A stretch of DNA of 64,000 nt. Source: Longibaculum muris (lineage in GTDB: Bacteria > Bacillota_I > Bacilli_A > Erysipelotrichales > Coprobacillaceae). The notes beneath the pieces were generated by a model, which was given only the letters and a program-made list of their open reading frames with translations, was not told the origin of the DNA and ran no database searches. Of the stretch, positions 1 through 64,000 are shown in pieces (position 1 is the stretch's first letter; every line of letters begins with the position of its first letter). The DNA is taken from contig NZ_SMCQ01000011.1 of the NCBI RefSeq assembly GCF_004343035.1, positions 1 to 64,000 of the forward strand, read 5' to 3'. Position numbers and translations under genes: made by a program.

Positions 1-63
1 TGAGAAACTCTAAGGAAATATAACCCCTATACTTATATATACGCTTGCAAAGTCTCATTTTTC
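1..63 (+). terminator. Possible terminator of a gene left of the window
   Basis: TGAG plus ACT at 1-9 can pair with AGTCTCA at 51-57 (two-base bulge), followed by a T-rich tract from 58. The stem is only about 7 bp and the loop is long, so this is weak. It would serve a plus-strand gene outside the window. Positions 64-175 show nothing else. Confidence 0.25.
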
Positions 64-175
64 TTCTTTTTAAGGCAAAAAAGTTGAAAAAGTTTTTGAT
101 ACACTCTTATTATAGCACAAAGCAAACATTTATCAATTGCTTAAAGCAAAAAAGGCTCACTACAAAAGTAAACCT

Positions 176-1810
176 TTATTCATTCACTAGATATGATGAT
201 ATTGCATAAACAATTTGACCATTATATTCTAATTTTGACCAACCATTACTATGAATACCTATACGTTTAACATATTCTCCATTTTTTAATGTATAAACTA
301 CTTTAGAAGTATCAACTGATGGCTTATCACGTAAATTTGTTTCTGATTTTGCTGTCACTTTTTCATTGACAGTCGTAAAACCATCATCTTGTGTTGGTTC
401 ATCTTGTTGTGGTTTTTGAATAACTTCATTTGAAAGGTAACTTGTAATAGCATAAACAACTTGACCCTTATATTGAAGTCTTGACCAACCATTTTGACTA
501 ATTGCGACTCTTTCAAGAAAATCACCACTATTCAATGTTCCTACAACTTTACCTGATGTTGATGGAGAAGCACGTAAATTAACTTGATCCTTAGCAGTTA
601 CTTTGTCTTTTTTAGCTTCAAACTTTTGACCATTAACAATATCTTCTTTTTCTTCTTGTTTCACTGATAAATCAGTTGTTAAATAACTCGTTATTGCATA
701 GACTCTCTTATTTTTATAACGAAGTTTAGACCATCCATTTGAGCCAATACCAATACGTGTAACAGTTTCACCATTTTTCAAAGTTGTTACAATATTACTT
801 TTTGTTGTAGCAAGTGTTCTTAAATTTGTTTCACTTTTAGCTGTTACTTTCTCATTGACAGATGAATAAATTTTATCTTGATCTGTTAATGGAACAGAAG
901 CTTTAGGTACATCAGCATTTTTATTTTTAGGTTGTGCTTTTTTGTTTTCAAAATAACAAACAACCATATCTACATTACCTTCAATACCATTAACTTGACC
1001 TTTATTTGTATATTGCCAGGCATCACATTGTCCACTATAATCAGGTTTTGCTTTTTGTGGATATATCTTTGTTGAATATTGAGCAATCCATATTTTATGT
1101 TTGCCCTGAATATCTTTCATATCCCAATGTGTTTCAATATCACTTAAAGAAGTATAAAACATTGTTTCATAACCTGCTTTTGAAATTGTATTTAAGAATG
1201 ATAGAGCATTTGCAGTACGTTCTTTAACGCCTAATTTATATGTACGACTAGAAGCATGTTTATAACCTTCACAATCATAAACAACAGGATAAGAAATGCT
1301 ATATCCTTCAATACATTTTAATGTCCATTTTGCTTCTTCAATAGCTTCTTTTTGATTGATGGCTGTAGAATAAAAATACACACCAACCAATATTCCCGCT
1401 TTTTGAGCTTGTTGAATATTATAATCAGCATTATCATCTTTATAAATAACACCATTTTCACCACGATAACCAATTCTAATATAAGCAAAATCAATTTGAC
1501 TTTTCTTAACTTTATTCCAATCTATTTTTCCTTGCCATTTAGAAATATCTATTCCATTACTTTTTCCTTGTTGAACATTTAATTGACTAGAATTAATACT
1601 TGTCCCTTCTTCTTGTTCATCAATATTCTCTGGATCAATAGACGCATCACCTACTTGATTTGTTTCAATGATTTGAGAATTATCTTTTTTATCACTCGTA
1701 TTATCCTCATGACTTATACTTTTATAAAAAAAGAAAATCCCTACAGCAACAAAAACAATCACCACTCCAACAATTATTATCCATTTTCTTTTTTGATTCA
1801 CATTATACAC
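176..1810 (-). CDS. Membrane-anchored GH25 lysozyme with three SH3 domains
   Basis: Peptidoglycan muramidase (glycoside hydrolase family 25) acting outside the membrane. I chose the GTG at 1810 (544 residues) because GAGGAGGG lies just upstream; the longer reading from 1879 lacks a ribosome site. A basic stretch and one hydrophobic segment (about residues 9-30) form an N-terminal anchor. An acidic Asn/Ser/Glu-rich linker follows, then the GH25 domain (about 85-295) with GIDISKWQG, IRIGYRG, the DxE-type acid pair in YDCEG and WQYT. Three bacterial SH3 repeats with NLR and NGWSKL motifs (about 325-380, 400-460, 485-544) should bind the wall. Probable role: wall turnover or lysis. It is followed by no obvious T-rich terminator. 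Family assignment is firm; physiological role is inferred. Confidence 0.93.
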   Translation of the reverse strand: MYNVNQKRKWIIIVGVVIVFVAVGIFFFYKSISHEDNTSDKKDNSQIIETNQVGDASIDPENIDEQEEGTSINSSQLNVQQGKSNGIDISKWQGKIDWNKVKKSQIDFAYIRIGYRGENGVIYKDDNADYNIQQAQKAGILVGVYFYSTAINQKEAIEEAKWTLKCIEGYSISYPVVYDCEGYKHASSRTYKLGVKERTANALSFLNTISKAGYETMFYTSLSDIETHWDMKDIQGKHKIWIAQYSTKIYPQKAKPDYSGQCDAWQYTNKGQVNGIEGNVDMVVCYFENKKAQPKNKNADVPKASVPLTDQDKIYSSVNEKVTAKSETNLRTLATTKSNIVTTLKNGETVTRIGIGSNGWSKLRYKNKRVYAITSYLTTDLSVKQEEKEDIVNGQKFEAKKDKVTAKDQVNLRASPSTSGKVVGTLNSGDFLERVAISQNGWSRLQYKGQVVYAITSYLSNEVIQKPQQDEPTQDDGFTTVNEKVTAKSETNLRDKPSVDTSKVVYTLKNGEYVKRIGIHSNGWSKLEYNGQIVYAISSYLVNE

Positions 1811-1919
1811 ATGATTTCCCTCCTCTTTGTTATTATAACTTATAATCATACAAAAAAGAAGATATAACAAACGACTCATTGTCAGTTTTAAGAATAAAAG
1901 AAATTATTTAAATGAATAA

Positions 1920-1937
1920 TGGAGCATTACTGCTCCA
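1920..1937 (-). terminator. Small hairpin between surface protein and lysozyme
   Basis: TGGAGCA (1920-1926) and TGCTCCA (1931-1937) form a perfect 7-bp stem with loop TTAC just past the stop of the 970-residue surface protein. The following minus-strand sequence is AT-rich but has no clean U-run, so termination is likely partial. Confidence 0.4.
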
Positions 1938-1966
1938 CTACTCACTCCAAAAATATTTTCTTGTCT

Positions 1967-4879
1967 TTAATATTCTTCTCTTTTCTTAACCAATACTACA
2001 CCTGTAGCTAAAACTGTTATAATTATTGTTCCAATATAAAATGCTATTGTCGTATTGTCATTTGTTTCTACATTATTATTTGATACATCTGGGTTTATTG
2101 GTACTACAGGATTAACATTAATATCAGGAATTTCTTTCTTTGTTAAAGTAGCTATTGCTTTTTCAATTGCATCGGCCATTGCATCGACTTCTTTTTGTTT
2201 AGTTATATTTAAATCTTTTTCTACAGCATTGATTGCTTGATCTAAGATTTTTAAACTATCTTCGGTATAAAGATTTCTATTGATATCATTAGCCTTTTTA
2301 ATAGCCGTTTCAACTTGACTATAGTCAGCACTCTTATACTGCAATTCATTAAGAGCTTTTTCAATTGTGTTAGCCATTATATTGACTTCTTCTTGTTTAG
2401 TAATATTTAAATTCTTTTCTACAGCATTGATTGCTTGATCTAAGATTTTTAAACTATCTTTAGTATATAGATTTCTATTGATATCATTAGCCTTTTTAAT
2501 AGCCATTTCAACTTGACTATAGTCAGCACTCTTATATTGCAATTCATTAAGAGCTTTTTCAATCAAAACTACATATCCATCCACAACTTCTTGTTCATAA
2601 ATCTTTTTATTTCTAACAACTTCATCAATAGCTTGATCTAATTTTGATAAACTTGTTTGAGTATATTGTTCTCTATTTAATTGATTAGCCTTTGCAATAA
2701 CTTCATCAACCATTGTATAATCAGCTTCTTTAATAACTTCTTTACCATATACTCTCAATTGATTGAGATGGAAAGATGCATTAGCTGAATCATATTTTCC
2801 TATAAGCTTAACATATCTAGCATATGTTTCTTGATGACTGATATCAATATTTTCACCAAAAATAGTTGATTTTTCTGTTCCTTCTGTTTTTGAATAAAGA
2901 GGTTTATAGTCTTCTCCATCAATACTTGTATAAATATCATAATAATAATATCTATCATTTCTAGCCCAATAAGTAATTACGTTTAATTTATCTAATAAAT
3001 AAACATCTTGCAAATCTACTATAATCCATGGATTCTTAGAATATACTCCAGCATCCCAATAAGTTTGACGATTTCCATCAACGACTTGTATATTTTTACT
3101 ATTAGAAGAAGATGAAGCGCTATTATCTGTTGAACTAGATGTTACTGGTTTTAAATAAGCAAGATTATTTTTTTCTTGACCAAACACTTCTAATTCAACA
3201 ATATGAATATTATTAATATCTGGTCTACCAACAACCATTGTTTTAATTCCTTTAAGTTTAATATAGGAAAAGCTTTTATCTGTATTTATTTCATGATTAA
3301 ATCCATTTTGGGTTGCATAATTCTCAGATATATTTTCACCAATTTTAACCCATGATATTTTATCATCACTACCATACAGCTCATATTGATAAATTCTTTG
3401 TCCACCCCAATATGGATAAACAACTATATGTTCAAGATTATACACTCCATCCAAATCTATAATAAATTCTGCATCTTTACTAGCTACATTACCATTATTT
3501 TCACTTGCCCAATAATTGCTTGTATTCTTTACACCATCATTAATTTTATATGCATTTTTTTGATTACAATTAGCATCAACATTCATTTTATATGCAATAT
3601 TTACTAATTCCACTAATTCATTAACTGCTTTGTTTAATTGTTGATAAGCAAGATCAATTTCTTCTTTTGATGCACTATTCCCTGAATTTAAGATTTCTTT
3701 TGATTTTTGAATAGCATTAATTAAAGCATTTACAGATTCCTTTGTATAAATGCCTAATTCCATTTTTTCTATTTCTGTTACATAATCTTTAAGATAGGTA
3801 TTATCACATACCTCTTTACTTATCTCACTTAATTGAAAATCAGTTACAATTTCAATCCCATTTTCTTTATAAGATAAAGTAATTATTTGTTCTGGACCTT
3901 TTGTAGGGTCAAAATGAGTCACTTTTATTAAATGACTAACATCACGTGAAAAACGAGAGTTATATTGTGCCTCAACTTTTAATTTTAAATCTTTATTAGC
4001 AACATATGGTGATTCTTGAGAAATAATCAAACCATTTAGTTTTGAGAGTTCTAATTTTCCCGCAGCACTTACGCCTGCAACAGAAGATACCCCACTTGCT
4101 TGGAGTGATATAGATTCATAACCACTTGAACCAGTAATGCAACCAGCATTAGATATCATTTGTAAGGGTTTATTTCCTGCTTCGTATGCTGACAAAAGAC
4201 ATTGAGTAAAGAAAATAACTGAACCACGTGGTACATGATAATCACTTGTTACCATTGCAAGTGATTTTACTTGTGGGTAGTTTGTATTCAAAATCTTATA
4301 TGTGTTTTTTGCATTTCCTACCGTATCAGGTGCTTTATTTTCAACTATTAAACGTTTTTCATCAAGTCCATGATCTAGCAACCATTGTCCCATTAATCCG
4401 CCTTCTGTAACATTTGGATTATTTGCTGCAGTACCTCCTCCAGTCACAGCAATATATGAATTTGGATATTTTTTCGCACTATCCAATCCAACTTGTAATC
4501 TATTAATCAATTCTTGTTTCATAGTTCCGTCAGAGTTTAATGCAAACCCTAAAACAATAATACATAGACTATCATCATTAGGTAGTCCATCTGGAAGTAC
4601 ACTTGTATTCACAAAATTTTTTTGATTTACTTCATTCCAGAAATCCATAATTTGTTTCCATGATTCATACTTTGTTTCATCAATTTTTTTAATTTCCTCA
4701 AGCGTTCTTATAATATCTGTCTCTGCATCATTTTGATAATCTCGATAATATGCAATCAACTCACTAATATAAGAATTTACATCCTTAGAATCAGCAGCAT
4801 ATACCCTCATTGGAGCAACGATATTCATAAGAAATAATGCTGATATCAAAAAACATATTAACCTCTTAAAAAATTTCAT
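1967..4879 (-). CDS. Large surface protein: DUF218 (YdcF/SanA-like), two F5/8 type C and FIVAR domains
   Basis: A 970-residue secreted protein with an N-terminal signal peptide (basic KFFKRL, then a hydrophobic stretch ending near AYA). Residues about 105-260 are a DUF218 domain (CIIVLGFAL, VTGGGTAANNP, MVTSDYHVPR), as in YdcF/SanA/ElyC proteins linked to envelope polymer metabolism. Two galactose-binding F5/8 type C (discoidin-like) domains follow (about 430-570 and 575-715), then about three helical FIVAR repeats (720-925). The C-terminus has a hydrophobic segment and KKREE tail resembling a sortase sorting signal, but no recognisable LPxTG precedes it. GGAGAAAAGGAAGG precedes the ATG. Likely wall- or membrane-anchored, carbohydrate-binding; enzymatic role unknown. 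Confidence 0.85.
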   Translation of the reverse strand: MKFFKRLICFLISALFLMNIVAPMRVYAADSKDVNSYISELIAYYRDYQNDAETDIIRTLEEIKKIDETKYESWKQIMDFWNEVNQKNFVNTSVLPDGLPNDDSLCIIVLGFALNSDGTMKQELINRLQVGLDSAKKYPNSYIAVTGGGTAANNPNVTEGGLMGQWLLDHGLDEKRLIVENKAPDTVGNAKNTYKILNTNYPQVKSLAMVTSDYHVPRGSVIFFTQCLLSAYEAGNKPLQMISNAGCITGSSGYESISLQASGVSSVAGVSAAGKLELSKLNGLIISQESPYVANKDLKLKVEAQYNSRFSRDVSHLIKVTHFDPTKGPEQIITLSYKENGIEIVTDFQLSEISKEVCDNTYLKDYVTEIEKMELGIYTKESVNALINAIQKSKEILNSGNSASKEEIDLAYQQLNKAVNELVELVNIAYKMNVDANCNQKNAYKINDGVKNTSNYWASENNGNVASKDAEFIIDLDGVYNLEHIVVYPYWGGQRIYQYELYGSDDKISWVKIGENISENYATQNGFNHEINTDKSFSYIKLKGIKTMVVGRPDINNIHIVELEVFGQEKNNLAYLKPVTSSSTDNSASSSSNSKNIQVVDGNRQTYWDAGVYSKNPWIIVDLQDVYLLDKLNVITYWARNDRYYYYDIYTSIDGEDYKPLYSKTEGTEKSTIFGENIDISHQETYARYVKLIGKYDSANASFHLNQLRVYGKEVIKEADYTMVDEVIAKANQLNREQYTQTSLSKLDQAIDEVVRNKKIYEQEVVDGYVVLIEKALNELQYKSADYSQVEMAIKKANDINRNLYTKDSLKILDQAINAVEKNLNITKQEEVNIMANTIEKALNELQYKSADYSQVETAIKKANDINRNLYTEDSLKILDQAINAVEKDLNITKQKEVDAMADAIEKAIATLTKKEIPDINVNPVVPINPDVSNNNVETNDNTTIAFYIGTIIITVLATGVVLVKKREEY
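2150..2545 (-). repeat. Two tandem 198-bp repeats encoding FIVAR modules
   Basis: Two 66-codon units (2545-2348 and 2347-2150) encode almost the same peptide, each beginning ELQYKSADYSQVE and including NRNLYT and LKILDQAINAVEK. Nucleotide identity is high over most of the unit, so unit-number variation by recombination is plausible. Confidence 0.85.
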
Positions 4880-5093
4880 CCTTCCTTTTCTCCTTTTTCA
4901 TTATTTAATAAACCAACAATACCCATCATTATCTTCATTATATAATTTCACCCTCCTCTTTTATAATAAATTAATTTGGCATCGTATGGCATTATTATCA
5001 AAACACAAAAAATCACATTCTTATTACACATCTTTATATAATTATAATGTCATAACTTATTTATTTCAAGAAAAAAGGATGATTCTTAACAAT

Positions 5094-5402
5094 CTATTGA
5101 ATCTCTTTAATTCCAGCAATCAGTGACTTTCGAATGACTTTATAGTTAGATTGGCCTTTTTTTATAACTTCAACCATAACCCAATCATCATCAACATCTT
5201 TAATAACTCCCTGAATTGAATTATCATCAGCCACATAAATAAGCCATTGCTTAAAATCAATTTCACACATTTTACCAATCATTTCAGGTAAAATATCCTC
5301 AACAATATGTTTATCATTCTTTGGCTTCTTTTCATTTTCCCGATCATAAATAATATAAACCAACATTCCAATAATAACAATCAATAAAAACTCACTCATC
5401 AT
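5094..5402 (-). CDS. Small membrane-anchored protein of unknown function
   Basis: About 102 residues from ATG 5402 (ATG 5399 is equally possible), overlapping the stop of the upstream XRE gene, so translation is probably coupled. One N-terminal transmembrane helix (FLLIVIIGMLVYIIY) is followed by a soluble domain containing IGKMCEID and VKDVDDDWVMVE. The C-terminal half resembles the C-terminal half of the preceding XRE protein (IGKICKIDCKE, VLDVNEQWLKVK), so the two may share a small beta-barrel-like fold. No named family is recognised. Confidence 0.7.
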   Translation of the reverse strand: MMSEFLLIVIIGMLVYIIYDRENEKKPKNDKHIVEDILPEMIGKMCEIDFKQWLIYVADDNSIQGVIKDVDDDWVMVEVIKKGQSNYKVIRKSLIAGIKEIQ

Positions 5403-5850
5403 TTTCACCCACAATCTCAAAACCATTAATATCATTTAAATCAATCAGCTTAATCACATATTCCTTCTTTAAAGAAATTCCTTTTCTCCTTTGATATTTC
5501 ACCTTTAGCCATTGTTCATTAACATCTAACACGAGAAATTGATCCTTTGATGGTGAATCTAAATATAAGGAAGATTCTTTACAATCAATCTTACATATCT
5601 TACCTATTAAACCATAAAGAATATGTGTATCTTTTTGTTTTGAACTAATGACTTCTACCTCATTTTCCGTTAAATCATCTAAGCTCACATGATAAAGCTT
5701 TGCCAATTCTTTGGCCTTATCAATCGTTGGTGCTCCTTGATTTAATTCCCAATTTGATATTGTTTGACGACTGACATTTAATAAATCTGCAACAGCCTGT
5801 TGACTCAGTCCATGTTTTTTTCTTAATTTCATTAAATTTTCTCCAAGCAT
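5392..5850 (-). CDS. XRE-family transcriptional regulator with C-terminal sensor-like domain
   Basis: ATG 5850 (152 residues) follows GAAGGGGTGAT; a longer reading from 5871 is unlikely. Residues about 1-65 form a classic Cro/C1 helix-turn-helix (LRKKHGLSQQAVADLLNVSR, TISNWELNQGAPTIDKA). The C-terminal half (about 75-150) matches the soluble domain of the co-transcribed membrane protein. The pair forms a two-gene operon, suggesting a membrane-linked regulator. Targets unknown; an inverted repeat upstream (5901-5927) may be its own operator. Confidence 0.85.
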   Translation of the reverse strand: MLGENLMKLRKKHGLSQQAVADLLNVSRQTISNWELNQGAPTIDKAKELAKLYHVSLDDLTENEVEVISSKQKDTHILYGLIGKICKIDCKESSLYLDSPSKDQFLVLDVNEQWLKVKYQRRKGISLKKEYVIKLIDLNDINGFEIVGENDE

Positions 5851-5900
5851 AAATATCACCCCTTCTATCAATTATTGTATCGATAATAACACTTTTTGAC

Positions 5901-5927
5901 TAGCAAAATCATTTGGAAATTTTGCTA
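5901..5927. promoter_or_regulatory. Inverted repeat upstream of the XRE gene
   Basis: TAGCAAAAT (5901-5909) and ATTTTGCTA (5919-5927) are perfect 9-bp inverted arms with a 9-nt spacer, upstream of the XRE gene and a TACAAT-like -10 region. Candidate operator for the regulator; inference only. Confidence 0.4.
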
Positions 5928-5940
5928 ATTTCTTTAACAA

Positions 5941-5975
5941 AAGAAGTTTACCAGTCTATAACTAGTAAACTTCTT
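5941..5975 (-). terminator. Terminator after the nudix gene
   Basis: Fifteen-base arms (5941-5955 and 5961-5975, one mismatch) around a 5-nt loop. On the minus strand the stem overlaps the nudix stop codon and runs into TTTTGTT. Confidence 0.75.
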
Positions 5976-6420
5976 CTTGATATTCAACAACATGATCATC
6001 TTGATAAACAATTTTAGCACTATGAAAATCATTATCTTCAATCCACTCAAAGAAATGATAATCTCCTTCCCACATTGGAAGCTTATCAATATCTTGATCA
6101 TCAATCCATTTCAAGACACCTTCATCACATTCATGTAATTCACCACTAAAATCCTCACAAGTAAAAATAAACATGCCTTCATCTTCTCCATAATATAATC
6201 CTGGAAATGAAACAAATCCATGTAACTTTAAAGAATGAGCAGTCAGTCCAGTTTCTTCAAAGATTTCTCTTTTCATACACTCTTGAGGACTTTCACCAGC
6301 TTCAAACTTTCCCCCAACACCAATCCATTTTCCCTCATTAATATCTTTTTGCTTTTTGATACGATGAAGTAATAATGTTTGATGATTACGTTTTAAATAA
6401 CACATTGTTGTTAAAATCAT
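5962..6420 (-). CDS. Nudix hydrolase, MutT/8-oxo-dGTP diphosphatase-like
   Basis: 152 residues. A complete Nudix box spans about residues 35-60: GGKFEAGES, then REIFEETGL, which supplies the metal-binding glutamates. The family hydrolyses nucleoside diphosphates linked to X; the closest functional group by sequence feel is the 8-oxo-dGTP sanitising enzymes, but substrate cannot be read from sequence. It starts 1 nt after the upstream nif3-like stop codon, the last gene of the sigA block, so it is probably co-transcribed. Confidence 0.85.
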   Translation of the reverse strand: MILTTMCYLKRNHQTLLLHRIKKQKDINEGKWIGVGGKFEAGESPQECMKREIFEETGLTAHSLKLHGFVSFPGLYYGEDEGMFIFTCEDFSGELHECDEGVLKWIDDQDIDKLPMWEGDYHFFEWIEDNDFHSAKIVYQDDHVVEYQEEVY

Positions 6421-6421
6421 A

Positions 6422-7168
6422 TTAACGATAGATATAATAATCAGGTGATGAACCTGTTATGATATCTACATTCACTTCCTTTTCTAACAACTCTTTAAGT
6501 TTTGTAACCATAATATTTTCTACATGATGATTGATATCAACTAAAACAATACCATGATCAACCGCATTTTTCGCATGACGATATTTACTATCTCCAGTTA
6601 AATAAGCATCAACTTGACCATAGAATTGATCAATAAAATCAGCCCCACTACCACCACATATTGCGACTTTTTCAATTTTATCAACATATCCAGCATATTT
6701 AAAATGTTCTAAATGATAAACACGTTGAACATGATTGATAAATTCATCAAAACTCATTGGTTGATTTAAAGTAGCCATACGTGTTATCCCACTTTCATCA
6801 CCTATCTCAATATCATGAACACCTAAAGCTTCAATCAACCATTGATTCATTGAAACATTATCTAAAGCTGTATGTGAACTATAAACAACAATATGATTTT
6901 CAATTGCTTTATAAATAAATTGTCCCATAAAATCATCTTTATCAATACTAATGATAGGATCTAATAAGAAAGGATGATGGGTAATTAACATTTGACAACC
7001 ATTTTCAATAGCTTCATCTAGTGTTGCATTGTCAGCATTGAGTGATATCATGATTTTATTCACATCTGTATGTATATCGCCTATTTGTAAACCACATTTA
7101 TCCCATTCTTCTTGTAATGATAAAGGATAATGTTTTTCCATTATTTCAATAATATCTTTAGCTTGCAT
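6422..7168 (-). CDS. Nif3-like dinuclear metal-centre protein (YqfO family)
   Basis: 248 residues from ATG 7168, which has AAGGTG 6 nt upstream; a GTG nine bases earlier is possible. NIF3/YqfO/YbgI family: LITHHPFLLDP near residue 65 and VDINHHVEN near 220 provide metal-binding His residues, and SSHTALDN is typical. Length is that of the short family form, without the inserted PII-like domain of B. subtilis YqfO. Its start overlaps the trmK stop by 11 nt, the arrangement seen in many Firmicutes. Biochemical function of the family is unsettled. Confidence 0.9.
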   Translation of the reverse strand: MQAKDIIEIMEKHYPLSLQEEWDKCGLQIGDIHTDVNKIMISLNADNATLDEAIENGCQMLITHHPFLLDPIISIDKDDFMGQFIYKAIENHIVVYSSHTALDNVSMNQWLIEALGVHDIEIGDESGITRMATLNQPMSFDEFINHVQRVYHLEHFKYAGYVDKIEKVAICGGSGADFIDQFYGQVDAYLTGDSKYRHAKNAVDHGIVLVDINHHVENIMVTKLKELLEKEVNVDIITGSSPDYYIYR

Positions 7169-7841
7169 TAATTTCACCTTCTATCAACTCTATCATATGT
7201 TTCACTTCAATTGCTCGTGGATGATTTTCATCCAATGATTTTAATATATTTTTTTGTATTTCTAATTGTCGATACCATTTTTCATAAAATAAACCATTTT
7301 TATTTTTTCTTAAACATGGTCCAAAATAAAAGTCTTTTTCATCATATTCCTGTTTTTCACTTGTTTTTTCACAAACAATAATCTCATAAATATGATTCGC
7401 ATCTTTCACAATTCCCTCATCAAGAATAACCATGTTTTGATTTGTTAAATATTCACGCAAAATTTCTAATCCAACATTGGATTGAAGAATAAAACGATGA
7501 TGATCCAAAAACTCCTTGTTTTCATCTAAAATATCTACAGTTAACTTTCCACCCATACCACATATACTAATCATATCAATATTTTTATCAATAATAGGGT
7601 TCATACCACTTCCTAGAAGTGGTATGACTTGTTTTTCTAATTGATGTAATTGTATTGTTTCTATTGATGCGTTAATAGGTCCACTTGCGATATCACATGC
7701 ATACGCTTTTTCTATCACACCTTCTTCTACCAAATACACTGGTAAATAAGCATGATCAGTTCCTATATCGGCAAGTATTTCCCCTTGTTTATATTTTGTG
7801 ATTAAATCAGCAATAGCCTGTAATCTTTTTGATAGTTTCAT
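7158..7841 (-). CDS. trmK: tRNA (adenine(22)-N(1))-methyltransferase TrmK
   Basis: 227 residues. A SAM-binding Rossmann fold is visible (ADIGTDHAYLP as motif I near residue 22; SICGMGGKL near 92), followed by the helical C-terminal extension of the family. TrmK methylates A22 of tRNAs. Its position directly after sigA and before nif3 is the usual Bacillota order, which strengthens the call. The start follows the sigA stop codon by 1 nt. Confidence 0.93.
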   Translation of the reverse strand: MKLSKRLQAIADLITKYKQGEILADIGTDHAYLPVYLVEEGVIEKAYACDIASGPINASIETIQLHQLEKQVIPLLGSGMNPIIDKNIDMISICGMGGKLTVDILDENKEFLDHHRFILQSNVGLEILREYLTNQNMVILDEGIVKDANHIYEIIVCEKTSEKQEYDEKDFYFGPCLRKNKNGLFYEKWYRQLEIQKNILKSLDENHPRAIEVKHMIELIEGEINAS

Positions 7842-7842
7842 A

Positions 7843-9129
7843 TTAACGATCTAAGAAATCCTTTAAACGTTTTGAACGTGATGGGTGTTTTAACTTTCTT
7901 AAAGCTTTTGCTTCAATTTGACGAATACGTTCACGTGTTACGTTAAATTCTTTTCCAACTTCTTCAAGAGTTCTTGTACGTCCATCATCTAAACCAAATC
8001 TTAATCGTAAAACTTTTTCTTCACGGTCTGTTAATTCTAATAAAACTTCATTTAATTCATCTTTTAATAATTCATTTGCAGCATAATCATCAGGTGACAT
8101 AGCTCCTTCATCTTCAATGAAATCTCCTAAATGAGAATCATCTTCTTCACCAATAGGTGTTTCTAATGAAACTGGTTCTAATGAGATTTTTTGAATTTCA
8201 CGTACTTTTTCAGGTGTCATACCATCCATTTTTTCAGAAATTTCTTCAGCTGAAGGTTCTCTCCCTAATTCTTGAATCAATTGTCTTTGAACACGTGTTA
8301 ACTTATTAATCGTTTCAACCATATGAACAGGAATACGAATTGTTCTTGCTTGATCGGCAATTGCACGTGTAATAGCTTGACGAATCCACCATGTTGCATA
8401 TGTAGAGAATTTAAATCCTTTTGTATAATCAAACTTTTCAACAGCTTTGATTAACCCCATATTTCCTTCTTGAATTAAATCCAAGAACAACATTCCTCTA
8501 CCAACATATCTTTTAGCAATAGAAACAACCAAACGTAAGTTGGCAGCTGCCAATTTCTTTTTCGCTTCCTCATCACCAACAAGGATTCTCTTTGCCAAAT
8601 CAATTTCTTCATCATGACTTAATAATTCAACACGACCAATTTCTTTTAAATACATCTTAACAGGATCATTGATTTTAACATTGCTTCCTAATTGATTATC
8701 ATCGTCATCATCATGATCACTATATAAAGTCGCTGTATCGCTTGTCATCATGTCAAAATCACCAACGAAATCTAAATCTGGAACATCGCCACCAAGATCA
8801 ACGTCTAAACCTTCTAAATCCTCTAAATCTTCTAGTCCTTCTAATGATTCTAAACCTTCTAAATCATCAAGATCTCCTGCGACTCCTTTTAATAGCTCCT
8901 CATCATCAATTTCAAGAGCATCTAATCCATCTTCAATCACAATATGACTATCAGTAATAAATTCTAATAATTCTTCAGCTGATTCATCATCTAGATCATA
9001 CTTTGTTAAAAAAGCATCTAAATCATCTTGAGATAAAGTTCCACCTAAAGCATCAGCTGTTTCCTTAATTAAATTCTTTAAATCTTCAAATGTGACTGGT
9101 GCTGCTTTTTTCTTTGTTTCTTTTTTCAT
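7843..9129 (-). CDS. sigA: Primary sigma factor SigA/RpoD
   Basis: 428 residues. Region 1.1 (about 10-75) is followed by an unusual acidic Leu-Glu-Gly-rich segment (about 85-125), then the core: region 1.2 ([13 protein letters not shown]), region 2 ([34 protein letters not shown]), region 3 ([11 protein letters not shown]) and region 4 with the helix-turn-helix ([20 protein letters not shown]). Directs RNA polymerase to housekeeping promoters. ATG overlaps the dnaG stop (ATGA) and has AAGGAG upstream, so it is coupled to dnaG in the macromolecular-synthesis operon. Confidence 0.98.
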
Positions 9130-10883
9130 AATGACTCCTTTTCATTCTCTAACTTCACAATTTCACTTAAAATCTGAGCTTTCTGACTCGGATCTAATAT
9201 ATAATTAAACTGTTCTAATAACTGTTCCTTCTTCATTTTTCTAGCATTAGCTGCAATTGTTTTAATATAATCATCAATTGCTTTTTCCTCATACTGTATT
9301 GGTAGCTTCGCTTGCGATATTTCCACTACAGTTTGGATTAATTCTTCCTTATGTATACCATTAATTAAATCAGCCACTTCTAAATGATTATGATGACGAT
9401 AATAGTCAACAATATAAGAAGCAATAATACGATACTGATCATTATACATAAAGCCTGCTTTTGCTTCATATTTTAAAGTAACATCTTTACTATTTAGCAT
9501 ATAAAACAATAAATCATGTTCTGCCTTATTGTATTTATCAATAATTTGAATTGTTTTTTTAACTTCTCGATGAACATATTCTTCTTCAGCTCTAGGCTTC
9601 ATACCAGCAACTCGCTGTTGAATGATATCATAAGAAAAACCTGATTTTTGTGACAAAACATGCATATAATAATCACGATCAATATCATCTTTAATCTGCG
9701 TGATTTCAAAACACATTTTTTCTAAGTAATTTTTACGATCATCGTAATTCAAAGAATCAACCAGCTGGTATTCAAAATCCATCAAAAACTCAATCGGTTT
9801 CATCGTTTTACGTAACGCTTCTTCAAGTCCTGATTGCCCATGTTCTTCATAAATTTCATCAGGGTCATGACCATCAGGTAAAATAATAATTTGAACCTTA
9901 AAGCCAGCTTCTTCCAACTCTCTAGCTGCTTTACTCATTGCCACTTGTCCAGCATGATCACCATCTAAACAAAGATAAATATGATTTGTTAAACGACGCA
10001 ATGCTTGAATATGTCCTTTTGTTAAGGCGGTACCCATAATAGCAACAGTATTTTCAATACCTGCTTTATACATCGCAATAACATCCATAAAACCTTCTAA
10101 TAAATAAACAAATCCAGCTTTTTTCACAGCTTCACGACATTGATGATAATGATAAAGCGTTTGTCCTTTAATAAAGATATCTGACTCTGGCGAGTTCATA
10201 TACTTACTATCAGTTTGCGTCGGTTTATAAATACGTCCACTAAAACCAACAACTTGCCCCTGCTGATTAAATAAAGGAAACATAATACGATCATTGAAAC
10301 GATCAAAATGATTATTCGATTCAATCACAAGACCAGATTTCACCATATCTATTTCACTATATTCTAGCTTAGTAAAGGCAGTATGCAAAACAGGATCAAT
10401 TGGTGCATAACCAATTTGAAATTCTTTGATTAATTCATCAGTAAAATGACGATTTAATAGATAAATCTTAGCTTCTAATCCAAGTTTTGTATTTAAATAA
10501 TAACTATAAATCTTCTGTGCTTCTTGGTGCATTTGATAAAGTGCAACATGTTCTTTCTTTTCTGGTCTTTTTTCGACTTCTAGATGATATTCACTTAAAT
10601 CAATATGCCCCATTTCGGCAACTTTTTTCACAGCTTCAATGTATGATATCTTCAAGTATTCTTGTAAGAAGGTAAAAACATTACCTCCCGTATGACAAAC
10701 AAAACACATGAAAATCTGTTTGTCTGGCGATACTGACATTGAAGGATTTTTATCATCATGAAAAGGACATAAGGCTTTATAGTTTCTTCCACTCTTTTCC
10801 AAGGGAAGATATTCCCCAATAACATCAACGATATCAACACTTTGTCTAATTTCATTGATTTTTTCTTGTGAAAGTCGTGCCAT
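9126..10883 (-). CDS. dnaG: DNA primase DnaG
   Basis: 585 residues, normal length. The N-terminal CHC2 zinc finger ([21 protein letters not shown]) is followed by the TOPRIM catalytic core (about 250-340; [15 protein letters not shown] with the catalytic Glu, and CLDGDHAGQ) and a helical DnaB-interacting C-terminus. Makes RNA primers for replication. GGAGGACATAT precedes the ATG. It lies between glyQS and sigA, the classic order. Confidence 0.98.
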
Positions 10884-10899
10884 ATATGTCCTCCTTCAA

Positions 10900-12276
10900 C
10901 TAAAATTTAACTTTTTCTCCAATATAATGAACTAATTCATCAATTGGTAAACGAATTTGTTCCATTGTATCACGATCACGAAGGGTTACTGATTGATCTG
11001 TATCTGTATCAAAATCAATAGTAATACAATAAGGTGTCCCAATGGCATCTTGACGACGATAACGTTTTCCAATTTGTCCAGCAACATCAAATTCTACATT
11101 AAATTCCTTAGCAAGCATGCTATAAACTTCCATAGCTTTATCACTTTGTTTTTTCGTTAATGGTAAAATCGCTGCTTTCACTGGTGCAACAGCTGGATGC
11201 AAATGCATCACTAAACGTGTATCATTTTCTAATTGTTCTTCATCATATGCATCCGCTAAGATAGCTAAGAACAAACGATCAGCTCCTACAGATGGTTCAA
11301 TAACATATGGAATATATTTTTGATTTGTTTCAGGATCAAGATATTCTAAGCTCTTTTTAGAATATTGTTGATGTCTTGATAAATCATAATCAGTACGATC
11401 AGCAATACCCCATAATTCACCCCAACCTAAAGGTGCAGGATATAAATATTCAATATCACTTGTTGCTTTAGAATAGAAAGATAATTCCTCTAATGCATGA
11501 TCTCTAAAATGTAAATTATCTTTAGTTAATCCTAAATCTAGTAAGAATTGCATACATCCTTCTTTCCAATAACTAAACCATTCTAAATCAGTATCTGGTT
11601 TACAGAAGAATTCCAATTCCATTTGTTCAAATTCTCTTGTTCTAAAGATGAAGTTACCAGGAGTAATTTCATTTCTAAAAGATTTCCCAATTTGACCAAT
11701 TCCAAAAGGAACTTTCTTACGAGATGTTCTTTGAATATTTTTAAAATTCACAAAAATTCCTTGAGCAGTTTCAGGACGTAAATAAATATCATTCTTAGCA
11801 TCCTTAACAACTCCCATTGATGTTTTAAACATCAATTCAAATTCACGAATATCAGTAAAATCTTCTTCTCCACAATCTGGACATTGAATATGATTTTCTC
11901 TAATATATTTCATCATTTCTTCAGGTTCCCAACCTTCACAATGAACATTAGGATCGAAATCTTCAATCAATTTATCAACACGATGACGAGTATGACAATG
12001 TTTACATTCTGTCAATGGATCACTAAATCCACCAACATGTCCACTTGCTTCCCAAACACGAGGATTCATAAATATAGCAGAATCCAATCCGACATTATAA
12101 GGTGATTCTTGAATAAATCTTTTCCACCATAATCTTTTAATATTGTTTTTCATTTCAACACCTAATGGACCATAATCCCAAGTGTTTGCTAAACCGTTAT
12201 AAATTTCAGAACCTTGATATACAAAACCTGAACTTTTTGCATGTGCAATTAATTTTTCCATATCTTTGTTTGCCAT
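10900..12276 (-). CDS. glyQS: Glycyl-tRNA synthetase, single-chain type
   Basis: 458 residues. Class II synthetase of the alpha2 type: [11 protein letters not shown] and [15 protein letters not shown] at the N-terminus (motif 1 region), [20 protein letters not shown] (motif 2), [13 protein letters not shown] (motif 3), and a C-terminal anticodon-binding domain from about 360. A CxxC...CxxC zinc insertion ([19 protein letters not shown]) is present. AAGGGGTAT precedes the ATG. No T-box leader motif is visible in the 145 bases upstream. Confidence 0.97.
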
Positions 12277-12378
12277 ATTTATACCCCTTTAATTTGATTT
12301 TTAGTCTTACTAAATAATGAAAGACTCAGCATGAGCTAAGTCAATATTACCCTTATCATAAGATATATCGTTATAGTT

Positions 12379-12420
12379 ATACCCTCATAGTGGTTATTTG
12401 TCAACCAACTATAAGGGTAT
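12379..12420 (-). promoter_or_regulatory. Strong hairpin in the glyQS leader
   Basis: A long imperfect inverted repeat (arms 12379-12395 and 12403-12420; one mismatch, one bulge, 7-nt loop) begins directly after the stop codon of the upstream hydrolase gene. On the minus strand it is followed by AACTATAACG rather than a U-tract, so it may be a weak terminator, an mRNA-stabilising hairpin or a regulatory structure. A TTGACT further down could be a -35 element for glyQS. Confidence 0.5.
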
Positions 12421-12421
12421 C

Positions 12422-13339
12422 CTATAAATACGTTCTTTCATTTAACCAATGCAAAATATCTAAATAAACTTCGTTTCTGCCTTGTTCAAATAACAAGGCA
12501 TGTCTTTTTTGAGCAAAGATTTTTAAAGTCAAATCTCTAATCGGAATACTTTTATATTTATTAACTAATTTTTCAATATTCCGACACATTGGATCATATT
12601 CACCAATACCAATATAAATTGATAAATATTCAGGAATCTTAGAAATAGATTCATTTGTATTGACTTCTTCCATCACTTTAATAATATCGCGATATCCCTG
12701 AACAGTATAAGTAAAATGTGTCATTGGATCTTCCAAGAATTTTTCTTTTTCTTTTTCATCACTTGTTAACCAATCAATTTCACTATCAGAATTATCAATA
12801 CGACGATTATGCAAACGATGGAATGAGTGAAAATAACTAGTTGCTTTATAAAGCGGTCCTTTCAACGTTTTTAACAAACGTAAATAAGCTCTTTTAATAT
12901 ATCTATATTCCACTTTAGCCGGTGTCCCTAACAACAAAACACCTTCAATAAAATCGCCATACTCACTTACATACTTACGAATCAAGACTGAACCCAAGTC
13001 TGTTCCTAACATAAAATAAGGAACATCAGGATAATTGCGACGCATAATTTGTTGTAAGTGATGCATATCTTTGACTAAATTTTCTGGGCCATCATGTTCG
13101 CCAAAATAACCTTGTTCAAAATCAATCAAAGACGTTCCATGACCAGCAAAATCACTTACTACCACAACAAATCCTTGACCCAATAAATAAGAAGCAAAAT
13201 GATCATAATTATCGGCATGTTCGCCTAGTCCATGATGTATTTGAACAATACCTTTCACACGCAAAACAACTTTCGGCTCGTAGACATAATAACGCACATG
13301 GACATGCATACAAGATACATAAGTTGCACTACGTTTCAT
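12422..13339 (-). CDS. Alpha/beta hydrolase, monoacylglycerol-lipase-like, with Asp in the nucleophile position
   Basis: 305 residues of the serine aminopeptidase S33/lysophospholipase-like fold: oxyanion-loop HHGLGEH near residue 36 and SDFAGHGTS near 62, then the nucleophile elbow near 112-117, acid EYDP near 255 and catalytic His in KRHALLFE near 280. The elbow reads G-T-D-L-G instead of G-x-S-x-G: the serine is replaced by Asp (codon GAC at 13000-12998). Asp nucleophiles occur in haloalkane dehalogenases and epoxide hydrolases, but this protein otherwise looks like the lipase group. It could have changed chemistry or be inactive. AAAAAGGAGG precedes the ATG; it follows ygiQ by 2 nt. Confidence 0.85.
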   Translation of the reverse strand: MKRSATYVSCMHVHVRYYVYEPKVVLRVKGIVQIHHGLGEHADNYDHFASYLLGQGFVVVVSDFAGHGTSLIDFEQGYFGEHDGPENLVKDMHHLQQIMRRNYPDVPYFMLGTDLGSVLIRKYVSEYGDFIEGVLLLGTPAKVEYRYIKRAYLRLLKTLKGPLYKATSYFHSFHRLHNRRIDNSDSEIDWLTSDEKEKEKFLEDPMTHFTYTVQGYRDIIKVMEEVNTNESISKIPEYLSIYIGIGEYDPMCRNIEKLVNKYKSIPIRDLTLKIFAQKRHALLFEQGRNEVYLDILHWLNERTYL

Positions 13340-13341
13340 AA

Positions 13342-15156
13342 CTATGACCTCCTTTTTAAGGGACGATATTGTCCTTTGGGTTTAATCAATGACTTTTTAT
13401 CAAAACCAATTAAGTCTTGTCTTTTTGCTTGAATTAATGCTTCATAGACAAGATGATAATTTTTTGGATTGCGATATTGCATCAAAGCACGTTGCATCGC
13501 CTTTTCTTTTGGCGTTTTTGCAACATAGACTGGTGACATATCACGTGGATCTAAACCAGTATAATACATTGCTGTAGAAAGGGTTCCAGGAGTTGGATAG
13601 AAATCTTGAACTTGTTCTGGCTGATGATGAATATCCCTTAAATATTCAGCCAATTCAATAGCACTATTTAAGTCACTTCCAGGATGAGAGGACATTAAAT
13701 ATGGAACAAGGAATTGATTCATCCCCATTTCTTTATTTAAACGTTGATATTTATCAACAAATTTCTCATATAATTGACGATGAGGTTTTCCCATCTTATC
13801 TAAAACTTGATCACTAATATGCTCTGGAGCTACTTTCAATTGTCCACTAATATGATTTTTAACCAATTCTTTAAAGAAAGTATCATCTTGATCATACATC
13901 AAATAATCATATCGAATTCCCGATCTTACAAATACCTTTTTCACGCCATCCAACGATCTTAACTTCTTTAATAAAGACAAATAATCGCTATGATCAACTT
14001 TTAAATTACGGCAAGGCTGTGGCCATAAACATTGTTTGGATGGACACGCTCCATGTGTTGCTTGTTTATCACAACTAGGTTGACGGAAATTTGCTGTTGG
14101 TCCCCCAACATCATGAATATATCCTTTAAAATCAGGATCTTGAATCATCACTTTAGCTTCATCGATTAACGATTCATGAGAACGAGTTTGAATAATACGT
14201 CCTTGATGAAAATTAAGCGCACAGAAATTACATGCCCCAAAACATCCACGATTACTAATCAAAGAAAAACGAACTTCTTCAATAGCTGGTATATAATCAT
14301 ACATTGGATGATAGGTTCTTTGATAAGGCAAAGCATATGTATCATCAAATTCGATTTGTGTTAATGGACGATTTGGTCGATTTTGAACAATGTAGAAACC
14401 ATTATATGGTTCAACTAATGTCTTGGCATTAAAATGATCAGTATTTTGATATTGAATTCCAAAGGATTTCGCATATTCTTTCTTGCTTTTGATAATTGCT
14501 TCAAAAGATGGCAACATAATATAATCATCTGGAATTATTGATAAATCCTTTGTCTTAAAAACTGTTCCATCTAAATAAGTTAAATATTTTGCTTCAATTC
14601 CAGCATCAAGTGCTTCAGCAATCTCAACAATACTATTTTCACCCATCCCATACATCAATAAATCAGCATCAGCATCAACTAAAATAGATTTTCTCACCTT
14701 ATCATCCCAATAATCATAATGTCCTAATCGTCTTAAACTTGCTTCAATTCCACCAATTAAAATGGTTGCATCTTTATACGCTTCACGAACCTTTTGACTA
14801 TAAACAATAACTGCACGATCTGGTCGATGATTCATTTCACCATTATTTGAATAACTATCCTTTTTGCGACGACGTTTTGAAACACTATAATGATTGACCA
14901 TTGAATCAATATTACCACTAGAAATCAAAAATCCAAGTCTAGGTTTCCCAAATCTTTTAAAATCATCTAAATGATGCCAGTCTGGTTGTGCTAAAAAACA
15001 GACCTTAAAACCACGGCTTTCTAAAGTTCTTGTAATGATAGCCGCACCAAATGAAGGATGATCAACATAAGCATCCCCACTAATATATACAAAATCAGGT
15101 TGTTCCCAACCTCTTTCTAACATTTCTTCTCTTGTTGTTGGTAAAAATTGTCCCAT
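13342..15156 (-). CDS. YgiQ-family radical SAM protein
   Basis: 604 residues from ATG 15156, chosen because GGGAGG precedes it and the following MGQFLPTTREEM is the family N-terminus; a reading from 15234 would add an unconserved leader. An N-terminal region with PSFGAAIITR and cobalamin-binding-like character is followed by the radical SAM core with CFGACNFCAL, the CxxxCxxC [4Fe-4S] ligand motif, near residue 306. A C-terminal basic DUF3362-like tail ends the protein. YgiQ proteins are conserved but of unknown substrate. Sits between recO and the alpha/beta hydrolase, an insertion relative to the usual recO-glyQS order. Confidence 0.92.
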   Translation of the reverse strand: MGQFLPTTREEMLERGWEQPDFVYISGDAYVDHPSFGAAIITRTLESRGFKVCFLAQPDWHHLDDFKRFGKPRLGFLISSGNIDSMVNHYSVSKRRRKKDSYSNNGEMNHRPDRAVIVYSQKVREAYKDATILIGGIEASLRRLGHYDYWDDKVRKSILVDADADLLMYGMGENSIVEIAEALDAGIEAKYLTYLDGTVFKTKDLSIIPDDYIMLPSFEAIIKSKKEYAKSFGIQYQNTDHFNAKTLVEPYNGFYIVQNRPNRPLTQIEFDDTYALPYQRTYHPMYDYIPAIEEVRFSLISNRGCFGACNFCALNFHQGRIIQTRSHESLIDEAKVMIQDPDFKGYIHDVGGPTANFRQPSCDKQATHGACPSKQCLWPQPCRNLKVDHSDYLSLLKKLRSLDGVKKVFVRSGIRYDYLMYDQDDTFFKELVKNHISGQLKVAPEHISDQVLDKMGKPHRQLYEKFVDKYQRLNKEMGMNQFLVPYLMSSHPGSDLNSAIELAEYLRDIHHQPEQVQDFYPTPGTLSTAMYYTGLDPRDMSPVYVAKTPKEKAMQRALMQYRNPKNYHLVYEALIQAKRQDLIGFDKKSLIKPKGQYRPLKRRS

Positions 15157-15211
15157 AATGCCTCCCTTTGATATGCACTTATTATACACCAAAATATGTG
15201 TAAGCAAAATA

Positions 15212-15237
15212 AAATTGTGTAGAAATCTACACAATTT
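15212..15237 (-). terminator. recO terminator
   Basis: Perfect 12-base arms (15212-15223 and 15226-15237). The stem contains the recO stop codon and runs into TTATTTTG on the minus strand. Confidence 0.8.
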
Positions 15238-15964
15238 GTTGAATAAATGTCGAAGTTTTTAAAATAACTCCAGTATATTCTTCGATAAACTGTTCCATTA
15301 AAGGAATCAATTGTCTTATCACTTCATTTGATAAATGTAATTGATCAATATGTTCAAGAGGAATCTTATGAATATGACGAAAACCTTTTAAAACTGCTTT
15401 ATCAAAGACTGTATGATTTGATAAATGTTCTTCACATAGAAAACCACCATCAGTTAAAGAAATAGAGACAACCTTAGATGAACCACAAATCACACATCCA
15501 TCAACATCTAAAGAAACCCCATTGTGATCAAGAATAAAAACATTAAATAATAAATAGACAAGCAAAGGTGGATAACCTTGATCAAGCTTCTTTAAAGAAT
15601 CATAGAGAATATCAAATTCCTTTTCAATTGGATTATTTTCTTCAATATAACGATAAAAATATTCCAATATATAATTTGCCACAATCTCACTTTCCAGATT
15701 TTCTTCAATATGTCTTAAATAATCCAAAGGTGAAGCTTTCATCAACACACTCAAACCTTTTTTTAAATGAATTGTGAATTCACTTAACATCATTTGTTGG
15801 GTTGCTCTGGCATTTTTACTTGTCATTTTTCTTACTCCTCTAGCAATGATTCCAATTTTGCCATATTCACGAGTATAAACATGCAAAATCATATCATTTT
15901 CCTTATAAGGAGTTGTCTTTAAAATCAATCCTTCTACAACGACTTCATTAATAGTCGTTTTCAT
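15227..15964 (-). CDS. recO: DNA repair protein RecO
   Basis: 245 residues from ATG 15964 (AGGGAG upstream; a TTG three codons earlier is less likely). N-terminal OB fold (VEGLILKTTPYKENDMIL, YGKIGIIARGVRK) and helical C-terminal domain with a zinc-binding pattern (CVICGS, then LCEEH). Loads RecA with RecR in recombinational repair. The start overlaps the end of era, a standard Bacillota linkage. Confidence 0.95.
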   Translation of the reverse strand: MKTTINEVVVEGLILKTTPYKENDMILHVYTREYGKIGIIARGVRKMTSKNARATQQMMLSEFTIHLKKGLSVLMKASPLDYLRHIEENLESEIVANYILEYFYRYIEENNPIEKEFDILYDSLKKLDQGYPPLLVYLLFNVFILDHNGVSLDVDGCVICGSSKVVSISLTDGGFLCEEHLSNHTVFDKAVLKGFRHIHKIPLEHIDQLHLSNEVIRQLIPLMEQFIEEYTGVILKTSTFIQQIV

Positions 15965-16841
15965 CGTATCCAAACTCCCTGAGATACTTTTGTTTATTAC
16001 GCCAATCTTTCTCTACTTTTACAAAAAGTTCTAAATCAACACTGGTCTGTAAAAAACGTTTCATTTCTCGTCTGGCATTTTGTCTAATCTTTTTAATCAT
16101 GCTCCCTTGTTTACCAATAATAATGGCTTTTTGACTAGGACGATCAACAACAATCGCTGCCATAATATGAACTCCATTGTCATCTTCTTCCATCTTTTCA
16201 ATAACAATCGCTACACTATGTGGAACTTCTTCATGGGTAAAATAAAGAATCTTTTCACGAATAAATTCTGCCATAATGAATCTTTCGGGATGATCAGTGA
16301 TATGGTCTTTAGGATAATACATAACCCCTTCTTCTAAATCATTTTTAATTGTTGTGATTAAATGATCAATATTATCTCCTTCAACAGCACTAATTGGAAT
16401 GATTTCTTTAAAATCAAATAATTCTTTCCATTCATTTAATTTTTCAATCAATTGATCCTTACTTAATAAATCAATCTTATTTAAAACCAAATAAACCGGT
16501 CCATCAGCTTCTTTTAATCTCTCAACAATAAAACGATCACCTTTACCAATCTTTTCATCAGCAGGAGCAATAAATAAAACCAAATCAACTCCATAAATAC
16601 TATTAAGTGCATTTGTATTCATAAATGACCCTAGACCATCTTGAGGTTTATGGATACCAGGCGTATCCATAAAAATAATTTGCGCTTCATCATCAGTATA
16701 AATACCTTGAATGGTATTACGAGTTGTTTGTGCTGTAGCTGAGGTAATTGCTAGTTTTGTTTGTAATATATGATTTAATAAAGTTGATTTTCCAACATTT
16801 GGTCGACCAACAATACTCACAAATCCTGATTTAAATGTCAT
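15948..16841 (-). CDS. era: GTPase Era
   Basis: 297 residues, normal length. G1 GRPNVGKST, G3 DTPGIHKP, G4 NKID and the switch region QTTRNTIQGI are present in the GTPase half; the C-terminal KH domain carries IIIGKQGSMIKKIR. Binds the 3' end of 16S rRNA during 30S maturation. ATG overlaps the cdd stop (ATGA) with AGGAG upstream, so the two are coupled. Confidence 0.98.
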   Translation of the reverse strand: MTFKSGFVSIVGRPNVGKSTLLNHILQTKLAITSATAQTTRNTIQGIYTDDEAQIIFMDTPGIHKPQDGLGSFMNTNALNSIYGVDLVLFIAPADEKIGKGDRFIVERLKEADGPVYLVLNKIDLLSKDQLIEKLNEWKELFDFKEIIPISAVEGDNIDHLITTIKNDLEEGVMYYPKDHITDHPERFIMAEFIREKILYFTHEEVPHSVAIVIEKMEEDDNGVHIMAAIVVDRPSQKAIIIGKQGSMIKKIRQNARREMKRFLQTSVDLELFVKVEKDWRNKQKYLREFGYDENDY

Positions 16842-17233
16842 AAGCTTTCTCCTGTAAATGCACGTGGCAATAATTCATGCATATTTGTCACTTCATAATA
16901 TTCTTTGCAGCCTAAAATAATTGGTGTATATGGATCAAGTAATTCAGCTAAAACTTGTCGACAAGCTCCACAAGGAGAAATCAAAGGTGTACAATCACCA
17001 ACAATGGCTAGAGCTTCAATATCATCTTTACGATATCCCTTGCAATAAGCTTGAAATACAGCATTTCTTTCTGCACACATCGTTGAACCATAAGCAGCAT
17101 TTTCAATATTTGTACCATGAATCATTTCACCATTCTTTAATAATAGACATGCTCCCACACGAAATGAAGAATAAGGCACATAAGCATTGCGACTTGCAAT
17201 AAATGCTTCATCTACTAATTTTTGATAATCCAT
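16838..17233 (-). CDS. cdd: Cytidine deaminase
   Basis: 131 residues, homotetrameric class. Zinc-site motifs CAERNAVFQA (Cys and catalytic Glu) and SPCGACRQVLAEL (two Cys) are intact. Deaminates cytidine and deoxycytidine in pyrimidine salvage. It lies between ybeY and era, starting 3 nt after ybeY, the common operon order. Confidence 0.97.
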   Translation of the reverse strand: MDYQKLVDEAFIASRNAYVPYSSFRVGACLLLKNGEMIHGTNIENAAYGSTMCAERNAVFQAYCKGYRKDDIEALAIVGDCTPLISPCGACRQVLAELLDPYTPIILGCKEYYEVTNMHELLPRAFTGESL

Positions 17234-17236
17234 GAT

Positions 17237-17701
17237 TTACCTTCTTTCTATCCCTAATTGATTTAAAATCTCTTTTTGTAATCCTGTCATTTCCTTTTCA
17301 TCTGCTTCATTCATATGATCATAACCTAATAAGTGAAGTAAGCCATGGGTAAACAAGAAACACATTTCCCTTTTTAATGAATGTTCATATTCTTTTGCTT
17401 GAACAAGTGCATGATCATAAGAAATAAAAATATCTCCTAAGCTTCTAGGCATCCCTTCAACATAAAATTGATCACTATCTTCTAATGCAAAACTAATAAC
17501 ATCTGTAGAACGATCAATCTGACGATAATCACGATTGATTTCGTGTATCTTCTTATCATCAATAATCACACATGATAATTCCACATCATCTTCTATTTTC
17601 AAATGTTTTAATGTTGTTTCAATAATCTTTAAAAATTGTTCTTCATAACTTTCTTCACATAAATTGTTTTCATCTTCATATACAAAATCAATTGTCATCA
17701 T
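17237..17701 (-). CDS. ybeY: Endoribonuclease YbeY (rRNA maturation)
   Basis: 154 residues. The metal-binding signature HGLLHLLGYDH (H3-type zinc site) is intact near residue 117; DRSTDVISFAL upstream is also family-typical. Acts in 16S 3'-end maturation and ribosome quality control. Start ATG 17701 or the adjacent ATG 17698; AAGGTG is just upstream. Confidence 0.96.
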   Translation of the reverse strand: MMTIDFVYEDENNLCEESYEEQFLKIIETTLKHLKIEDDVELSCVIIDDKKIHEINRDYRQIDRSTDVISFALEDSDQFYVEGMPRSLGDIFISYDHALVQAKEYEHSLKREMCFLFTHGLLHLLGYDHMNEADEKEMTGLQKEILNQLGIERR

Positions 17702-17716
17702 ATCATTTTCACCTTC

Positions 17717-19735
17717 TCATCTTTCCTTTCCCATTATAACACAACCAACATTCTTGTTCACTAACTTTGTTTGATGATTCACCATAATATAAATCTTTCC
17801 TTCATCGTTTTTCAACAAATACTTCATGATTTTATTAGCTAATGTACTATCCATATGGGAAAAAGCTTCATCTAATATCAACACATCATACGTTTGACAA
17901 AGCAAACGCACCAAAGCAACAACCTGTCTTTGTCCAAGTGATAAAGGTGAACCATCTTCACTCAACACAAGATGAAACATCTCAATTAAATCTTTCATTC
18001 CAAAAGCCCTTAAATATTTTTTCACTTTCTTTTCATCTTCACATAAGAAATTATCAAATAAACTCATATGTAAAAAAGTTGGTGTTTCATTAACATATCC
18101 CAAATGTTGATATAAAGATTCAAGCTGAATATTTCTTAGTTCAATTCCATTAATATAAATATCCCCACCATAATCTAAATCAACTCCTAATAATAATCTT
18201 AATAAAGTTGATTTACCAGAACCTGTTTTTCCTTTTATTAAAAGATGATGATCAATCGTTAAATCTAAATGTTCAATAATTGGTAATTGATATCCATAGG
18301 CATAACTCACATTATCTAAAACAATGGAAGTAATCGGTTGTTCAATCCATTGCTTTTCTACTTCTTTTTCTAATAGAAAAGCTTTGTATTTTTCAAAAAT
18401 CAAACTTACTTGTTTATATTGAGCAAGCATTGTGACCATATTCAATACTGGCTGAATACAATATGAAACAAGCATATAAAACATCATTAATTGACCAATT
18501 GTCATATGCTGATAATGAAAACTATAAAAACCTAGAATAAGAATGAAAGTATAAAAGATATAAATGATATATTGAATATGAATCTGTAATTGATTAAAAC
18601 CTAAAGCTTGTTTTTCTTTTAACAACGCTTCATCTAAATAAATATGATAACTTCTTTCTCTTTCTTTTTGATGTAAACAAAATCGTTTGATGAGAAATTG
18701 ATTTTCAATCAGTTCTAAGACATGATGCTGATAAATGAAATGCGCTTCTAAATAACTTTGATTAACTTTTTGTAAAGCTGATAAATAACGATAACTTACC
18801 CAAGCAACAATAACTAACATAACAATAACAAGTAAAGTCATCTGAACATTTAAAAACACCATTCCAAGTAAAAACACTATAAATGATAATCCATCTAAAA
18901 ATAATCTTTCAAAGAAAGCTAAACTCATTTCACTTAAATCAAATAAACTTAATAATTGACTTTGAATTGCTCCTTTATCTTGATAAAAGAATGAATAAGG
19001 TTGTTTTAACATATTCATTGAAGATGTAAAGACATAATCCTCATCTAAGGCTCTTTGAAGATGAATGGATTCTTTATTCTTTTGATTTTCTAGCTTTGTT
19101 TTGATTATTTCAATAAGCCCATAACTCACACTTAAAATAATCATATAAAAGACATGTGTTTGTTGAGCAATATCATCAATCACAATTTGAAAGAAATAAC
19201 TACTTATGTAACCTAATAAAGATATCCATACACCTTTTAATATCAATGAGATCATATGTTTTTGATAAGATTTAAAAGTATCTTTTAAAAAGCTTGAATA
19301 GCTTTGATAACTTAATTGTGGAACTCTCCCCACATGTTTAATCATAATCAAACAATTGGCATAATGTTCTTGCATTTCTTCAGGATAAAGAGTTATTAAA
19401 CCCCTTGCTGGGTCACCTACAATATATTCCTCATTAGCTATTTCAAACAAAACAACAAAATGTCCAACACCCTCATAAATCATATACAAAATACATGGTA
19501 ATTTGCCTTCATTCTTTAAATCATCTAATGAGCAGTGATAGGCTAAAGCTTCTATTTGATAAGCCTTTAAGCATTCAATCATACCCTTTATACTAATTCC
19601 ATTTTGATTTAATCTTGCTTTCTTTTTGATTTCCTTGATTTCCTCATTGAAGCCATAATATTTTAAAATCATTAAAATACAATAAGCTCCACATGCTTTT
19701 TCTTCGTCTTGTAATTCTACTTGATATTTGCGCAT
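17717..19735 (-). CDS. Peptidase-containing ABC transporter (C39 peptidase, bacteriocin-exporter type)
   Basis: 672 residues with the three PCAT parts. An N-terminal C39 cysteine peptidase (1-135) has catalytic Cys15 in KACGAYC, His in VGHFVVL and Asp in VGDPARG. A six-helix membrane domain spans about 155-440. The ATPase (about 460-672) has Walker A GKTGSGKST, signature LSLGQRQ and Walker B VLILDEAF. Such exporters cut double-glycine leader peptides while exporting them. No leader-peptide gene, accessory protein or immunity gene is visible nearby. The neighbours are housekeeping genes. AAGGGGG, the ribosome site, lies in the arm of the hairpin that follows argD. Confidence 0.93.
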   Translation of the reverse strand: MRKYQVELQDEEKACGAYCILMILKYYGFNEEIKEIKKKARLNQNGISIKGMIECLKAYQIEALAYHCSLDDLKNEGKLPCILYMIYEGVGHFVVLFEIANEEYIVGDPARGLITLYPEEMQEHYANCLIMIKHVGRVPQLSYQSYSSFLKDTFKSYQKHMISLILKGVWISLLGYISSYFFQIVIDDIAQQTHVFYMIILSVSYGLIEIIKTKLENQKNKESIHLQRALDEDYVFTSSMNMLKQPYSFFYQDKGAIQSQLLSLFDLSEMSLAFFERLFLDGLSFIVFLLGMVFLNVQMTLLVIVMLVIVAWVSYRYLSALQKVNQSYLEAHFIYQHHVLELIENQFLIKRFCLHQKERERSYHIYLDEALLKEKQALGFNQLQIHIQYIIYIFYTFILILGFYSFHYQHMTIGQLMMFYMLVSYCIQPVLNMVTMLAQYKQVSLIFEKYKAFLLEKEVEKQWIEQPITSIVLDNVSYAYGYQLPIIEHLDLTIDHHLLIKGKTGSGKSTLLRLLLGVDLDYGGDIYINGIELRNIQLESLYQHLGYVNETPTFLHMSLFDNFLCEDEKKVKKYLRAFGMKDLIEMFHLVLSEDGSPLSLGQRQVVALVRLLCQTYDVLILDEAFSHMDSTLANKIMKYLLKNDEGKIYIMVNHQTKLVNKNVGCVIMGKER

Positions 19736-19743
19736 ATAAAAAC

Positions 19744-19775
19744 CCCCTTACTTCTATATACGCTTCAAGTAGGGG
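19744..19775. terminator. Bidirectional hairpin between the aminotransferase and the ABC exporter
   Basis: CCCC plus TACTT (19744-19753) pairs with AAGTAGGGG (19767-19775). On the minus strand it is followed by GTTTTTAT, and its 3' arm contains the AAGGGGG ribosome site of the exporter. On the plus strand it is followed by an even stronger T-run. It may terminate the dap operon and mask the exporter's ribosome site. Confidence 0.75.
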
Positions 19776-19787
19776 ATTTTTCTTTTT

Positions 19788-20972
19788 TTATTGACAACTT
19801 TTTAAAACTTTTTTTAATTTTTCAATAAATTCATCAACATGTTGCTTTTCAATGATAAAAGGTGGTAACATTCTCAATACATTTTCACCTGCAGTCACAA
19901 CAATTACACCTTCATCTAACAAAGCCTTTACTACTGGCTTCACATCACTTTTAAAGATTAGACCTTGCATCAAACCAAGTCCACGATACCCTTCAACTTG
20001 ATCAAATTCATCAACCACTTCTTCTAATCTTTCAATCAAATATTCAGAAATATCTTGAACATGGGCAATCATATTTTCTTTTTCAATGATTTCAAAAACT
20101 GTTTTCACTGCCATACAAACAAATGGGTTCCCACCATAAGTACTTCCATGATCACCTGGTTGCATGGCTTTCGCAAATTTCTCATTAGCTACAAAAGCTC
20201 CAACTGGGACACCACAACCAATTCCTTTAGCAAGACATACAATATCTGGTAAAATCCCATATTGAAAATAAGTCATGATTGTTCCAGTACGTCCCATTCC
20301 ACATTGTACTTCATCTAAGATTAAACAAATATCATGTTCATCACATAGTTTTCTTAAACCTTGCATAAAATCCTGATGACATGGATATAAACCACCTTCA
20401 CCTTGTAATGGTTCAACAATAATTGCTGATGTTTTTTCATTAATCAATTGTTCGACACTGGATAAATCATTGAGCGTTGCATAATGAACTCCTTCAATCA
20501 ATGGTCCAAAGGCTTCTTGATAATGTAGATTGCCAGTTAACTTGACAGCTCCTGTTGTTCTTCCATGGAAAGAATGTTGAAATGAAATAATTTCACTATC
20601 AGCTTTTCCATGTTTTAAATAATAATATTTTCTTGCTAGTTTCAAAGCACCTTCTACGGCTTCAGCTCCTGAATTTGCAAAAAAGACACCTGATAACTTC
20701 GTTGCAGCTTTAACTTTTTCAGCTGCTTCTATAGCTTGTGAAGTATAGAAATAATTAGAAACATGCGTTAATGTTTCAATTTGTTTTTGTAAAGCTTCTA
20801 CATAAGGACGATAATTATGTCCAAAGGAATTGACTCCTATCCCTGAATAAAAATCTAAATACTTTTTTCCATTGGTATCATAGAGATAAACCCCTTCACC
20901 TTTTTCTAAAATAACATCATATCGACCATAAGCTTTTAAAAAAGCATTTTCCCCTCTTGTATATAAATCCAT
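19788..20972 (-). CDS. Class III PLP aminotransferase, probable N-acetyl-diaminopimelate aminotransferase (ArgD-like)
   Basis: 394 residues, ArgD/acetylornithine aminotransferase family. PLP-site features: FANSGAEAVEGALKLARKYY, SFHGRTTGAVKLTGN, LILDEVQCGMGRTG and the Schiff-base Lys in CLAKGIGCG. By sequence it could transaminate N-acetylornithine, but no other arginine gene is present. It is last in an operon with dapF, dapH and an N-acetyl-DAP deacetylase, so the missing step it fills is the N-acetyl-L-2-amino-6-ketopimelate transamination. AAGGGGG precedes the ATG, 2 nt after the deacetylase stop. Family firm; substrate inferred from context. Confidence 0.9.
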   Translation of the reverse strand: MDLYTRGENAFLKAYGRYDVILEKGEGVYLYDTNGKKYLDFYSGIGVNSFGHNYRPYVEALQKQIETLTHVSNYFYTSQAIEAAEKVKAATKLSGVFFANSGAEAVEGALKLARKYYYLKHGKADSEIISFQHSFHGRTTGAVKLTGNLHYQEAFGPLIEGVHYATLNDLSSVEQLINEKTSAIIVEPLQGEGGLYPCHQDFMQGLRKLCDEHDICLILDEVQCGMGRTGTIMTYFQYGILPDIVCLAKGIGCGVPVGAFVANEKFAKAMQPGDHGSTYGGNPFVCMAVKTVFEIIEKENMIAHVQDISEYLIERLEEVVDEFDQVEGYRGLGLMQGLIFKSDVKPVVKALLDEGVIVVTAGENVLRMLPPFIIEKQHVDEFIEKLKKVLKSCQ

Positions 20973-20974
20973 TT

Positions 20975-22096
20975 TTAAACCCCCTTTATATCTTTAGCAA
21001 TAGTATAATACAAATCAAGGGCAATTGTTAAGATATTTTCATGAAAATTAAAAGTTTCTGTATGTAAACCACTTTGATACACCTGACATTTGGTACCTAA
21101 AAAGAAAAAGATGCCGGGTATTGCTTTTTGATAAAAAGCAAAATCTTCTGATAACATAAGAGGTTCTTTTAATTCAATATAATCATGATTAACTAAAGAT
21201 ACAAATTTTTGATAAAGTCCTTCATCATTAATGACAGGTGGATAAAGGGGTGGACATGACCATTCAATTTGACATCCATAGGTTTTTTCTAGACCTTGAT
21301 GTAAATCATCAATCATCCCAACAAGCTCATGAAAGACTTTCTCATCATAACAACGTACTGTTCCATGCATTTGTGTTAAACTCGCTACACTATTGCGTGC
21401 CGTTCCCCCAGATATTTCTCCAATATTTAAAACAACTGGATCAAAACAATGCATACGACGACTTAAAATAGCCTGATATTGATTCATTGCCTGACTTGCA
21501 ATCACTATACTATCAATACCTTCTTCAGCCAATCCAGCATGAGCACTTTTACCATGAATAGAAACATCCATTTCTCCACACATTGCCATAAGCGCACCAC
21601 TTTTGCAAGCAATCTTACCTTCTTCAATAAATGGCATTAAATGCATTCCAAAAATTGCTTTGACATGGTATCGATCAAATAATCCACTTTCCACAATTTG
21701 GGCAGCTGCTCCTGGTGATTCTTCAGCAGGTTGAAAAATCAATAAAATGTTATAAGCAAAATGATCTTGTGAATTTTTTAAACGTTTGGCTAGTCCTAAA
21801 AGAACACTCATATGTCCATCATGTCCACAAGCATGCATCATTCCAGAATGTTGACTTTTAAAATCAACATCATTTTTTTCATTTATTGCTAAAGCATCAA
21901 TATCACTACGAAAAGCAAGTGTTGTTGGTTGATGATGATCAATATATACAATCGTTCCTGTATCGACAATTGTTTCATATTGATAACCCATTTGTGTGAG
22001 TTCTTTTCTAATATAAGCAGCTGTACGATATTCTGATAAGCCTAGTTCAGGAATCTGATGCAACTCTCTACGCCATCTTGTTAAATCATCCATCAT
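20975..22096 (-). CDS. M20 amidohydrolase, probable N-acetyldiaminopimelate deacetylase
   Basis: 373 residues, M20D metallopeptidase/amidohydrolase family. Metal-site elements: HACGHDGHMS near residue 90, FQPAEESPGAA near 130 and FGMHLMPF near 155; the dimerisation (lid) domain follows. It removes acetyl from N-acetyl-LL-DAP. The ATG shares its A with the dapH stop (TAATG), giving tight coupling. Context decides the substrate, because M20D also contains hippurate and auxin-conjugate hydrolases. Confidence 0.9.
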   Translation of the reverse strand: MMDDLTRWRRELHQIPELGLSEYRTAAYIRKELTQMGYQYETIVDTGTIVYIDHHQPTTLAFRSDIDALAINEKNDVDFKSQHSGMMHACGHDGHMSVLLGLAKRLKNSQDHFAYNILLIFQPAEESPGAAAQIVESGLFDRYHVKAIFGMHLMPFIEEGKIACKSGALMAMCGEMDVSIHGKSAHAGLAEEGIDSIVIASQAMNQYQAILSRRMHCFDPVVLNIGEISGGTARNSVASLTQMHGTVRCYDEKVFHELVGMIDDLHQGLEKTYGCQIEWSCPPLYPPVINDEGLYQKFVSLVNHDYIELKEPLMLSEDFAFYQKAIPGIFFFLGTKCQVYQSGLHTETFNFHENILTIALDLYYTIAKDIKGV

Positions 22097-22800
22097 TATA
22101 GATTTCTTAAATCTTCCATTAATTGAGTTTTTTCTTTCGTTGCATCATTTTTTTCATGTTTAATAATACGCGCTGGATTCCCTGCCACTACAGCATTTGC
22201 TGGGACATCATTTAAAACAATACTTCCAGCTCCAACAACTGCTCCTTTACCAATATGAACACCCTCAACAACCACTGCATTTGCACCAATTAAAACATCA
22301 TCCTCAATAATGACAGGTGAAGCACTTGGGGGTTCAATAACACCTGCTAACACTGCACCTGCACCAATATGGCAATTCTTACCAACTTGAGCACGGCCAC
22401 CTAAAATAGCTCCCATATCAATCATTGTCCCTTCACCAATAGTGGCACCTATATTGATAATAGCTCCCATCATAATAACTGCATGATCACCAATTGTCAC
22501 ATTATCACGAATCATTGCGCCTGGTTCAATACGCGCATTGATATGAGTTAAATCTAACATTGGTATAGCACTATTACGATGATCTTGTTGTAAATATGTA
22601 TCAGTAATTTGGTTTTGATTTGCTTTTAAATATTTCTTGATATGTTCTAAATCTCCTACCAAAATACGACTTGTCTTTGTACCAAAAACTTGTAAAGATG
22701 GATCATCTGGTAAATTCTCACCATTGATATACACCTTCACAATTGTTTGTTTTTTTGCTTGACTAATATATTGAATAATTTCTTCAGCTGTTCTACACAT
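22096..22800 (-). CDS. dapH: Tetrahydrodipicolinate N-acetyltransferase DapH
   Basis: 234 residues from ATG 22800, with GAGGAGG directly upstream; the reading from 22875 overlaps dapF too far. An N-terminal alpha domain (about 1-70) precedes a left-handed beta-helix of hexapeptide repeats ([40 protein letters not shown]), ending in AGNPARIIK. Acetylates tetrahydrodipicolinate, the first step of the acetylase DAP branch. ATGTGTAG overlaps the dapF stop. Confidence 0.95.
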
Positions 22801-23638
22801 AAAAATCCTCCTCGTTAATAATACCTTCAAAAATACGTTTTGCTTCACCTTCCATAAATATATGACCATCTTCATATGTAATATGTAATCTTCCGCCTAA
22901 CAAATCAACAAAGACATCCCGATCACATAAACCTAATAAATAACTGGCATACATACAAGCACAAGCCCCTGTTCCACAAGCTTTTGTCTCACCTGAACCA
23001 CGTTCCCATACACGCATTTTGAGATGTTGTCGGTCAACAACTTGTACAAATTCAGTATTGACAGATTCAGGAAACATATCATGTTTTTCTAGGAATGGGC
23101 CTATTTTTTTGATATCAAAATCAAGATTATCAACAAACATAACTGTATGTGGGTTTCCCATTGATAGACTTGTTAAATGATAAATATTGCCATTGATTTC
23201 AATTGCTTCATTAATCATTGTCTTTTTATCAAACAAACATGGAATATCTTTGGTCTCTAAAATAGGCTTTCCCATATCAACTTTGACCATTGTCACTTCC
23301 TGATTATCCAGAGTTAACCAAACTTTCTTGATTCCCCCAAGAGTTTCAATCTCTAGATAAGTTTTATCTGTTAGATGATGGTCATAAACAAACTTAGAAA
23401 AACAACGAATACCATTGCCACACATTTTTGCTTCACTTCCATCAAGATTAAACATTCGCATCTTAAAATCACAATGTGAAGAAGGCAAAATAACAATCAT
23501 ACCATCACTGCCAATCCCATAATGACGATCACTAATTCTTTGAATAAATGTTTTATTCATTGGAACATTTTGATGGATACCATCAAAATAAATATAATCA
23601 TTGCCTATTCCCTGCATCTTTGTAAATTTCAACATCAT
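22793..23638 (-). CDS. dapF: Diaminopimelate epimerase DapF
   Basis: 281 residues (ATG 23638 or the adjacent ATG 23635; GAGGTGAT upstream). The two catalytic cysteines are in [10 protein letters not shown] and KACGTGACA, and [13 protein letters not shown] is the family N-terminus. Converts LL-DAP to meso-DAP for lysine and, in DAP-type walls, peptidoglycan. First gene of the four-gene dap operon. No lysine riboswitch fits in the short leader. Confidence 0.97.
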
Positions 23639-23726
23639 ATCACCTCAACTTTTTCACAATGATAACATTTTTTTATCACAATGAAAAGTATTTTTCATAT
23701 TTTGCATATAATATAGTGGTGAGACT

Positions 23727-23813
23727 ATGAAATATATGCTTAAAAGAATCAATGAAGTATTATCTATCTTATTAATAGCCTTAATAATTATGATTATACA
23801 TTATCATATTTAA
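23727..23813 (+). CDS. 28-residue membrane peptide with its own promoter and terminator
   Basis: A short ORF encoding MKYMLKRINEVLS followed by a hydrophobic ILLIALIIMII helix and HYHI. GGTGAG lies 5-10 nt upstream. A TATAAT with TGCA just before it (23703-23712) sits about 12 nt before that site, and a terminator follows the stop directly. It runs opposite to both flanking genes, so it is an independent unit. The basic amphipathic start plus one helix resembles small membrane peptides or type I toxins, but no family is recognised. Confidence 0.55.
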   Translation: MKYMLKRINEVLSILLIALIIMIIHYHI

Positions 23814-23840
23814 AAAACGGTCCTCAGACCGTTATTTTTT
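23814..23840. terminator. Bidirectional terminator
   Basis: AACGGTC (23816-23822), loop CTCA, GACCGTT (23827-23833), followed by a run of T on the plus strand and preceded by a run of A that gives T on the minus strand. Serves the 28-residue ORF and the converging zinc-ribbon lipoprotein gene. Confidence 0.88.
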
Positions 23841-24623
23841 CAATTCATATCCACAATTTGAACAAATTCTTTCATCGCCAACCTCTTGTCCACAATTTGG
23901 ACAATATTTTATGTCATGCGATTCAATCAATTCTTCATTGATTGGTGCTTTCTTTTTCTTCATCAATACCACTACAATCACAACAATCAATACAATCCCT
24001 AAACCAGTAAAAATCAATGTCATATCTATACCACCAGAAGCTGCTGATGAAATCACAATATCTCCATCCAATCCATTAACTGATGCTTCTAATAAATCAA
24101 TCTTAACTTCTCTACCATCAACTGTTCCAATATTAGAAGATGCTTTAGCTGGCATTTTCACGGTTAAATTCATTTCTACACCTTTTGCCTTTAAATCATC
24201 TAATGAACTATTTTGTGGAACCCCACCAAGACTATTCCCTAATTGATGACTCACTTGATTCATAGGAATTGTAAAAACAATAGATTTTGTTCCATCAATA
24301 TCTTTTTCAGTTAAATATTTTGATTGTTTTTGATCATCTGTAGTTATCTTAAACCCAACCCACTTTTTACCATCAATTGTTTTATCAATTGGTTGAAATG
24401 TCATGTCTTTTTGTTTGTCTTTCAAATAATTATCTTTCATTTCATTCAACCAATCCTGGGCAGTGATTTCACTTCCTTGAAAAGTTGTTTCATCAATCAG
24501 ATACTCTATATTCATTTTCATTGTTTTATCTGATTTCACTTCAGTATAAATATTCATTTTCATACATCCAGTCAATAAACATACCATTAGTCCTAAAAAT
24601 AATAACTTTAATTTCTTGTGCAT
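23832..24623 (-). CDS. LppM-like lipoprotein with a transmembrane helix and C-terminal zinc ribbon
   Basis: 263 residues. Signal peptide with lipobox LLTGC near residue 20, an extracellular domain of about 190 residues (KMNIYTEVKSDKTMKMNIEY at its start; LppM-like), a helix near 205-225 (LIFTGLGIVLIVVIVVVLM), then KKKK and a cytoplasmic double CxxC zinc ribbon (KYCPNCGQE, RICSNCGYE). The topology joins an outside sensor-like domain to an inside zinc ribbon. Function unknown. Confidence 0.8.
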   Translation of the reverse strand: MHKKLKLLFLGLMVCLLTGCMKMNIYTEVKSDKTMKMNIEYLIDETTFQGSEITAQDWLNEMKDNYLKDKQKDMTFQPIDKTIDGKKWVGFKITTDDQKQSKYLTEKDIDGTKSIVFTIPMNQVSHQLGNSLGGVPQNSSLDDLKAKGVEMNLTVKMPAKASSNIGTVDGREVKIDLLEASVNGLDGDIVISSAASGGIDMTLIFTGLGIVLIVVIVVVLMKKKKAPINEELIESHDIKYCPNCGQEVGDERICSNCGYELKK

Positions 24624-24687
24624 ATTATACCCCTCTCTATTTATCTCTTTTTATTTTATCATATTATGAATCATTCGTGCATATTGA

Positions 24688-24715
24688 TTGTTATTTTGTT
24701 AAAAATTTTTATAAT
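24688..24715 (+). promoter_or_regulatory. Promoter of the NrdD-like gene
   Basis: TTGTTA (24688-24693), 16-bp spacer, TATAAT (24710-24715), followed by AAGAAGGTGAT and the ATG at 24736. Confidence 0.7.
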
Positions 24716-24735
24716 AGAATTAAGAAGGTGATTTC

Positions 24736-25020
24736 ATGAAAAGATTAGAAGATGTTGATGTAGAAGTTAGCAATGGAGAAATGGATGATCAGGAGATTCT
24801 TGCTTATATTCATTATTTAAAAGACAAATTTAAAAATGAAACATTATCTTCATTAAAGCTGAACATTGATGGTGATTATGTTGATATGCATTATCACCTT
24901 ATTCCCACTCCTTTTGAAAGGATTCGTCGTATTACTGGTTATTTAGTTGGAACTTTAGACCGTTTTAATGATGCCAAAAGAGCTGAAGAAAGAGATCGTG
25001 TCAAACATGCAGTCAAATAA
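24736..25020 (+). CDS. Small protein resembling the C-terminus of anaerobic ribonucleotide reductase (NrdD-like)
   Basis: 94 residues. The C-terminal half (FERIRRITGYL, then RFNDAKRAEERDRVKH) resembles the extreme C-terminus of NrdD (R-x-TGYL ... N ... K ... E ... DR). The Cys residues of the NrdD zinc site and the glycyl-radical segment are absent. Such stand-alone proteins occur in anaerobic Bacillota and are often annotated as NrdD-related. It is a lone plus-strand gene with its own promoter and terminator. Function unknown; the similarity is from memory of the family, not a search. Confidence 0.7.
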   Translation: MKRLEDVDVEVSNGEMDDQEILAYIHYLKDKFKNETLSSLKLNIDGDYVDMHYHLIPTPFERIRRITGYLVGTLDRFNDAKRAEERDRVKHAVK

Positions 25021-25042
25021 AAAAAGTCGTATGACTTTTTTT
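25021..25042. terminator. Bidirectional terminator between the NrdD-like gene and luxS
   Basis: AAAAAGTC (25021-25028), loop GTAT, GACTTTTT (25033-25040) and more T on both strands. Serves both converging genes. Confidence 0.88.
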
Positions 25043-25490
25043 ATTTGAGATAATGATATTCATGTTCCCATGGATGGTTAATGAAAAACTCAGCAGAGGC
25101 TTTGGCTTTTGCTAAATCCATGTAAGTATAATTTCCACATTCTTCTTTTTTTGCGCCAGGAATAGCTTGTTGCCATGTTGCGATTTGTTGGAAAACATCT
25201 TTAACAAGATGATGAATTGTTTTTAAATCTAAATCTTTTGTAATTAAATAGAATCCTGTCATACATCCCATTGGTCCAAAATAAATCACTTTATCTTTAT
25301 AAGGACCATTTCTAAGTAAAGTTGCTCCAATATGTTCAATGGTATGAGCAGCCTTTGGATCTAATGGTTCATCCACATTAGGCTCACACATACGAATATC
25401 AAAAGTCGTTAATTCACCATCTACTCTTGAAATATAAACTCCTTTTTTCAATTGTGTATGATCAACACTAAAGCTTGTAATTCTTTCCAT
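25041..25490 (-). CDS. luxS: S-ribosylhomocysteine lyase LuxS
   Basis: 149 residues. Metal-binding HTIEH near residue 50, MGCMTGFYL near 75 with the catalytic Cys, and the third metal ligand Cys in KKEECGNYT are present. Splits S-ribosylhomocysteine to homocysteine and DPD, the AI-2 precursor. The ATG overlaps the stop of the upstream DUF2812 gene (TAATG), so luxS is translated from a PadR-controlled transcript, an unusual placement. Confidence 0.97.
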   Translation of the reverse strand: MERITSFSVDHTQLKKGVYISRVDGELTTFDIRMCEPNVDEPLDPKAAHTIEHIGATLLRNGPYKDKVIYFGPMGCMTGFYLITKDLDLKTIHHLVKDVFQQIATWQQAIPGAKKEECGNYTYMDLAKAKASAEFFINHPWEHEYHYLK

Positions 25491-26722
25491 TATTTTTCTC
25501 CTTCATTAAAAGTAAATTGAATGAATTTCATAATATCTTCTTCATCCTCTATAGCATATCTTACAACAGTCTTATCTAAATATGCAATAACAATATGATT
25601 CAAACGATAATAAGTCACATTTCCAACTTTGGCTTGTTTAAATTTTTGTAATGCTTGTTGATAAGAAAGTCGTGTCGGGAAAGAAAATTCAACTGGTTGT
25701 GATTGGGGTCGATCGAATTGTTCTTGGGTTCTATCAAGTTGTTCTGATTCAATAATCAAATATTGCATTAATCTTTCCTTAACGTGATCGTTTTTACAAA
25801 GATATTTTTCTTCAAAATAAGAATGATCTAAATCATTAATTGTATAATAAATCATAAAAGGATTAGTTTCTTTTGAAATTTCTTGATATTCTCCATATGA
25901 ATAATATTCCTGAACCGGTAAAAGAGCATCCTGTTGTAAGTCTTTTAACCCTTGAGTAAGAAAAATACAGGCTACATATAAAAGAATACCTAATTGATAA
26001 GGCTTTTTAAAGTGTGAATGCATCACTTTGTAAATAAGCACTACCCCAACAAGAAAAGCCATAGCAAATACAAAATACATTCCTCTTAAATTAAAGAATG
26101 GTAAAATAAATCCAAGTCCAATTGTTAGAGAGAAGAATATTCTTTCTAAAATACAACATATTTGACGAATTTTTATATATTGACTTTGATGAGTTTCTTG
26201 AATCTTATCTAAAAGAACAGAACTTCCTCCTACACATAAACAAGTTACTGAAAAAAGAAAAGCCATAATGATCAAAAAATAAGTTTGATAGTGAACATAA
26301 AAATCATGAATATTCCATTGTACAAGTGAACGATTCATATTAACTGTAAACATTCCAATAACAAACAATGTAAAAACACTCACTTGTAAAGGTATTCCAT
26401 AATGATCAAGTAATAATAAACGATGAGTTCGCTCATCAGTATGCAAATCAACAGCATTCTCATCTCTATGACGATAAATATGCAAATTTCTTGTCTTTCC
26501 TAAATATTCATATCCTAACGCTTTGATTGTCTCTAAATATTCTTCACTAGGTGTTTGATAATCAAATTGATATTTATAAATATGATCATCTCTTTCAAAC
26601 TTATAAAAGAAATAACCCACTTCTTTTAAACTATAGCCTTTTAATGACATCTGCCTAAATTCTTCTAACAAATCATCTTCATAAACATAATAATTAGAAA
26701 CAAACTTATATTTATACTTCAT
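25490..26722 (-). CDS. DUF2812 membrane protein
   Basis: 410 residues. The N-terminal DUF2812 domain (about 1-105; KFERDDHIYKYQFDYQ, LGYEYLGKTRNLHIYRH) is followed by about six hydrophobic helices in two groups (115-180, 190-255) and a soluble C-terminus. DUF2812 genes usually sit next to PadR regulators, as here. Paralogue of the next gene upstream. Function unknown; perhaps a membrane stress or transport partner. GAGGAGTGAAGT precedes the ATG. Confidence 0.85.
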   Translation of the reverse strand: MKYKYKFVSNYYVYEDDLLEEFRQMSLKGYSLKEVGYFFYKFERDDHIYKYQFDYQTPSEEYLETIKALGYEYLGKTRNLHIYRHRDENAVDLHTDERTHRLLLLDHYGIPLQVSVFTLFVIGMFTVNMNRSLVQWNIHDFYVHYQTYFLIIMAFLFSVTCLCVGGSSVLLDKIQETHQSQYIKIRQICCILERIFFSLTIGLGFILPFFNLRGMYFVFAMAFLVGVVLIYKVMHSHFKKPYQLGILLYVACIFLTQGLKDLQQDALLPVQEYYSYGEYQEISKETNPFMIYYTINDLDHSYFEEKYLCKNDHVKERLMQYLIIESEQLDRTQEQFDRPQSQPVEFSFPTRLSYQQALQKFKQAKVGNVTYYRLNHIVIAYLDKTVVRYAIEDEEDIMKFIQFTFNEGEK

Positions 26723-26744
26723 ACTTCACTCCTCCTCATATCTT

Positions 26745-27515
26745 TTATAAAACAACTAAAAAAATCACAACATAAATGAATAAACTCAATAAAATAATAT
26801 CCTTTATTTGACTTAATAAAGTCCTCTTTAATAATTTATTTGAAAAATAATAATACCCTATTGAAATCATAAAAAACAAACTTAAAAACATAATAATCTG
26901 AAACGATAAACGCCATACATAAAACGAAGCATACAATAAAACCATCACAAAAATAGGTTTTATAAACCGTGTCATTATAGTCATTATTTGATATGATTTC
27001 AAAAGAAACTTTGATTTATGATTCATATAAATACGCATAAAAGATATAGCTATAGCCTCAATAACAAATCCTAAACTTAAACATAAATATGCCCCTTTAA
27101 TCAATTCATCAATATTTCCACTCATACCATAAAATTTTAATGCAAAATACAATCCAAAAATCAAATTCATAACAATATCTGACTGACTATATTTTTCTAA
27201 AATAACCTTACGATGAAGATTTTCATCTGTATGCAAATCTAATGCATTGATATTTTCACTCACAAAAACATTCCCGCCAATACCATGTGCTCCAACATAC
27301 TCATATCCTGCTTCTTTTAAAACAGATAAATATTCTTCATTTAATTCATTATAATCCATTTGATATTTACAAGGCTGAAAACACTTTTCAAACTTAAATA
27401 AGAAATATCCAATCGACTTTAACTTCCAACCTCGCTTTGACATCATATCTAAATACTCTATAAATTAATCTTCTAATACAACATTTTCACCTGCCAAAGT
27501 ATATTTATATTTCAT
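26745..27515 (-). pseudogene. DUF2812 membrane protein gene interrupted by a premature stop
   Basis: ATG 27515 (overlapping the PadR stop by 11 nt, with GGAGG upstream) opens MKYKYTLAGENVVLED, then hits TAA at 27467-27465. The same frame continues without interruption as FIEYLDMMSKRGWKLKS and on to 26745, giving about 256 codons. The paralogue downstream aligns across the stop (MKYKYKFVSN...YEDDLLEEF), so the stop replaces one residue of a real domain. Re-initiation at ATG 27446 could give a 233-residue protein lacking part of DUF2812. Four or more helices follow. Confidence 0.8.
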
Positions 27516-27819
27516 GACTCACATCCTCCAATAAACGAATTTGTTGGAGCATTCTTTCTTTTTCCAATAAAAGTTTTTCTTTCCCTTTTTTAGTAATAAC
27601 ATATGTTTTCTTTTGTTTAGAAATATCTTCTAACTCAATATATCCTTCTTTTTCAAAACGTGGCAGCAAGGTATAAAGTGTTCCAGCACCTATTTGAATT
27701 TCATTATTTGTTATAGTTGCAACCTCCTGCATAATTTCATAACCATGCCTTGGCTGATATAATGATAGAAGAATATAAAACATTTGTGGTGTTAGAGTTT
27801 CAAATTCCTTTCTTGCCAT
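27505..27819 (-). CDS. PadR-family transcriptional regulator
   Basis: 104 residues. Winged-helix features of PadR: LTPQMFYILLSLYQPRHGYE, then EIQIGAGTLYTLLPRFEKEG and the wing. First gene of the PadR-DUF2812-DUF2812-luxS transcript. A near-perfect 26-bp palindrome over its promoter suggests autorepression, as is usual for this family. Confidence 0.93.
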   Translation of the reverse strand: MARKEFETLTPQMFYILLSLYQPRHGYEIMQEVATITNNEIQIGAGTLYTLLPRFEKEGYIELEDISKQKKTYVITKKGKEKLLLEKERMLQQIRLLEDVSHEI

Positions 27820-27836
27820 AAAATCACCTCATTATA

Positions 27837-27888
27837 TTGATATTCGATATATCTAATATCAATATAACATATTTCATTTTATTGTCAA
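27837..27888 (-). promoter_or_regulatory. PadR promoter and palindromic operator
   Basis: On the minus strand TTGACA (27888-27883), a 16-bp spacer and TATATT (27866-27861) form a good promoter. Overlapping the -10 and the start region is a palindrome 27837-27862 with arms TTGATATT and AATATCAA and a central GATATATC, with one mismatched pair. Candidate autoregulatory operator. Confidence 0.7.
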
Positions 27889-27941
27889 TAAACTTCTTCA
27901 AATGAAGATTATAAAATTTTCAACAAATTTCAAAAAAACTC

Positions 27942-27970
27942 TTTACAAAAGTTATCAAATCTTATATAAT
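27942..27970 (+). promoter_or_regulatory. tRNA-His promoter
   Basis: TTTACA (27942-27947), 17-bp spacer, TATAAT (27965-27970), about 30 nt before the tRNA. Confidence 0.75.
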
Positions 27971-28000
27971 CTATCTTGCCTAATTGAGTTGGGTCAATAT

Positions 28001-28077
28001 GGCGGTTGTGGCGAAGTGGTTAACGCACCGGATTGTGGCTCCGGCATTCGTGAGTTCGATTCTCATCAACCGCCCCA
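28001..28077 (+). tRNA. tRNA-His (GTG) with encoded CCA
   Basis: A full cloverleaf can be folded: extra 5' G (28001) opposite the discriminator C (28074), acceptor GCGGTTG/CAACCGC, D-arm GCG/CGC, anticodon GTG at 28035-28037, T-arm with TTCGATT loop, and genomic CCA at 28075-28077. The extra G is the His identity element. The 3' end is duplicated 2.7 kb downstream. Confidence 0.97.
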
Positions 28078-28093
28078 TATAAGTTATTAACTC
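28061..28093 (+). repeat. att-like repeat, copy 1 (3' end of tRNA-His)
   Basis: The last 17 bases of the tRNA and the next 16 bases recur at 30782-30814 without gaps, 29 of 33 identical. tRNA 3' ends are standard targets of tyrosine recombinases, so this is the likely attachment core of a past integration. Confidence 0.65.
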
Positions 28094-28112
28094 CTAGAAA
28101 TAGGAGTTTTTA
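28089..28112 (+). terminator. tRNA-His terminator
   Basis: AACTCCTA (28089-28096), tetraloop GAAA, TAGGAGTT (28101-28108) and a T-run. Confidence 0.9.
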
Positions 28113-28783
28113 TTATATCAAAATATATATCCACCGAAAATCCACCAATTTTTTTATTTTATAAGTTTACCTAACTCTCAACCTAATTTGATACCATCTT
28201 CAAAAGCATTGATAATGGTAAAATTTTCAATATCGATCCATGAATTGGTAATATCATCAATCATACTGAAAAGTATAAATATCAGACAAATATAAATAAT
28301 CTAATACAGTTATTAAAAGTTAATCCTGCAAAATTGTTAAATATGAAAGGTGGGATGTCTATATCAAGAAACCAACAACACTCAAATATAGAGTTGATGA
28401 CAGACGAAATCCAGTTATCAAAAAACTAAAAAAGACTTTTTAAGAAAGGCCAGTTAAAGTAGTATAGACATCTCTTTCTAAGAAAATTATAACTTAAAAA
28501 ATCAAAAAAGCATTAAAAATGATAAGTATCATTTTTTGGTTAAAAAAGAAAAAAGAGGGAATTTTGAATTTAATCAAATATTCTCTCCATTGTAATGTCA
28601 TTAAATTGACGACATTGGTTTCAGCTATGAAACCTTTATTATACAAATAATTAAATAACCTATATCTTATTTACATCTTACAAGTATCAATTCTTCATGA
28701 ATCGCTTATCACTATATAATAAATAGCTTAAGCATAGAAAATCTAAGTAATTAAAATTATTCTTAATTTTTTAATATATAGAT
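28113..28783. other. Degenerate intergenic stretch after tRNA-His
   Basis: No intact gene is visible. Two CCACC units 11 bp apart (28131-28146) lie near the att core. A 10-bp inverted pair GATGTCTATA (28354-28363) and TATAGACATC (28463-28472) brackets about 120 bp that reads in one frame as a charged fragment (VYIKKPTTLKYRVDDRR) without a start, possibly a remnant of a mobile-element protein. I could not identify it. Confidence 0.4.
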
Positions 28784-28826
28784 TAAATATATATTGTTGA
28801 CATATATATTTAACGATGATAACATT
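28784..28826 (+). promoter_or_regulatory. Promoter with palindromic operator
   Basis: TTGACA (28798-28803), 17-bp spacer, TAACAT (28821-28826). A perfect 12-bp inverted repeat (TTAAATATATAT at 28784-28795, its complement at 28803-28814, 7-nt spacer) covers the -35. Probable repressor site, perhaps for one of the nearby PadR proteins. Confidence 0.65.
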
Positions 28827-28867
28827 TAGATATAAATAATTAAGCGATTACATAGAAGGAGGTTTGC

Positions 28868-29299
28868 ATGATGAAAATACGATTTAAAGTATTATTGATT
28901 ATCGTAGAAATTCTACTATTTTTATCTTTTTTTCTTACTTGGTTTAGTGATGGAGATTTAATAACTTTAAGAGGTGTGGATCTCCATATATTTATTGTTT
29001 GGTTGTTTTTCTTTTATATTGGTACATGGTTTTCTGTATTTTCTTTATCGAAGAAATTTCATATAATATCTTTGATTGCATCTATCTGTGTTTTCTTACT
29101 AGAGATATATAAATTCTTTACTTGGCACTATTTAACTATAACAGGATATATTAGTCTAACATTTTCTCTGGATATGACATCTTTTGGATTCTATTTATCT
29201 TTATTTATTTGTTTTTCGAACATTATATTGAAAATCATATGGATGAAACTATGCATTAAATCAATACATAAAAATGAAAAAGAGATTATTATAAAATAA
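28868..29299 (+). CDS. Small four-helix membrane protein, unknown
   Basis: 143 residues, four predicted helices (about 5-25, 40-60, 65-85, 100-125) and a basic C-terminus (KSIHKNEKE). AAGGAGG precedes ATG 28868. No family is recognised. It lies between the two att-like repeats and is controlled by a promoter with a palindromic operator. Confidence 0.7.
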   Translation: MMKIRFKVLLIIVEILLFLSFFLTWFSDGDLITLRGVDLHIFIVWLFFFYIGTWFSVFSLSKKFHIISLIASICVFLLEIYKFFTWHYLTITGYISLTFSLDMTSFGFYLSLFICFSNIILKIIWMKLCIKSIHKNEKEIIIK

Positions 29300-29304
29300 A
29301 TTTT

Positions 29305-29338
29305 TACTGTTGATTATAGAATGAATCAACAGTATTTT
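29305..29338 (+). terminator. Terminator of the membrane protein gene
   Basis: Perfect 11-bp stem (29305-29315 with 29324-29334), 8-nt loop, T-run after it. The following 29339-29643 holds no gene that I can support. Confidence 0.85.
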
Positions 29339-29643
29339 TAAGTAAAAAATATATTTCAATATCTTGGTATTTCTCATTAAAATAAGATAAAAAATCATTA
29401 TTTAGTTAATTTATATAACTATTACTTTATTGGTCATGAGGTATATGATGAAAATTCTATTGTGTTTTTATGATCAATTAGGTGTAATTTTATGCTTCTT
29501 CTTAAGTTATTATCACATTCCTGATACATGTAACGAATCAAGGTAAATTTTGAGTGTCAAAAAAATTAATATATAGAGAAACTAAATATCCATATTGAAT
29601 TAGAAAGTGATATTTGTTAGAATTTTACAAAAGAGGTGTCATC

Positions 29644-29973
29644 ATGTCTAAAAAAAATAATTTCTTTCGGTTAGAGATGTTGTATTTAAAAATTCTAGAT
29701 GAAAAAGATTGTTACGGTTATGAGATTACACATACCCTAAAAGAAAGAACGCATGGAAAAATTAATGTTAAAGAAGGGACCATGTATCCTATTCTTTACA
29801 AATTTGAGGAAATTGGATTTATAACAAGCAAAAAAAAGTTGGTTGGTAAAAAAATGACAAGAGTTTATTATCATTTGGAACCCTCTGGAAAAGAATACCT
29901 TGATAAAATTTATAGTGAATATAAAGACATGGTTAATGTAATTAGTGATTTAATGGAGGGAGAATATGAATAA
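29644..29973 (+). CDS. PadR-family transcriptional regulator
   Basis: 109 residues from ATG 29644 (GAGGTG upstream; an upstream reading from 29614 is not needed). PadR features: FRLEMLYLKIL, CYGYEIT, VKEGTMYPILYKFEE and the wing VGKKMTRVYYHLEPSGKEYL. Close homologue of the oppositely oriented PadR at 31333-31650. Its stop overlaps the start of a HAAS-domain gene, a standard pairing. Confidence 0.92.
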   Translation: MSKKNNFFRLEMLYLKILDEKDCYGYEITHTLKERTHGKINVKEGTMYPILYKFEEIGFITSKKKLVGKKMTRVYYHLEPSGKEYLDKIYSEYKDMVNVISDLMEGEYE

Positions 29974-30340
29974 AGATATAAAACGTTACTTTAAAGAATG
30001 CCAATATTTATTTGCATATTGTGGAAAAAAAGAAAGAAAATATCTTAATAAGTTAAAAGATAATATCGATGATGGAAGTCATGAATTAAACTATGATGAA
30101 ATCGTTGAAAGATTGGGTTCACCACAAGAAGTCATTATGAATTATTATAATCAAGAAGATATTTATGAATTAATTAAGAAAGCAAAGTTTGTTAGAACAT
30201 TAAGAACCATTTTTATATTATTTTTGATTATATGTACATTATTCTTTTCATTTAGAGCTTATATATATCAAAAGACATATGAGGAAGTCAAAGATAGTAA
30301 TAATAGTTATTTTGAAGAATCAATTGAAATCATAGAATAA
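29966..30340 (+). CDS. HAAS-domain (DUF1700-like) membrane protein
   Basis: 124 residues. N-terminal helical HAAS-type domain (about 1-65; YDEIVERLGSPQEVIMNYY) followed by one transmembrane helix (FILFLIICTLFFSF) and a short outside tail. Overlaps the PadR gene by 8 nt (ATGAATAA). HAAS proteins partner PadR regulators in sensing or toggling membrane functions; mechanism is not established. A decayed copy lies at 31171-31340 on the other strand. Confidence 0.85.
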   Translation: MNKDIKRYFKECQYLFAYCGKKERKYLNKLKDNIDDGSHELNYDEIVERLGSPQEVIMNYYNQEDIYELIKKAKFVRTLRTIFILFLIICTLFFSFRAYIYQKTYEEVKDSNNSYFEESIEIIE

Positions 30341-30645
30341 AAAGAGAAAAGATTTTTTTAAAAAATTATTGTATTATTAATGAGTATAACTGCAATGATG
30401 TCTATTTCAAATGTAAATGTGTTAGATAATATCAATTTGTATACTTATATAGAAGAACAATTTCATGATGGAAGTTATATTGAAGTAACGATTGAATAAA
30501 ATAATGCAAAATCTTCAAAAAGTGGTACAACTGCATTAGCTAGTGTTACTGCCAAACAATATCATCAAGATTGAAATGTTCTAAAAACAATAAATCGAGC
30601 AGTCAAATTAGCATGTACTGCTTCAGGGAAACTTTCTTAAAAGTA
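30341..30645 (+). pseudogene. Decayed gene for a small secreted protein
   Basis: A basic start (KKRKDFFKKLL) and a signal-like SITAMMSISNVNV lie in different frames around 30350-30410. The latter frame continues TYIEEQFHDGSYIEVTIE, stop (30497-30499), SSKSGTTALASVTAKQYHQD, stop, then TINRAVKLACTASGKLS. Two in-frame stops and a frameshift break it. The same peptide patterns appear in the opposite cassette at 30893-31140, so this was once a coding gene of the PadR-HAAS cassette. Confidence 0.65.
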
Positions 30646-30781
30646 AAGTTATAAAAATTCCCACCAAAATAACACCAAAAATGATAAAAAAGTATGTCTT
30701 AGTATATAAATTTATACAAAGATATACTTTTAAAATGACTTAAATACAGTGTTTTTTATCATCTTTTATGCATTGACATGA

Positions 30782-30814
30782 TCTCATCAACCACTCCATA
30801 TAAGAGATTAACTC
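30782..30814 (+). repeat. att-like repeat, copy 2
   Basis: Gapless 33-bp match (29 identical) to 28061-28093. It lacks the rest of the tRNA. CCACC-type repeats (30660-30676) lie on its inner side, as they do beside copy 1. Confidence 0.65.
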
Positions 30815-30892
30815 TTTAATATATGAGATATAATCTTCATTTTTAACTTATACCAAAATTATAATTAAGAATACTATTTGAATATTTTATTA

Positions 30893-31140
30893 AGACAATT
30901 TACCAGATGAACTACAAGTTAATTTTAAAGTTCTATCAACAGTATTAGTGCAGATACCTAAAAATGTATATTGCTTTGCCATTTGAATCTTTAAAAGCAC
31001 TAGTCTTACTTTTGCTCGTTGTAGTGGCTCTAGTAATTAGACAATCTTATTCAACGGTTATTTCAATATATGATTCATCTTCAAAAACTTCTTCTATAAA
31101 AGTATTTTCTATTGATTTTGTTTCATAAGCAAATATGTAG
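30893..31140 (-). pseudogene. Decayed second copy of the small secreted protein gene
   Basis: Minus-strand reading gives SIENTFIEEVFEDESYIEITVE, a stop at 31049-31047, then TTTSKSKTSAFKDSNGKA, and after a frameshift AKQYTFLGICTNTVDRTLKL followed by TCSSSGKL. These match the plus-strand remnant segment by segment. Confidence 0.65.
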
Positions 31141-31170
31141 TTAGTATTTAGAAAATAATAACTGTTCTCC

Positions 31171-31340
31171 TTAATTTTGTTCTATTGTAATTTCTTTAGT
31201 TATAATATTTTGTTCTTTAGCTTCTTCAATTGTTTTGTATTCCAAGTAACAAATTAAAGATAATGCATTAATCAAAATTACACCAATGCTAACAAAAAAT
31301 GTTTACAATTTCTTAGATATTTCTTAATGACTTTATCCAT
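31171..31340 (-). pseudogene. Remnant of a HAAS-domain gene with internal deletion
   Basis: ATG 31340 overlaps the PadR stop by 8 nt, exactly as in the intact cassette. MDKVIKKYLRNCKHF matches the intact protein's start. About 55 codons are then missing, and the frame changes into ILINALSLICYLEYKTIEEAKEQ, matching its membrane helix and tail. Confidence 0.75.
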
Positions 31341-31650
31341 TTAAATTTCCCTCCCACAACATAATATTGTTGATATTATAAATAGTTTCAAGATATTCTT
31401 CCCCTTTAGACTCAATATGATAATACACACGTGTTAATCTCTTACCAACCAAAACTTTTTGATCACTTATATATCCTTCATCTACTAATCTATATAAGAT
31501 TGGATACAAAGTTCCTTCTTTAATTTGTATTTTATCATTTGAAAGTTTAGCAAGTAATTGAGTGATTTGATAACCATAACAATCTTGTTGTTTTATAATT
31601 TTTAACAATAACATTTCTAATTTAAAAAAATTATTTGATGGTCTAGACAT
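31333..31650 (-). CDS. PadR-family transcriptional regulator (second, inverted cassette)
   Basis: 105 residues, homologous along its length to the PadR at 29644 (NNFFKLEMLLLKI, CYGYQIT, IKEGTLYPILYRL, VGKRLTRVYYHIESKGEEYL). The C-terminus is shorter and ends LWEGNLNG, suggesting a small deletion. TTGGGAGGTAAGT precedes the ATG. Its partner genes are dead, so its role may be lost. Confidence 0.88.
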   Translation of the reverse strand: MSRPSNNFFKLEMLLLKIIKQQDCYGYQITQLLAKLSNDKIQIKEGTLYPILYRLVDEGYISDQKVLVGKRLTRVYYHIESKGEEYLETIYNINNIMLWEGNLNG

Positions 31651-31718
31651 ACTTACCTCCCAAACTCATTAAATCAAATATAATATTAACTTCAATACAT
31701 AGAGCAAAAAAGTAATTG

Positions 31719-31746
31719 TTGACACGTGTAATATGAATGATACAAT
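31719..31746 (+). promoter_or_regulatory. Strong promoter upstream of a dead secreted-protein gene
   Basis: TTGACA (31719-31724), 16-bp spacer, TACAAT (31741-31746), followed by AAGGAGG at 31781-31787. The promoter looks intact although the gene behind it is not. Confidence 0.7.
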
Positions 31747-31798
31747 AAAGATAAGATGTAAGCGCTATACAAAAGGAGTGAAGGAGGTTATAAAAATA

Positions 31799-32293
31799 TT
31801 GAAGATTAAGGCGAAAAAACTATAAGTATAAAATTAATGCGTATTTTTTAGCAATAATAATTATGATAGTTTTATATCCAACCAGTATTTTTGCTACAGA
31901 TTCTATTCAAAATAAGAAAAATAAGAGTTATCTGAAATTATTCATCTTACTGAGAGAGAGGTTTTAATAATTCAAGGTACAAATAATCCATTGTTTTGGT
32001 AATTTCAAAACTACAATCTAGCTTTCATAGACACTGTGAATTATGAAGCTGATATTCTGTCATCAATTTCTTCAATTGCTCAACTTGAAACACTTAGCAA
32101 AGACAATTGGAAAGTGTATTTTAAAAATTTATATTGTTTAGAAAACGATAAAAATACAAACAAAGATAATATGATCTTAAATCAATTTTTTACAGTTTGT
32201 GAAGATCACGAAATAAATAAAGAAGAAAAACAACTGCAGGATATTACAATATTACTAATGTTCAACACACAAGTAATTATTGTGAAAAAGTAA
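31799..32293 (+). pseudogene. Broken gene for a secreted protein upstream of the bacteriocin-type ABC transporter
   Basis: A TTG start at 31799 gives LKIKAKKL, then a stop (31823-31825). The next frame carries a full signal peptide (INAYFLAIIIMIVLYPTSIF then ATDS). After another shift near 31925 the frame reads ELSEIIHLTEREVLIIQGTN, a stop at 32000-32002, then about 95 open codons (FQNYNLAFIDTVNYEADILS and beyond). At least two frameshifts and a stop. It may have been the exported substrate of the adjacent system. It does not resemble lactococcin 972. Confidence 0.55.
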
Positions 32294-32323
32294 GCAGTAC
32301 TAAAAATAACTGAGAAAGGTTAA

Positions 32324-32773
32324 GTGGTTTATATGTCATACTTTAATGAAAATAAATTTTTAGGAAATGTATTTTGTAGACTTTTATTAATTATTGTTAT
32401 GTCTTTTTGTTTGATTGCATGTCATTCAAAACCTAATGTAGGCAATGTTAACAAACAAATTGGAAAGTCAAATGTGTATACAAAAGAAGAAATTAAAAAC
32501 GCTATAGATGTTATTGTTAAACAATTTGAATCTACAGATTTTAATAATTGTACCTTGACTGATCTTTGGTATGATGAGGATGCTGCTATAAAACAGCAAA
32601 CGGAATGGGCTAAAGAATATAAAGTTGAAAATGTTATCGTTATTTTTTCTAATTTTAAAACAGGTAGTCTTTCAAGCGAGAGTCCTTTAACTTCTCATAC
32701 TACATATAATAATTATAATTGGATACTTGTTAAAAAGGGAAATAACTGGGAAATTAGAGATCAGGGTTATTAA
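32324..32773 (+). CDS. DUF4829-like lipoprotein
   Basis: 149 residues from GTG 32324 (AAAGG upstream); ATG 32333 is an alternative. Signal peptide with lipobox LIAC near residue 36, then a domain with YTKEEIKNAIDVIVKQF, CTLTDLWYDEDAA, IVIFSNF and WILVKKGNNWEIRDQGY, the pattern I associate with DUF4829. First intact gene ahead of the bacteriocin-type transporter. Function unknown. Confidence 0.7.
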   Translation: MVYMSYFNENKFLGNVFCRLLLIIVMSFCLIACHSKPNVGNVNKQIGKSNVYTKEEIKNAIDVIVKQFESTDFNNCTLTDLWYDEDAAIKQQTEWAKEYKVENVIVIFSNFKTGSLSSESPLTSHTTYNNYNWILVKKGNNWEIRDQGY

Positions 32774-32834
32774 ATGGAAAGGAAAAGGTATATAAATTCA
32801 AAAATAAATACATATCATATACCAAAATAAGCAT

Positions 32835-34859
32835 ATGAAAAAAATATTCTTTTTCTTCATTATCTTAAGTAGTATTTTAATGTTTTATTCATTTATAGAT
32901 ATTTATAAAGAACAGGATATTCAAGATGTCATTGAAAATTTTGAAATCATGGCAGATAAACCATTGCAATCTATTACTTTTACATCAAATATCTATAAAC
33001 ATAATCAACAGTTTATTTACGATTTAAAACAATTAGCTGATGAAGATCATATAACAATAGTTAAACAAAGTATAGATATTAAAAATAATTGCTATATTAA
33101 TCATATTTATACTCACGAGGATTTATCTACAATCACAAATCTTGCGATTAAAGATAAAATAGATTTTTCTTCATTAAATACGAAAAATTTTTATTCTAAT
33201 TATCAAAAAAATCAATCAGAACTTTTTATTTTAAATCATGATATTTTAGTAGATATTAAACCATTTTCATATTTAATTAATAATAGATATTGCATTGGTA
33301 CTTATGATTTTTATGCTTCTACCAAAAAAGATTTATCTCATTTCATTGATTCACTTAACCAAAAATATTCATCATATATTGAACAATTTAATGATTTTGA
33401 AAAAGAACCACATGCATCTTATTTTTTGAATCCAGAAATGAAAATTTTAATCTTATTTTCATTTATTTTATTTGCCACGTTTTTAGCTATTTGGATTTCC
33501 AAGAATAGTTATAAAAATACCGTTTATTATCTTCATGGTTATTCTACTTTAGAAATGTATTTTGAATTATATGGAATAACATTTGTTCAAGGAATAGGAA
33601 TTTCTATTTTATCTTTAGTTATTTTATTTTTAATAAGAATTCAACAGATTAATGTAAGAACAATACCTTTTATTATTGATTGTTTAAAATATCTAGGTAT
33701 TCAATGGTTAGGCATTTTTAGTATTTTCTTTATTTATATTTTTATTCAAAAATGTCAACATAGTGCAATTTTATTAAAAAAGAAAAATATAAATAAAATT
33801 CTTTTACGAGGTCACTTCTTTATTAAATTGTTAAGTCTTATTATATTACTACCTCCTCTAACAAGTCATTGTCTTGCAATTGAAAATAATATAAATACTC
33901 ATCGATATATGAAAGAACAATTTAATGGCATAGAAAATTATCAACATATCTATAGTATGAAATTTGAGTACCAGGATTCTCAATATCTTGAATCATATGA
34001 TGGAAAAACAAATAAAGTTACTAAAATATATCAGGATGCTTATGATCTTCTTGAAAAGAATAAAGCCATATATTATACGAAAGAACCTCTATACTATACT
34101 TCGGGAACACTCATAAGAACAAACGCTAACTATCTTTCATTGTGTCCACTTATAGATCCATTAGGTCATCAAATAACTATGCAAATAGATAATCAAAAGA
34201 AATATCTCTTTGTACCAGAAGATATATATAATACTATTCACGAAGAAGATTTCTTAATAAGCCCAAATGATTCAATTGAGAAAATTGCCATTGCATCAAA
34301 TCAAAAATATATTAAATATTTGGATGGACAGTATAATCAAGAAACTATTCATCAACCCACTTGTATTTTTATTGATTCCAAACAAAGTAATCGCAAACCT
34401 TATGGAGGTCTTTATATTCCTCTTAGTGAAAATAAAATAAACGATTTATTAAAAAACACTCCTTTTGAAAATACATTATTAATGAAAAGTTTAGAAGATA
34501 CACTTAAACAAGAAACAATGCTTTTACCTTCACTTATTAAAAATGATTTAGAAATAGCAATGTGTTTCTTTATTTTCTTAGGTGGTTTAGTTTTTGAATA
34601 TTTTTATTTATACTACAATATCTATCGTAAAGATTTTGCAATTAAGAAAATGCATGGATACTCTTTTATTGAATTAACCTATCCTATCTTTGTTGAAAGT
34701 ATATCCGTTTATGCACTGAGTTTCTTATATTTTATTATTCAACAATATCAACCATTGACTTTCTTATTCATACTACTATTCATTGATATGATTATTCATC
34801 TTTTGATTTATGGATATCTATATCATCGAAAAATATCTACTCTACTTTGGGAGGAATAA
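32835..34859 (+). CDS. Bacteriocin-associated integral membrane protein (lactococcin-972-type ABC permease, DUF1430-like)
   Basis: 674 residues. One N-terminal helix, a large outside domain (about 30-195), a cluster of about four helices (200-345), a second outside domain (350-570) and three C-terminal helices (575-670). This duplicated FtsX-like layout with an adjacent ATPase is typical of the permease/immunity protein of lactococcin-972-type systems. It is 3 nt from the ATPase gene. No bacteriocin precursor with that family's signature is visible. Confidence 0.8.
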   Translation: MKKIFFFFIILSSILMFYSFIDIYKEQDIQDVIENFEIMADKPLQSITFTSNIYKHNQQFIYDLKQLADEDHITIVKQSIDIKNNCYINHIYTHEDLSTITNLAIKDKIDFSSLNTKNFYSNYQKNQSELFILNHDILVDIKPFSYLINNRYCIGTYDFYASTKKDLSHFIDSLNQKYSSYIEQFNDFEKEPHASYFLNPEMKILILFSFILFATFLAIWISKNSYKNTVYYLHGYSTLEMYFELYGITFVQGIGISILSLVILFLIRIQQINVRTIPFIIDCLKYLGIQWLGIFSIFFIYIFIQKCQHSAILLKKKNINKILLRGHFFIKLLSLIILLPPLTSHCLAIENNINTHRYMKEQFNGIENYQHIYSMKFEYQDSQYLESYDGKTNKVTKIYQDAYDLLEKNKAIYYTKEPLYYTSGTLIRTNANYLSLCPLIDPLGHQITMQIDNQKKYLFVPEDIYNTIHEEDFLISPNDSIEKIAIASNQKYIKYLDGQYNQETIHQPTCIFIDSKQSNRKPYGGLYIPLSENKINDLLKNTPFENTLLMKSLEDTLKQETMLLPSLIKNDLEIAMCFFIFLGGLVFEYFYLYYNIYRKDFAIKKMHGYSFIELTYPIFVESISVYALSFLYFIIQQYQPLTFLFILLFIDMIIHLLIYGYLYHRKISTLLWEE

Positions 34860-34862
34860 CTC

Positions 34863-35492
34863 ATGAACGAAATATGTATAAAGAATTTAGATAAGGTTTA
34901 TTCACAAAAAATAGTTTTTAAAGATTTTCATTATACTTTTAAAGCCGGTAAGATTTATGCCATTATTGGCGAAAGTGGAAGTGGTAAGTCAACGTTATTA
35001 AATATGATTGGTTTATTAGACGATCCAACTCATGGTAGTATTTGTTATGATCATGTAAATATTAATTCTCATCATAAAAAGACCTTATGGTATTTAAGAA
35101 ATAAAATTAATTATTTATTTCAAAACTATGCATTAATTGAAACTGATACTGTTTTAAATAATCTAAAAATTGCTTTAAAACATGTTCGTTCTTCACATAA
35201 AGAACAGCTTATCAAAGATAGTCTTAAGAAAGTTGGCTTAGAAGGTTATGAAAAAGAAAAGGTTTATTGTCTTTCAGGTGGCCAACAACAAAGAGTTGCT
35301 CTAGCAAGATTGTATTTAAAGCCTGCTGATGTCATTTTAGCTGATGAGCCAACAGGAAACCTTGATGAAAAGAATAAAAAATTAGTGCTTGAAGCATTAA
35401 AAGAATTTGCTGAGGAAGGGAAAATTGTGATTGTGGCGACACATGATTTATCAATTGTTCATCAATGTGATGAAGTCATTGAATTAACATGA
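34863..35492 (+). CDS. ABC transporter ATP-binding protein, bacteriocin-export (lactococcin 972) group
   Basis: 209 residues, one nucleotide-binding domain: Walker A GESGSGKST near residue 38, Q-loop LFQNYAL, signature LSGGQQQRVALARL near 138, Walker B VILADEPTGNLDE, and the switch His in VATHDLS. MacB/LolD-like. GGGAGGAATAACTC precedes the ATG. Works with the upstream permease; a short hairpin terminator follows. Confidence 0.93.
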   Translation: MNEICIKNLDKVYSQKIVFKDFHYTFKAGKIYAIIGESGSGKSTLLNMIGLLDDPTHGSICYDHVNINSHHKKTLWYLRNKINYLFQNYALIETDTVLNNLKIALKHVRSSHKEQLIKDSLKKVGLEGYEKEKVYCLSGGQQQRVALARLYLKPADVILADEPTGNLDEKNKKLVLEALKEFAEEGKIVIVATHDLSIVHQCDEVIELT

Positions 35493-35502
35493 TACACAGA
35501 TT

Positions 35503-35532
35503 AAGTGGTTGTTACAACAATCACTTTTTTTA
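35503..35532 (+). terminator. Terminator of the ABC transporter operon
   Basis: Ten-base stem (35503-35512 with 35517-35526, one G-T pair), loop TACA, T-run. Confidence 0.88.
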
Positions 35533-35563
35533 TATTCATACATATATTATATTGGTGAAATAT

Positions 35564-36640
35564 ATGATAACTATAAGTGTATGTATGATTGTTAAAAATG
35601 AAGAAGATGTTTTAGGGAGAGCATTAAAATCTGTGCAAGGTATTGCTGATGAAATTATTATTGTTGATACAGGTTCTACTGATTCTACTAAAGAAATAGC
35701 TTCTTCTTATACAAACAAGATTTATGATTTTGAATGGTGTGATGATTTTTCTAAAGCTAGAAATTATTCTTTTTCCAAAGCTACTAAAGATTATTGTATG
35801 TGGTTAGATGCTGATGATGTGATTTTAGAAGAAGATCAAAAAGAGTTTATGAAACTTAAAGAAACTCTTTCTTTAGATACTTCTGTTGTTATGATGCGTT
35901 ATAATACTCATTTTGACAATAATGGGAAACCAATTTTTACTTATTATCGTGAAAGATTGTTGAAAAGAAAAGATCAATTTTATTGGGAAGGATTTGTTCA
36001 TGAAGTTATTAGTCCTAGAGGAAAAGTGATTTATAGTGATATTGCCATTACCCACAAAAAGTTAAAAGCTGCAAATCCTCATCGTAATTTAATGATTTTT
36101 AAAAACAAATTAAAAGATGGTGTTATTTTTTCTCCAAGAGAAATGTTCTATTATGCTAGAGAACTCTATTATCATGAATATTATGATGAAGCCATTAGTG
36201 AATTTAAAAGATTTTTAAATACTCATCAGGGTTGGCGAGAAAATAATATTTCTGCCTGTCAATTTTTAGGTTATTGTTATTATCAAAAAAATGATATGCA
36301 GCAAGCTGTTAGCTGGTTATTAAATAGTCTTTGCTATGATGTTCCTCGTGCTGAAGTATGCTGTGATTTAGGTCAATATTTTTATGAATTAAAATGTTAT
36401 GAACAGGCTATTTTCTGGTATGCTACTGCTTTATCATGTCAAAGAAATGATGAATCAGGTGCCTTTATTTCTCCTGATTGTTATGATTATATTCCCTATA
36501 TGCAATTATGTTTATGTTATGATGCCATCAAAGATTATAAAACTGCTAAATTTTATAATGATATGGCTGGTCAATGTAAGCCAAATGATCCATCTTATTT
36601 ACACAACAAACATTATTTTGAAAAAATCAATGAAAAATAA
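35564..36640 (+). CDS. Glycosyltransferase family 2 with C-terminal TPR-like region
   Basis: 358 residues from ATG 35564 (GGTGAAA upstream); the open frame from 35489 includes the preceding terminator and is rejected. GT-A fold: SVCMIVKNEED, EIIIVDTGSTDST, and the metal-binding LDADD near residue 90. Residues about 190-350 are helical repeats with YYHEYYDEAISEFKRFL and YYQKNDMQQAVSWLL, TPR-like. No membrane helix. SgtA of C. difficile, encoded next to BclA3, is a similar case; here the gene precedes three Thr-rich collagen-like genes, so it may glycosylate them. Own terminator follows. Confidence 0.88.
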   Translation: MITISVCMIVKNEEDVLGRALKSVQGIADEIIIVDTGSTDSTKEIASSYTNKIYDFEWCDDFSKARNYSFSKATKDYCMWLDADDVILEEDQKEFMKLKETLSLDTSVVMMRYNTHFDNNGKPIFTYYRERLLKRKDQFYWEGFVHEVISPRGKVIYSDIAITHKKLKAANPHRNLMIFKNKLKDGVIFSPREMFYYARELYYHEYYDEAISEFKRFLNTHQGWRENNISACQFLGYCYYQKNDMQQAVSWLLNSLCYDVPRAEVCCDLGQYFYELKCYEQAIFWYATALSCQRNDESGAFISPDCYDYIPYMQLCLCYDAIKDYKTAKFYNDMAGQCKPNDPSYLHNKHYFEKINEK

Positions 36641-36666
36641 GGCTATTTCTATAAGCCTTTTTTTCA
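36639..36666 (+). terminator. Glycosyltransferase terminator
   Basis: AAGGCT ... AGCCTT hairpin (36639-36659), starting at the stop codon and followed by a T-run. Confidence 0.85.
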
Positions 36667-36709
36667 TATAAGCATAATTTGAATTATATCAACAAAAGGA
36701 GGTGAATCT

Positions 36710-37891
<1,182 letters not shown>

Positions 37892-37897
37892 CTTTCT

Positions 37898-37935
37898 AAA
37901 GAACTATAACCTATTGATTATAGTTCTTTTTTAGA
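37898..37935 (+). terminator. Terminator after the first collagen-like gene
   Basis: Perfect 12-bp stem (37898-37909 with 37918-37929), 8-nt loop, T-run. Confidence 0.9.
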
Positions 37936-37953
37936 AACAAAGGAGGTGAAATT

Positions 37954-38457
37954 ATGGAGCAAGAGCATCTTTGTCAATGTTGTCGTCCTATCAATATTAA
38001 TTGTCTTTCTGGTATAACAGGTCCTACAGGTCCAACTGGTCCTAGTGGTGGTCTAGCTAATCAATCATTTGCAAGTTTTGCTAATTACGCAACAATTTTC
38101 ACAAATAATGCACCTATGAATCTTTATCAAGATGTTGCTGATATAACCGGAAATATTACCCCATTAAATACAACAACTATTCAATTACAACCAGGCTTTT
38201 ATCAAATTCAATACTCTGTTAGTGCCTTATTAACTAATCCAGGTTATATACAAATTACACCATCATACAATGGAGCATCGCATATTGAGTTTGGTATTTA
38301 TGCCAATATCAATACAGCTCGTTCATCTGCATGGGGTAGTCAATCTATTATTATTGAAGTTCCAACAACAACCACATTCACATTAACATTCAGTTCTAAT
38401 ACAACGCACACTGAAGGACAACTCACTTTGACAATTTTAAAATTAGAGCGTTCCTAA
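37954..38457 (+). CDS. Short collagen-like protein with a C1q/TNF-like C-terminal domain
   Basis: 167 residues. N-terminal CQCCRPININC, only about four collagen triplets ([13 protein letters not shown]), then a beta-rich domain of about 125 residues (NYATIFTNNAP, YQIQYSVSALL, TLTFSSNTTHTEGQLTLTIL) resembling the BclA C-terminal trimerisation domain. AAAGGAGGTGAAATT precedes the ATG. Shares the Cys motif with both neighbours, so it probably joins the same layer. Confidence 0.82.
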   Translation: MEQEHLCQCCRPININCLSGITGPTGPTGPSGGLANQSFASFANYATIFTNNAPMNLYQDVADITGNITPLNTTTIQLQPGFYQIQYSVSALLTNPGYIQITPSYNGASHIEFGIYANINTARSSAWGSQSIIIEVPTTTTFTLTFSSNTTHTEGQLTLTILKLERS

Positions 38458-38543
38458 AAATAATGTTTTATTCACAAGATAAGGGTTAATCCCATAGTCT
38501 CATTTTTTCTATTCACATATATTATGATAAAGGAGGTGAAACT

Positions 38544-39527
38544 ATGAATAACTCATATTACAATCATGGTCAAAATATGAATACAGTGCAATGTCAACCA
38601 CAAAATAATTGTACTTCTCGTACGTCATGTCAATGCACTTGGTGTCCAAAATGTCGTTGTTGTCCTCCAGTTACTGTTAATTGTGGAAGTTTGGTAACTG
38701 GTCCGACTGGTCCAACTGGTCCTCAAGGGATTCAAGGTATTCCTGGACAACCAGGAATGATGGGACCAATGGGTCCACAAGGAATCCAAGGAAATACAGG
38801 TATAACTGGTATGACTGGCGCAACTGGTCCAACCGGTCCAACCGGAGCTAATGGTATTCCTGGCCCTACTGGAGCCACTGGAAATACCGGTCCAACTGGA
38901 GCAACCGGAGCCACTGGAGCTACCGGAGCGACTGGTATTGGCATCACAGGTGCAACCGGAGCCACTGGTGCGACTGGTCCTACTGGTCCAGCTGGTAATG
39001 GTAGTTCTACAATCATTCCATTTGCATCTGGAACACCTGTCATTTTAACAACAACAACTGGCGGGGTAGCAGGTAGTGCAGCTTTTGTTGGATTTGGAAA
39101 TTCAGCTTCTGGTTTATTTATTTCTGGAAATATTATTGATTTAACAAATCCTTGTGGAGCTCCATCAAATTTTGCTTTCATCATGCCTCGTGCTGGTACA
39201 ATTACGGCTATTGATGTTTTCTTCTCAACAACAACACCTTTATCTCTTGTTGGTACTAATCTCACAATCAAAGCTCAATTATATGAATCTGCAGCATCTA
39301 ATAATATTATGACAGCTATTCCAGGAACAGAAGTCACATTGACTCCAACTTTAACTGGTACACTCTTAACTGGCACAATAGCAAAAGGTTTATTAACAAA
39401 TTTAAATATTCCATTCAATGCACAAACACGATTAATGCTTGTTTTAACAGCAACTGCATCTGGAGTAAGTTTAACTAACAATATTGTTGGATATGCAAGT
39501 GGTGGTGTTTCTGTTGAAGCAAATTAA
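38544..39527 (+). CDS. Collagen-like exosporium protein, BclB-related
   Basis: 327 residues. The Cys-rich N-terminus ends in [11 protein letters not shown]. Collagen-like region about residues 53-150 mixes bacterial [13 protein letters not shown] triplets with GAT/GPT. The C-terminal domain (about 155-327; [39 protein letters not shown]) is the pattern of the BclB-related exosporium glycoproteins. AAAGGAGGTGAAACT precedes the ATG. No signal peptide. Confidence 0.87.
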
Positions 39528-39552
39528 AAAACCAGAAGAAATTCTGGTTTTT
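39526..39552. terminator. Bidirectional terminator
   Basis: AAAACCAGAA (39528-39537), loop GAAA, TTCTGGTTTT (39542-39551); A-run before and T-run after. Serves the BclB-like gene and the converging GH1 gene. Confidence 0.88.
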
Positions 39553-39554
39553 CC

Positions 39555-41021
39555 TTAATCTAAATCTTCTCCATTAGAAGCGATAACTTTCTTATACCAA
39601 TAGAATGAATCTTTTCTTGAACGATGTAAATCTCCATGCCCTTGATCATCCATATCTACATAAATAAATCCATATTTTTTATCCATTTGTCCTGTCCCAG
39701 CAGAAACCAGATCAATACATCCCCAAGTTGTATAACCAAATAAGTTAACACCTTCTTCAACAGCTTCTTTCATAGCTTGAATATGACGACGATGATAATC
39801 AATTCTAGCTGGATCATGACAAATACCATCTTCATCTTCTTTTTCAATAAGACCTATACCATTTTCAACATCAAATAATGGAACTTGATATCGATCATTA
39901 ATGATATGCAAGAAATGTTTAAAACCTAATGGATCAATTTGCCATCCCCAAGCATTAGCTTCAAGATATGGATTCTTAACTGTTCCTAATACATTTCCTC
40001 CTGTTATATCATTTTCATCTGTTGTATGTGTTGTCACAACACCTGAAGCATAATATGAGAAGCCTAAAAAATCTGCTTTTCCAGCTTTTAAAATAGCTTT
40101 ATCTTCAACACTTATATTTAAATCAATATCCCATTCTTTCCATACTCTTTGAGCAAAAGATGGATATTCTCCTCTTACTTGAGTATCAGCACTATAACAG
40201 AAGAAATCTTGGAACTTTTTATATCTTGCAAATGCATCCTTAGGATCCGGTGTTAAAGGATATGCCATATTTCCACAAATCATTGCACCAACTTTCAAAT
40301 TCGCATCCATTTCATGTGCAACAATTGTTGCTTTAGCTGCAGCAACTAATTGATGATGTAAATAAATAAGATTTCTTTGAGCAATATCTTTTGGTGTATC
40401 ATCACCTGGCATAATGATATTAATTTCATTAAATGTCATCCATTTATTTACCAAATCTTTATACTCACTAAAACATACTCTCGCAAATTCAACAAACTCA
40501 TCTATCATTTTACGATTTGTCCATCCACCATATTGTTCATTTAAAGAAACAGGCTCATCATATTTATATAAAGTAATGACAGGATCCATTCCATATTTAC
40601 GACATTCTTCAAATACATTTCGATAAAAATCAACACCTTCTTGATTAATACCACCTTTTATACCATAAGGATAAATTCTTGCCCATGATATAGATGTATT
40701 AAATGTTGTATACCCCATTTCAGCCATTAAAGCTATATCTTCTTTATAATGATGATAAAAATCACTTGCAACATGATTTGTATAATGCAAATCATCAAAC
40801 AATTGATATTTAGCTCCTTGTGGTAATACGCCAACTGCTTCCCAACGTTGATGAGCTCTTTGACCATTTTTATCTAAATACCAAATTTCTCTCATCCCTG
40901 TTGTACTACCTGCTGTACAATAATCTACTGCAACCGGTGATTTTCCTCCTTCATTCCATGCTCCTTCAATTTGAGCAGCACTGATTGAACCACCCCATAA
41001 AAAATTATTAGGAAATCCCAT
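39555..41021 (-). CDS. GH1 glycosidase, probable 6-phospho-beta-glycosidase (1 of 5)
   Basis: 488 residues. N-terminal [16 protein letters not shown], acid/base Glu199 in MTFNEI, nucleophile Glu386 in DVENGIG. Near 440-450, Ser440 and KKYGFIYVD give the Ser...Lys-x-Tyr pocket typical of 6-phosphosugar-binding GH1 enzymes. An insertion at about 35-85 (GMREIWYLDKNGQRAHQRWE) is shared with the GH1 at 51695 and marks a close paralogue pair. Last gene of an operon with two oxidoreductases under an RpiR-type regulator. Family firm; exact substrate unknown. Confidence 0.93.
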   Translation of the reverse strand: MGFPNNFLWGGSISAAQIEGAWNEGGKSPVAVDYCTAGSTTGMREIWYLDKNGQRAHQRWEAVGVLPQGAKYQLFDDLHYTNHVASDFYHHYKEDIALMAEMGYTTFNTSISWARIYPYGIKGGINQEGVDFYRNVFEECRKYGMDPVITLYKYDEPVSLNEQYGGWTNRKMIDEFVEFARVCFSEYKDLVNKWMTFNEINIIMPGDDTPKDIAQRNLIYLHHQLVAAAKATIVAHEMDANLKVGAMICGNMAYPLTPDPKDAFARYKKFQDFFCYSADTQVRGEYPSFAQRVWKEWDIDLNISVEDKAILKAGKADFLGFSYYASGVVTTHTTDENDITGGNVLGTVKNPYLEANAWGWQIDPLGFKHFLHIINDRYQVPLFDVENGIGLIEKEDEDGICHDPARIDYHRRHIQAMKEAVEEGVNLFGYTTWGCIDLVSAGTGQMDKKYGFIYVDMDDQGHGDLHRSRKDSFYWYKKVIASNGEDLD

Positions 41022-42031
41022 TATTCTTCCTCTCCTTCTTTTATATTTTTATCAGCAGCAAAAACAACACCCGCTGATTGTCTTGCCTTTGTTGCTATTT
41101 CCATAGCAATCAAACTCTTTTCCATCATTTCTTCAGCTCTTTGATAATCTTTTTGTTCAATAATTTTAACAAATTCTACAAATTCAAAATACATACGATG
41201 CTTCCCATTTTGTTCATTGTATTCCATTTCACTTTGATCATTTTTTAAAACTTTAAAACGTGAAGCATTATTAGCTGGTGTATCTAAAACAATACATCCT
41301 TGATCACCTTGTATACTTGTCATAATTGGTGCTTTACAATCTTTAGCTCCAATTAAAACCGCTTTAAACGTTCCATAATCTAAAGTTATTATTCCTGATG
41401 TATCAATGTTCTTTTCAATATTTGCTTGATATTGAACAGTTTTTGGAGCTCCAAATAAAGCGACTAATAAATGAATATTATAAATATTTAAATCCATTAA
41501 TGCTCCACCTGATTTTGTATAATCAAAAGCAGGTAAGATATTTCCTTCTTTAAAAGCATTATAACGTGATGAATATTGTGAATAGTTTGCTGATACAATT
41601 TTAACTTGTCCAATTTCATTTAATAATTCTTTTATTTTAAGGACATTAGGTAAATATTGTGTAGAAATAGCTTCTAATAAAATAAGTTGTTTTTCTTTTG
41701 CTAGTTTAGCTAATTCTTTTAATTCTGCAACATGTGATGTAAATGGTTTTTCACAAATCACATGCTTTCCTTTTTCTAAAGCTTTTTTACACATTTCATA
41801 ATGTAAATGATTAGGTGAAGCAATATACATCACTTCTACTTCATCATCTTCTAACAATTCATCATAACAACTATAATACTTCTTAATTCCTTGTTCTTCA
41901 GCCATTTTTTTCACTTTATCTAAAGAACGTGGGGTTGATGCAATTGCTTCTAATTCAATATTTTCGACTTCATGAATAAAACGAAATAAATCATTAACAA
42001 TCATCCCAGCTCCAGCAATTCCAACTTTCAT
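41021..42031 (-). CDS. Gfo/Idh/MocA-family oxidoreductase
   Basis: 336 residues from ATG 42031 (AAGGAGG upstream), overlapping neither neighbour badly; a reading from 42067 starts inside the previous gene. Rossmann motif VGIAGAGMIV, then CEKPFTSH near residue 92 with the conserved Lys-Pro of the active site. NAD(P)-dependent oxidation of a sugar or sugar derivative is expected. It shares its last base with the GH1 start codon region, so the three genes are tightly linked. Confidence 0.92.
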   Translation of the reverse strand: MKVGIAGAGMIVNDLFRFIHEVENIELEAIASTPRSLDKVKKMAEEQGIKKYYSCYDELLEDDEVEVMYIASPNHLHYEMCKKALEKGKHVICEKPFTSHVAELKELAKLAKEKQLILLEAISTQYLPNVLKIKELLNEIGQVKIVSANYSQYSSRYNAFKEGNILPAFDYTKSGGALMDLNIYNIHLLVALFGAPKTVQYQANIEKNIDTSGIITLDYGTFKAVLIGAKDCKAPIMTSIQGDQGCIVLDTPANNASRFKVLKNDQSEMEYNEQNGKHRMYFEFVEFVKIIEQKDYQRAEEMMEKSLIAMEIATKARQSAGVVFAADKNIKEGEEE

Positions 42032-42032
42032 C

Positions 42033-43052
42033 TTATGCCTCCTTAGCAACTTTTGTTGCTTCTTCAATGATTTCTAGTACCTTAATGACTTCTTCATCTT
42101 TGACAATCTTTTCTCCACCATTAAAAATAACATCATATAAGTTATCATAAATAATACCATAATCTCCTATTTCAGTAGGAACTTTTTTAGTAATATCATT
42201 TCCTTCATCATCAATATAAGATAAAGTTCCCCATTTATCTTCAGGTAATGGTTCAAAACTAATTTCAATAGGTCCTGGTTTTGGTTTTAAAGCACTTTGA
42301 TGTCCTAAAGCAGGCATTAAGAAACTTCCTTTTTTACCATGAATAATAAATCTTGGATAATCTAATTTTACATAATAACTTGTTTTAACAATTGCTTTCA
42401 TCGAATCATAGAAAAAATCAATATCATAATAATCATCAGATACACCTGGATTATCAATACTTCGACAATCATATACTATTTTCTTTGGTTTACCAAACTG
42501 ACCGATTATTTGATCAATCGGATGAACAGCTAATCCATATAAGATTCCAAAACCTTTTCGTGATGCAATACTTGGACGATAATAATCATAATGAGATTCA
42601 AATTCAACAATATCACCTAAAACCCCTGATTCAATGACTTTACGAACAGTACGCATATCAGCATCATAACGTCTATTTTGATTAGCCATTGCTACTAAAC
42701 CTTTTTCTTTTGCTAAATCAAAAACTTCTTTAGCTTCTTTTGCAGTCATAGCAAATGGTTTTTCACACAATACATTTTTACCATGTTCTAAAGCTTGTTT
42801 TGTATAAGAGACATGGAATTGATCAGGGGTATTCACAACAATTAAATTCACTTCTTCATCATTCATGACTTGATTGATATCAGTGGTGAATGTGATATCT
42901 GGATACCATGTTTCTCTTTCTTCATCACCAACTCTATCTTCTTCTCGACGATAGATATATTTGACTTTAATTGTGTCTTTTCTTCTTTCAACATATGGTA
43001 AATGGTAACGACACACACTATTACCAAATCCAATATAAGCAACTACTAACAT
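42033..43052 (-). CDS. Gfo/Idh/MocA-family oxidoreductase
   Basis: 339 residues. VAYIGFGNSVCRYHLPYV Rossmann start, CEKPFAMTAKEA near residue 95, and the C-terminal domain with HPIDQIIGQFGKP. Resembles the YvaA/YdgJ-like subgroup. GGAGGAATTAGAA precedes the ATG. First gene of the operon, divergent from the RpiR regulator; a 9-bp hairpin (43072-43102) lies in the leader. Confidence 0.92.
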   Translation of the reverse strand: MLVVAYIGFGNSVCRYHLPYVERRKDTIKVKYIYRREEDRVGDEERETWYPDITFTTDINQVMNDEEVNLIVVNTPDQFHVSYTKQALEHGKNVLCEKPFAMTAKEAKEVFDLAKEKGLVAMANQNRRYDADMRTVRKVIESGVLGDIVEFESHYDYYRPSIASRKGFGILYGLAVHPIDQIIGQFGKPKKIVYDCRSIDNPGVSDDYYDIDFFYDSMKAIVKTSYYVKLDYPRFIIHGKKGSFLMPALGHQSALKPKPGPIEISFEPLPEDKWGTLSYIDDEGNDITKKVPTEIGDYGIIYDNLYDVIFNGGEKIVKDEEVIKVLEIIEEATKVAKEA

Positions 43053-43154
43053 TTCTAATTCCTCCTTTGATAACTCTATTTTATATAAAAGAGAATAGAG
43101 TTTATATAAAGATGAAGGAGTTTGTAATTTGATTTCATAGATTACAGTTGAAAC

Positions 43155-43204
43155 TGAAATTCGATTTCATTTTCTCTATTTTCTATAATTGAAATTTAAT
43201 TTCA
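43155..43204. promoter_or_regulatory. Two matching palindromes: probable RpiR operators
   Basis: TGAAATTCGATTTCA (43155-43169) and TGAAATTTAATTTCA (43190-43204) share arms TGAAAT/ATTTCA, with starts 35 bp apart, in the divergent promoter region. The second overlaps a likely -35 of the regulator gene. Confidence 0.72.
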
Positions 43205-43248
43205 TAAAGATATTATTTTTGATAGAATAGGATTAAGGAAGTGATAAA

Positions 43249-44034
43249 ATGATAAAAACATTATTTGAAACAACACCATTAACCGCTCAAGAAAAAGTCA
43301 TTGTTCAATATATTCAAGACCACCCTGATTGTCTATTAGAACATAATGCTAAAGAACTTGCACAACTAACCTATGTAAGTTCTCCAACAATTATTCGTTT
43401 TGTTAAAAAACTAGGATTTCAAGGATATCATGATTTTCAATTAACTTATGTTCAAGAATATATGTTACATCAAAAAAATATTTCTTCACGTCTTAATCAA
43501 GAGAGTTCAATTAATGATGTGATAGAAATATTACCACAAATATATCAACAGGTTTTTCATGAAACAAAAAATATGATGCAAAAAGCATCATTTGTAAGAA
43601 CGATTAATTATATGTTACAGGCTAAACAAATTGATTTTTATGCAAATGATAATAATTATTCTGAAGTTCAATCTGCTTGTTTAAAATTAAATGCTTTGGG
43701 TATTCGTGCACAAGCTTTTAATACTTTAAGTCAACATTATGTTGATACTTTTCAATCCCAGGATGTTTTATCTTTTGTTGTTAGTCACTCAGGGAAAAAT
43801 CAAACTATGGTAGATGCTGCTTATTATTTAAGAAAAAGACGTTCTCGTGTCATTGCGATTACTGGTGTTATCGATCCAACCCTTTCATTAATTTGTAATG
43901 AAAGTTTATATATTGATGCATCACTTCATCATTTACCTAGCAGTATTATGTTATATGGTTTATCTATTCACTATGTTTTAGATACTCTTATAACAATTTT
44001 AATGATAAAAAAAGACAAATTAGAAAAAACATAG
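43249..44034 (+). CDS. RpiR/MurR-family transcriptional regulator
   Basis: 261 residues. N-terminal HTH_6 domain (1-80; LTAQEKVIVQYIQDHPD, AKELAQLTYVSSPTIIRFVK) and C-terminal SIS sugar-phosphate-binding domain (about 110-245; IDFYANDNN, VVSHSGKNQTMVDAAYYLR). Divergent from the oxidoreductase-oxidoreductase-GH1 operon and therefore its likely regulator, responding to a sugar phosphate. GGAAGTGATAAA precedes the ATG. Confidence 0.93.
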   Translation: MIKTLFETTPLTAQEKVIVQYIQDHPDCLLEHNAKELAQLTYVSSPTIIRFVKKLGFQGYHDFQLTYVQEYMLHQKNISSRLNQESSINDVIEILPQIYQQVFHETKNMMQKASFVRTINYMLQAKQIDFYANDNNYSEVQSACLKLNALGIRAQAFNTLSQHYVDTFQSQDVLSFVVSHSGKNQTMVDAAYYLRKRRSRVIAITGVIDPTLSLICNESLYIDASLHHLPSSIMLYGLSIHYVLDTLITILMIKKDKLEKT

Positions 44035-44043
44035 TTTAGACTC

Positions 44044-44077
44044 AAAATCAGGATTTCAATTCCTGATTTTTTTATAT
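44044..44077 (+). terminator. RpiR gene terminator
   Basis: AAAATCAGGA (44044-44053), 7-nt loop, TCCTGATTTT (44061-44070), T-run. Confidence 0.9.
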
Positions 44078-44202
44078 CGAAAACTTTTTATCATTCTCAT
44101 CAAATTATCAGATATGTCTCATAAAAACATTGAATATATCTCATTTTTTTACATTTTCATAAGACAATAATGAGACAAAATTGAGACCCATACCCTTTTA
44201 TC

Positions 44203-44247
44203 CTATGTTATAATAAGTGCGTTATCAGTTCCTCCCTTAAAAGGAGG
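44203..44247 (+). promoter_or_regulatory. Toxin promoter and ribosome-site-masking hairpin
   Basis: An extended -10 (TGTTATAAT, ending about 44214) precedes the toxin mRNA. In its leader CCTCC (44231-44235) pairs with GGAGG (44243-44247), which is the toxin ribosome site. This is the expected self-inhibiting 5' hairpin of type I toxins. Confidence 0.7.
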
Positions 44248-44255
44248 TGAGGATT

Positions 44256-44351
44256 ATGTTTATTGAAGCTTTGACTTCATTTATCGTCTCTATCGCAGCA
44301 GGGATTGTCTTATATTTTCTTTGCAAGTGGCTTGATAGTAGACATAACTGA
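44256..44351 (+). CDS. Type I toxin, Fst-like membrane peptide
   Basis: 31 residues: a hydrophobic helix (FIVSIAAGIVLYFL) followed by CKWLDSRHN, matching the helix plus W-x-x-[RK] tail pattern of Fst/Ldr-type toxins. AAAGGAGGTGAGG lies 5 nt upstream. Too short for ordinary gene callers. It is part of a complete converging toxin/antisense locus: masked ribosome site, shared terminator, antisense promoter and direct repeats. Membrane-depolarising activity is known of the family, inferred here. Confidence 0.8.
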   Translation: MFIEALTSFIVSIAAGIVLYFLCKWLDSRHN

Positions 44352-44434
44352 TAATAAGCAAAATGAAAAGTCAGGAGGTCACATCTCCTGACTTTTTCCT
44401 GTTGAGGACTATGTTCTCAGCAGTGACTTCATTT
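44272..44434 (+). repeat. Direct repeats that allow antitoxin-toxin RNA pairing
   Basis: TGACTTCATTT occurs at 44272-44282 (inside the toxin ORF) and at 44424-44434 (in the antisense RNA 5' end on the other strand). The antisense RNA therefore carries the complement of the toxin copy. This is the DRa/DRb arrangement of the pAD1 par locus. Confidence 0.75.
44366..44397. terminator. Shared bidirectional terminator of toxin and antitoxin
   Basis: AAAAGTCAGGAG (44366-44377), 7-nt loop, CTCCTGACTTTT (44385-44396): a perfect 12-bp stem with T on both sides. Confidence 0.88.
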
Positions 44435-44436
44435 GC
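44366..44436 (-). ncRNA. Antisense antitoxin RNA, about 70 nt
   Basis: A minus-strand promoter (TTGTTT 44471-44466, 17-bp spacer, TATGAT 44448-44443) places the start near 44436. Transcription would end in the 12-bp hairpin shared with the toxin mRNA. Length matches RNA II of Fst systems. Prediction from sequence only. Confidence 0.65.
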
Positions 44437-44585
44437 AAAGATATCATAGCATATTTTGGATTTTGAAACAAGAATAATATTTTCATTATTTACTTATAAA
44501 TATTTTATAATCTCTTGTTTCTCTTTAAAATTATCATTAAACATCCTATAATAAATTTATAAACAACAAAGAAAAGAGGACAATT

Positions 44586-45677
44586 ATGGAACCATCCTAT
44601 ATTTTACAGATTCACAGCGGATCATTTCAAAATGCTCATACTGACTTTAGACAAATCAAAAATAAAGTTGAAAATATTTTAACAAAGAAAAAAATTAAAG
44701 CTGTCATATTTGGTTGGCATTTAAATCAATCATTGAATCAATCTATTTTAGATTTTTTCCACAGCAAGAACATTGCTTGTTATTTCTGGTTACCTGTATT
44801 ATCAGAAATAGATTTAATAAAAGAAAGCAAGACAATAACAAATTATACAGGGCAAAAAGGACAGAATGTTCAAGTCATTGAGGATGAAAGTTTTTCATTT
44901 TTATGCCCTACGGATTTAAGAAATTATAATCATGTTTGTGATTTATATCAAGAATACATTTCTAAATTAGATTTTGATGGTATCTTCTTAGATAAAATAC
45001 GCTATCCATCTTTTGCGAATGGATATGAAGAAGGTTTTGGTTGTTTTTGTGAAAGTTGTGAAAATGAGTATAAGAAATATGGTATTGATTTAGATTATCT
45101 TAAAGATTTATTTATGAAACATGATGATAAGTTATTAGATGGTCAATATGATGAATATGGACGCTATATATTCAAAGATGCAACAGTTGATTTATTTTAT
45201 CAAACAAGAGCACATATTATTACTGAATTTATAGGAAATCTTTGTGACTATTTCCATTCACAAGATTTAAAAGTTGGTTTAGATATATATGCTCCATTCT
45301 TTGCTTATCATTGTGGTCAAAATATTTATGAGTTATCTAAAAAAGCTGACTTTTTAAAACCAATGTTTTATCGTTTTACAACAGCTCCAGCAGGTATGCA
45401 ATATGAATATGATGCCTATAAACAATATTTTAAAAATTCTTCATATTTTGATTTAGCTCCTATTTCTTTAACCTCTTTAGAAAAGCAATGTCATTTCTTA
45501 AAGAAAGCCAAATGTGATGTTTATCCTGGTATTGAAATCAATCCAATTGAACATATTTGTAGCACCAATAAAGAAAGATTTATTGAAAACAAAACTTTCT
45601 TCACAAAATACTTTGATAGTTTAGTCTGTTGCTGGAATTGTTTATTGATGAATAAAGATATTAAAGAAAGTTTATAA
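44586..45677 (+). CDS. Putative TIM-barrel glycoside hydrolase (uncharacterised)
   Basis: 363 residues. Barrel-like features: FGWHLNQSLN, CYFWLPVL, KLDFDGIFLDKIRYPSFANG near residue 130-150, KVGLDIYAPFFAYHCG near 225, and KPMFYRFTTAPAG. The sequence order recalls uncharacterised glycosyl-hydrolase-like (GHL) families in which Asp of DGIFLD and a later Asp/Glu are catalytic. A CFCESC cluster near residue 160 is odd. No signal peptide, so intracellular. AAAAGAGGACAATT precedes the ATG. Low certainty on activity. Confidence 0.65.
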   Translation: MEPSYILQIHSGSFQNAHTDFRQIKNKVENILTKKKIKAVIFGWHLNQSLNQSILDFFHSKNIACYFWLPVLSEIDLIKESKTITNYTGQKGQNVQVIEDESFSFLCPTDLRNYNHVCDLYQEYISKLDFDGIFLDKIRYPSFANGYEEGFGCFCESCENEYKKYGIDLDYLKDLFMKHDDKLLDGQYDEYGRYIFKDATVDLFYQTRAHIITEFIGNLCDYFHSQDLKVGLDIYAPFFAYHCGQNIYELSKKADFLKPMFYRFTTAPAGMQYEYDAYKQYFKNSSYFDLAPISLTSLEKQCHFLKKAKCDVYPGIEINPIEHICSTNKERFIENKTFFTKYFDSLVCCWNCLLMNKDIKESL

Positions 45678-45726
45678 AATATCAATTTTAATATATTGAT
45701 GAACAAACATAAATAAATTTTTATAT

Positions 45727-45755
45727 AAAAAGTCAGGATTTCCCTGACTTTTTAA
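45727..45755. terminator. Bidirectional terminator
   Basis: AAAAAGTCAGG (45727-45737), 5-nt loop, CCTGACTTTTT (45743-45753). Serves the TIM-barrel gene and the converging VOC gene. Confidence 0.88.
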
Positions 45756-45768
45756 TATTTTTCTCAAA

Positions 45769-46264
45769 TTATAAATGACCATATTTTGCTTCATCTTCAG
45801 CAATGTTTCCTCTATGTTGAAGTGATTTTTCTGTATATTGCATAATTTCAAACTTATTCCCATCTGGATCATGAATCCACATCTGCCATGTTTCTGATTG
45901 TCCTTTATTTGGTTCTATATCAATCTCTACACCTGCTTTGACCAATTCTTCTCTTGCTTCAAATATATCATCAACCATCAAAGCAAAATGTGAATATCCT
46001 AATCTTGTATCCGGTTTTTCATGTTCTAATTGTCCATCACCTTTAGGAAAAAGTTCTAGATATTGACCCGGAGCTAATTCAATAAAAATATATGCAATAT
46101 CATCGGGATTCGTTTCTGCACGTGCTGCCCATGCTCCTCTTTCTTTTTTTCCTTTATAAGCAGCATATCGCATAATGATTTTAGCTTTTAAACCTAATTT
46201 ATTTTCATAGAAATCTCGCATTTTATCCATTTGATCAGTATAAAAAGAAAGATGCATAACTTCA

Positions 46265-46275
<11 letters not shown>
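45769..46275 (-). CDS. VOC-family (glyoxalase-like) protein
   Basis: 168 residues, two beta-alpha-beta-beta-beta repeats. MHLSFYTDQMDKMRDFYENK at the start, GYSHFALMVDDI in the middle and IHDPDGNKFEIMQYT at the end give the usual metal ligands (His, Glu, His, Glu pattern). Could be a lactoylglutathione-lyase-type or sugar-derivative lyase/epimerase. ATG overlaps the upstream oxidoreductase by 11 nt, so it belongs to that operon. Confidence 0.85.
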
Positions 46276-49290
<3,015 letters not shown>

Positions 49291-49300
49291 TTGTCATACC

Positions 49301-49954
49301 TCATTTTTTATATTTTATTTGTATCATTTTTCCGATTAATCCAGGATAATCTCCTAAATCAACTTTTTCTTTATTATCATAATGAGCAATAAACCATTTG
49401 TTTTTCTTTTTTAAGATTCCTCCTCTTTTTAACAGCTTATCACCAGTTCCTCTTAACAATAAACAAATTGTTAAAAAACCTTCATCACTTACACATATTG
49501 GTGTGTAATGCAACGTTGTACTCCATAATTCTATAATTGTTCCTTGTGGGACATAAAAGATTTCACATAATGAAGAATCATATGTATCATCTAACATATC
49601 CCATAAATGTCCAACAACCAGAACATAATCAGTGACAGCGACAATTGTTTCGCTGCCCTGATGATATTCAATGCCATTTAAGACATCATTATGCCCAGCT
49701 ACAACGCCAGCCATAACATCCATATATCCATAAACTTTCTGGCTTAATCTTTGAATAGAAGAATATTCTTCAATAACTTGAACGCTTGGTTCATAACAAT
49801 TTCCAATTTTGGGAGGATGGACATTTGCTAATACATAAGCGATTGCATCTTGAACATCTTCTTTAATGATTTTTCCATAAGTTTTAAAGCTTTCATCTTG
49901 TACACTGTGAATCTGATATGCTTTATTCAATTCTTGGAGTTGTTTTAAACTCAC
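49301..49954 (-). CDS. DUF4867-family protein
   Basis: 217 residues, cupin-like. Features: NVHPPKIGNCYEPSV, QVIEEYSSIQRLSQKVYG, WDMLDDTYDSS, FYVPQGTIIELWSTTLHYTP. Best matched by memory to DUF4867, seen in carbohydrate clusters. A sugar isomerase or epimerase role is plausible because many cupins act so, but no evidence proves it. Its ATG overlaps the rpiB stop (ATGA-like). Confidence 0.72.
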   Translation of the reverse strand: MSLKQLQELNKAYQIHSVQDESFKTYGKIIKEDVQDAIAYVLANVHPPKIGNCYEPSVQVIEEYSSIQRLSQKVYGYMDVMAGVVAGHNDVLNGIEYHQGSETIVAVTDYVLVVGHLWDMLDDTYDSSLCEIFYVPQGTIIELWSTTLHYTPICVSDEGFLTICLLLRGTGDKLLKRGGILKKKNKWFIAHYDNKEKVDLGDYPGLIGKMIQIKYKK

Positions 49955-50403
49955 TTATTTTTTTGTCTTTCTTCAATTTCTTTAAGCATATCAATTCTGA
50001 CTTGATGTCTACCACCTTCATATTCACCGCTTAGCCAGGCATCAACAATCATCTTAGCTAATTCAATACCAACAACTCTAGCACCAAAAGCTAACATGTT
50101 TGTATTATTATGTTCTCTTGAAAGCTTCGCTGAATAAGGTTCACTACAAGTCACACAACGAATCCCATTGACTTTATTTGCAGCTAATGAAATTCCTACA
50201 CCAGTCCCACAAATAACAATTCCTTTATCCACTTCACCACTGACAACTGCATTTGCAACTGCTTCACCAGCAATTGGATAATTAAAACGCTCAGTACTAT
50301 CTGTTCCATAATTCAAAACTTCATAACCATATTTTTCTTCAATGTAACGTGTAATTTCTTTTTTATATTCTACTGCTACATGATCATTTCCAATTCCTAT
50401 TTT
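49951..50403 (-). CDS. rpiB: Ribose-5-phosphate isomerase B / allose-6-phosphate isomerase (RpiB)
   Basis: 150 residues from ATG 50403 (GAGAGAGATAAGA upstream); a reading from 50508 lies inside the previous gene. GNDHVAVEYKKEI, CGTGVGISLAANK with the catalytic Cys, and SEPYSAKLSREHNNTNMLAF closely match E. coli RpiB, which also isomerises allose-6-P to allulose-6-P. With the AlsE-like epimerase nearby this hints at allose use. Confidence 0.93.
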   Translation of the reverse strand, partial: KIGIGNDHVAVEYKKEITRYIEEKYGYEVLNYGTDSTERFNYPIAGEAVANAVVSGEVDKGIVICGTGVGISLAANKVNGIRCVTCSEPYSAKLSREHNNTNMLAFGARVVGIELAKMIVDAWLSGEYEGGRHQVRIDMLKEIEERQKNK

Positions 50404-50423
50404 CATTCTTATCTCTCTCCTAT

Positions 50424-51371
50424 CTATCTTTTTGGGGTTGCCATCTTTGCCCAAGTATAAGCTTTTCCCTTCATTGTAATAGCTAATTGATAAATGTTTT
50501 CTGGCCAAGTTCCACCACCAAAACCACCATCACCAATCGCATGAATATCTGCCCCGGTTTGTTTCATCAAAATAGCAATTTGACGAATTGTATCTTGGTC
50601 AGCAATTTCCACATTACTATCAAGAAAGCACATAACCAATGTTCCAGGTTTATAACGATGAGTAAATTCTGTGAGTTCACGAATCATTTCAACAGTAATT
50701 CCATGTCTTGAACCAGGAGCTGGTAAATCAATCACATCAGCCCCTACATCAATTAATTCTTTAATAACTTCTTTCGCATCATAATCAGCTAATGGATCTC
50801 CTAACACTTTTTCAACAATCCCATCTTCCCATTTTCCAGCAAAGATGAGCATATCTTCACCAAGAATTTCTCTTGCTTCTTTAGTTGCCAAAATGACATC
50901 CTTAATTGACGTTCCACTTCCTGGATTTCCTCCTAAAACAATGAATGAAGCCCCTAACTCTTTTGCTTTTAAAACATTTTCTTTAGAGTACATCATACTT
51001 CTCATTTCAGCCTTTTTAGGATCCATTGCCAATTCCTGATCATCTGCTTTAGGACATCCCATATAAATTCCTACTGGTTTTTCACTCACCAAAGCCTTTA
51101 ATTCTTTCAATGATAAACCTTGCATACCATTAGCCCCTTCAGGATTATCAAAATGAAAACCATTTAACATAACCATATCGCCACCAAAAGCAAACATTAA
51201 CTCAGTACTTGTACACCCATTTATTAAAATCGGATTATTAAGATATGTTTGTCCCATGATAACACGACCTTCAGATTTTAAAATCGATTCCTTTAATTGC
51301 ATTGGTGTATATTTGGCTACTTCACTTGCTTTAGCAGTAATCAATCTTGTAATACGATAATCTAATTTCAT
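50424..51371 (-). CDS. TIM-barrel protein of unknown function in a PTS cluster (DUF7916-like)
   Basis: 315 residues. No enzyme family that I can name with certainty. Visible: LINGCTSTELMFAFGGDMVM, GASFIVLGGNPGSGTS, VDVGADVIDLPAPGSRHG-like, and IHAIGDGGFGGGTWPEN, alternating strand-helix units of a phosphate-binding barrel. Homologues sit beside PTS EIIB genes and are sometimes annotated as PEP mutase-like or HAD proteins. Starts 11 nt after the EIIB gene, so likely co-expressed with the transporter. Confidence 0.6.
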   Translation of the reverse strand: MKLDYRITRLITAKASEVAKYTPMQLKESILKSEGRVIMGQTYLNNPILINGCTSTELMFAFGGDMVMLNGFHFDNPEGANGMQGLSLKELKALVSEKPVGIYMGCPKADDQELAMDPKKAEMRSMMYSKENVLKAKELGASFIVLGGNPGSGTSIKDVILATKEAREILGEDMLIFAGKWEDGIVEKVLGDPLADYDAKEVIKELIDVGADVIDLPAPGSRHGITVEMIRELTEFTHRYKPGTLVMCFLDSNVEIADQDTIRQIAILMKQTGADIHAIGDGGFGGGTWPENIYQLAITMKGKAYTWAKMATPKR

Positions 51372-51382
51372 AAGCTAGCCTC

Positions 51383-51682
51383 CTATTTATTTAACAATGC
51401 TTTTGCACGATCTAGAACCTTTTGACCATTCATCATTCCATAATCTTGCATATTGATTACTTCCACAGGTTTATCTGGATACATCTTTATAACATTTTTT
51501 AATTCAAAACGGACTTGTGGCCCTAATAAAATCACATCTGCCGCATCCCCAAATGAAGCAACTGAACTAACTGGATGAGCTTCAATATGAACATCAATAC
51601 CTTCCTTTTTGGCTGCTTCATTCATACGATTAACAAGTAAACTTGTTGACATTCCAGCAGCACATACTAATAAAATATTCAT
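51383..51682 (-). CDS. PTS lactose/cellobiose-family EIIB component
   Basis: 99 residues, ordinary EIIB length. NILLVCAAGMSTSLL carries the phospho-accepting Cys7; the P-loop and VILLGPQVRFE complete the fold. Receives phosphate from EIIA and passes it to the sugar bound by EIIC. The only EIIC in the window is 10 kb away (61203); no EIIA is seen. Confidence 0.95.
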   Translation of the reverse strand: MNILLVCAAGMSTSLLVNRMNEAAKKEGIDVHIEAHPVSSVASFGDAADVILLGPQVRFELKNVIKMYPDKPVEVINMQDYGMMNGQKVLDRAKALLNK

Positions 51683-51694
51683 TATTTATTCCTC

Positions 51695-53810
<2,116 letters not shown>

Positions 53811-53851
53811 TTATTTTCCTCCCCTAGTTAAACGATTACTCAAAGTTTTAA

Positions 53852-53876
53852 GAAATAAAGGTTTTCACCTTTATTT

Positions 53877-53877
<1 letters not shown>
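53852..53877 (-). terminator. Terminator after GH1 (4 of 5)
   Basis: GAAATAAAGGT (53852-53862) and ACCTTTATTTC (53867-53877), perfect 11 bp with a 4-nt loop, then TTAAAAC on the minus strand. Partial readthrough to the downstream operon is possible. Confidence 0.7.
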
Positions 53878-55307
<1,430 letters not shown>

Positions 55308-55335
55308 TTATCTTATAGCTTTATTGTAAAGCATG

Positions 55336-55353
55336 TGGGTAATCGTTTCCACA
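55336..55353. promoter_or_regulatory. LacI-type operator 1
   Basis: TGGGTAATCGTTTCCACA. Its last 15 bases recur at 55486-55500. On the minus strand it covers a TGGAAA -35 with TACAAT 17 bp downstream, the likely GH1 promoter. Confidence 0.75.
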
Positions 55354-55359
55354 CAAGTG

Positions 55360-55380
55360 AATGGCACACCTTGTGCCATT
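55360..55380. promoter_or_regulatory. Perfect 21-nt palindrome upstream of GH1
   Basis: AATGGCACA (55360-55368), CCT, TGTGCCATT (55372-55380). No relation to the LacI sites, so it may bind a second regulator such as a Crp- or GntR-type protein. Confidence 0.55.
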
Positions 55381-55414
55381 GTTAAGACAAGCATATATAG
55401 ACTACTGTCTTTAT

Positions 55415-55432
55415 TGAGTAAACGTTATCGCA
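55415..55432. promoter_or_regulatory. Degenerate third LacI/cre-type site
   Basis: TGAGTAAACGTTATCGCA matches operator 2 at 14 of 18 bases and also resembles a cre (CcpA) site. GAGTCA/TGACTC at 55449-55462 is a further small palindrome. Confidence 0.5.
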
Positions 55433-55482
55433 AAGATTATTTTTTATCGAGTCAAATGACTCTACCACTATTATACACAATA

Positions 55483-55536
55483 TGAGTAATCGTTTCCACA
55501 AAATGATTTGAAAATATTGCTAAAAACCTATATAAT
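55483..55536 (+). promoter_or_regulatory. lacI-family gene promoter with operator 2
   Basis: TGAGTAATCGTTTCCACA (55483-55500) abuts TTGAAA (55508-55513), 17-bp spacer, TATAAT (55531-55536). The regulator probably controls itself and the divergent GH1. Confidence 0.78.
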
Positions 55537-55555
55537 AAAGATAGGAGTGAATTTT

Positions 55556-56587
55556 ATGGATAAAAAAAGAAGCATCTCGATTAAAGAAATTGCCAAATTA
55601 GCTAATGTTTCAGTAGCTACTGTTTCAAGAGTCATTAATAATAATGGGCGTTTTTCTGAAGAAACGAGAAAAAAAGTACAAGATATTATTGATAAGTATG
55701 GTTATACAACCAATATGGCAGCTAAGAGTTTAAGGATGTCTAAATCAAAGACAGTTGGATTGATTGTTCCTAATATTGATAATGAATGGTTTTCACATTT
55801 GGTTTTAGAGATTGAAAAGTATTTCTTTGAAAAGAATTATTCGGTTTTTATATGTAATACTTCGCAAGATGAACAAAAAGAAATTGCTTATTTTAAATCT
55901 TTAGATTCAAAATTGGTTGATGGAATTATGTGTATTTCAGGAATTGAAGAAATTCCTACGGATGTTATTACACGTAATATTCCCATTGTTTGTATTGATA
56001 GAAAGCCTAAAGATCATAATAATGTTTATTATGTTGAATCTAATCATTATAGTGGTGGTTATCTAGCGACTGAAGAATTGATAAAAAAAGGCTGCAAGAA
56101 GATTGCAATTGTTTCTAGAAATAAAACATTATCAGTGAACAAACAACGTTTAGAAGGATATCGTCAAGCTTTAAAAGATTATGGATTAACAGAATATAAA
56201 GAATTACAAATATTACTTGATCCTTCTTCAGCTAACTATGAAGGTTCCAGAGAAGCTATGAATCAATTGATTAAATCTAAGATTCCTTTTGATGGTGTCT
56301 TTGCAACAAATGACTGGCGTGCTTATGGAGTTATGGTCGCATTAAGTGAAAATCATATTAATGTTCCTCATGATGTCAAAGTTATTGGTTTTGATGATAT
56401 TTCTATATCTCATTCATGTCATCCTTCCTTATCAACAATTCGCCAAGATACAGTTGGATTAGCGCAAAAAGCTTCAAGTTTATTATTAAACTTAATGAAT
56501 GATAAAGAAATTCAAATGGAAGAAAGACGTTTTATATTACCGGTTGAAGTGATTCAACGTGATTCAACTCAAAAAGACCCAGAATGA
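55556..56587 (+). CDS. LacI-family transcriptional regulator
   Basis: 343 residues from ATG 55556 (ATAGGAGTGAA upstream; a reading from 55508 starts inside the promoter). N-terminal HTH (SIKEIAKLANVSVATVSRVI) and hinge, then a periplasmic-binding-like sensor domain (VGLIVPNIDNEWFSHLV, GVFATNDWRAYGVM, VKVIGFDDISIS). Likely repressor of the divergent GH1. Confidence 0.95.
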   Translation: MDKKRSISIKEIAKLANVSVATVSRVINNNGRFSEETRKKVQDIIDKYGYTTNMAAKSLRMSKSKTVGLIVPNIDNEWFSHLVLEIEKYFFEKNYSVFICNTSQDEQKEIAYFKSLDSKLVDGIMCISGIEEIPTDVITRNIPIVCIDRKPKDHNNVYYVESNHYSGGYLATEELIKKGCKKIAIVSRNKTLSVNKQRLEGYRQALKDYGLTEYKELQILLDPSSANYEGSREAMNQLIKSKIPFDGVFATNDWRAYGVMVALSENHINVPHDVKVIGFDDISISHSCHPSLSTIRQDTVGLAQKASSLLLNLMNDKEIQMEERRFILPVEVIQRDSTQKDPE

Positions 56588-56593
56588 TGGGTC

Positions 56594-56598
<5 letters not shown>
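56574..56598. terminator. Bidirectional terminator
   Basis: AAGACCCA (56574-56581), loop GAATGA, TGGGTCTT (56588-56595), overlapping the lacI stop and the converging epimerase gene's end. Confidence 0.75.
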
Positions 56599-59967
<3,369 letters not shown>

Positions 59968-60024
59968 ATAAACACCTCCATCTTCATTTTAGATAATTTC
60001 ATTATCTTTACCATATTGTAAATC

Positions 60025-60039
60025 GTCATAATTTATGAC
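60025..60039. promoter_or_regulatory. Palindrome upstream of manA
   Basis: GTCATAATTTATGAC, a perfect inverted repeat with 7-base arms, about 60 bp before the manA start. Possible operator. Confidence 0.4.
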
Positions 60040-60081
60040 AAGTTACGCTTTGAAAATAAAATTATATTTCCTATTTATTAG

Positions 60082-60122
60082 AAAAAAGAAGTCCCTTTCA
60101 ATGAAAAGCACTTCTTTTTTTA
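60082..60122. terminator. Terminator-like hairpin between the zinc-ribbon genes and manA
   Basis: AAAAAAGAAGT (60082-60092) pairs with ACTTCTTTTTT (60110-60120); an inner CTTTC/GAAAAG stem extends it, with T-runs both ways. It lies after the zinc-ribbon gene stop (60190) on the minus strand. Confidence 0.8.
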
Positions 60123-60189
60123 ACGAACTCAGTTGTTGTTTCATATTACAGAAATGATTTTCTGTATCATTTTAGATATTTCATATTCA

Positions 60190-60666
60190 CTACATTGTAA
60201 CCAATGCAAACAATGCAACAACCGTTGTCACTCCTGCAAGAACAGTTGCTGTTGTCACAACCTTTGGTTTTACTTGATAGCGATATTGTATGTTATATAA
60301 ACGATTGACTTGACGCGATTTTGTACAATGGTAATCTGATAATAACGCAATAACAAAAATTAAAATTCGCATCCACAAACTTGTTCCAACACCCCAAGAG
60401 GAAGGCCAAGGAAAAATTCCTAATCCAAAAGCCAAAATAGCAGTTCCAATAGCCGGAATAACATATGGATTTTTTAAATCATCTAATTTCTTTTCACGTT
60501 TTCTTTTTTTTCGTTCTGCTTTTTCTTTTTTTGCTTTTTGTTCTTCATTTCTTTGAGCATATTTTTGTGCATCGCTTCTTTGTTTAACAACAACGACTGC
60601 TTCACCACAAGAATCACAGAATTTTGCTGTATCACTTAATTTTGCACCACATTTTCGACAATACAT
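60190..60666 (-). CDS. Zinc-ribbon membrane protein, unknown
   Basis: 158 residues. YCRKCGAKL and FCDSCGEAV form an N-terminal zinc ribbon, a charged helical linker (about 30-65; many Lys/Arg/Glu) follows, then about three hydrophobic segments (70-90, 95-110, 137-155). AAGGAGAGAAGTCT precedes the ATG. Paired with a second zinc-ribbon membrane protein upstream. Function unknown. Confidence 0.75.
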   Translation of the reverse strand: MYCRKCGAKLSDTAKFCDSCGEAVVVVKQRSDAQKYAQRNEEQKAKKEKAERKKRKREKKLDDLKNPYVIPAIGTAILAFGLGIFPWPSSWGVGTSLWMRILIFVIALLSDYHCTKSRQVNRLYNIQYRYQVKPKVVTTATVLAGVTTVVALFALVTM

Positions 60667-60678
60667 AGACTTCTCTCC

Positions 60679-61140
60679 TTATTTCAAAATAACTGATGTT
60701 AAATTTAACAATGCAATATATATACTCATAGCAATAGAAACTATTGCAAAGCCATAACTTCCGTTTTGTTCAAAACCTTTTTTCTTATCTTTATAATCAG
60801 TAACCAAAGACATTACGCCACAAATCATTGCCAAGACATAGAAAACAAAACTAATTATAAATACTATTTTAGTTGGTCCATCTATAGAATTAACAATAGT
60901 TCCAACAATACAATCTAAAACGATTAAAGCAAAGAGGAAAAGTATAATTCCAATTTTGCCCCAATTATTAGCTTTAGGATTAGCCTTTAAAGAAGATTGT
61001 GATTTTCTCATCTCTTTTTCAATATTCTTTTCAGCTTTCTCTAAATCCTTCATTTTTACTTTTTCAATTGGTCTACCACAATAAATACAAAATGTTGAAT
61101 CATCTGGTAAATCTTTATGACAATGTGGACATTCTTTCAT
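60679..61140 (-). CDS. Zinc-ribbon membrane protein, unknown
   Basis: 153 residues. CPHCHKDLP and FCIYCGRPI zinc ribbon, basic linker, then three hydrophobic helices (about 62-80, 88-110, 125-150). AAGGAGGAAAAAGTTT precedes the ATG. Situated between the PTS EIIC gene and the other zinc-ribbon gene in the same direction. No family recognised. Confidence 0.75.
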   Translation of the reverse strand: MKECPHCHKDLPDDSTFCIYCGRPIEKVKMKDLEKAEKNIEKEMRKSQSSLKANPKANNWGKIGIILFLFALIVLDCIVGTIVNSIDGPTKIVFIISFVFYVLAMICGVMSLVTDYKDKKKGFEQNGSYGFAIVSIAMSIYIALLNLTSVILK

Positions 61141-61170
61141 AAACTTTTTCCTCCTTGTTTTTGATACAAA

Positions 61171-61198
61171 GAAGGCTTGTTGCCCAAGCCTTCAAACA
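61171..61198 (-). terminator. EIIC terminator
   Basis: GAAGGCTTG (61171-61179), loop TTGCC, CAAGCCTTC (61185-61193), perfect 9 bp. Followed on the minus strand by TTTGT only, so moderately strong. Confidence 0.7.
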
Positions 61199-61202
61199 TA
61201 GT

Positions 61203-62537
61203 TTAAGCAGCAGCTTCTAATGCAGCTTCTTCTTCAAGTCTTTTTACTTCAGAATTTTCATATGCTTTCCAGAATGGATAGAAAATAACTAAACCAATCA
61301 AGAAGTTAATAACTACAATTAAAACTCCGCCAATTGAACCACCTGTAGACAAGTAACCTAAGATAGGTGAAGGTGTTGCCCAAGGTAAATTCATATACAT
61401 TCTTCCAATAAATCCAACTTGCGTTAAACCATATGTTAATGCAGCGGTTATCGTATGTGTTAATACAAATGGAATAGCTAAGAATGGATTTAATACAATT
61501 GGTAAACCAAACATCATTGGTTCAATAATACAGAAGATAGCTGGTGGGAAACAAATAGTAGCTAATGGTTTCAAATGTGGTAATTTCTTACTAGATTTGA
61601 ACATATAGAATAAAATTGGCCAACATGTAGATACCCACATAAATAATCTGTTTAAATTTGGAGTCCAAATATGTGGAATAGCTTGATGTGCCATGAAAGC
61701 ATCATTATTTTCTACCATCCATGTATTTGTAAACGCATTTGTTACGGCACCAACGATATTATCTCCATGAAGACCACAGATCCATAATAATGATACCAAG
61801 AAATAAGATAGTGTGTAAATAAAAATGTTGTCTGCAGCTGATAATACTGGTAATAACATATTTCCAATAAGCTCTGGAATATTAACGCCAGCTAAAGTTC
61901 TTAATCCCCAACAAATAAGTGTTGTAAATAAATATGGAATAATTGCAGAGAAACTATCAGCAATTGCAGGTGGAACTGAATCAGGTAATTTAATACGAAT
62001 GTTATGTTTGTAACATACATCAATAATATTAATTGCGATTGCAGCAGCAACAATAGCAGTAATAACCCCTGCACCACCCCAATAATTTGTAGGTAAAGCA
62101 CTGACTAATTGATTTGCATCAGTAACACCTTCAACAAATAATTTACCTACAGCGTTGTAGTTCAATAAGATGAATGCAAAGAATGCACCAACAGCACCTG
62201 TTGTTTTGTTGAAACCTTTGATTTCAGCATATTCAGATCCCATTGCGATAACCATGTAAATAGCCATAATACCCATAGATAGGTTGTTAACTAATGCAAG
62301 ATCATCTGCATATGGTCTCAAGAATGGTAACAATGCAGTTTCTGTTAAACCACCATCTGAACCTAAAAGATAAATAATTAAGAAAATCGAACCAATCATT
62401 GTGACACCGACAGCAGAAACCATCCCATTAACGATTGCTCGTACAAATGGAATCTGACCGAATTTTGTCATTGGTCCAGCGATGACATCGACTTTTGCCA
62501 TCAATTTGTCCATAAAGGACATGTTTTCGTTAGACAT
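61203..62537 (-). CDS. PTS lactose/cellobiose-family EIIC permease
   Basis: 444 residues, about ten transmembrane helices. Typical features: PFVRAIVNGMVSAVGVTMIG near residue 28, WICGLHGDNIVGAVTNAF near 250, NPFLAIPFVLTHT near 345, and WATPSPILGYLSTGG. Transports and presents the sugar for phosphorylation by EIIB. GGGAGAATTTAT precedes the ATG. Divergent from a PRD-type regulator, which probably controls it. Confidence 0.95.
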   Translation of the reverse strand: MSNENMSFMDKLMAKVDVIAGPMTKFGQIPFVRAIVNGMVSAVGVTMIGSIFLIIYLLGSDGGLTETALLPFLRPYADDLALVNNLSMGIMAIYMVIAMGSEYAEIKGFNKTTGAVGAFFAFILLNYNAVGKLFVEGVTDANQLVSALPTNYWGGAGVITAIVAAAIAINIIDVCYKHNIRIKLPDSVPPAIADSFSAIIPYLFTTLICWGLRTLAGVNIPELIGNMLLPVLSAADNIFIYTLSYFLVSLLWICGLHGDNIVGAVTNAFTNTWMVENNDAFMAHQAIPHIWTPNLNRLFMWVSTCWPILFYMFKSSKKLPHLKPLATICFPPAIFCIIEPMMFGLPIVLNPFLAIPFVLTHTITAALTYGLTQVGFIGRMYMNLPWATPSPILGYLSTGGSIGGVLIVVINFLIGLVIFYPFWKAYENSEVKRLEEEAALEAAA

Positions 62538-62572
62538 ATAAATTCTCCCTTCGTCTAGTTTTTTGAAAACGA

Positions 62573-62585
62573 GTAAACGTTTTCT
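62573..62585 (-). promoter_or_regulatory. cre-like 13-mer before EIIC
   Basis: AGAAAACGTTTAC on the minus strand, identical to the plus-strand site at 62726-62738. It lies downstream of a TGCTAAAAT extended -10, where a bound repressor would block elongation. Confidence 0.6.
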
Positions 62586-62725
62586 CTTTCTAACTTTATT
62601 TTAGCACCTCTCTTGCTTTTTTCTAGCGAATGAATCGGCATAATAAATGCCAAGTAATTGTAATTTTCAAAGAAAGTCTTTATTTTATAAGGGTTTTGAG
62701 ACATTTTGGGAAAACGATTTTTTTG

Positions 62726-62762
62726 AGAAAACGTTTACATACTTGTCGAAATTTGCTATAAT
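62726..62762 (+). promoter_or_regulatory. Promoter of the PRD regulator with overlapping cre-like site
   Basis: TTTACA (62734-62739), 17-bp spacer, TATAAT (62757-62762). AGAAAACGTTTACA (62726-62739) matches the cre consensus except at its first base and covers the -35, so CcpA-type repression is likely. Confidence 0.72.
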
Positions 62763-62785
62763 ATCATAACAAAGGGAGGGATTTT

Positions 62786-64000
62786 ATGAATTTAAACAAA
62801 AAAGAAATTGAAATCATTAAACTACTTATTTCATCTTCAAATTACATATCTTCTTATGATATAGCGACTGCAACAGGAATCAATCGACGACTTGTTAGAG
62901 ATGAGATGACTAATATTAAAACTATCTTAAAAACACTAGGTTATGAATTAATTTCTAAAACTTCTAAAGGATATATTATCGAAGGAAAATCATCACATTC
63001 CTTACAAGCCTTAGCTGATATTATTGAAGATGCAGAAAGACAGCGTGAATCAGTTTTCCCTACCCTTCCCTGGGAAAGACGAAACTATATTCAAAAAAGA
63101 TTAATTGAAGCTGATGGTTATGTAAAAATTGATGATTTAGCTGATGAACTTTTGATTAGTCGTTCTACCATTTCTAGTGATTTAAAGAAAGCTAGACATG
63201 ATATTAAAAAGTATGGTTTAACAATGAAACAAAAACCTAATTATGGAATATGTATCGTTGGTGATGAAGCGAATAAAAGAAAACCTATTTGTGATTATCA
63301 GTTTACAAATTTAAGACAATCTGAGATGTTTTATGATTATTTAAATTCGTTTATTGCAAGTGTTGATTCTTTGGAATATGGAATTTTAGAGATTATTAAA
63401 AAACATCAAGTAGAGATGTCAGATATTGCTTTATGTGATTTTCTTTTAAGTTTATCAATAAGTATTATGCGTATTTTAGCTGGACATACGATTACTCATC
63501 CTCAAGATTTAACCTTAATTGAAAGACGTAGTGAATTTGCCTGTGCACGTGATATTGCTCATTTTATTGAAGAAAAAAATCAATGTGAAATTAATGAATA
63601 TGAAATCAATCAAATTGCTATTGAGCTTATTTGTAAACGTTCATCAAAAGGAACAACCCCTAAAAATGTACCTGAGGTTGCACATCTTGTCAATGAGATC
63701 TTAGCTGAAATCTATCAACAAACATTACTCACATTTACCGATGAAAAGTTCCATACTGTTTTTACCCTTTATATTGAAGCCGCGCTTATTCGTTTAACTT
63801 ATCATGAAAAAATTAGAAATCCTCTCTATGATGAATTAAAAACAACTTATCCACTTGCTTATGAGCTTGCTCAAATCACTTCTTCAGTCATTGAAAAACA
63901 TTTACACCAATCTCTTTCAATGAGTGAATTGGCTTTCTTTGCTATTATCTTTAACACTGCTATTAATCGTAAAACAACCAACAAAAAGAAAGTCTTACTA
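62786..64000 (+). CDS. PRD-domain transcriptional regulator (BglG/LicR/MtlR-type), partial
   Basis: 405 codons run off the right edge. AAAGGGAGGGATTTT precedes the ATG. Two N-terminal helix-turn-helix domains (about 5-60 and 105-150; SYDIATATGINRRLVRDEM, KIDDLADELLISRSTISSDL) rather than a BglG RNA-binding domain, then PRD1 (about 195-300) and the start of PRD2 (310-405), with HLVNEI and HEKIRNPLYDEL. This makes it a DNA-binding activator, the LicR/MtlR type, with EIIA/EIIB-like tail probably beyond the window. Expected to control the divergent EIIC. Confidence 0.9.
   Translation, partial: MNLNKKEIEIIKLLISSSNYISSYDIATATGINRRLVRDEMTNIKTILKTLGYELISKTSKGYIIEGKSSHSLQALADIIEDAERQRESVFPTLPWERRNYIQKRLIEADGYVKIDDLADELLISRSTISSDLKKARHDIKKYGLTMKQKPNYGICIVGDEANKRKPICDYQFTNLRQSEMFYDYLNSFIASVDSLEYGILEIIKKHQVEMSDIALCDFLLSLSISIMRILAGHTITHPQDLTLIERRSEFACARDIAHFIEEKNQCEINEYEINQIAIELICKRSSKGTTPKNVPEVAHLVNEILAEIYQQTLLTFTDEKFHTVFTLYIEAALIRLTYHEKIRNPLYDELKTTYPLAYELAQITSSVIEKHLHQSLSMSELAFFAIIFNTAINRKTTNKKKVLL

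Follow-up and report, generated by a model that had tools for sequence, protein, structure and literature searches.

Introduction

CIMEs (cis-mobilizable elements) are known chiefly from streptococci (PMC5704250, PMC7563491). The path from IME to CIME starts with integration at a tRNA 3' end, which restores the gene, and continues with decay in which attL and attR are both kept (PMC5704250, PMC7563491). The resulting CIME lacks integration and transfer genes, and its rescue by later accretion is possible; classical examples span 1.2-13 kb (PMC5704250, PMC7563491). IMEs with a MobV relaxase, e.g., IMESag-rpsI and Tn4451, are canonical (PMC5704250). In a published survey, a CIME could be detected only where an intact element lay in tandem with it, and single ones, by the survey's own account, were missed (PMC7563491).

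Here we describe an interval of 2.7 kb behind a tRNA-His gene that is very probably a solitary, decayed CIME derived from a MobV-type IME of that tRNA. It lies in a window (the whole stretch of DNA analyzed) of 64,000 nucleotides, which belongs to contig C11 of a 3.17 Mb genome (G000); all comparison genomes are from other genera. The first-pass annotation had taken the interval for an old, eroded genomic island. The remnant of an integrated element, with both of its ends kept, stands; the generic island gives way to a small MobV-type IME.

The Target Gene and Its Second 3' End

The tRNA-His gene (GTG, 28002-28077, plus strand), the presumptive integration target, is the only one found in the window by ARAGORN and matches the Rfam tRNA model; a genome search found no other copy. 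Its last 17 bases together with the following 16 bp (attL core, 28061-28093, plus strand) recur about 2.7 kb downstream at 30782-30814 on the same strand (attR core), without gaps and with 29/33 identities, exactly as the first-pass annotation had claimed. The next best place for the attL 33-mer on either strand of the window reaches 21/33. In a blastn search of the whole genome, the distal copy stretches to 30782-30827 (80%, E 4e-5), and no third copy of the tRNA-His end was found in G000. A terminator-like hairpin follows the tRNA gene on the element side of the core (28087-28112, plus strand; RNA fold -10.7 kcal/mol, z -3.5). The predicted fold is strong on the tRNA side and weaker at the distal copy, as would be expected if selection still acts only on the tRNA-side copy.

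Intact and Decaying Elements in Related Genomes

Related genomes (Massilimicrobiota, Stoquefichus, and others) harbor IMEs of 7-11 kb at the same tRNA-His end, with the order tyrosine integrase, MobV relaxase, AAA ATPase, XRE regulator, and then cargo. The first three genes are found together at tRNA-His in G006, G025, G030, and G034. In G006 (Candidatus Stoquefichus MAG, JAETUM010000012.1), the insertion measures 6.9 kb and has a 17/17 copy of the tRNA end as its boundary; it carries the integrase (446 aa), the relaxase, the AAA ATPase, a small helix-turn-helix-like gene, an XRE-type regulator, and cargo. Relatives of this element occupy the same place in G030 (uncultured Massilimicrobiota MAG, CALUZM010000013.1), G025, and G034. 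The core copy is also 17/17 in G025 and G030, and 16/17 in G021, which holds a decayed version. Profile searches name the integrase (PF00589 with Arm-DNA-bind_4), the MobV relaxase (PF01076, with NF041497 above cut-off), and the ATPase (AAA_25). At E 1e-40 the integrase occurs in four of the 43 family genomes, always at tRNA-His, and the plasmid homologs of the G006 integrase are distant only. Inserted at a specific site and flanked by direct repeats, with a tyrosine integrase and a relaxase inside, the relatives have the make-up of IMEs.

Phages and ICEs also use tRNA 3' ends and tyrosine integrases, and on that general ground the interval might descend from a prophage or a self-transmissible ICE instead of an IME. 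We consider this very improbable: the elements that share its ends measure only 7-11 kb, encode a MobV relaxase, and have no phage structural or conjugation gene among their named genes, the absence of a T4SS being judged from few, small genes.

Further stages can be seen at this tRNA. G034 carries a tandem of two elements, of which the distal one has decayed. In G030 an intact IME precedes a unit that has a left end and a right-arm fragment but no mobility genes. G017 retains a right-end remnant whose core has nearly faded. From empty site through intact MobV-type IME, tandem IMEs, and an IME beside a gutted unit to a solitary gutted unit, a series can be laid out at one tRNA gene in gut bacteria of this family.

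In the Massilimicrobiota-type genomes (G025, G030; loci L033, L035), the att core and the left arm sites are separated by a complete tRNA-Gly gene, present both directly behind tRNA-His and behind the distal core. Each integration therefore seems to bring along a tRNA-Gly copy. Partial matches in the sister family, considered as further att copies, were rejected, being mostly 3' ends of tRNA-Gly(TCC) and in one case a tmRNA end.

The Two Ends of the Interval

Just inside both cores lie CACC-type pairs with 11-bp spacing: a CCACC pair on the left (28131-28135 and 28142-28146, together 28131-28146, plus strand) and a CACCAAAA pair on the right (30662-30669 and 30673-30680, together 30662-30680, plus strand). 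The same left pair is present at the left ends in G006, G025, and G030, and the right pair is conserved in G030, G025, and G017, and partly in G034 and G021. The arm-type repeats noticed in the first-pass annotation are therefore present inside both copies, and they recur at both ends of the integrase-bearing elements of the relatives.

The similarity extends well beyond the repeats. The left end (28121-28264) is 74-81% identical to the elements of G030, G025, and G034: 81% to G030 el+8522-8666, 78% to G030 el+237-370, and 74-78% to G034 and G025. This match begins at the arm repeats and breaks off within the element's first small gene. At the right end (30600-30798), identity is 81% to G030 over 208 bp and 90% to G025 and G034 over 130-137 bp (30659-30788 and 30662-30798), with 74% over 88 bp to G021. 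Reversed-sequence controls gave a best E of 3e-4, against 1e-17 to 1e-51 for the end blocks with G025, G030, and G034. Among 60 genomes, every strong match to the right-end query fell at a tRNA-His locus, namely in G034, G030, G025, and G017. On this sequence comparison, the second copy of the tRNA-His end is a real attachment site, since the DNA just inside it is 81-90% identical to the right ends of integrase-bearing tRNA-His elements in three related genomes.

Could the second copy be what is left of a tRNA gene duplication, or have arisen by chance? Tandem tRNA-His genes do exist in G023, G011, and G029, and tRNA-Gly ends resemble the core, to the point that over the 17 tRNA bases the distal copy is equally near Gly and His. 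However, the tandem genes of the relatives are whole and 28 bp apart, whereas here the match begins abruptly within the tRNA and continues for 16 bp beyond it with 14/16 identities, and the DNA directly upstream shares about 90% identity with the right ends of elements. Duplication or chance has next to no probability, being refuted by this right-end identity and by the restriction of strong matches to tRNA-His among the 60 genomes.

Adjoining the right arm sites, an imperfect inverted repeat (30688-30731) is shared with G025, G030, and G034; it is possibly a site for a recombination factor or a terminator.

The Empty Site and the Neighborhood

No second copy of the tRNA-His end was found in G005. 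The chromosomal flank beyond the element (30834-31724) aligns in order with G005 DNA at +175 to +1508 after tRNA-His, at 71-76%. When the window flanks are joined at the tRNA end, they match G005 at 69%, against 49-52% with a shuffled right flank and 50% for the occupied window sequence. Judged by this alignment, G005, although of another genus, is an empty site, with its junction placed only to about 140 bp because that much G005 DNA after the terminator has no counterpart in the window. The expectation of the first-pass annotation that some relatives lack the interval is thereby borne out across genera: G005 does so, and its tRNA-His leads into the flank beyond the second copy.

The flank has features of its own. 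A second PadR gene (31333-31650, minus strand) and debris (together 30906-31650) lie beyond attR and are common to G005; G006 has a similar set of PadR, DUF6120, and secreted-protein genes beyond its attR. The segment may be an older accretion. In G005 and G021, which belong to one genus (loci L031, L032), the sequences on the two sides of tRNA-His have changed places, as an inversion of the tRNA segment would produce. Just outside the element, an ABC exporter pair (32835-35492) resembles lactococcin-972-type bacteriocin loci (TIGR03608 254.4 bits, just under cut-off; TIGR01654 weak). Three successive collagen-like genes with GPTGAT repeats follow at 36710-39527, and relatives of these lie near tRNA-His in G005 and G021.

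Cargo and Missing Genes

The right-hand part of the interval reproduces the cargo of the intact G030 element. A PadR-family regulator (29644-29973, plus strand; PF03551, E 1e-18), a DUF6120 membrane protein (29966-30340, plus strand; PF19615, E 2.5e-11), and a broken gene for a secreted protein (30341-30640, plus strand) follow each other in the order and orientation of G030, where the first two occupy the same place. The set ends 142 bp before the core, compared with about 150 bp in G030. The secreted-protein gene, recovered by tblastn in two pieces (30365-30505 and 30512-30637), has in-frame stops and missing sequence, while G030, G034, and G006 have intact copies. For the version of this protein in the intact relative, an all-beta structure was modeled (pLDDT 80, two sequences only); its best matches in the PDB are weak (lmo2686, E 0.007, TM about 0.5). 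The three genes can thus be seen travelling together as cargo. DUF6120 by itself was rejected as an element marker, being found in 22 of the 43 family genomes. The interior PadR is 53% identical to the flank PadR and 42-43% identical to the PadR of the elements; being nearer to the former, it may have been exchanged as a cassette with the flank.

About 1.4 kb separate the left end from the PadR gene; one gene only in this stretch has matches elsewhere, and the rest resembles no known element. The matching gene encodes a 143-aa membrane protein, counted here as cargo (28868-29299, plus strand), and is 75% identical in amino acids and 80% in DNA to a gene of G025 (contig C19; L116:7449-7859) that stands alone between glyA- and upp-like genes. 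The DNA identity to this lone gene speaks for horizontal exchange, and since the similarity ends at about the limits of the gene, possibly for transfer of a single gene. No second full copy of the debris at 28265-28747 was found in the genome.

How did the interval lose its mobility genes? The first-pass annotation had noted no intact integrase between the two copies. Searches by profile, tblastn, and DNA comparison agree and go further: no integrase, intact or broken, is present between the cores, so that the remnants it proposed to look for by profile are not there either, and the same methods revealed no trace of a relaxase, ATPase, or transfer gene. Internal deletion is the most likely cause of the loss of the integrase, since the left-end homology breaks inside the first gene of the element. 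Alternatively, the locus may never have held a full IME but a small, non-autonomous unit of two att ends and cargo, moved in trans by the integrase of an IME in the manner of a satellite. Units without mobility genes do recur at this site (the second unit of G030 and the remnant of G017). However, part of the element's first gene survives, cut short, at the left end, as a deletion would leave it, and elsewhere in the present genome the integrase has no close homolog, the nearest protein to the G006 integrase in G000 being 29% identical. We regard the satellite-like origin as unlikely. It is similarly unlikely that an att-bounded unit of this kind, lacking an integrase, is no dead debris but still a mobile minimal carrier of cargo, spreading in trans or in cis with the IMEs of tRNA-His in this family.

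For the deletion of a resident IME, which we favor, we infer the following order of events. Through the action of a tyrosine integrase, an IME would have recombined into the sole tRNA-His gene of the genome at its 3' end; by bringing a substitute for that end, with a terminator, it would have kept the tRNA intact. The native 3' end would thereby have been displaced to a position 2.7 kb downstream, where it would now be decaying as attR. Later, a deletion within the element, with one end in the first gene past the left arm sites, would have taken the integrase, the relaxase, the ATPase, the small helix-turn-helix-like gene, and the XRE regulator. What remained would be attL with its arm sites, the cargo (the membrane protein and the PadR, DUF6120, and now broken secreted-protein genes), and attR with its arm sites. 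On its own the remnant would be immobile; its only way out would be the insertion of a further IME at one of its att sites, with which it could then travel, and this dependence is the defining trait of a CIME.

Comparison with Known CIMEs and IMEs

Loss of mobility genes is a common fate of such elements, and here it can be set against intact relatives in related gut bacteria. With integrase and mobilization genes of its own absent, the interval is not an IME but derived from one. The elements of G006, G025, G030, and G034 resemble canonical MobV IMEs in their tyrosine integrase, MobV relaxase, and tRNA 3'-end target, although their integrase is only distantly like plasmid-borne ones; the window copy differs in having been reduced to ends and cargo.

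Like a CIME, the interval lies at the 3' end of a housekeeping gene and keeps attL and attR, each core being followed inward by a conserved element end; these ends are 74-90% identical to IMEs at the same tRNA, and they enclose cargo without integrase, relaxase, or transfer genes. Its 2.7 kb fall within the 1.2-13 kb of classical CIMEs (PMC5704250, PMC7563491). Differently from these, its site is tRNA-His, its host genome is of Erysipelotrichales type and from the gut, and the attR core is altered: the four core differences may block recombination and could prevent mobilization in cis after accretion. It is, furthermore, solitary and not in tandem with an intact element, so that comparison of its ends with those of intact relatives has brought out a single CIME of the kind that the survey missed (PMC7563491).
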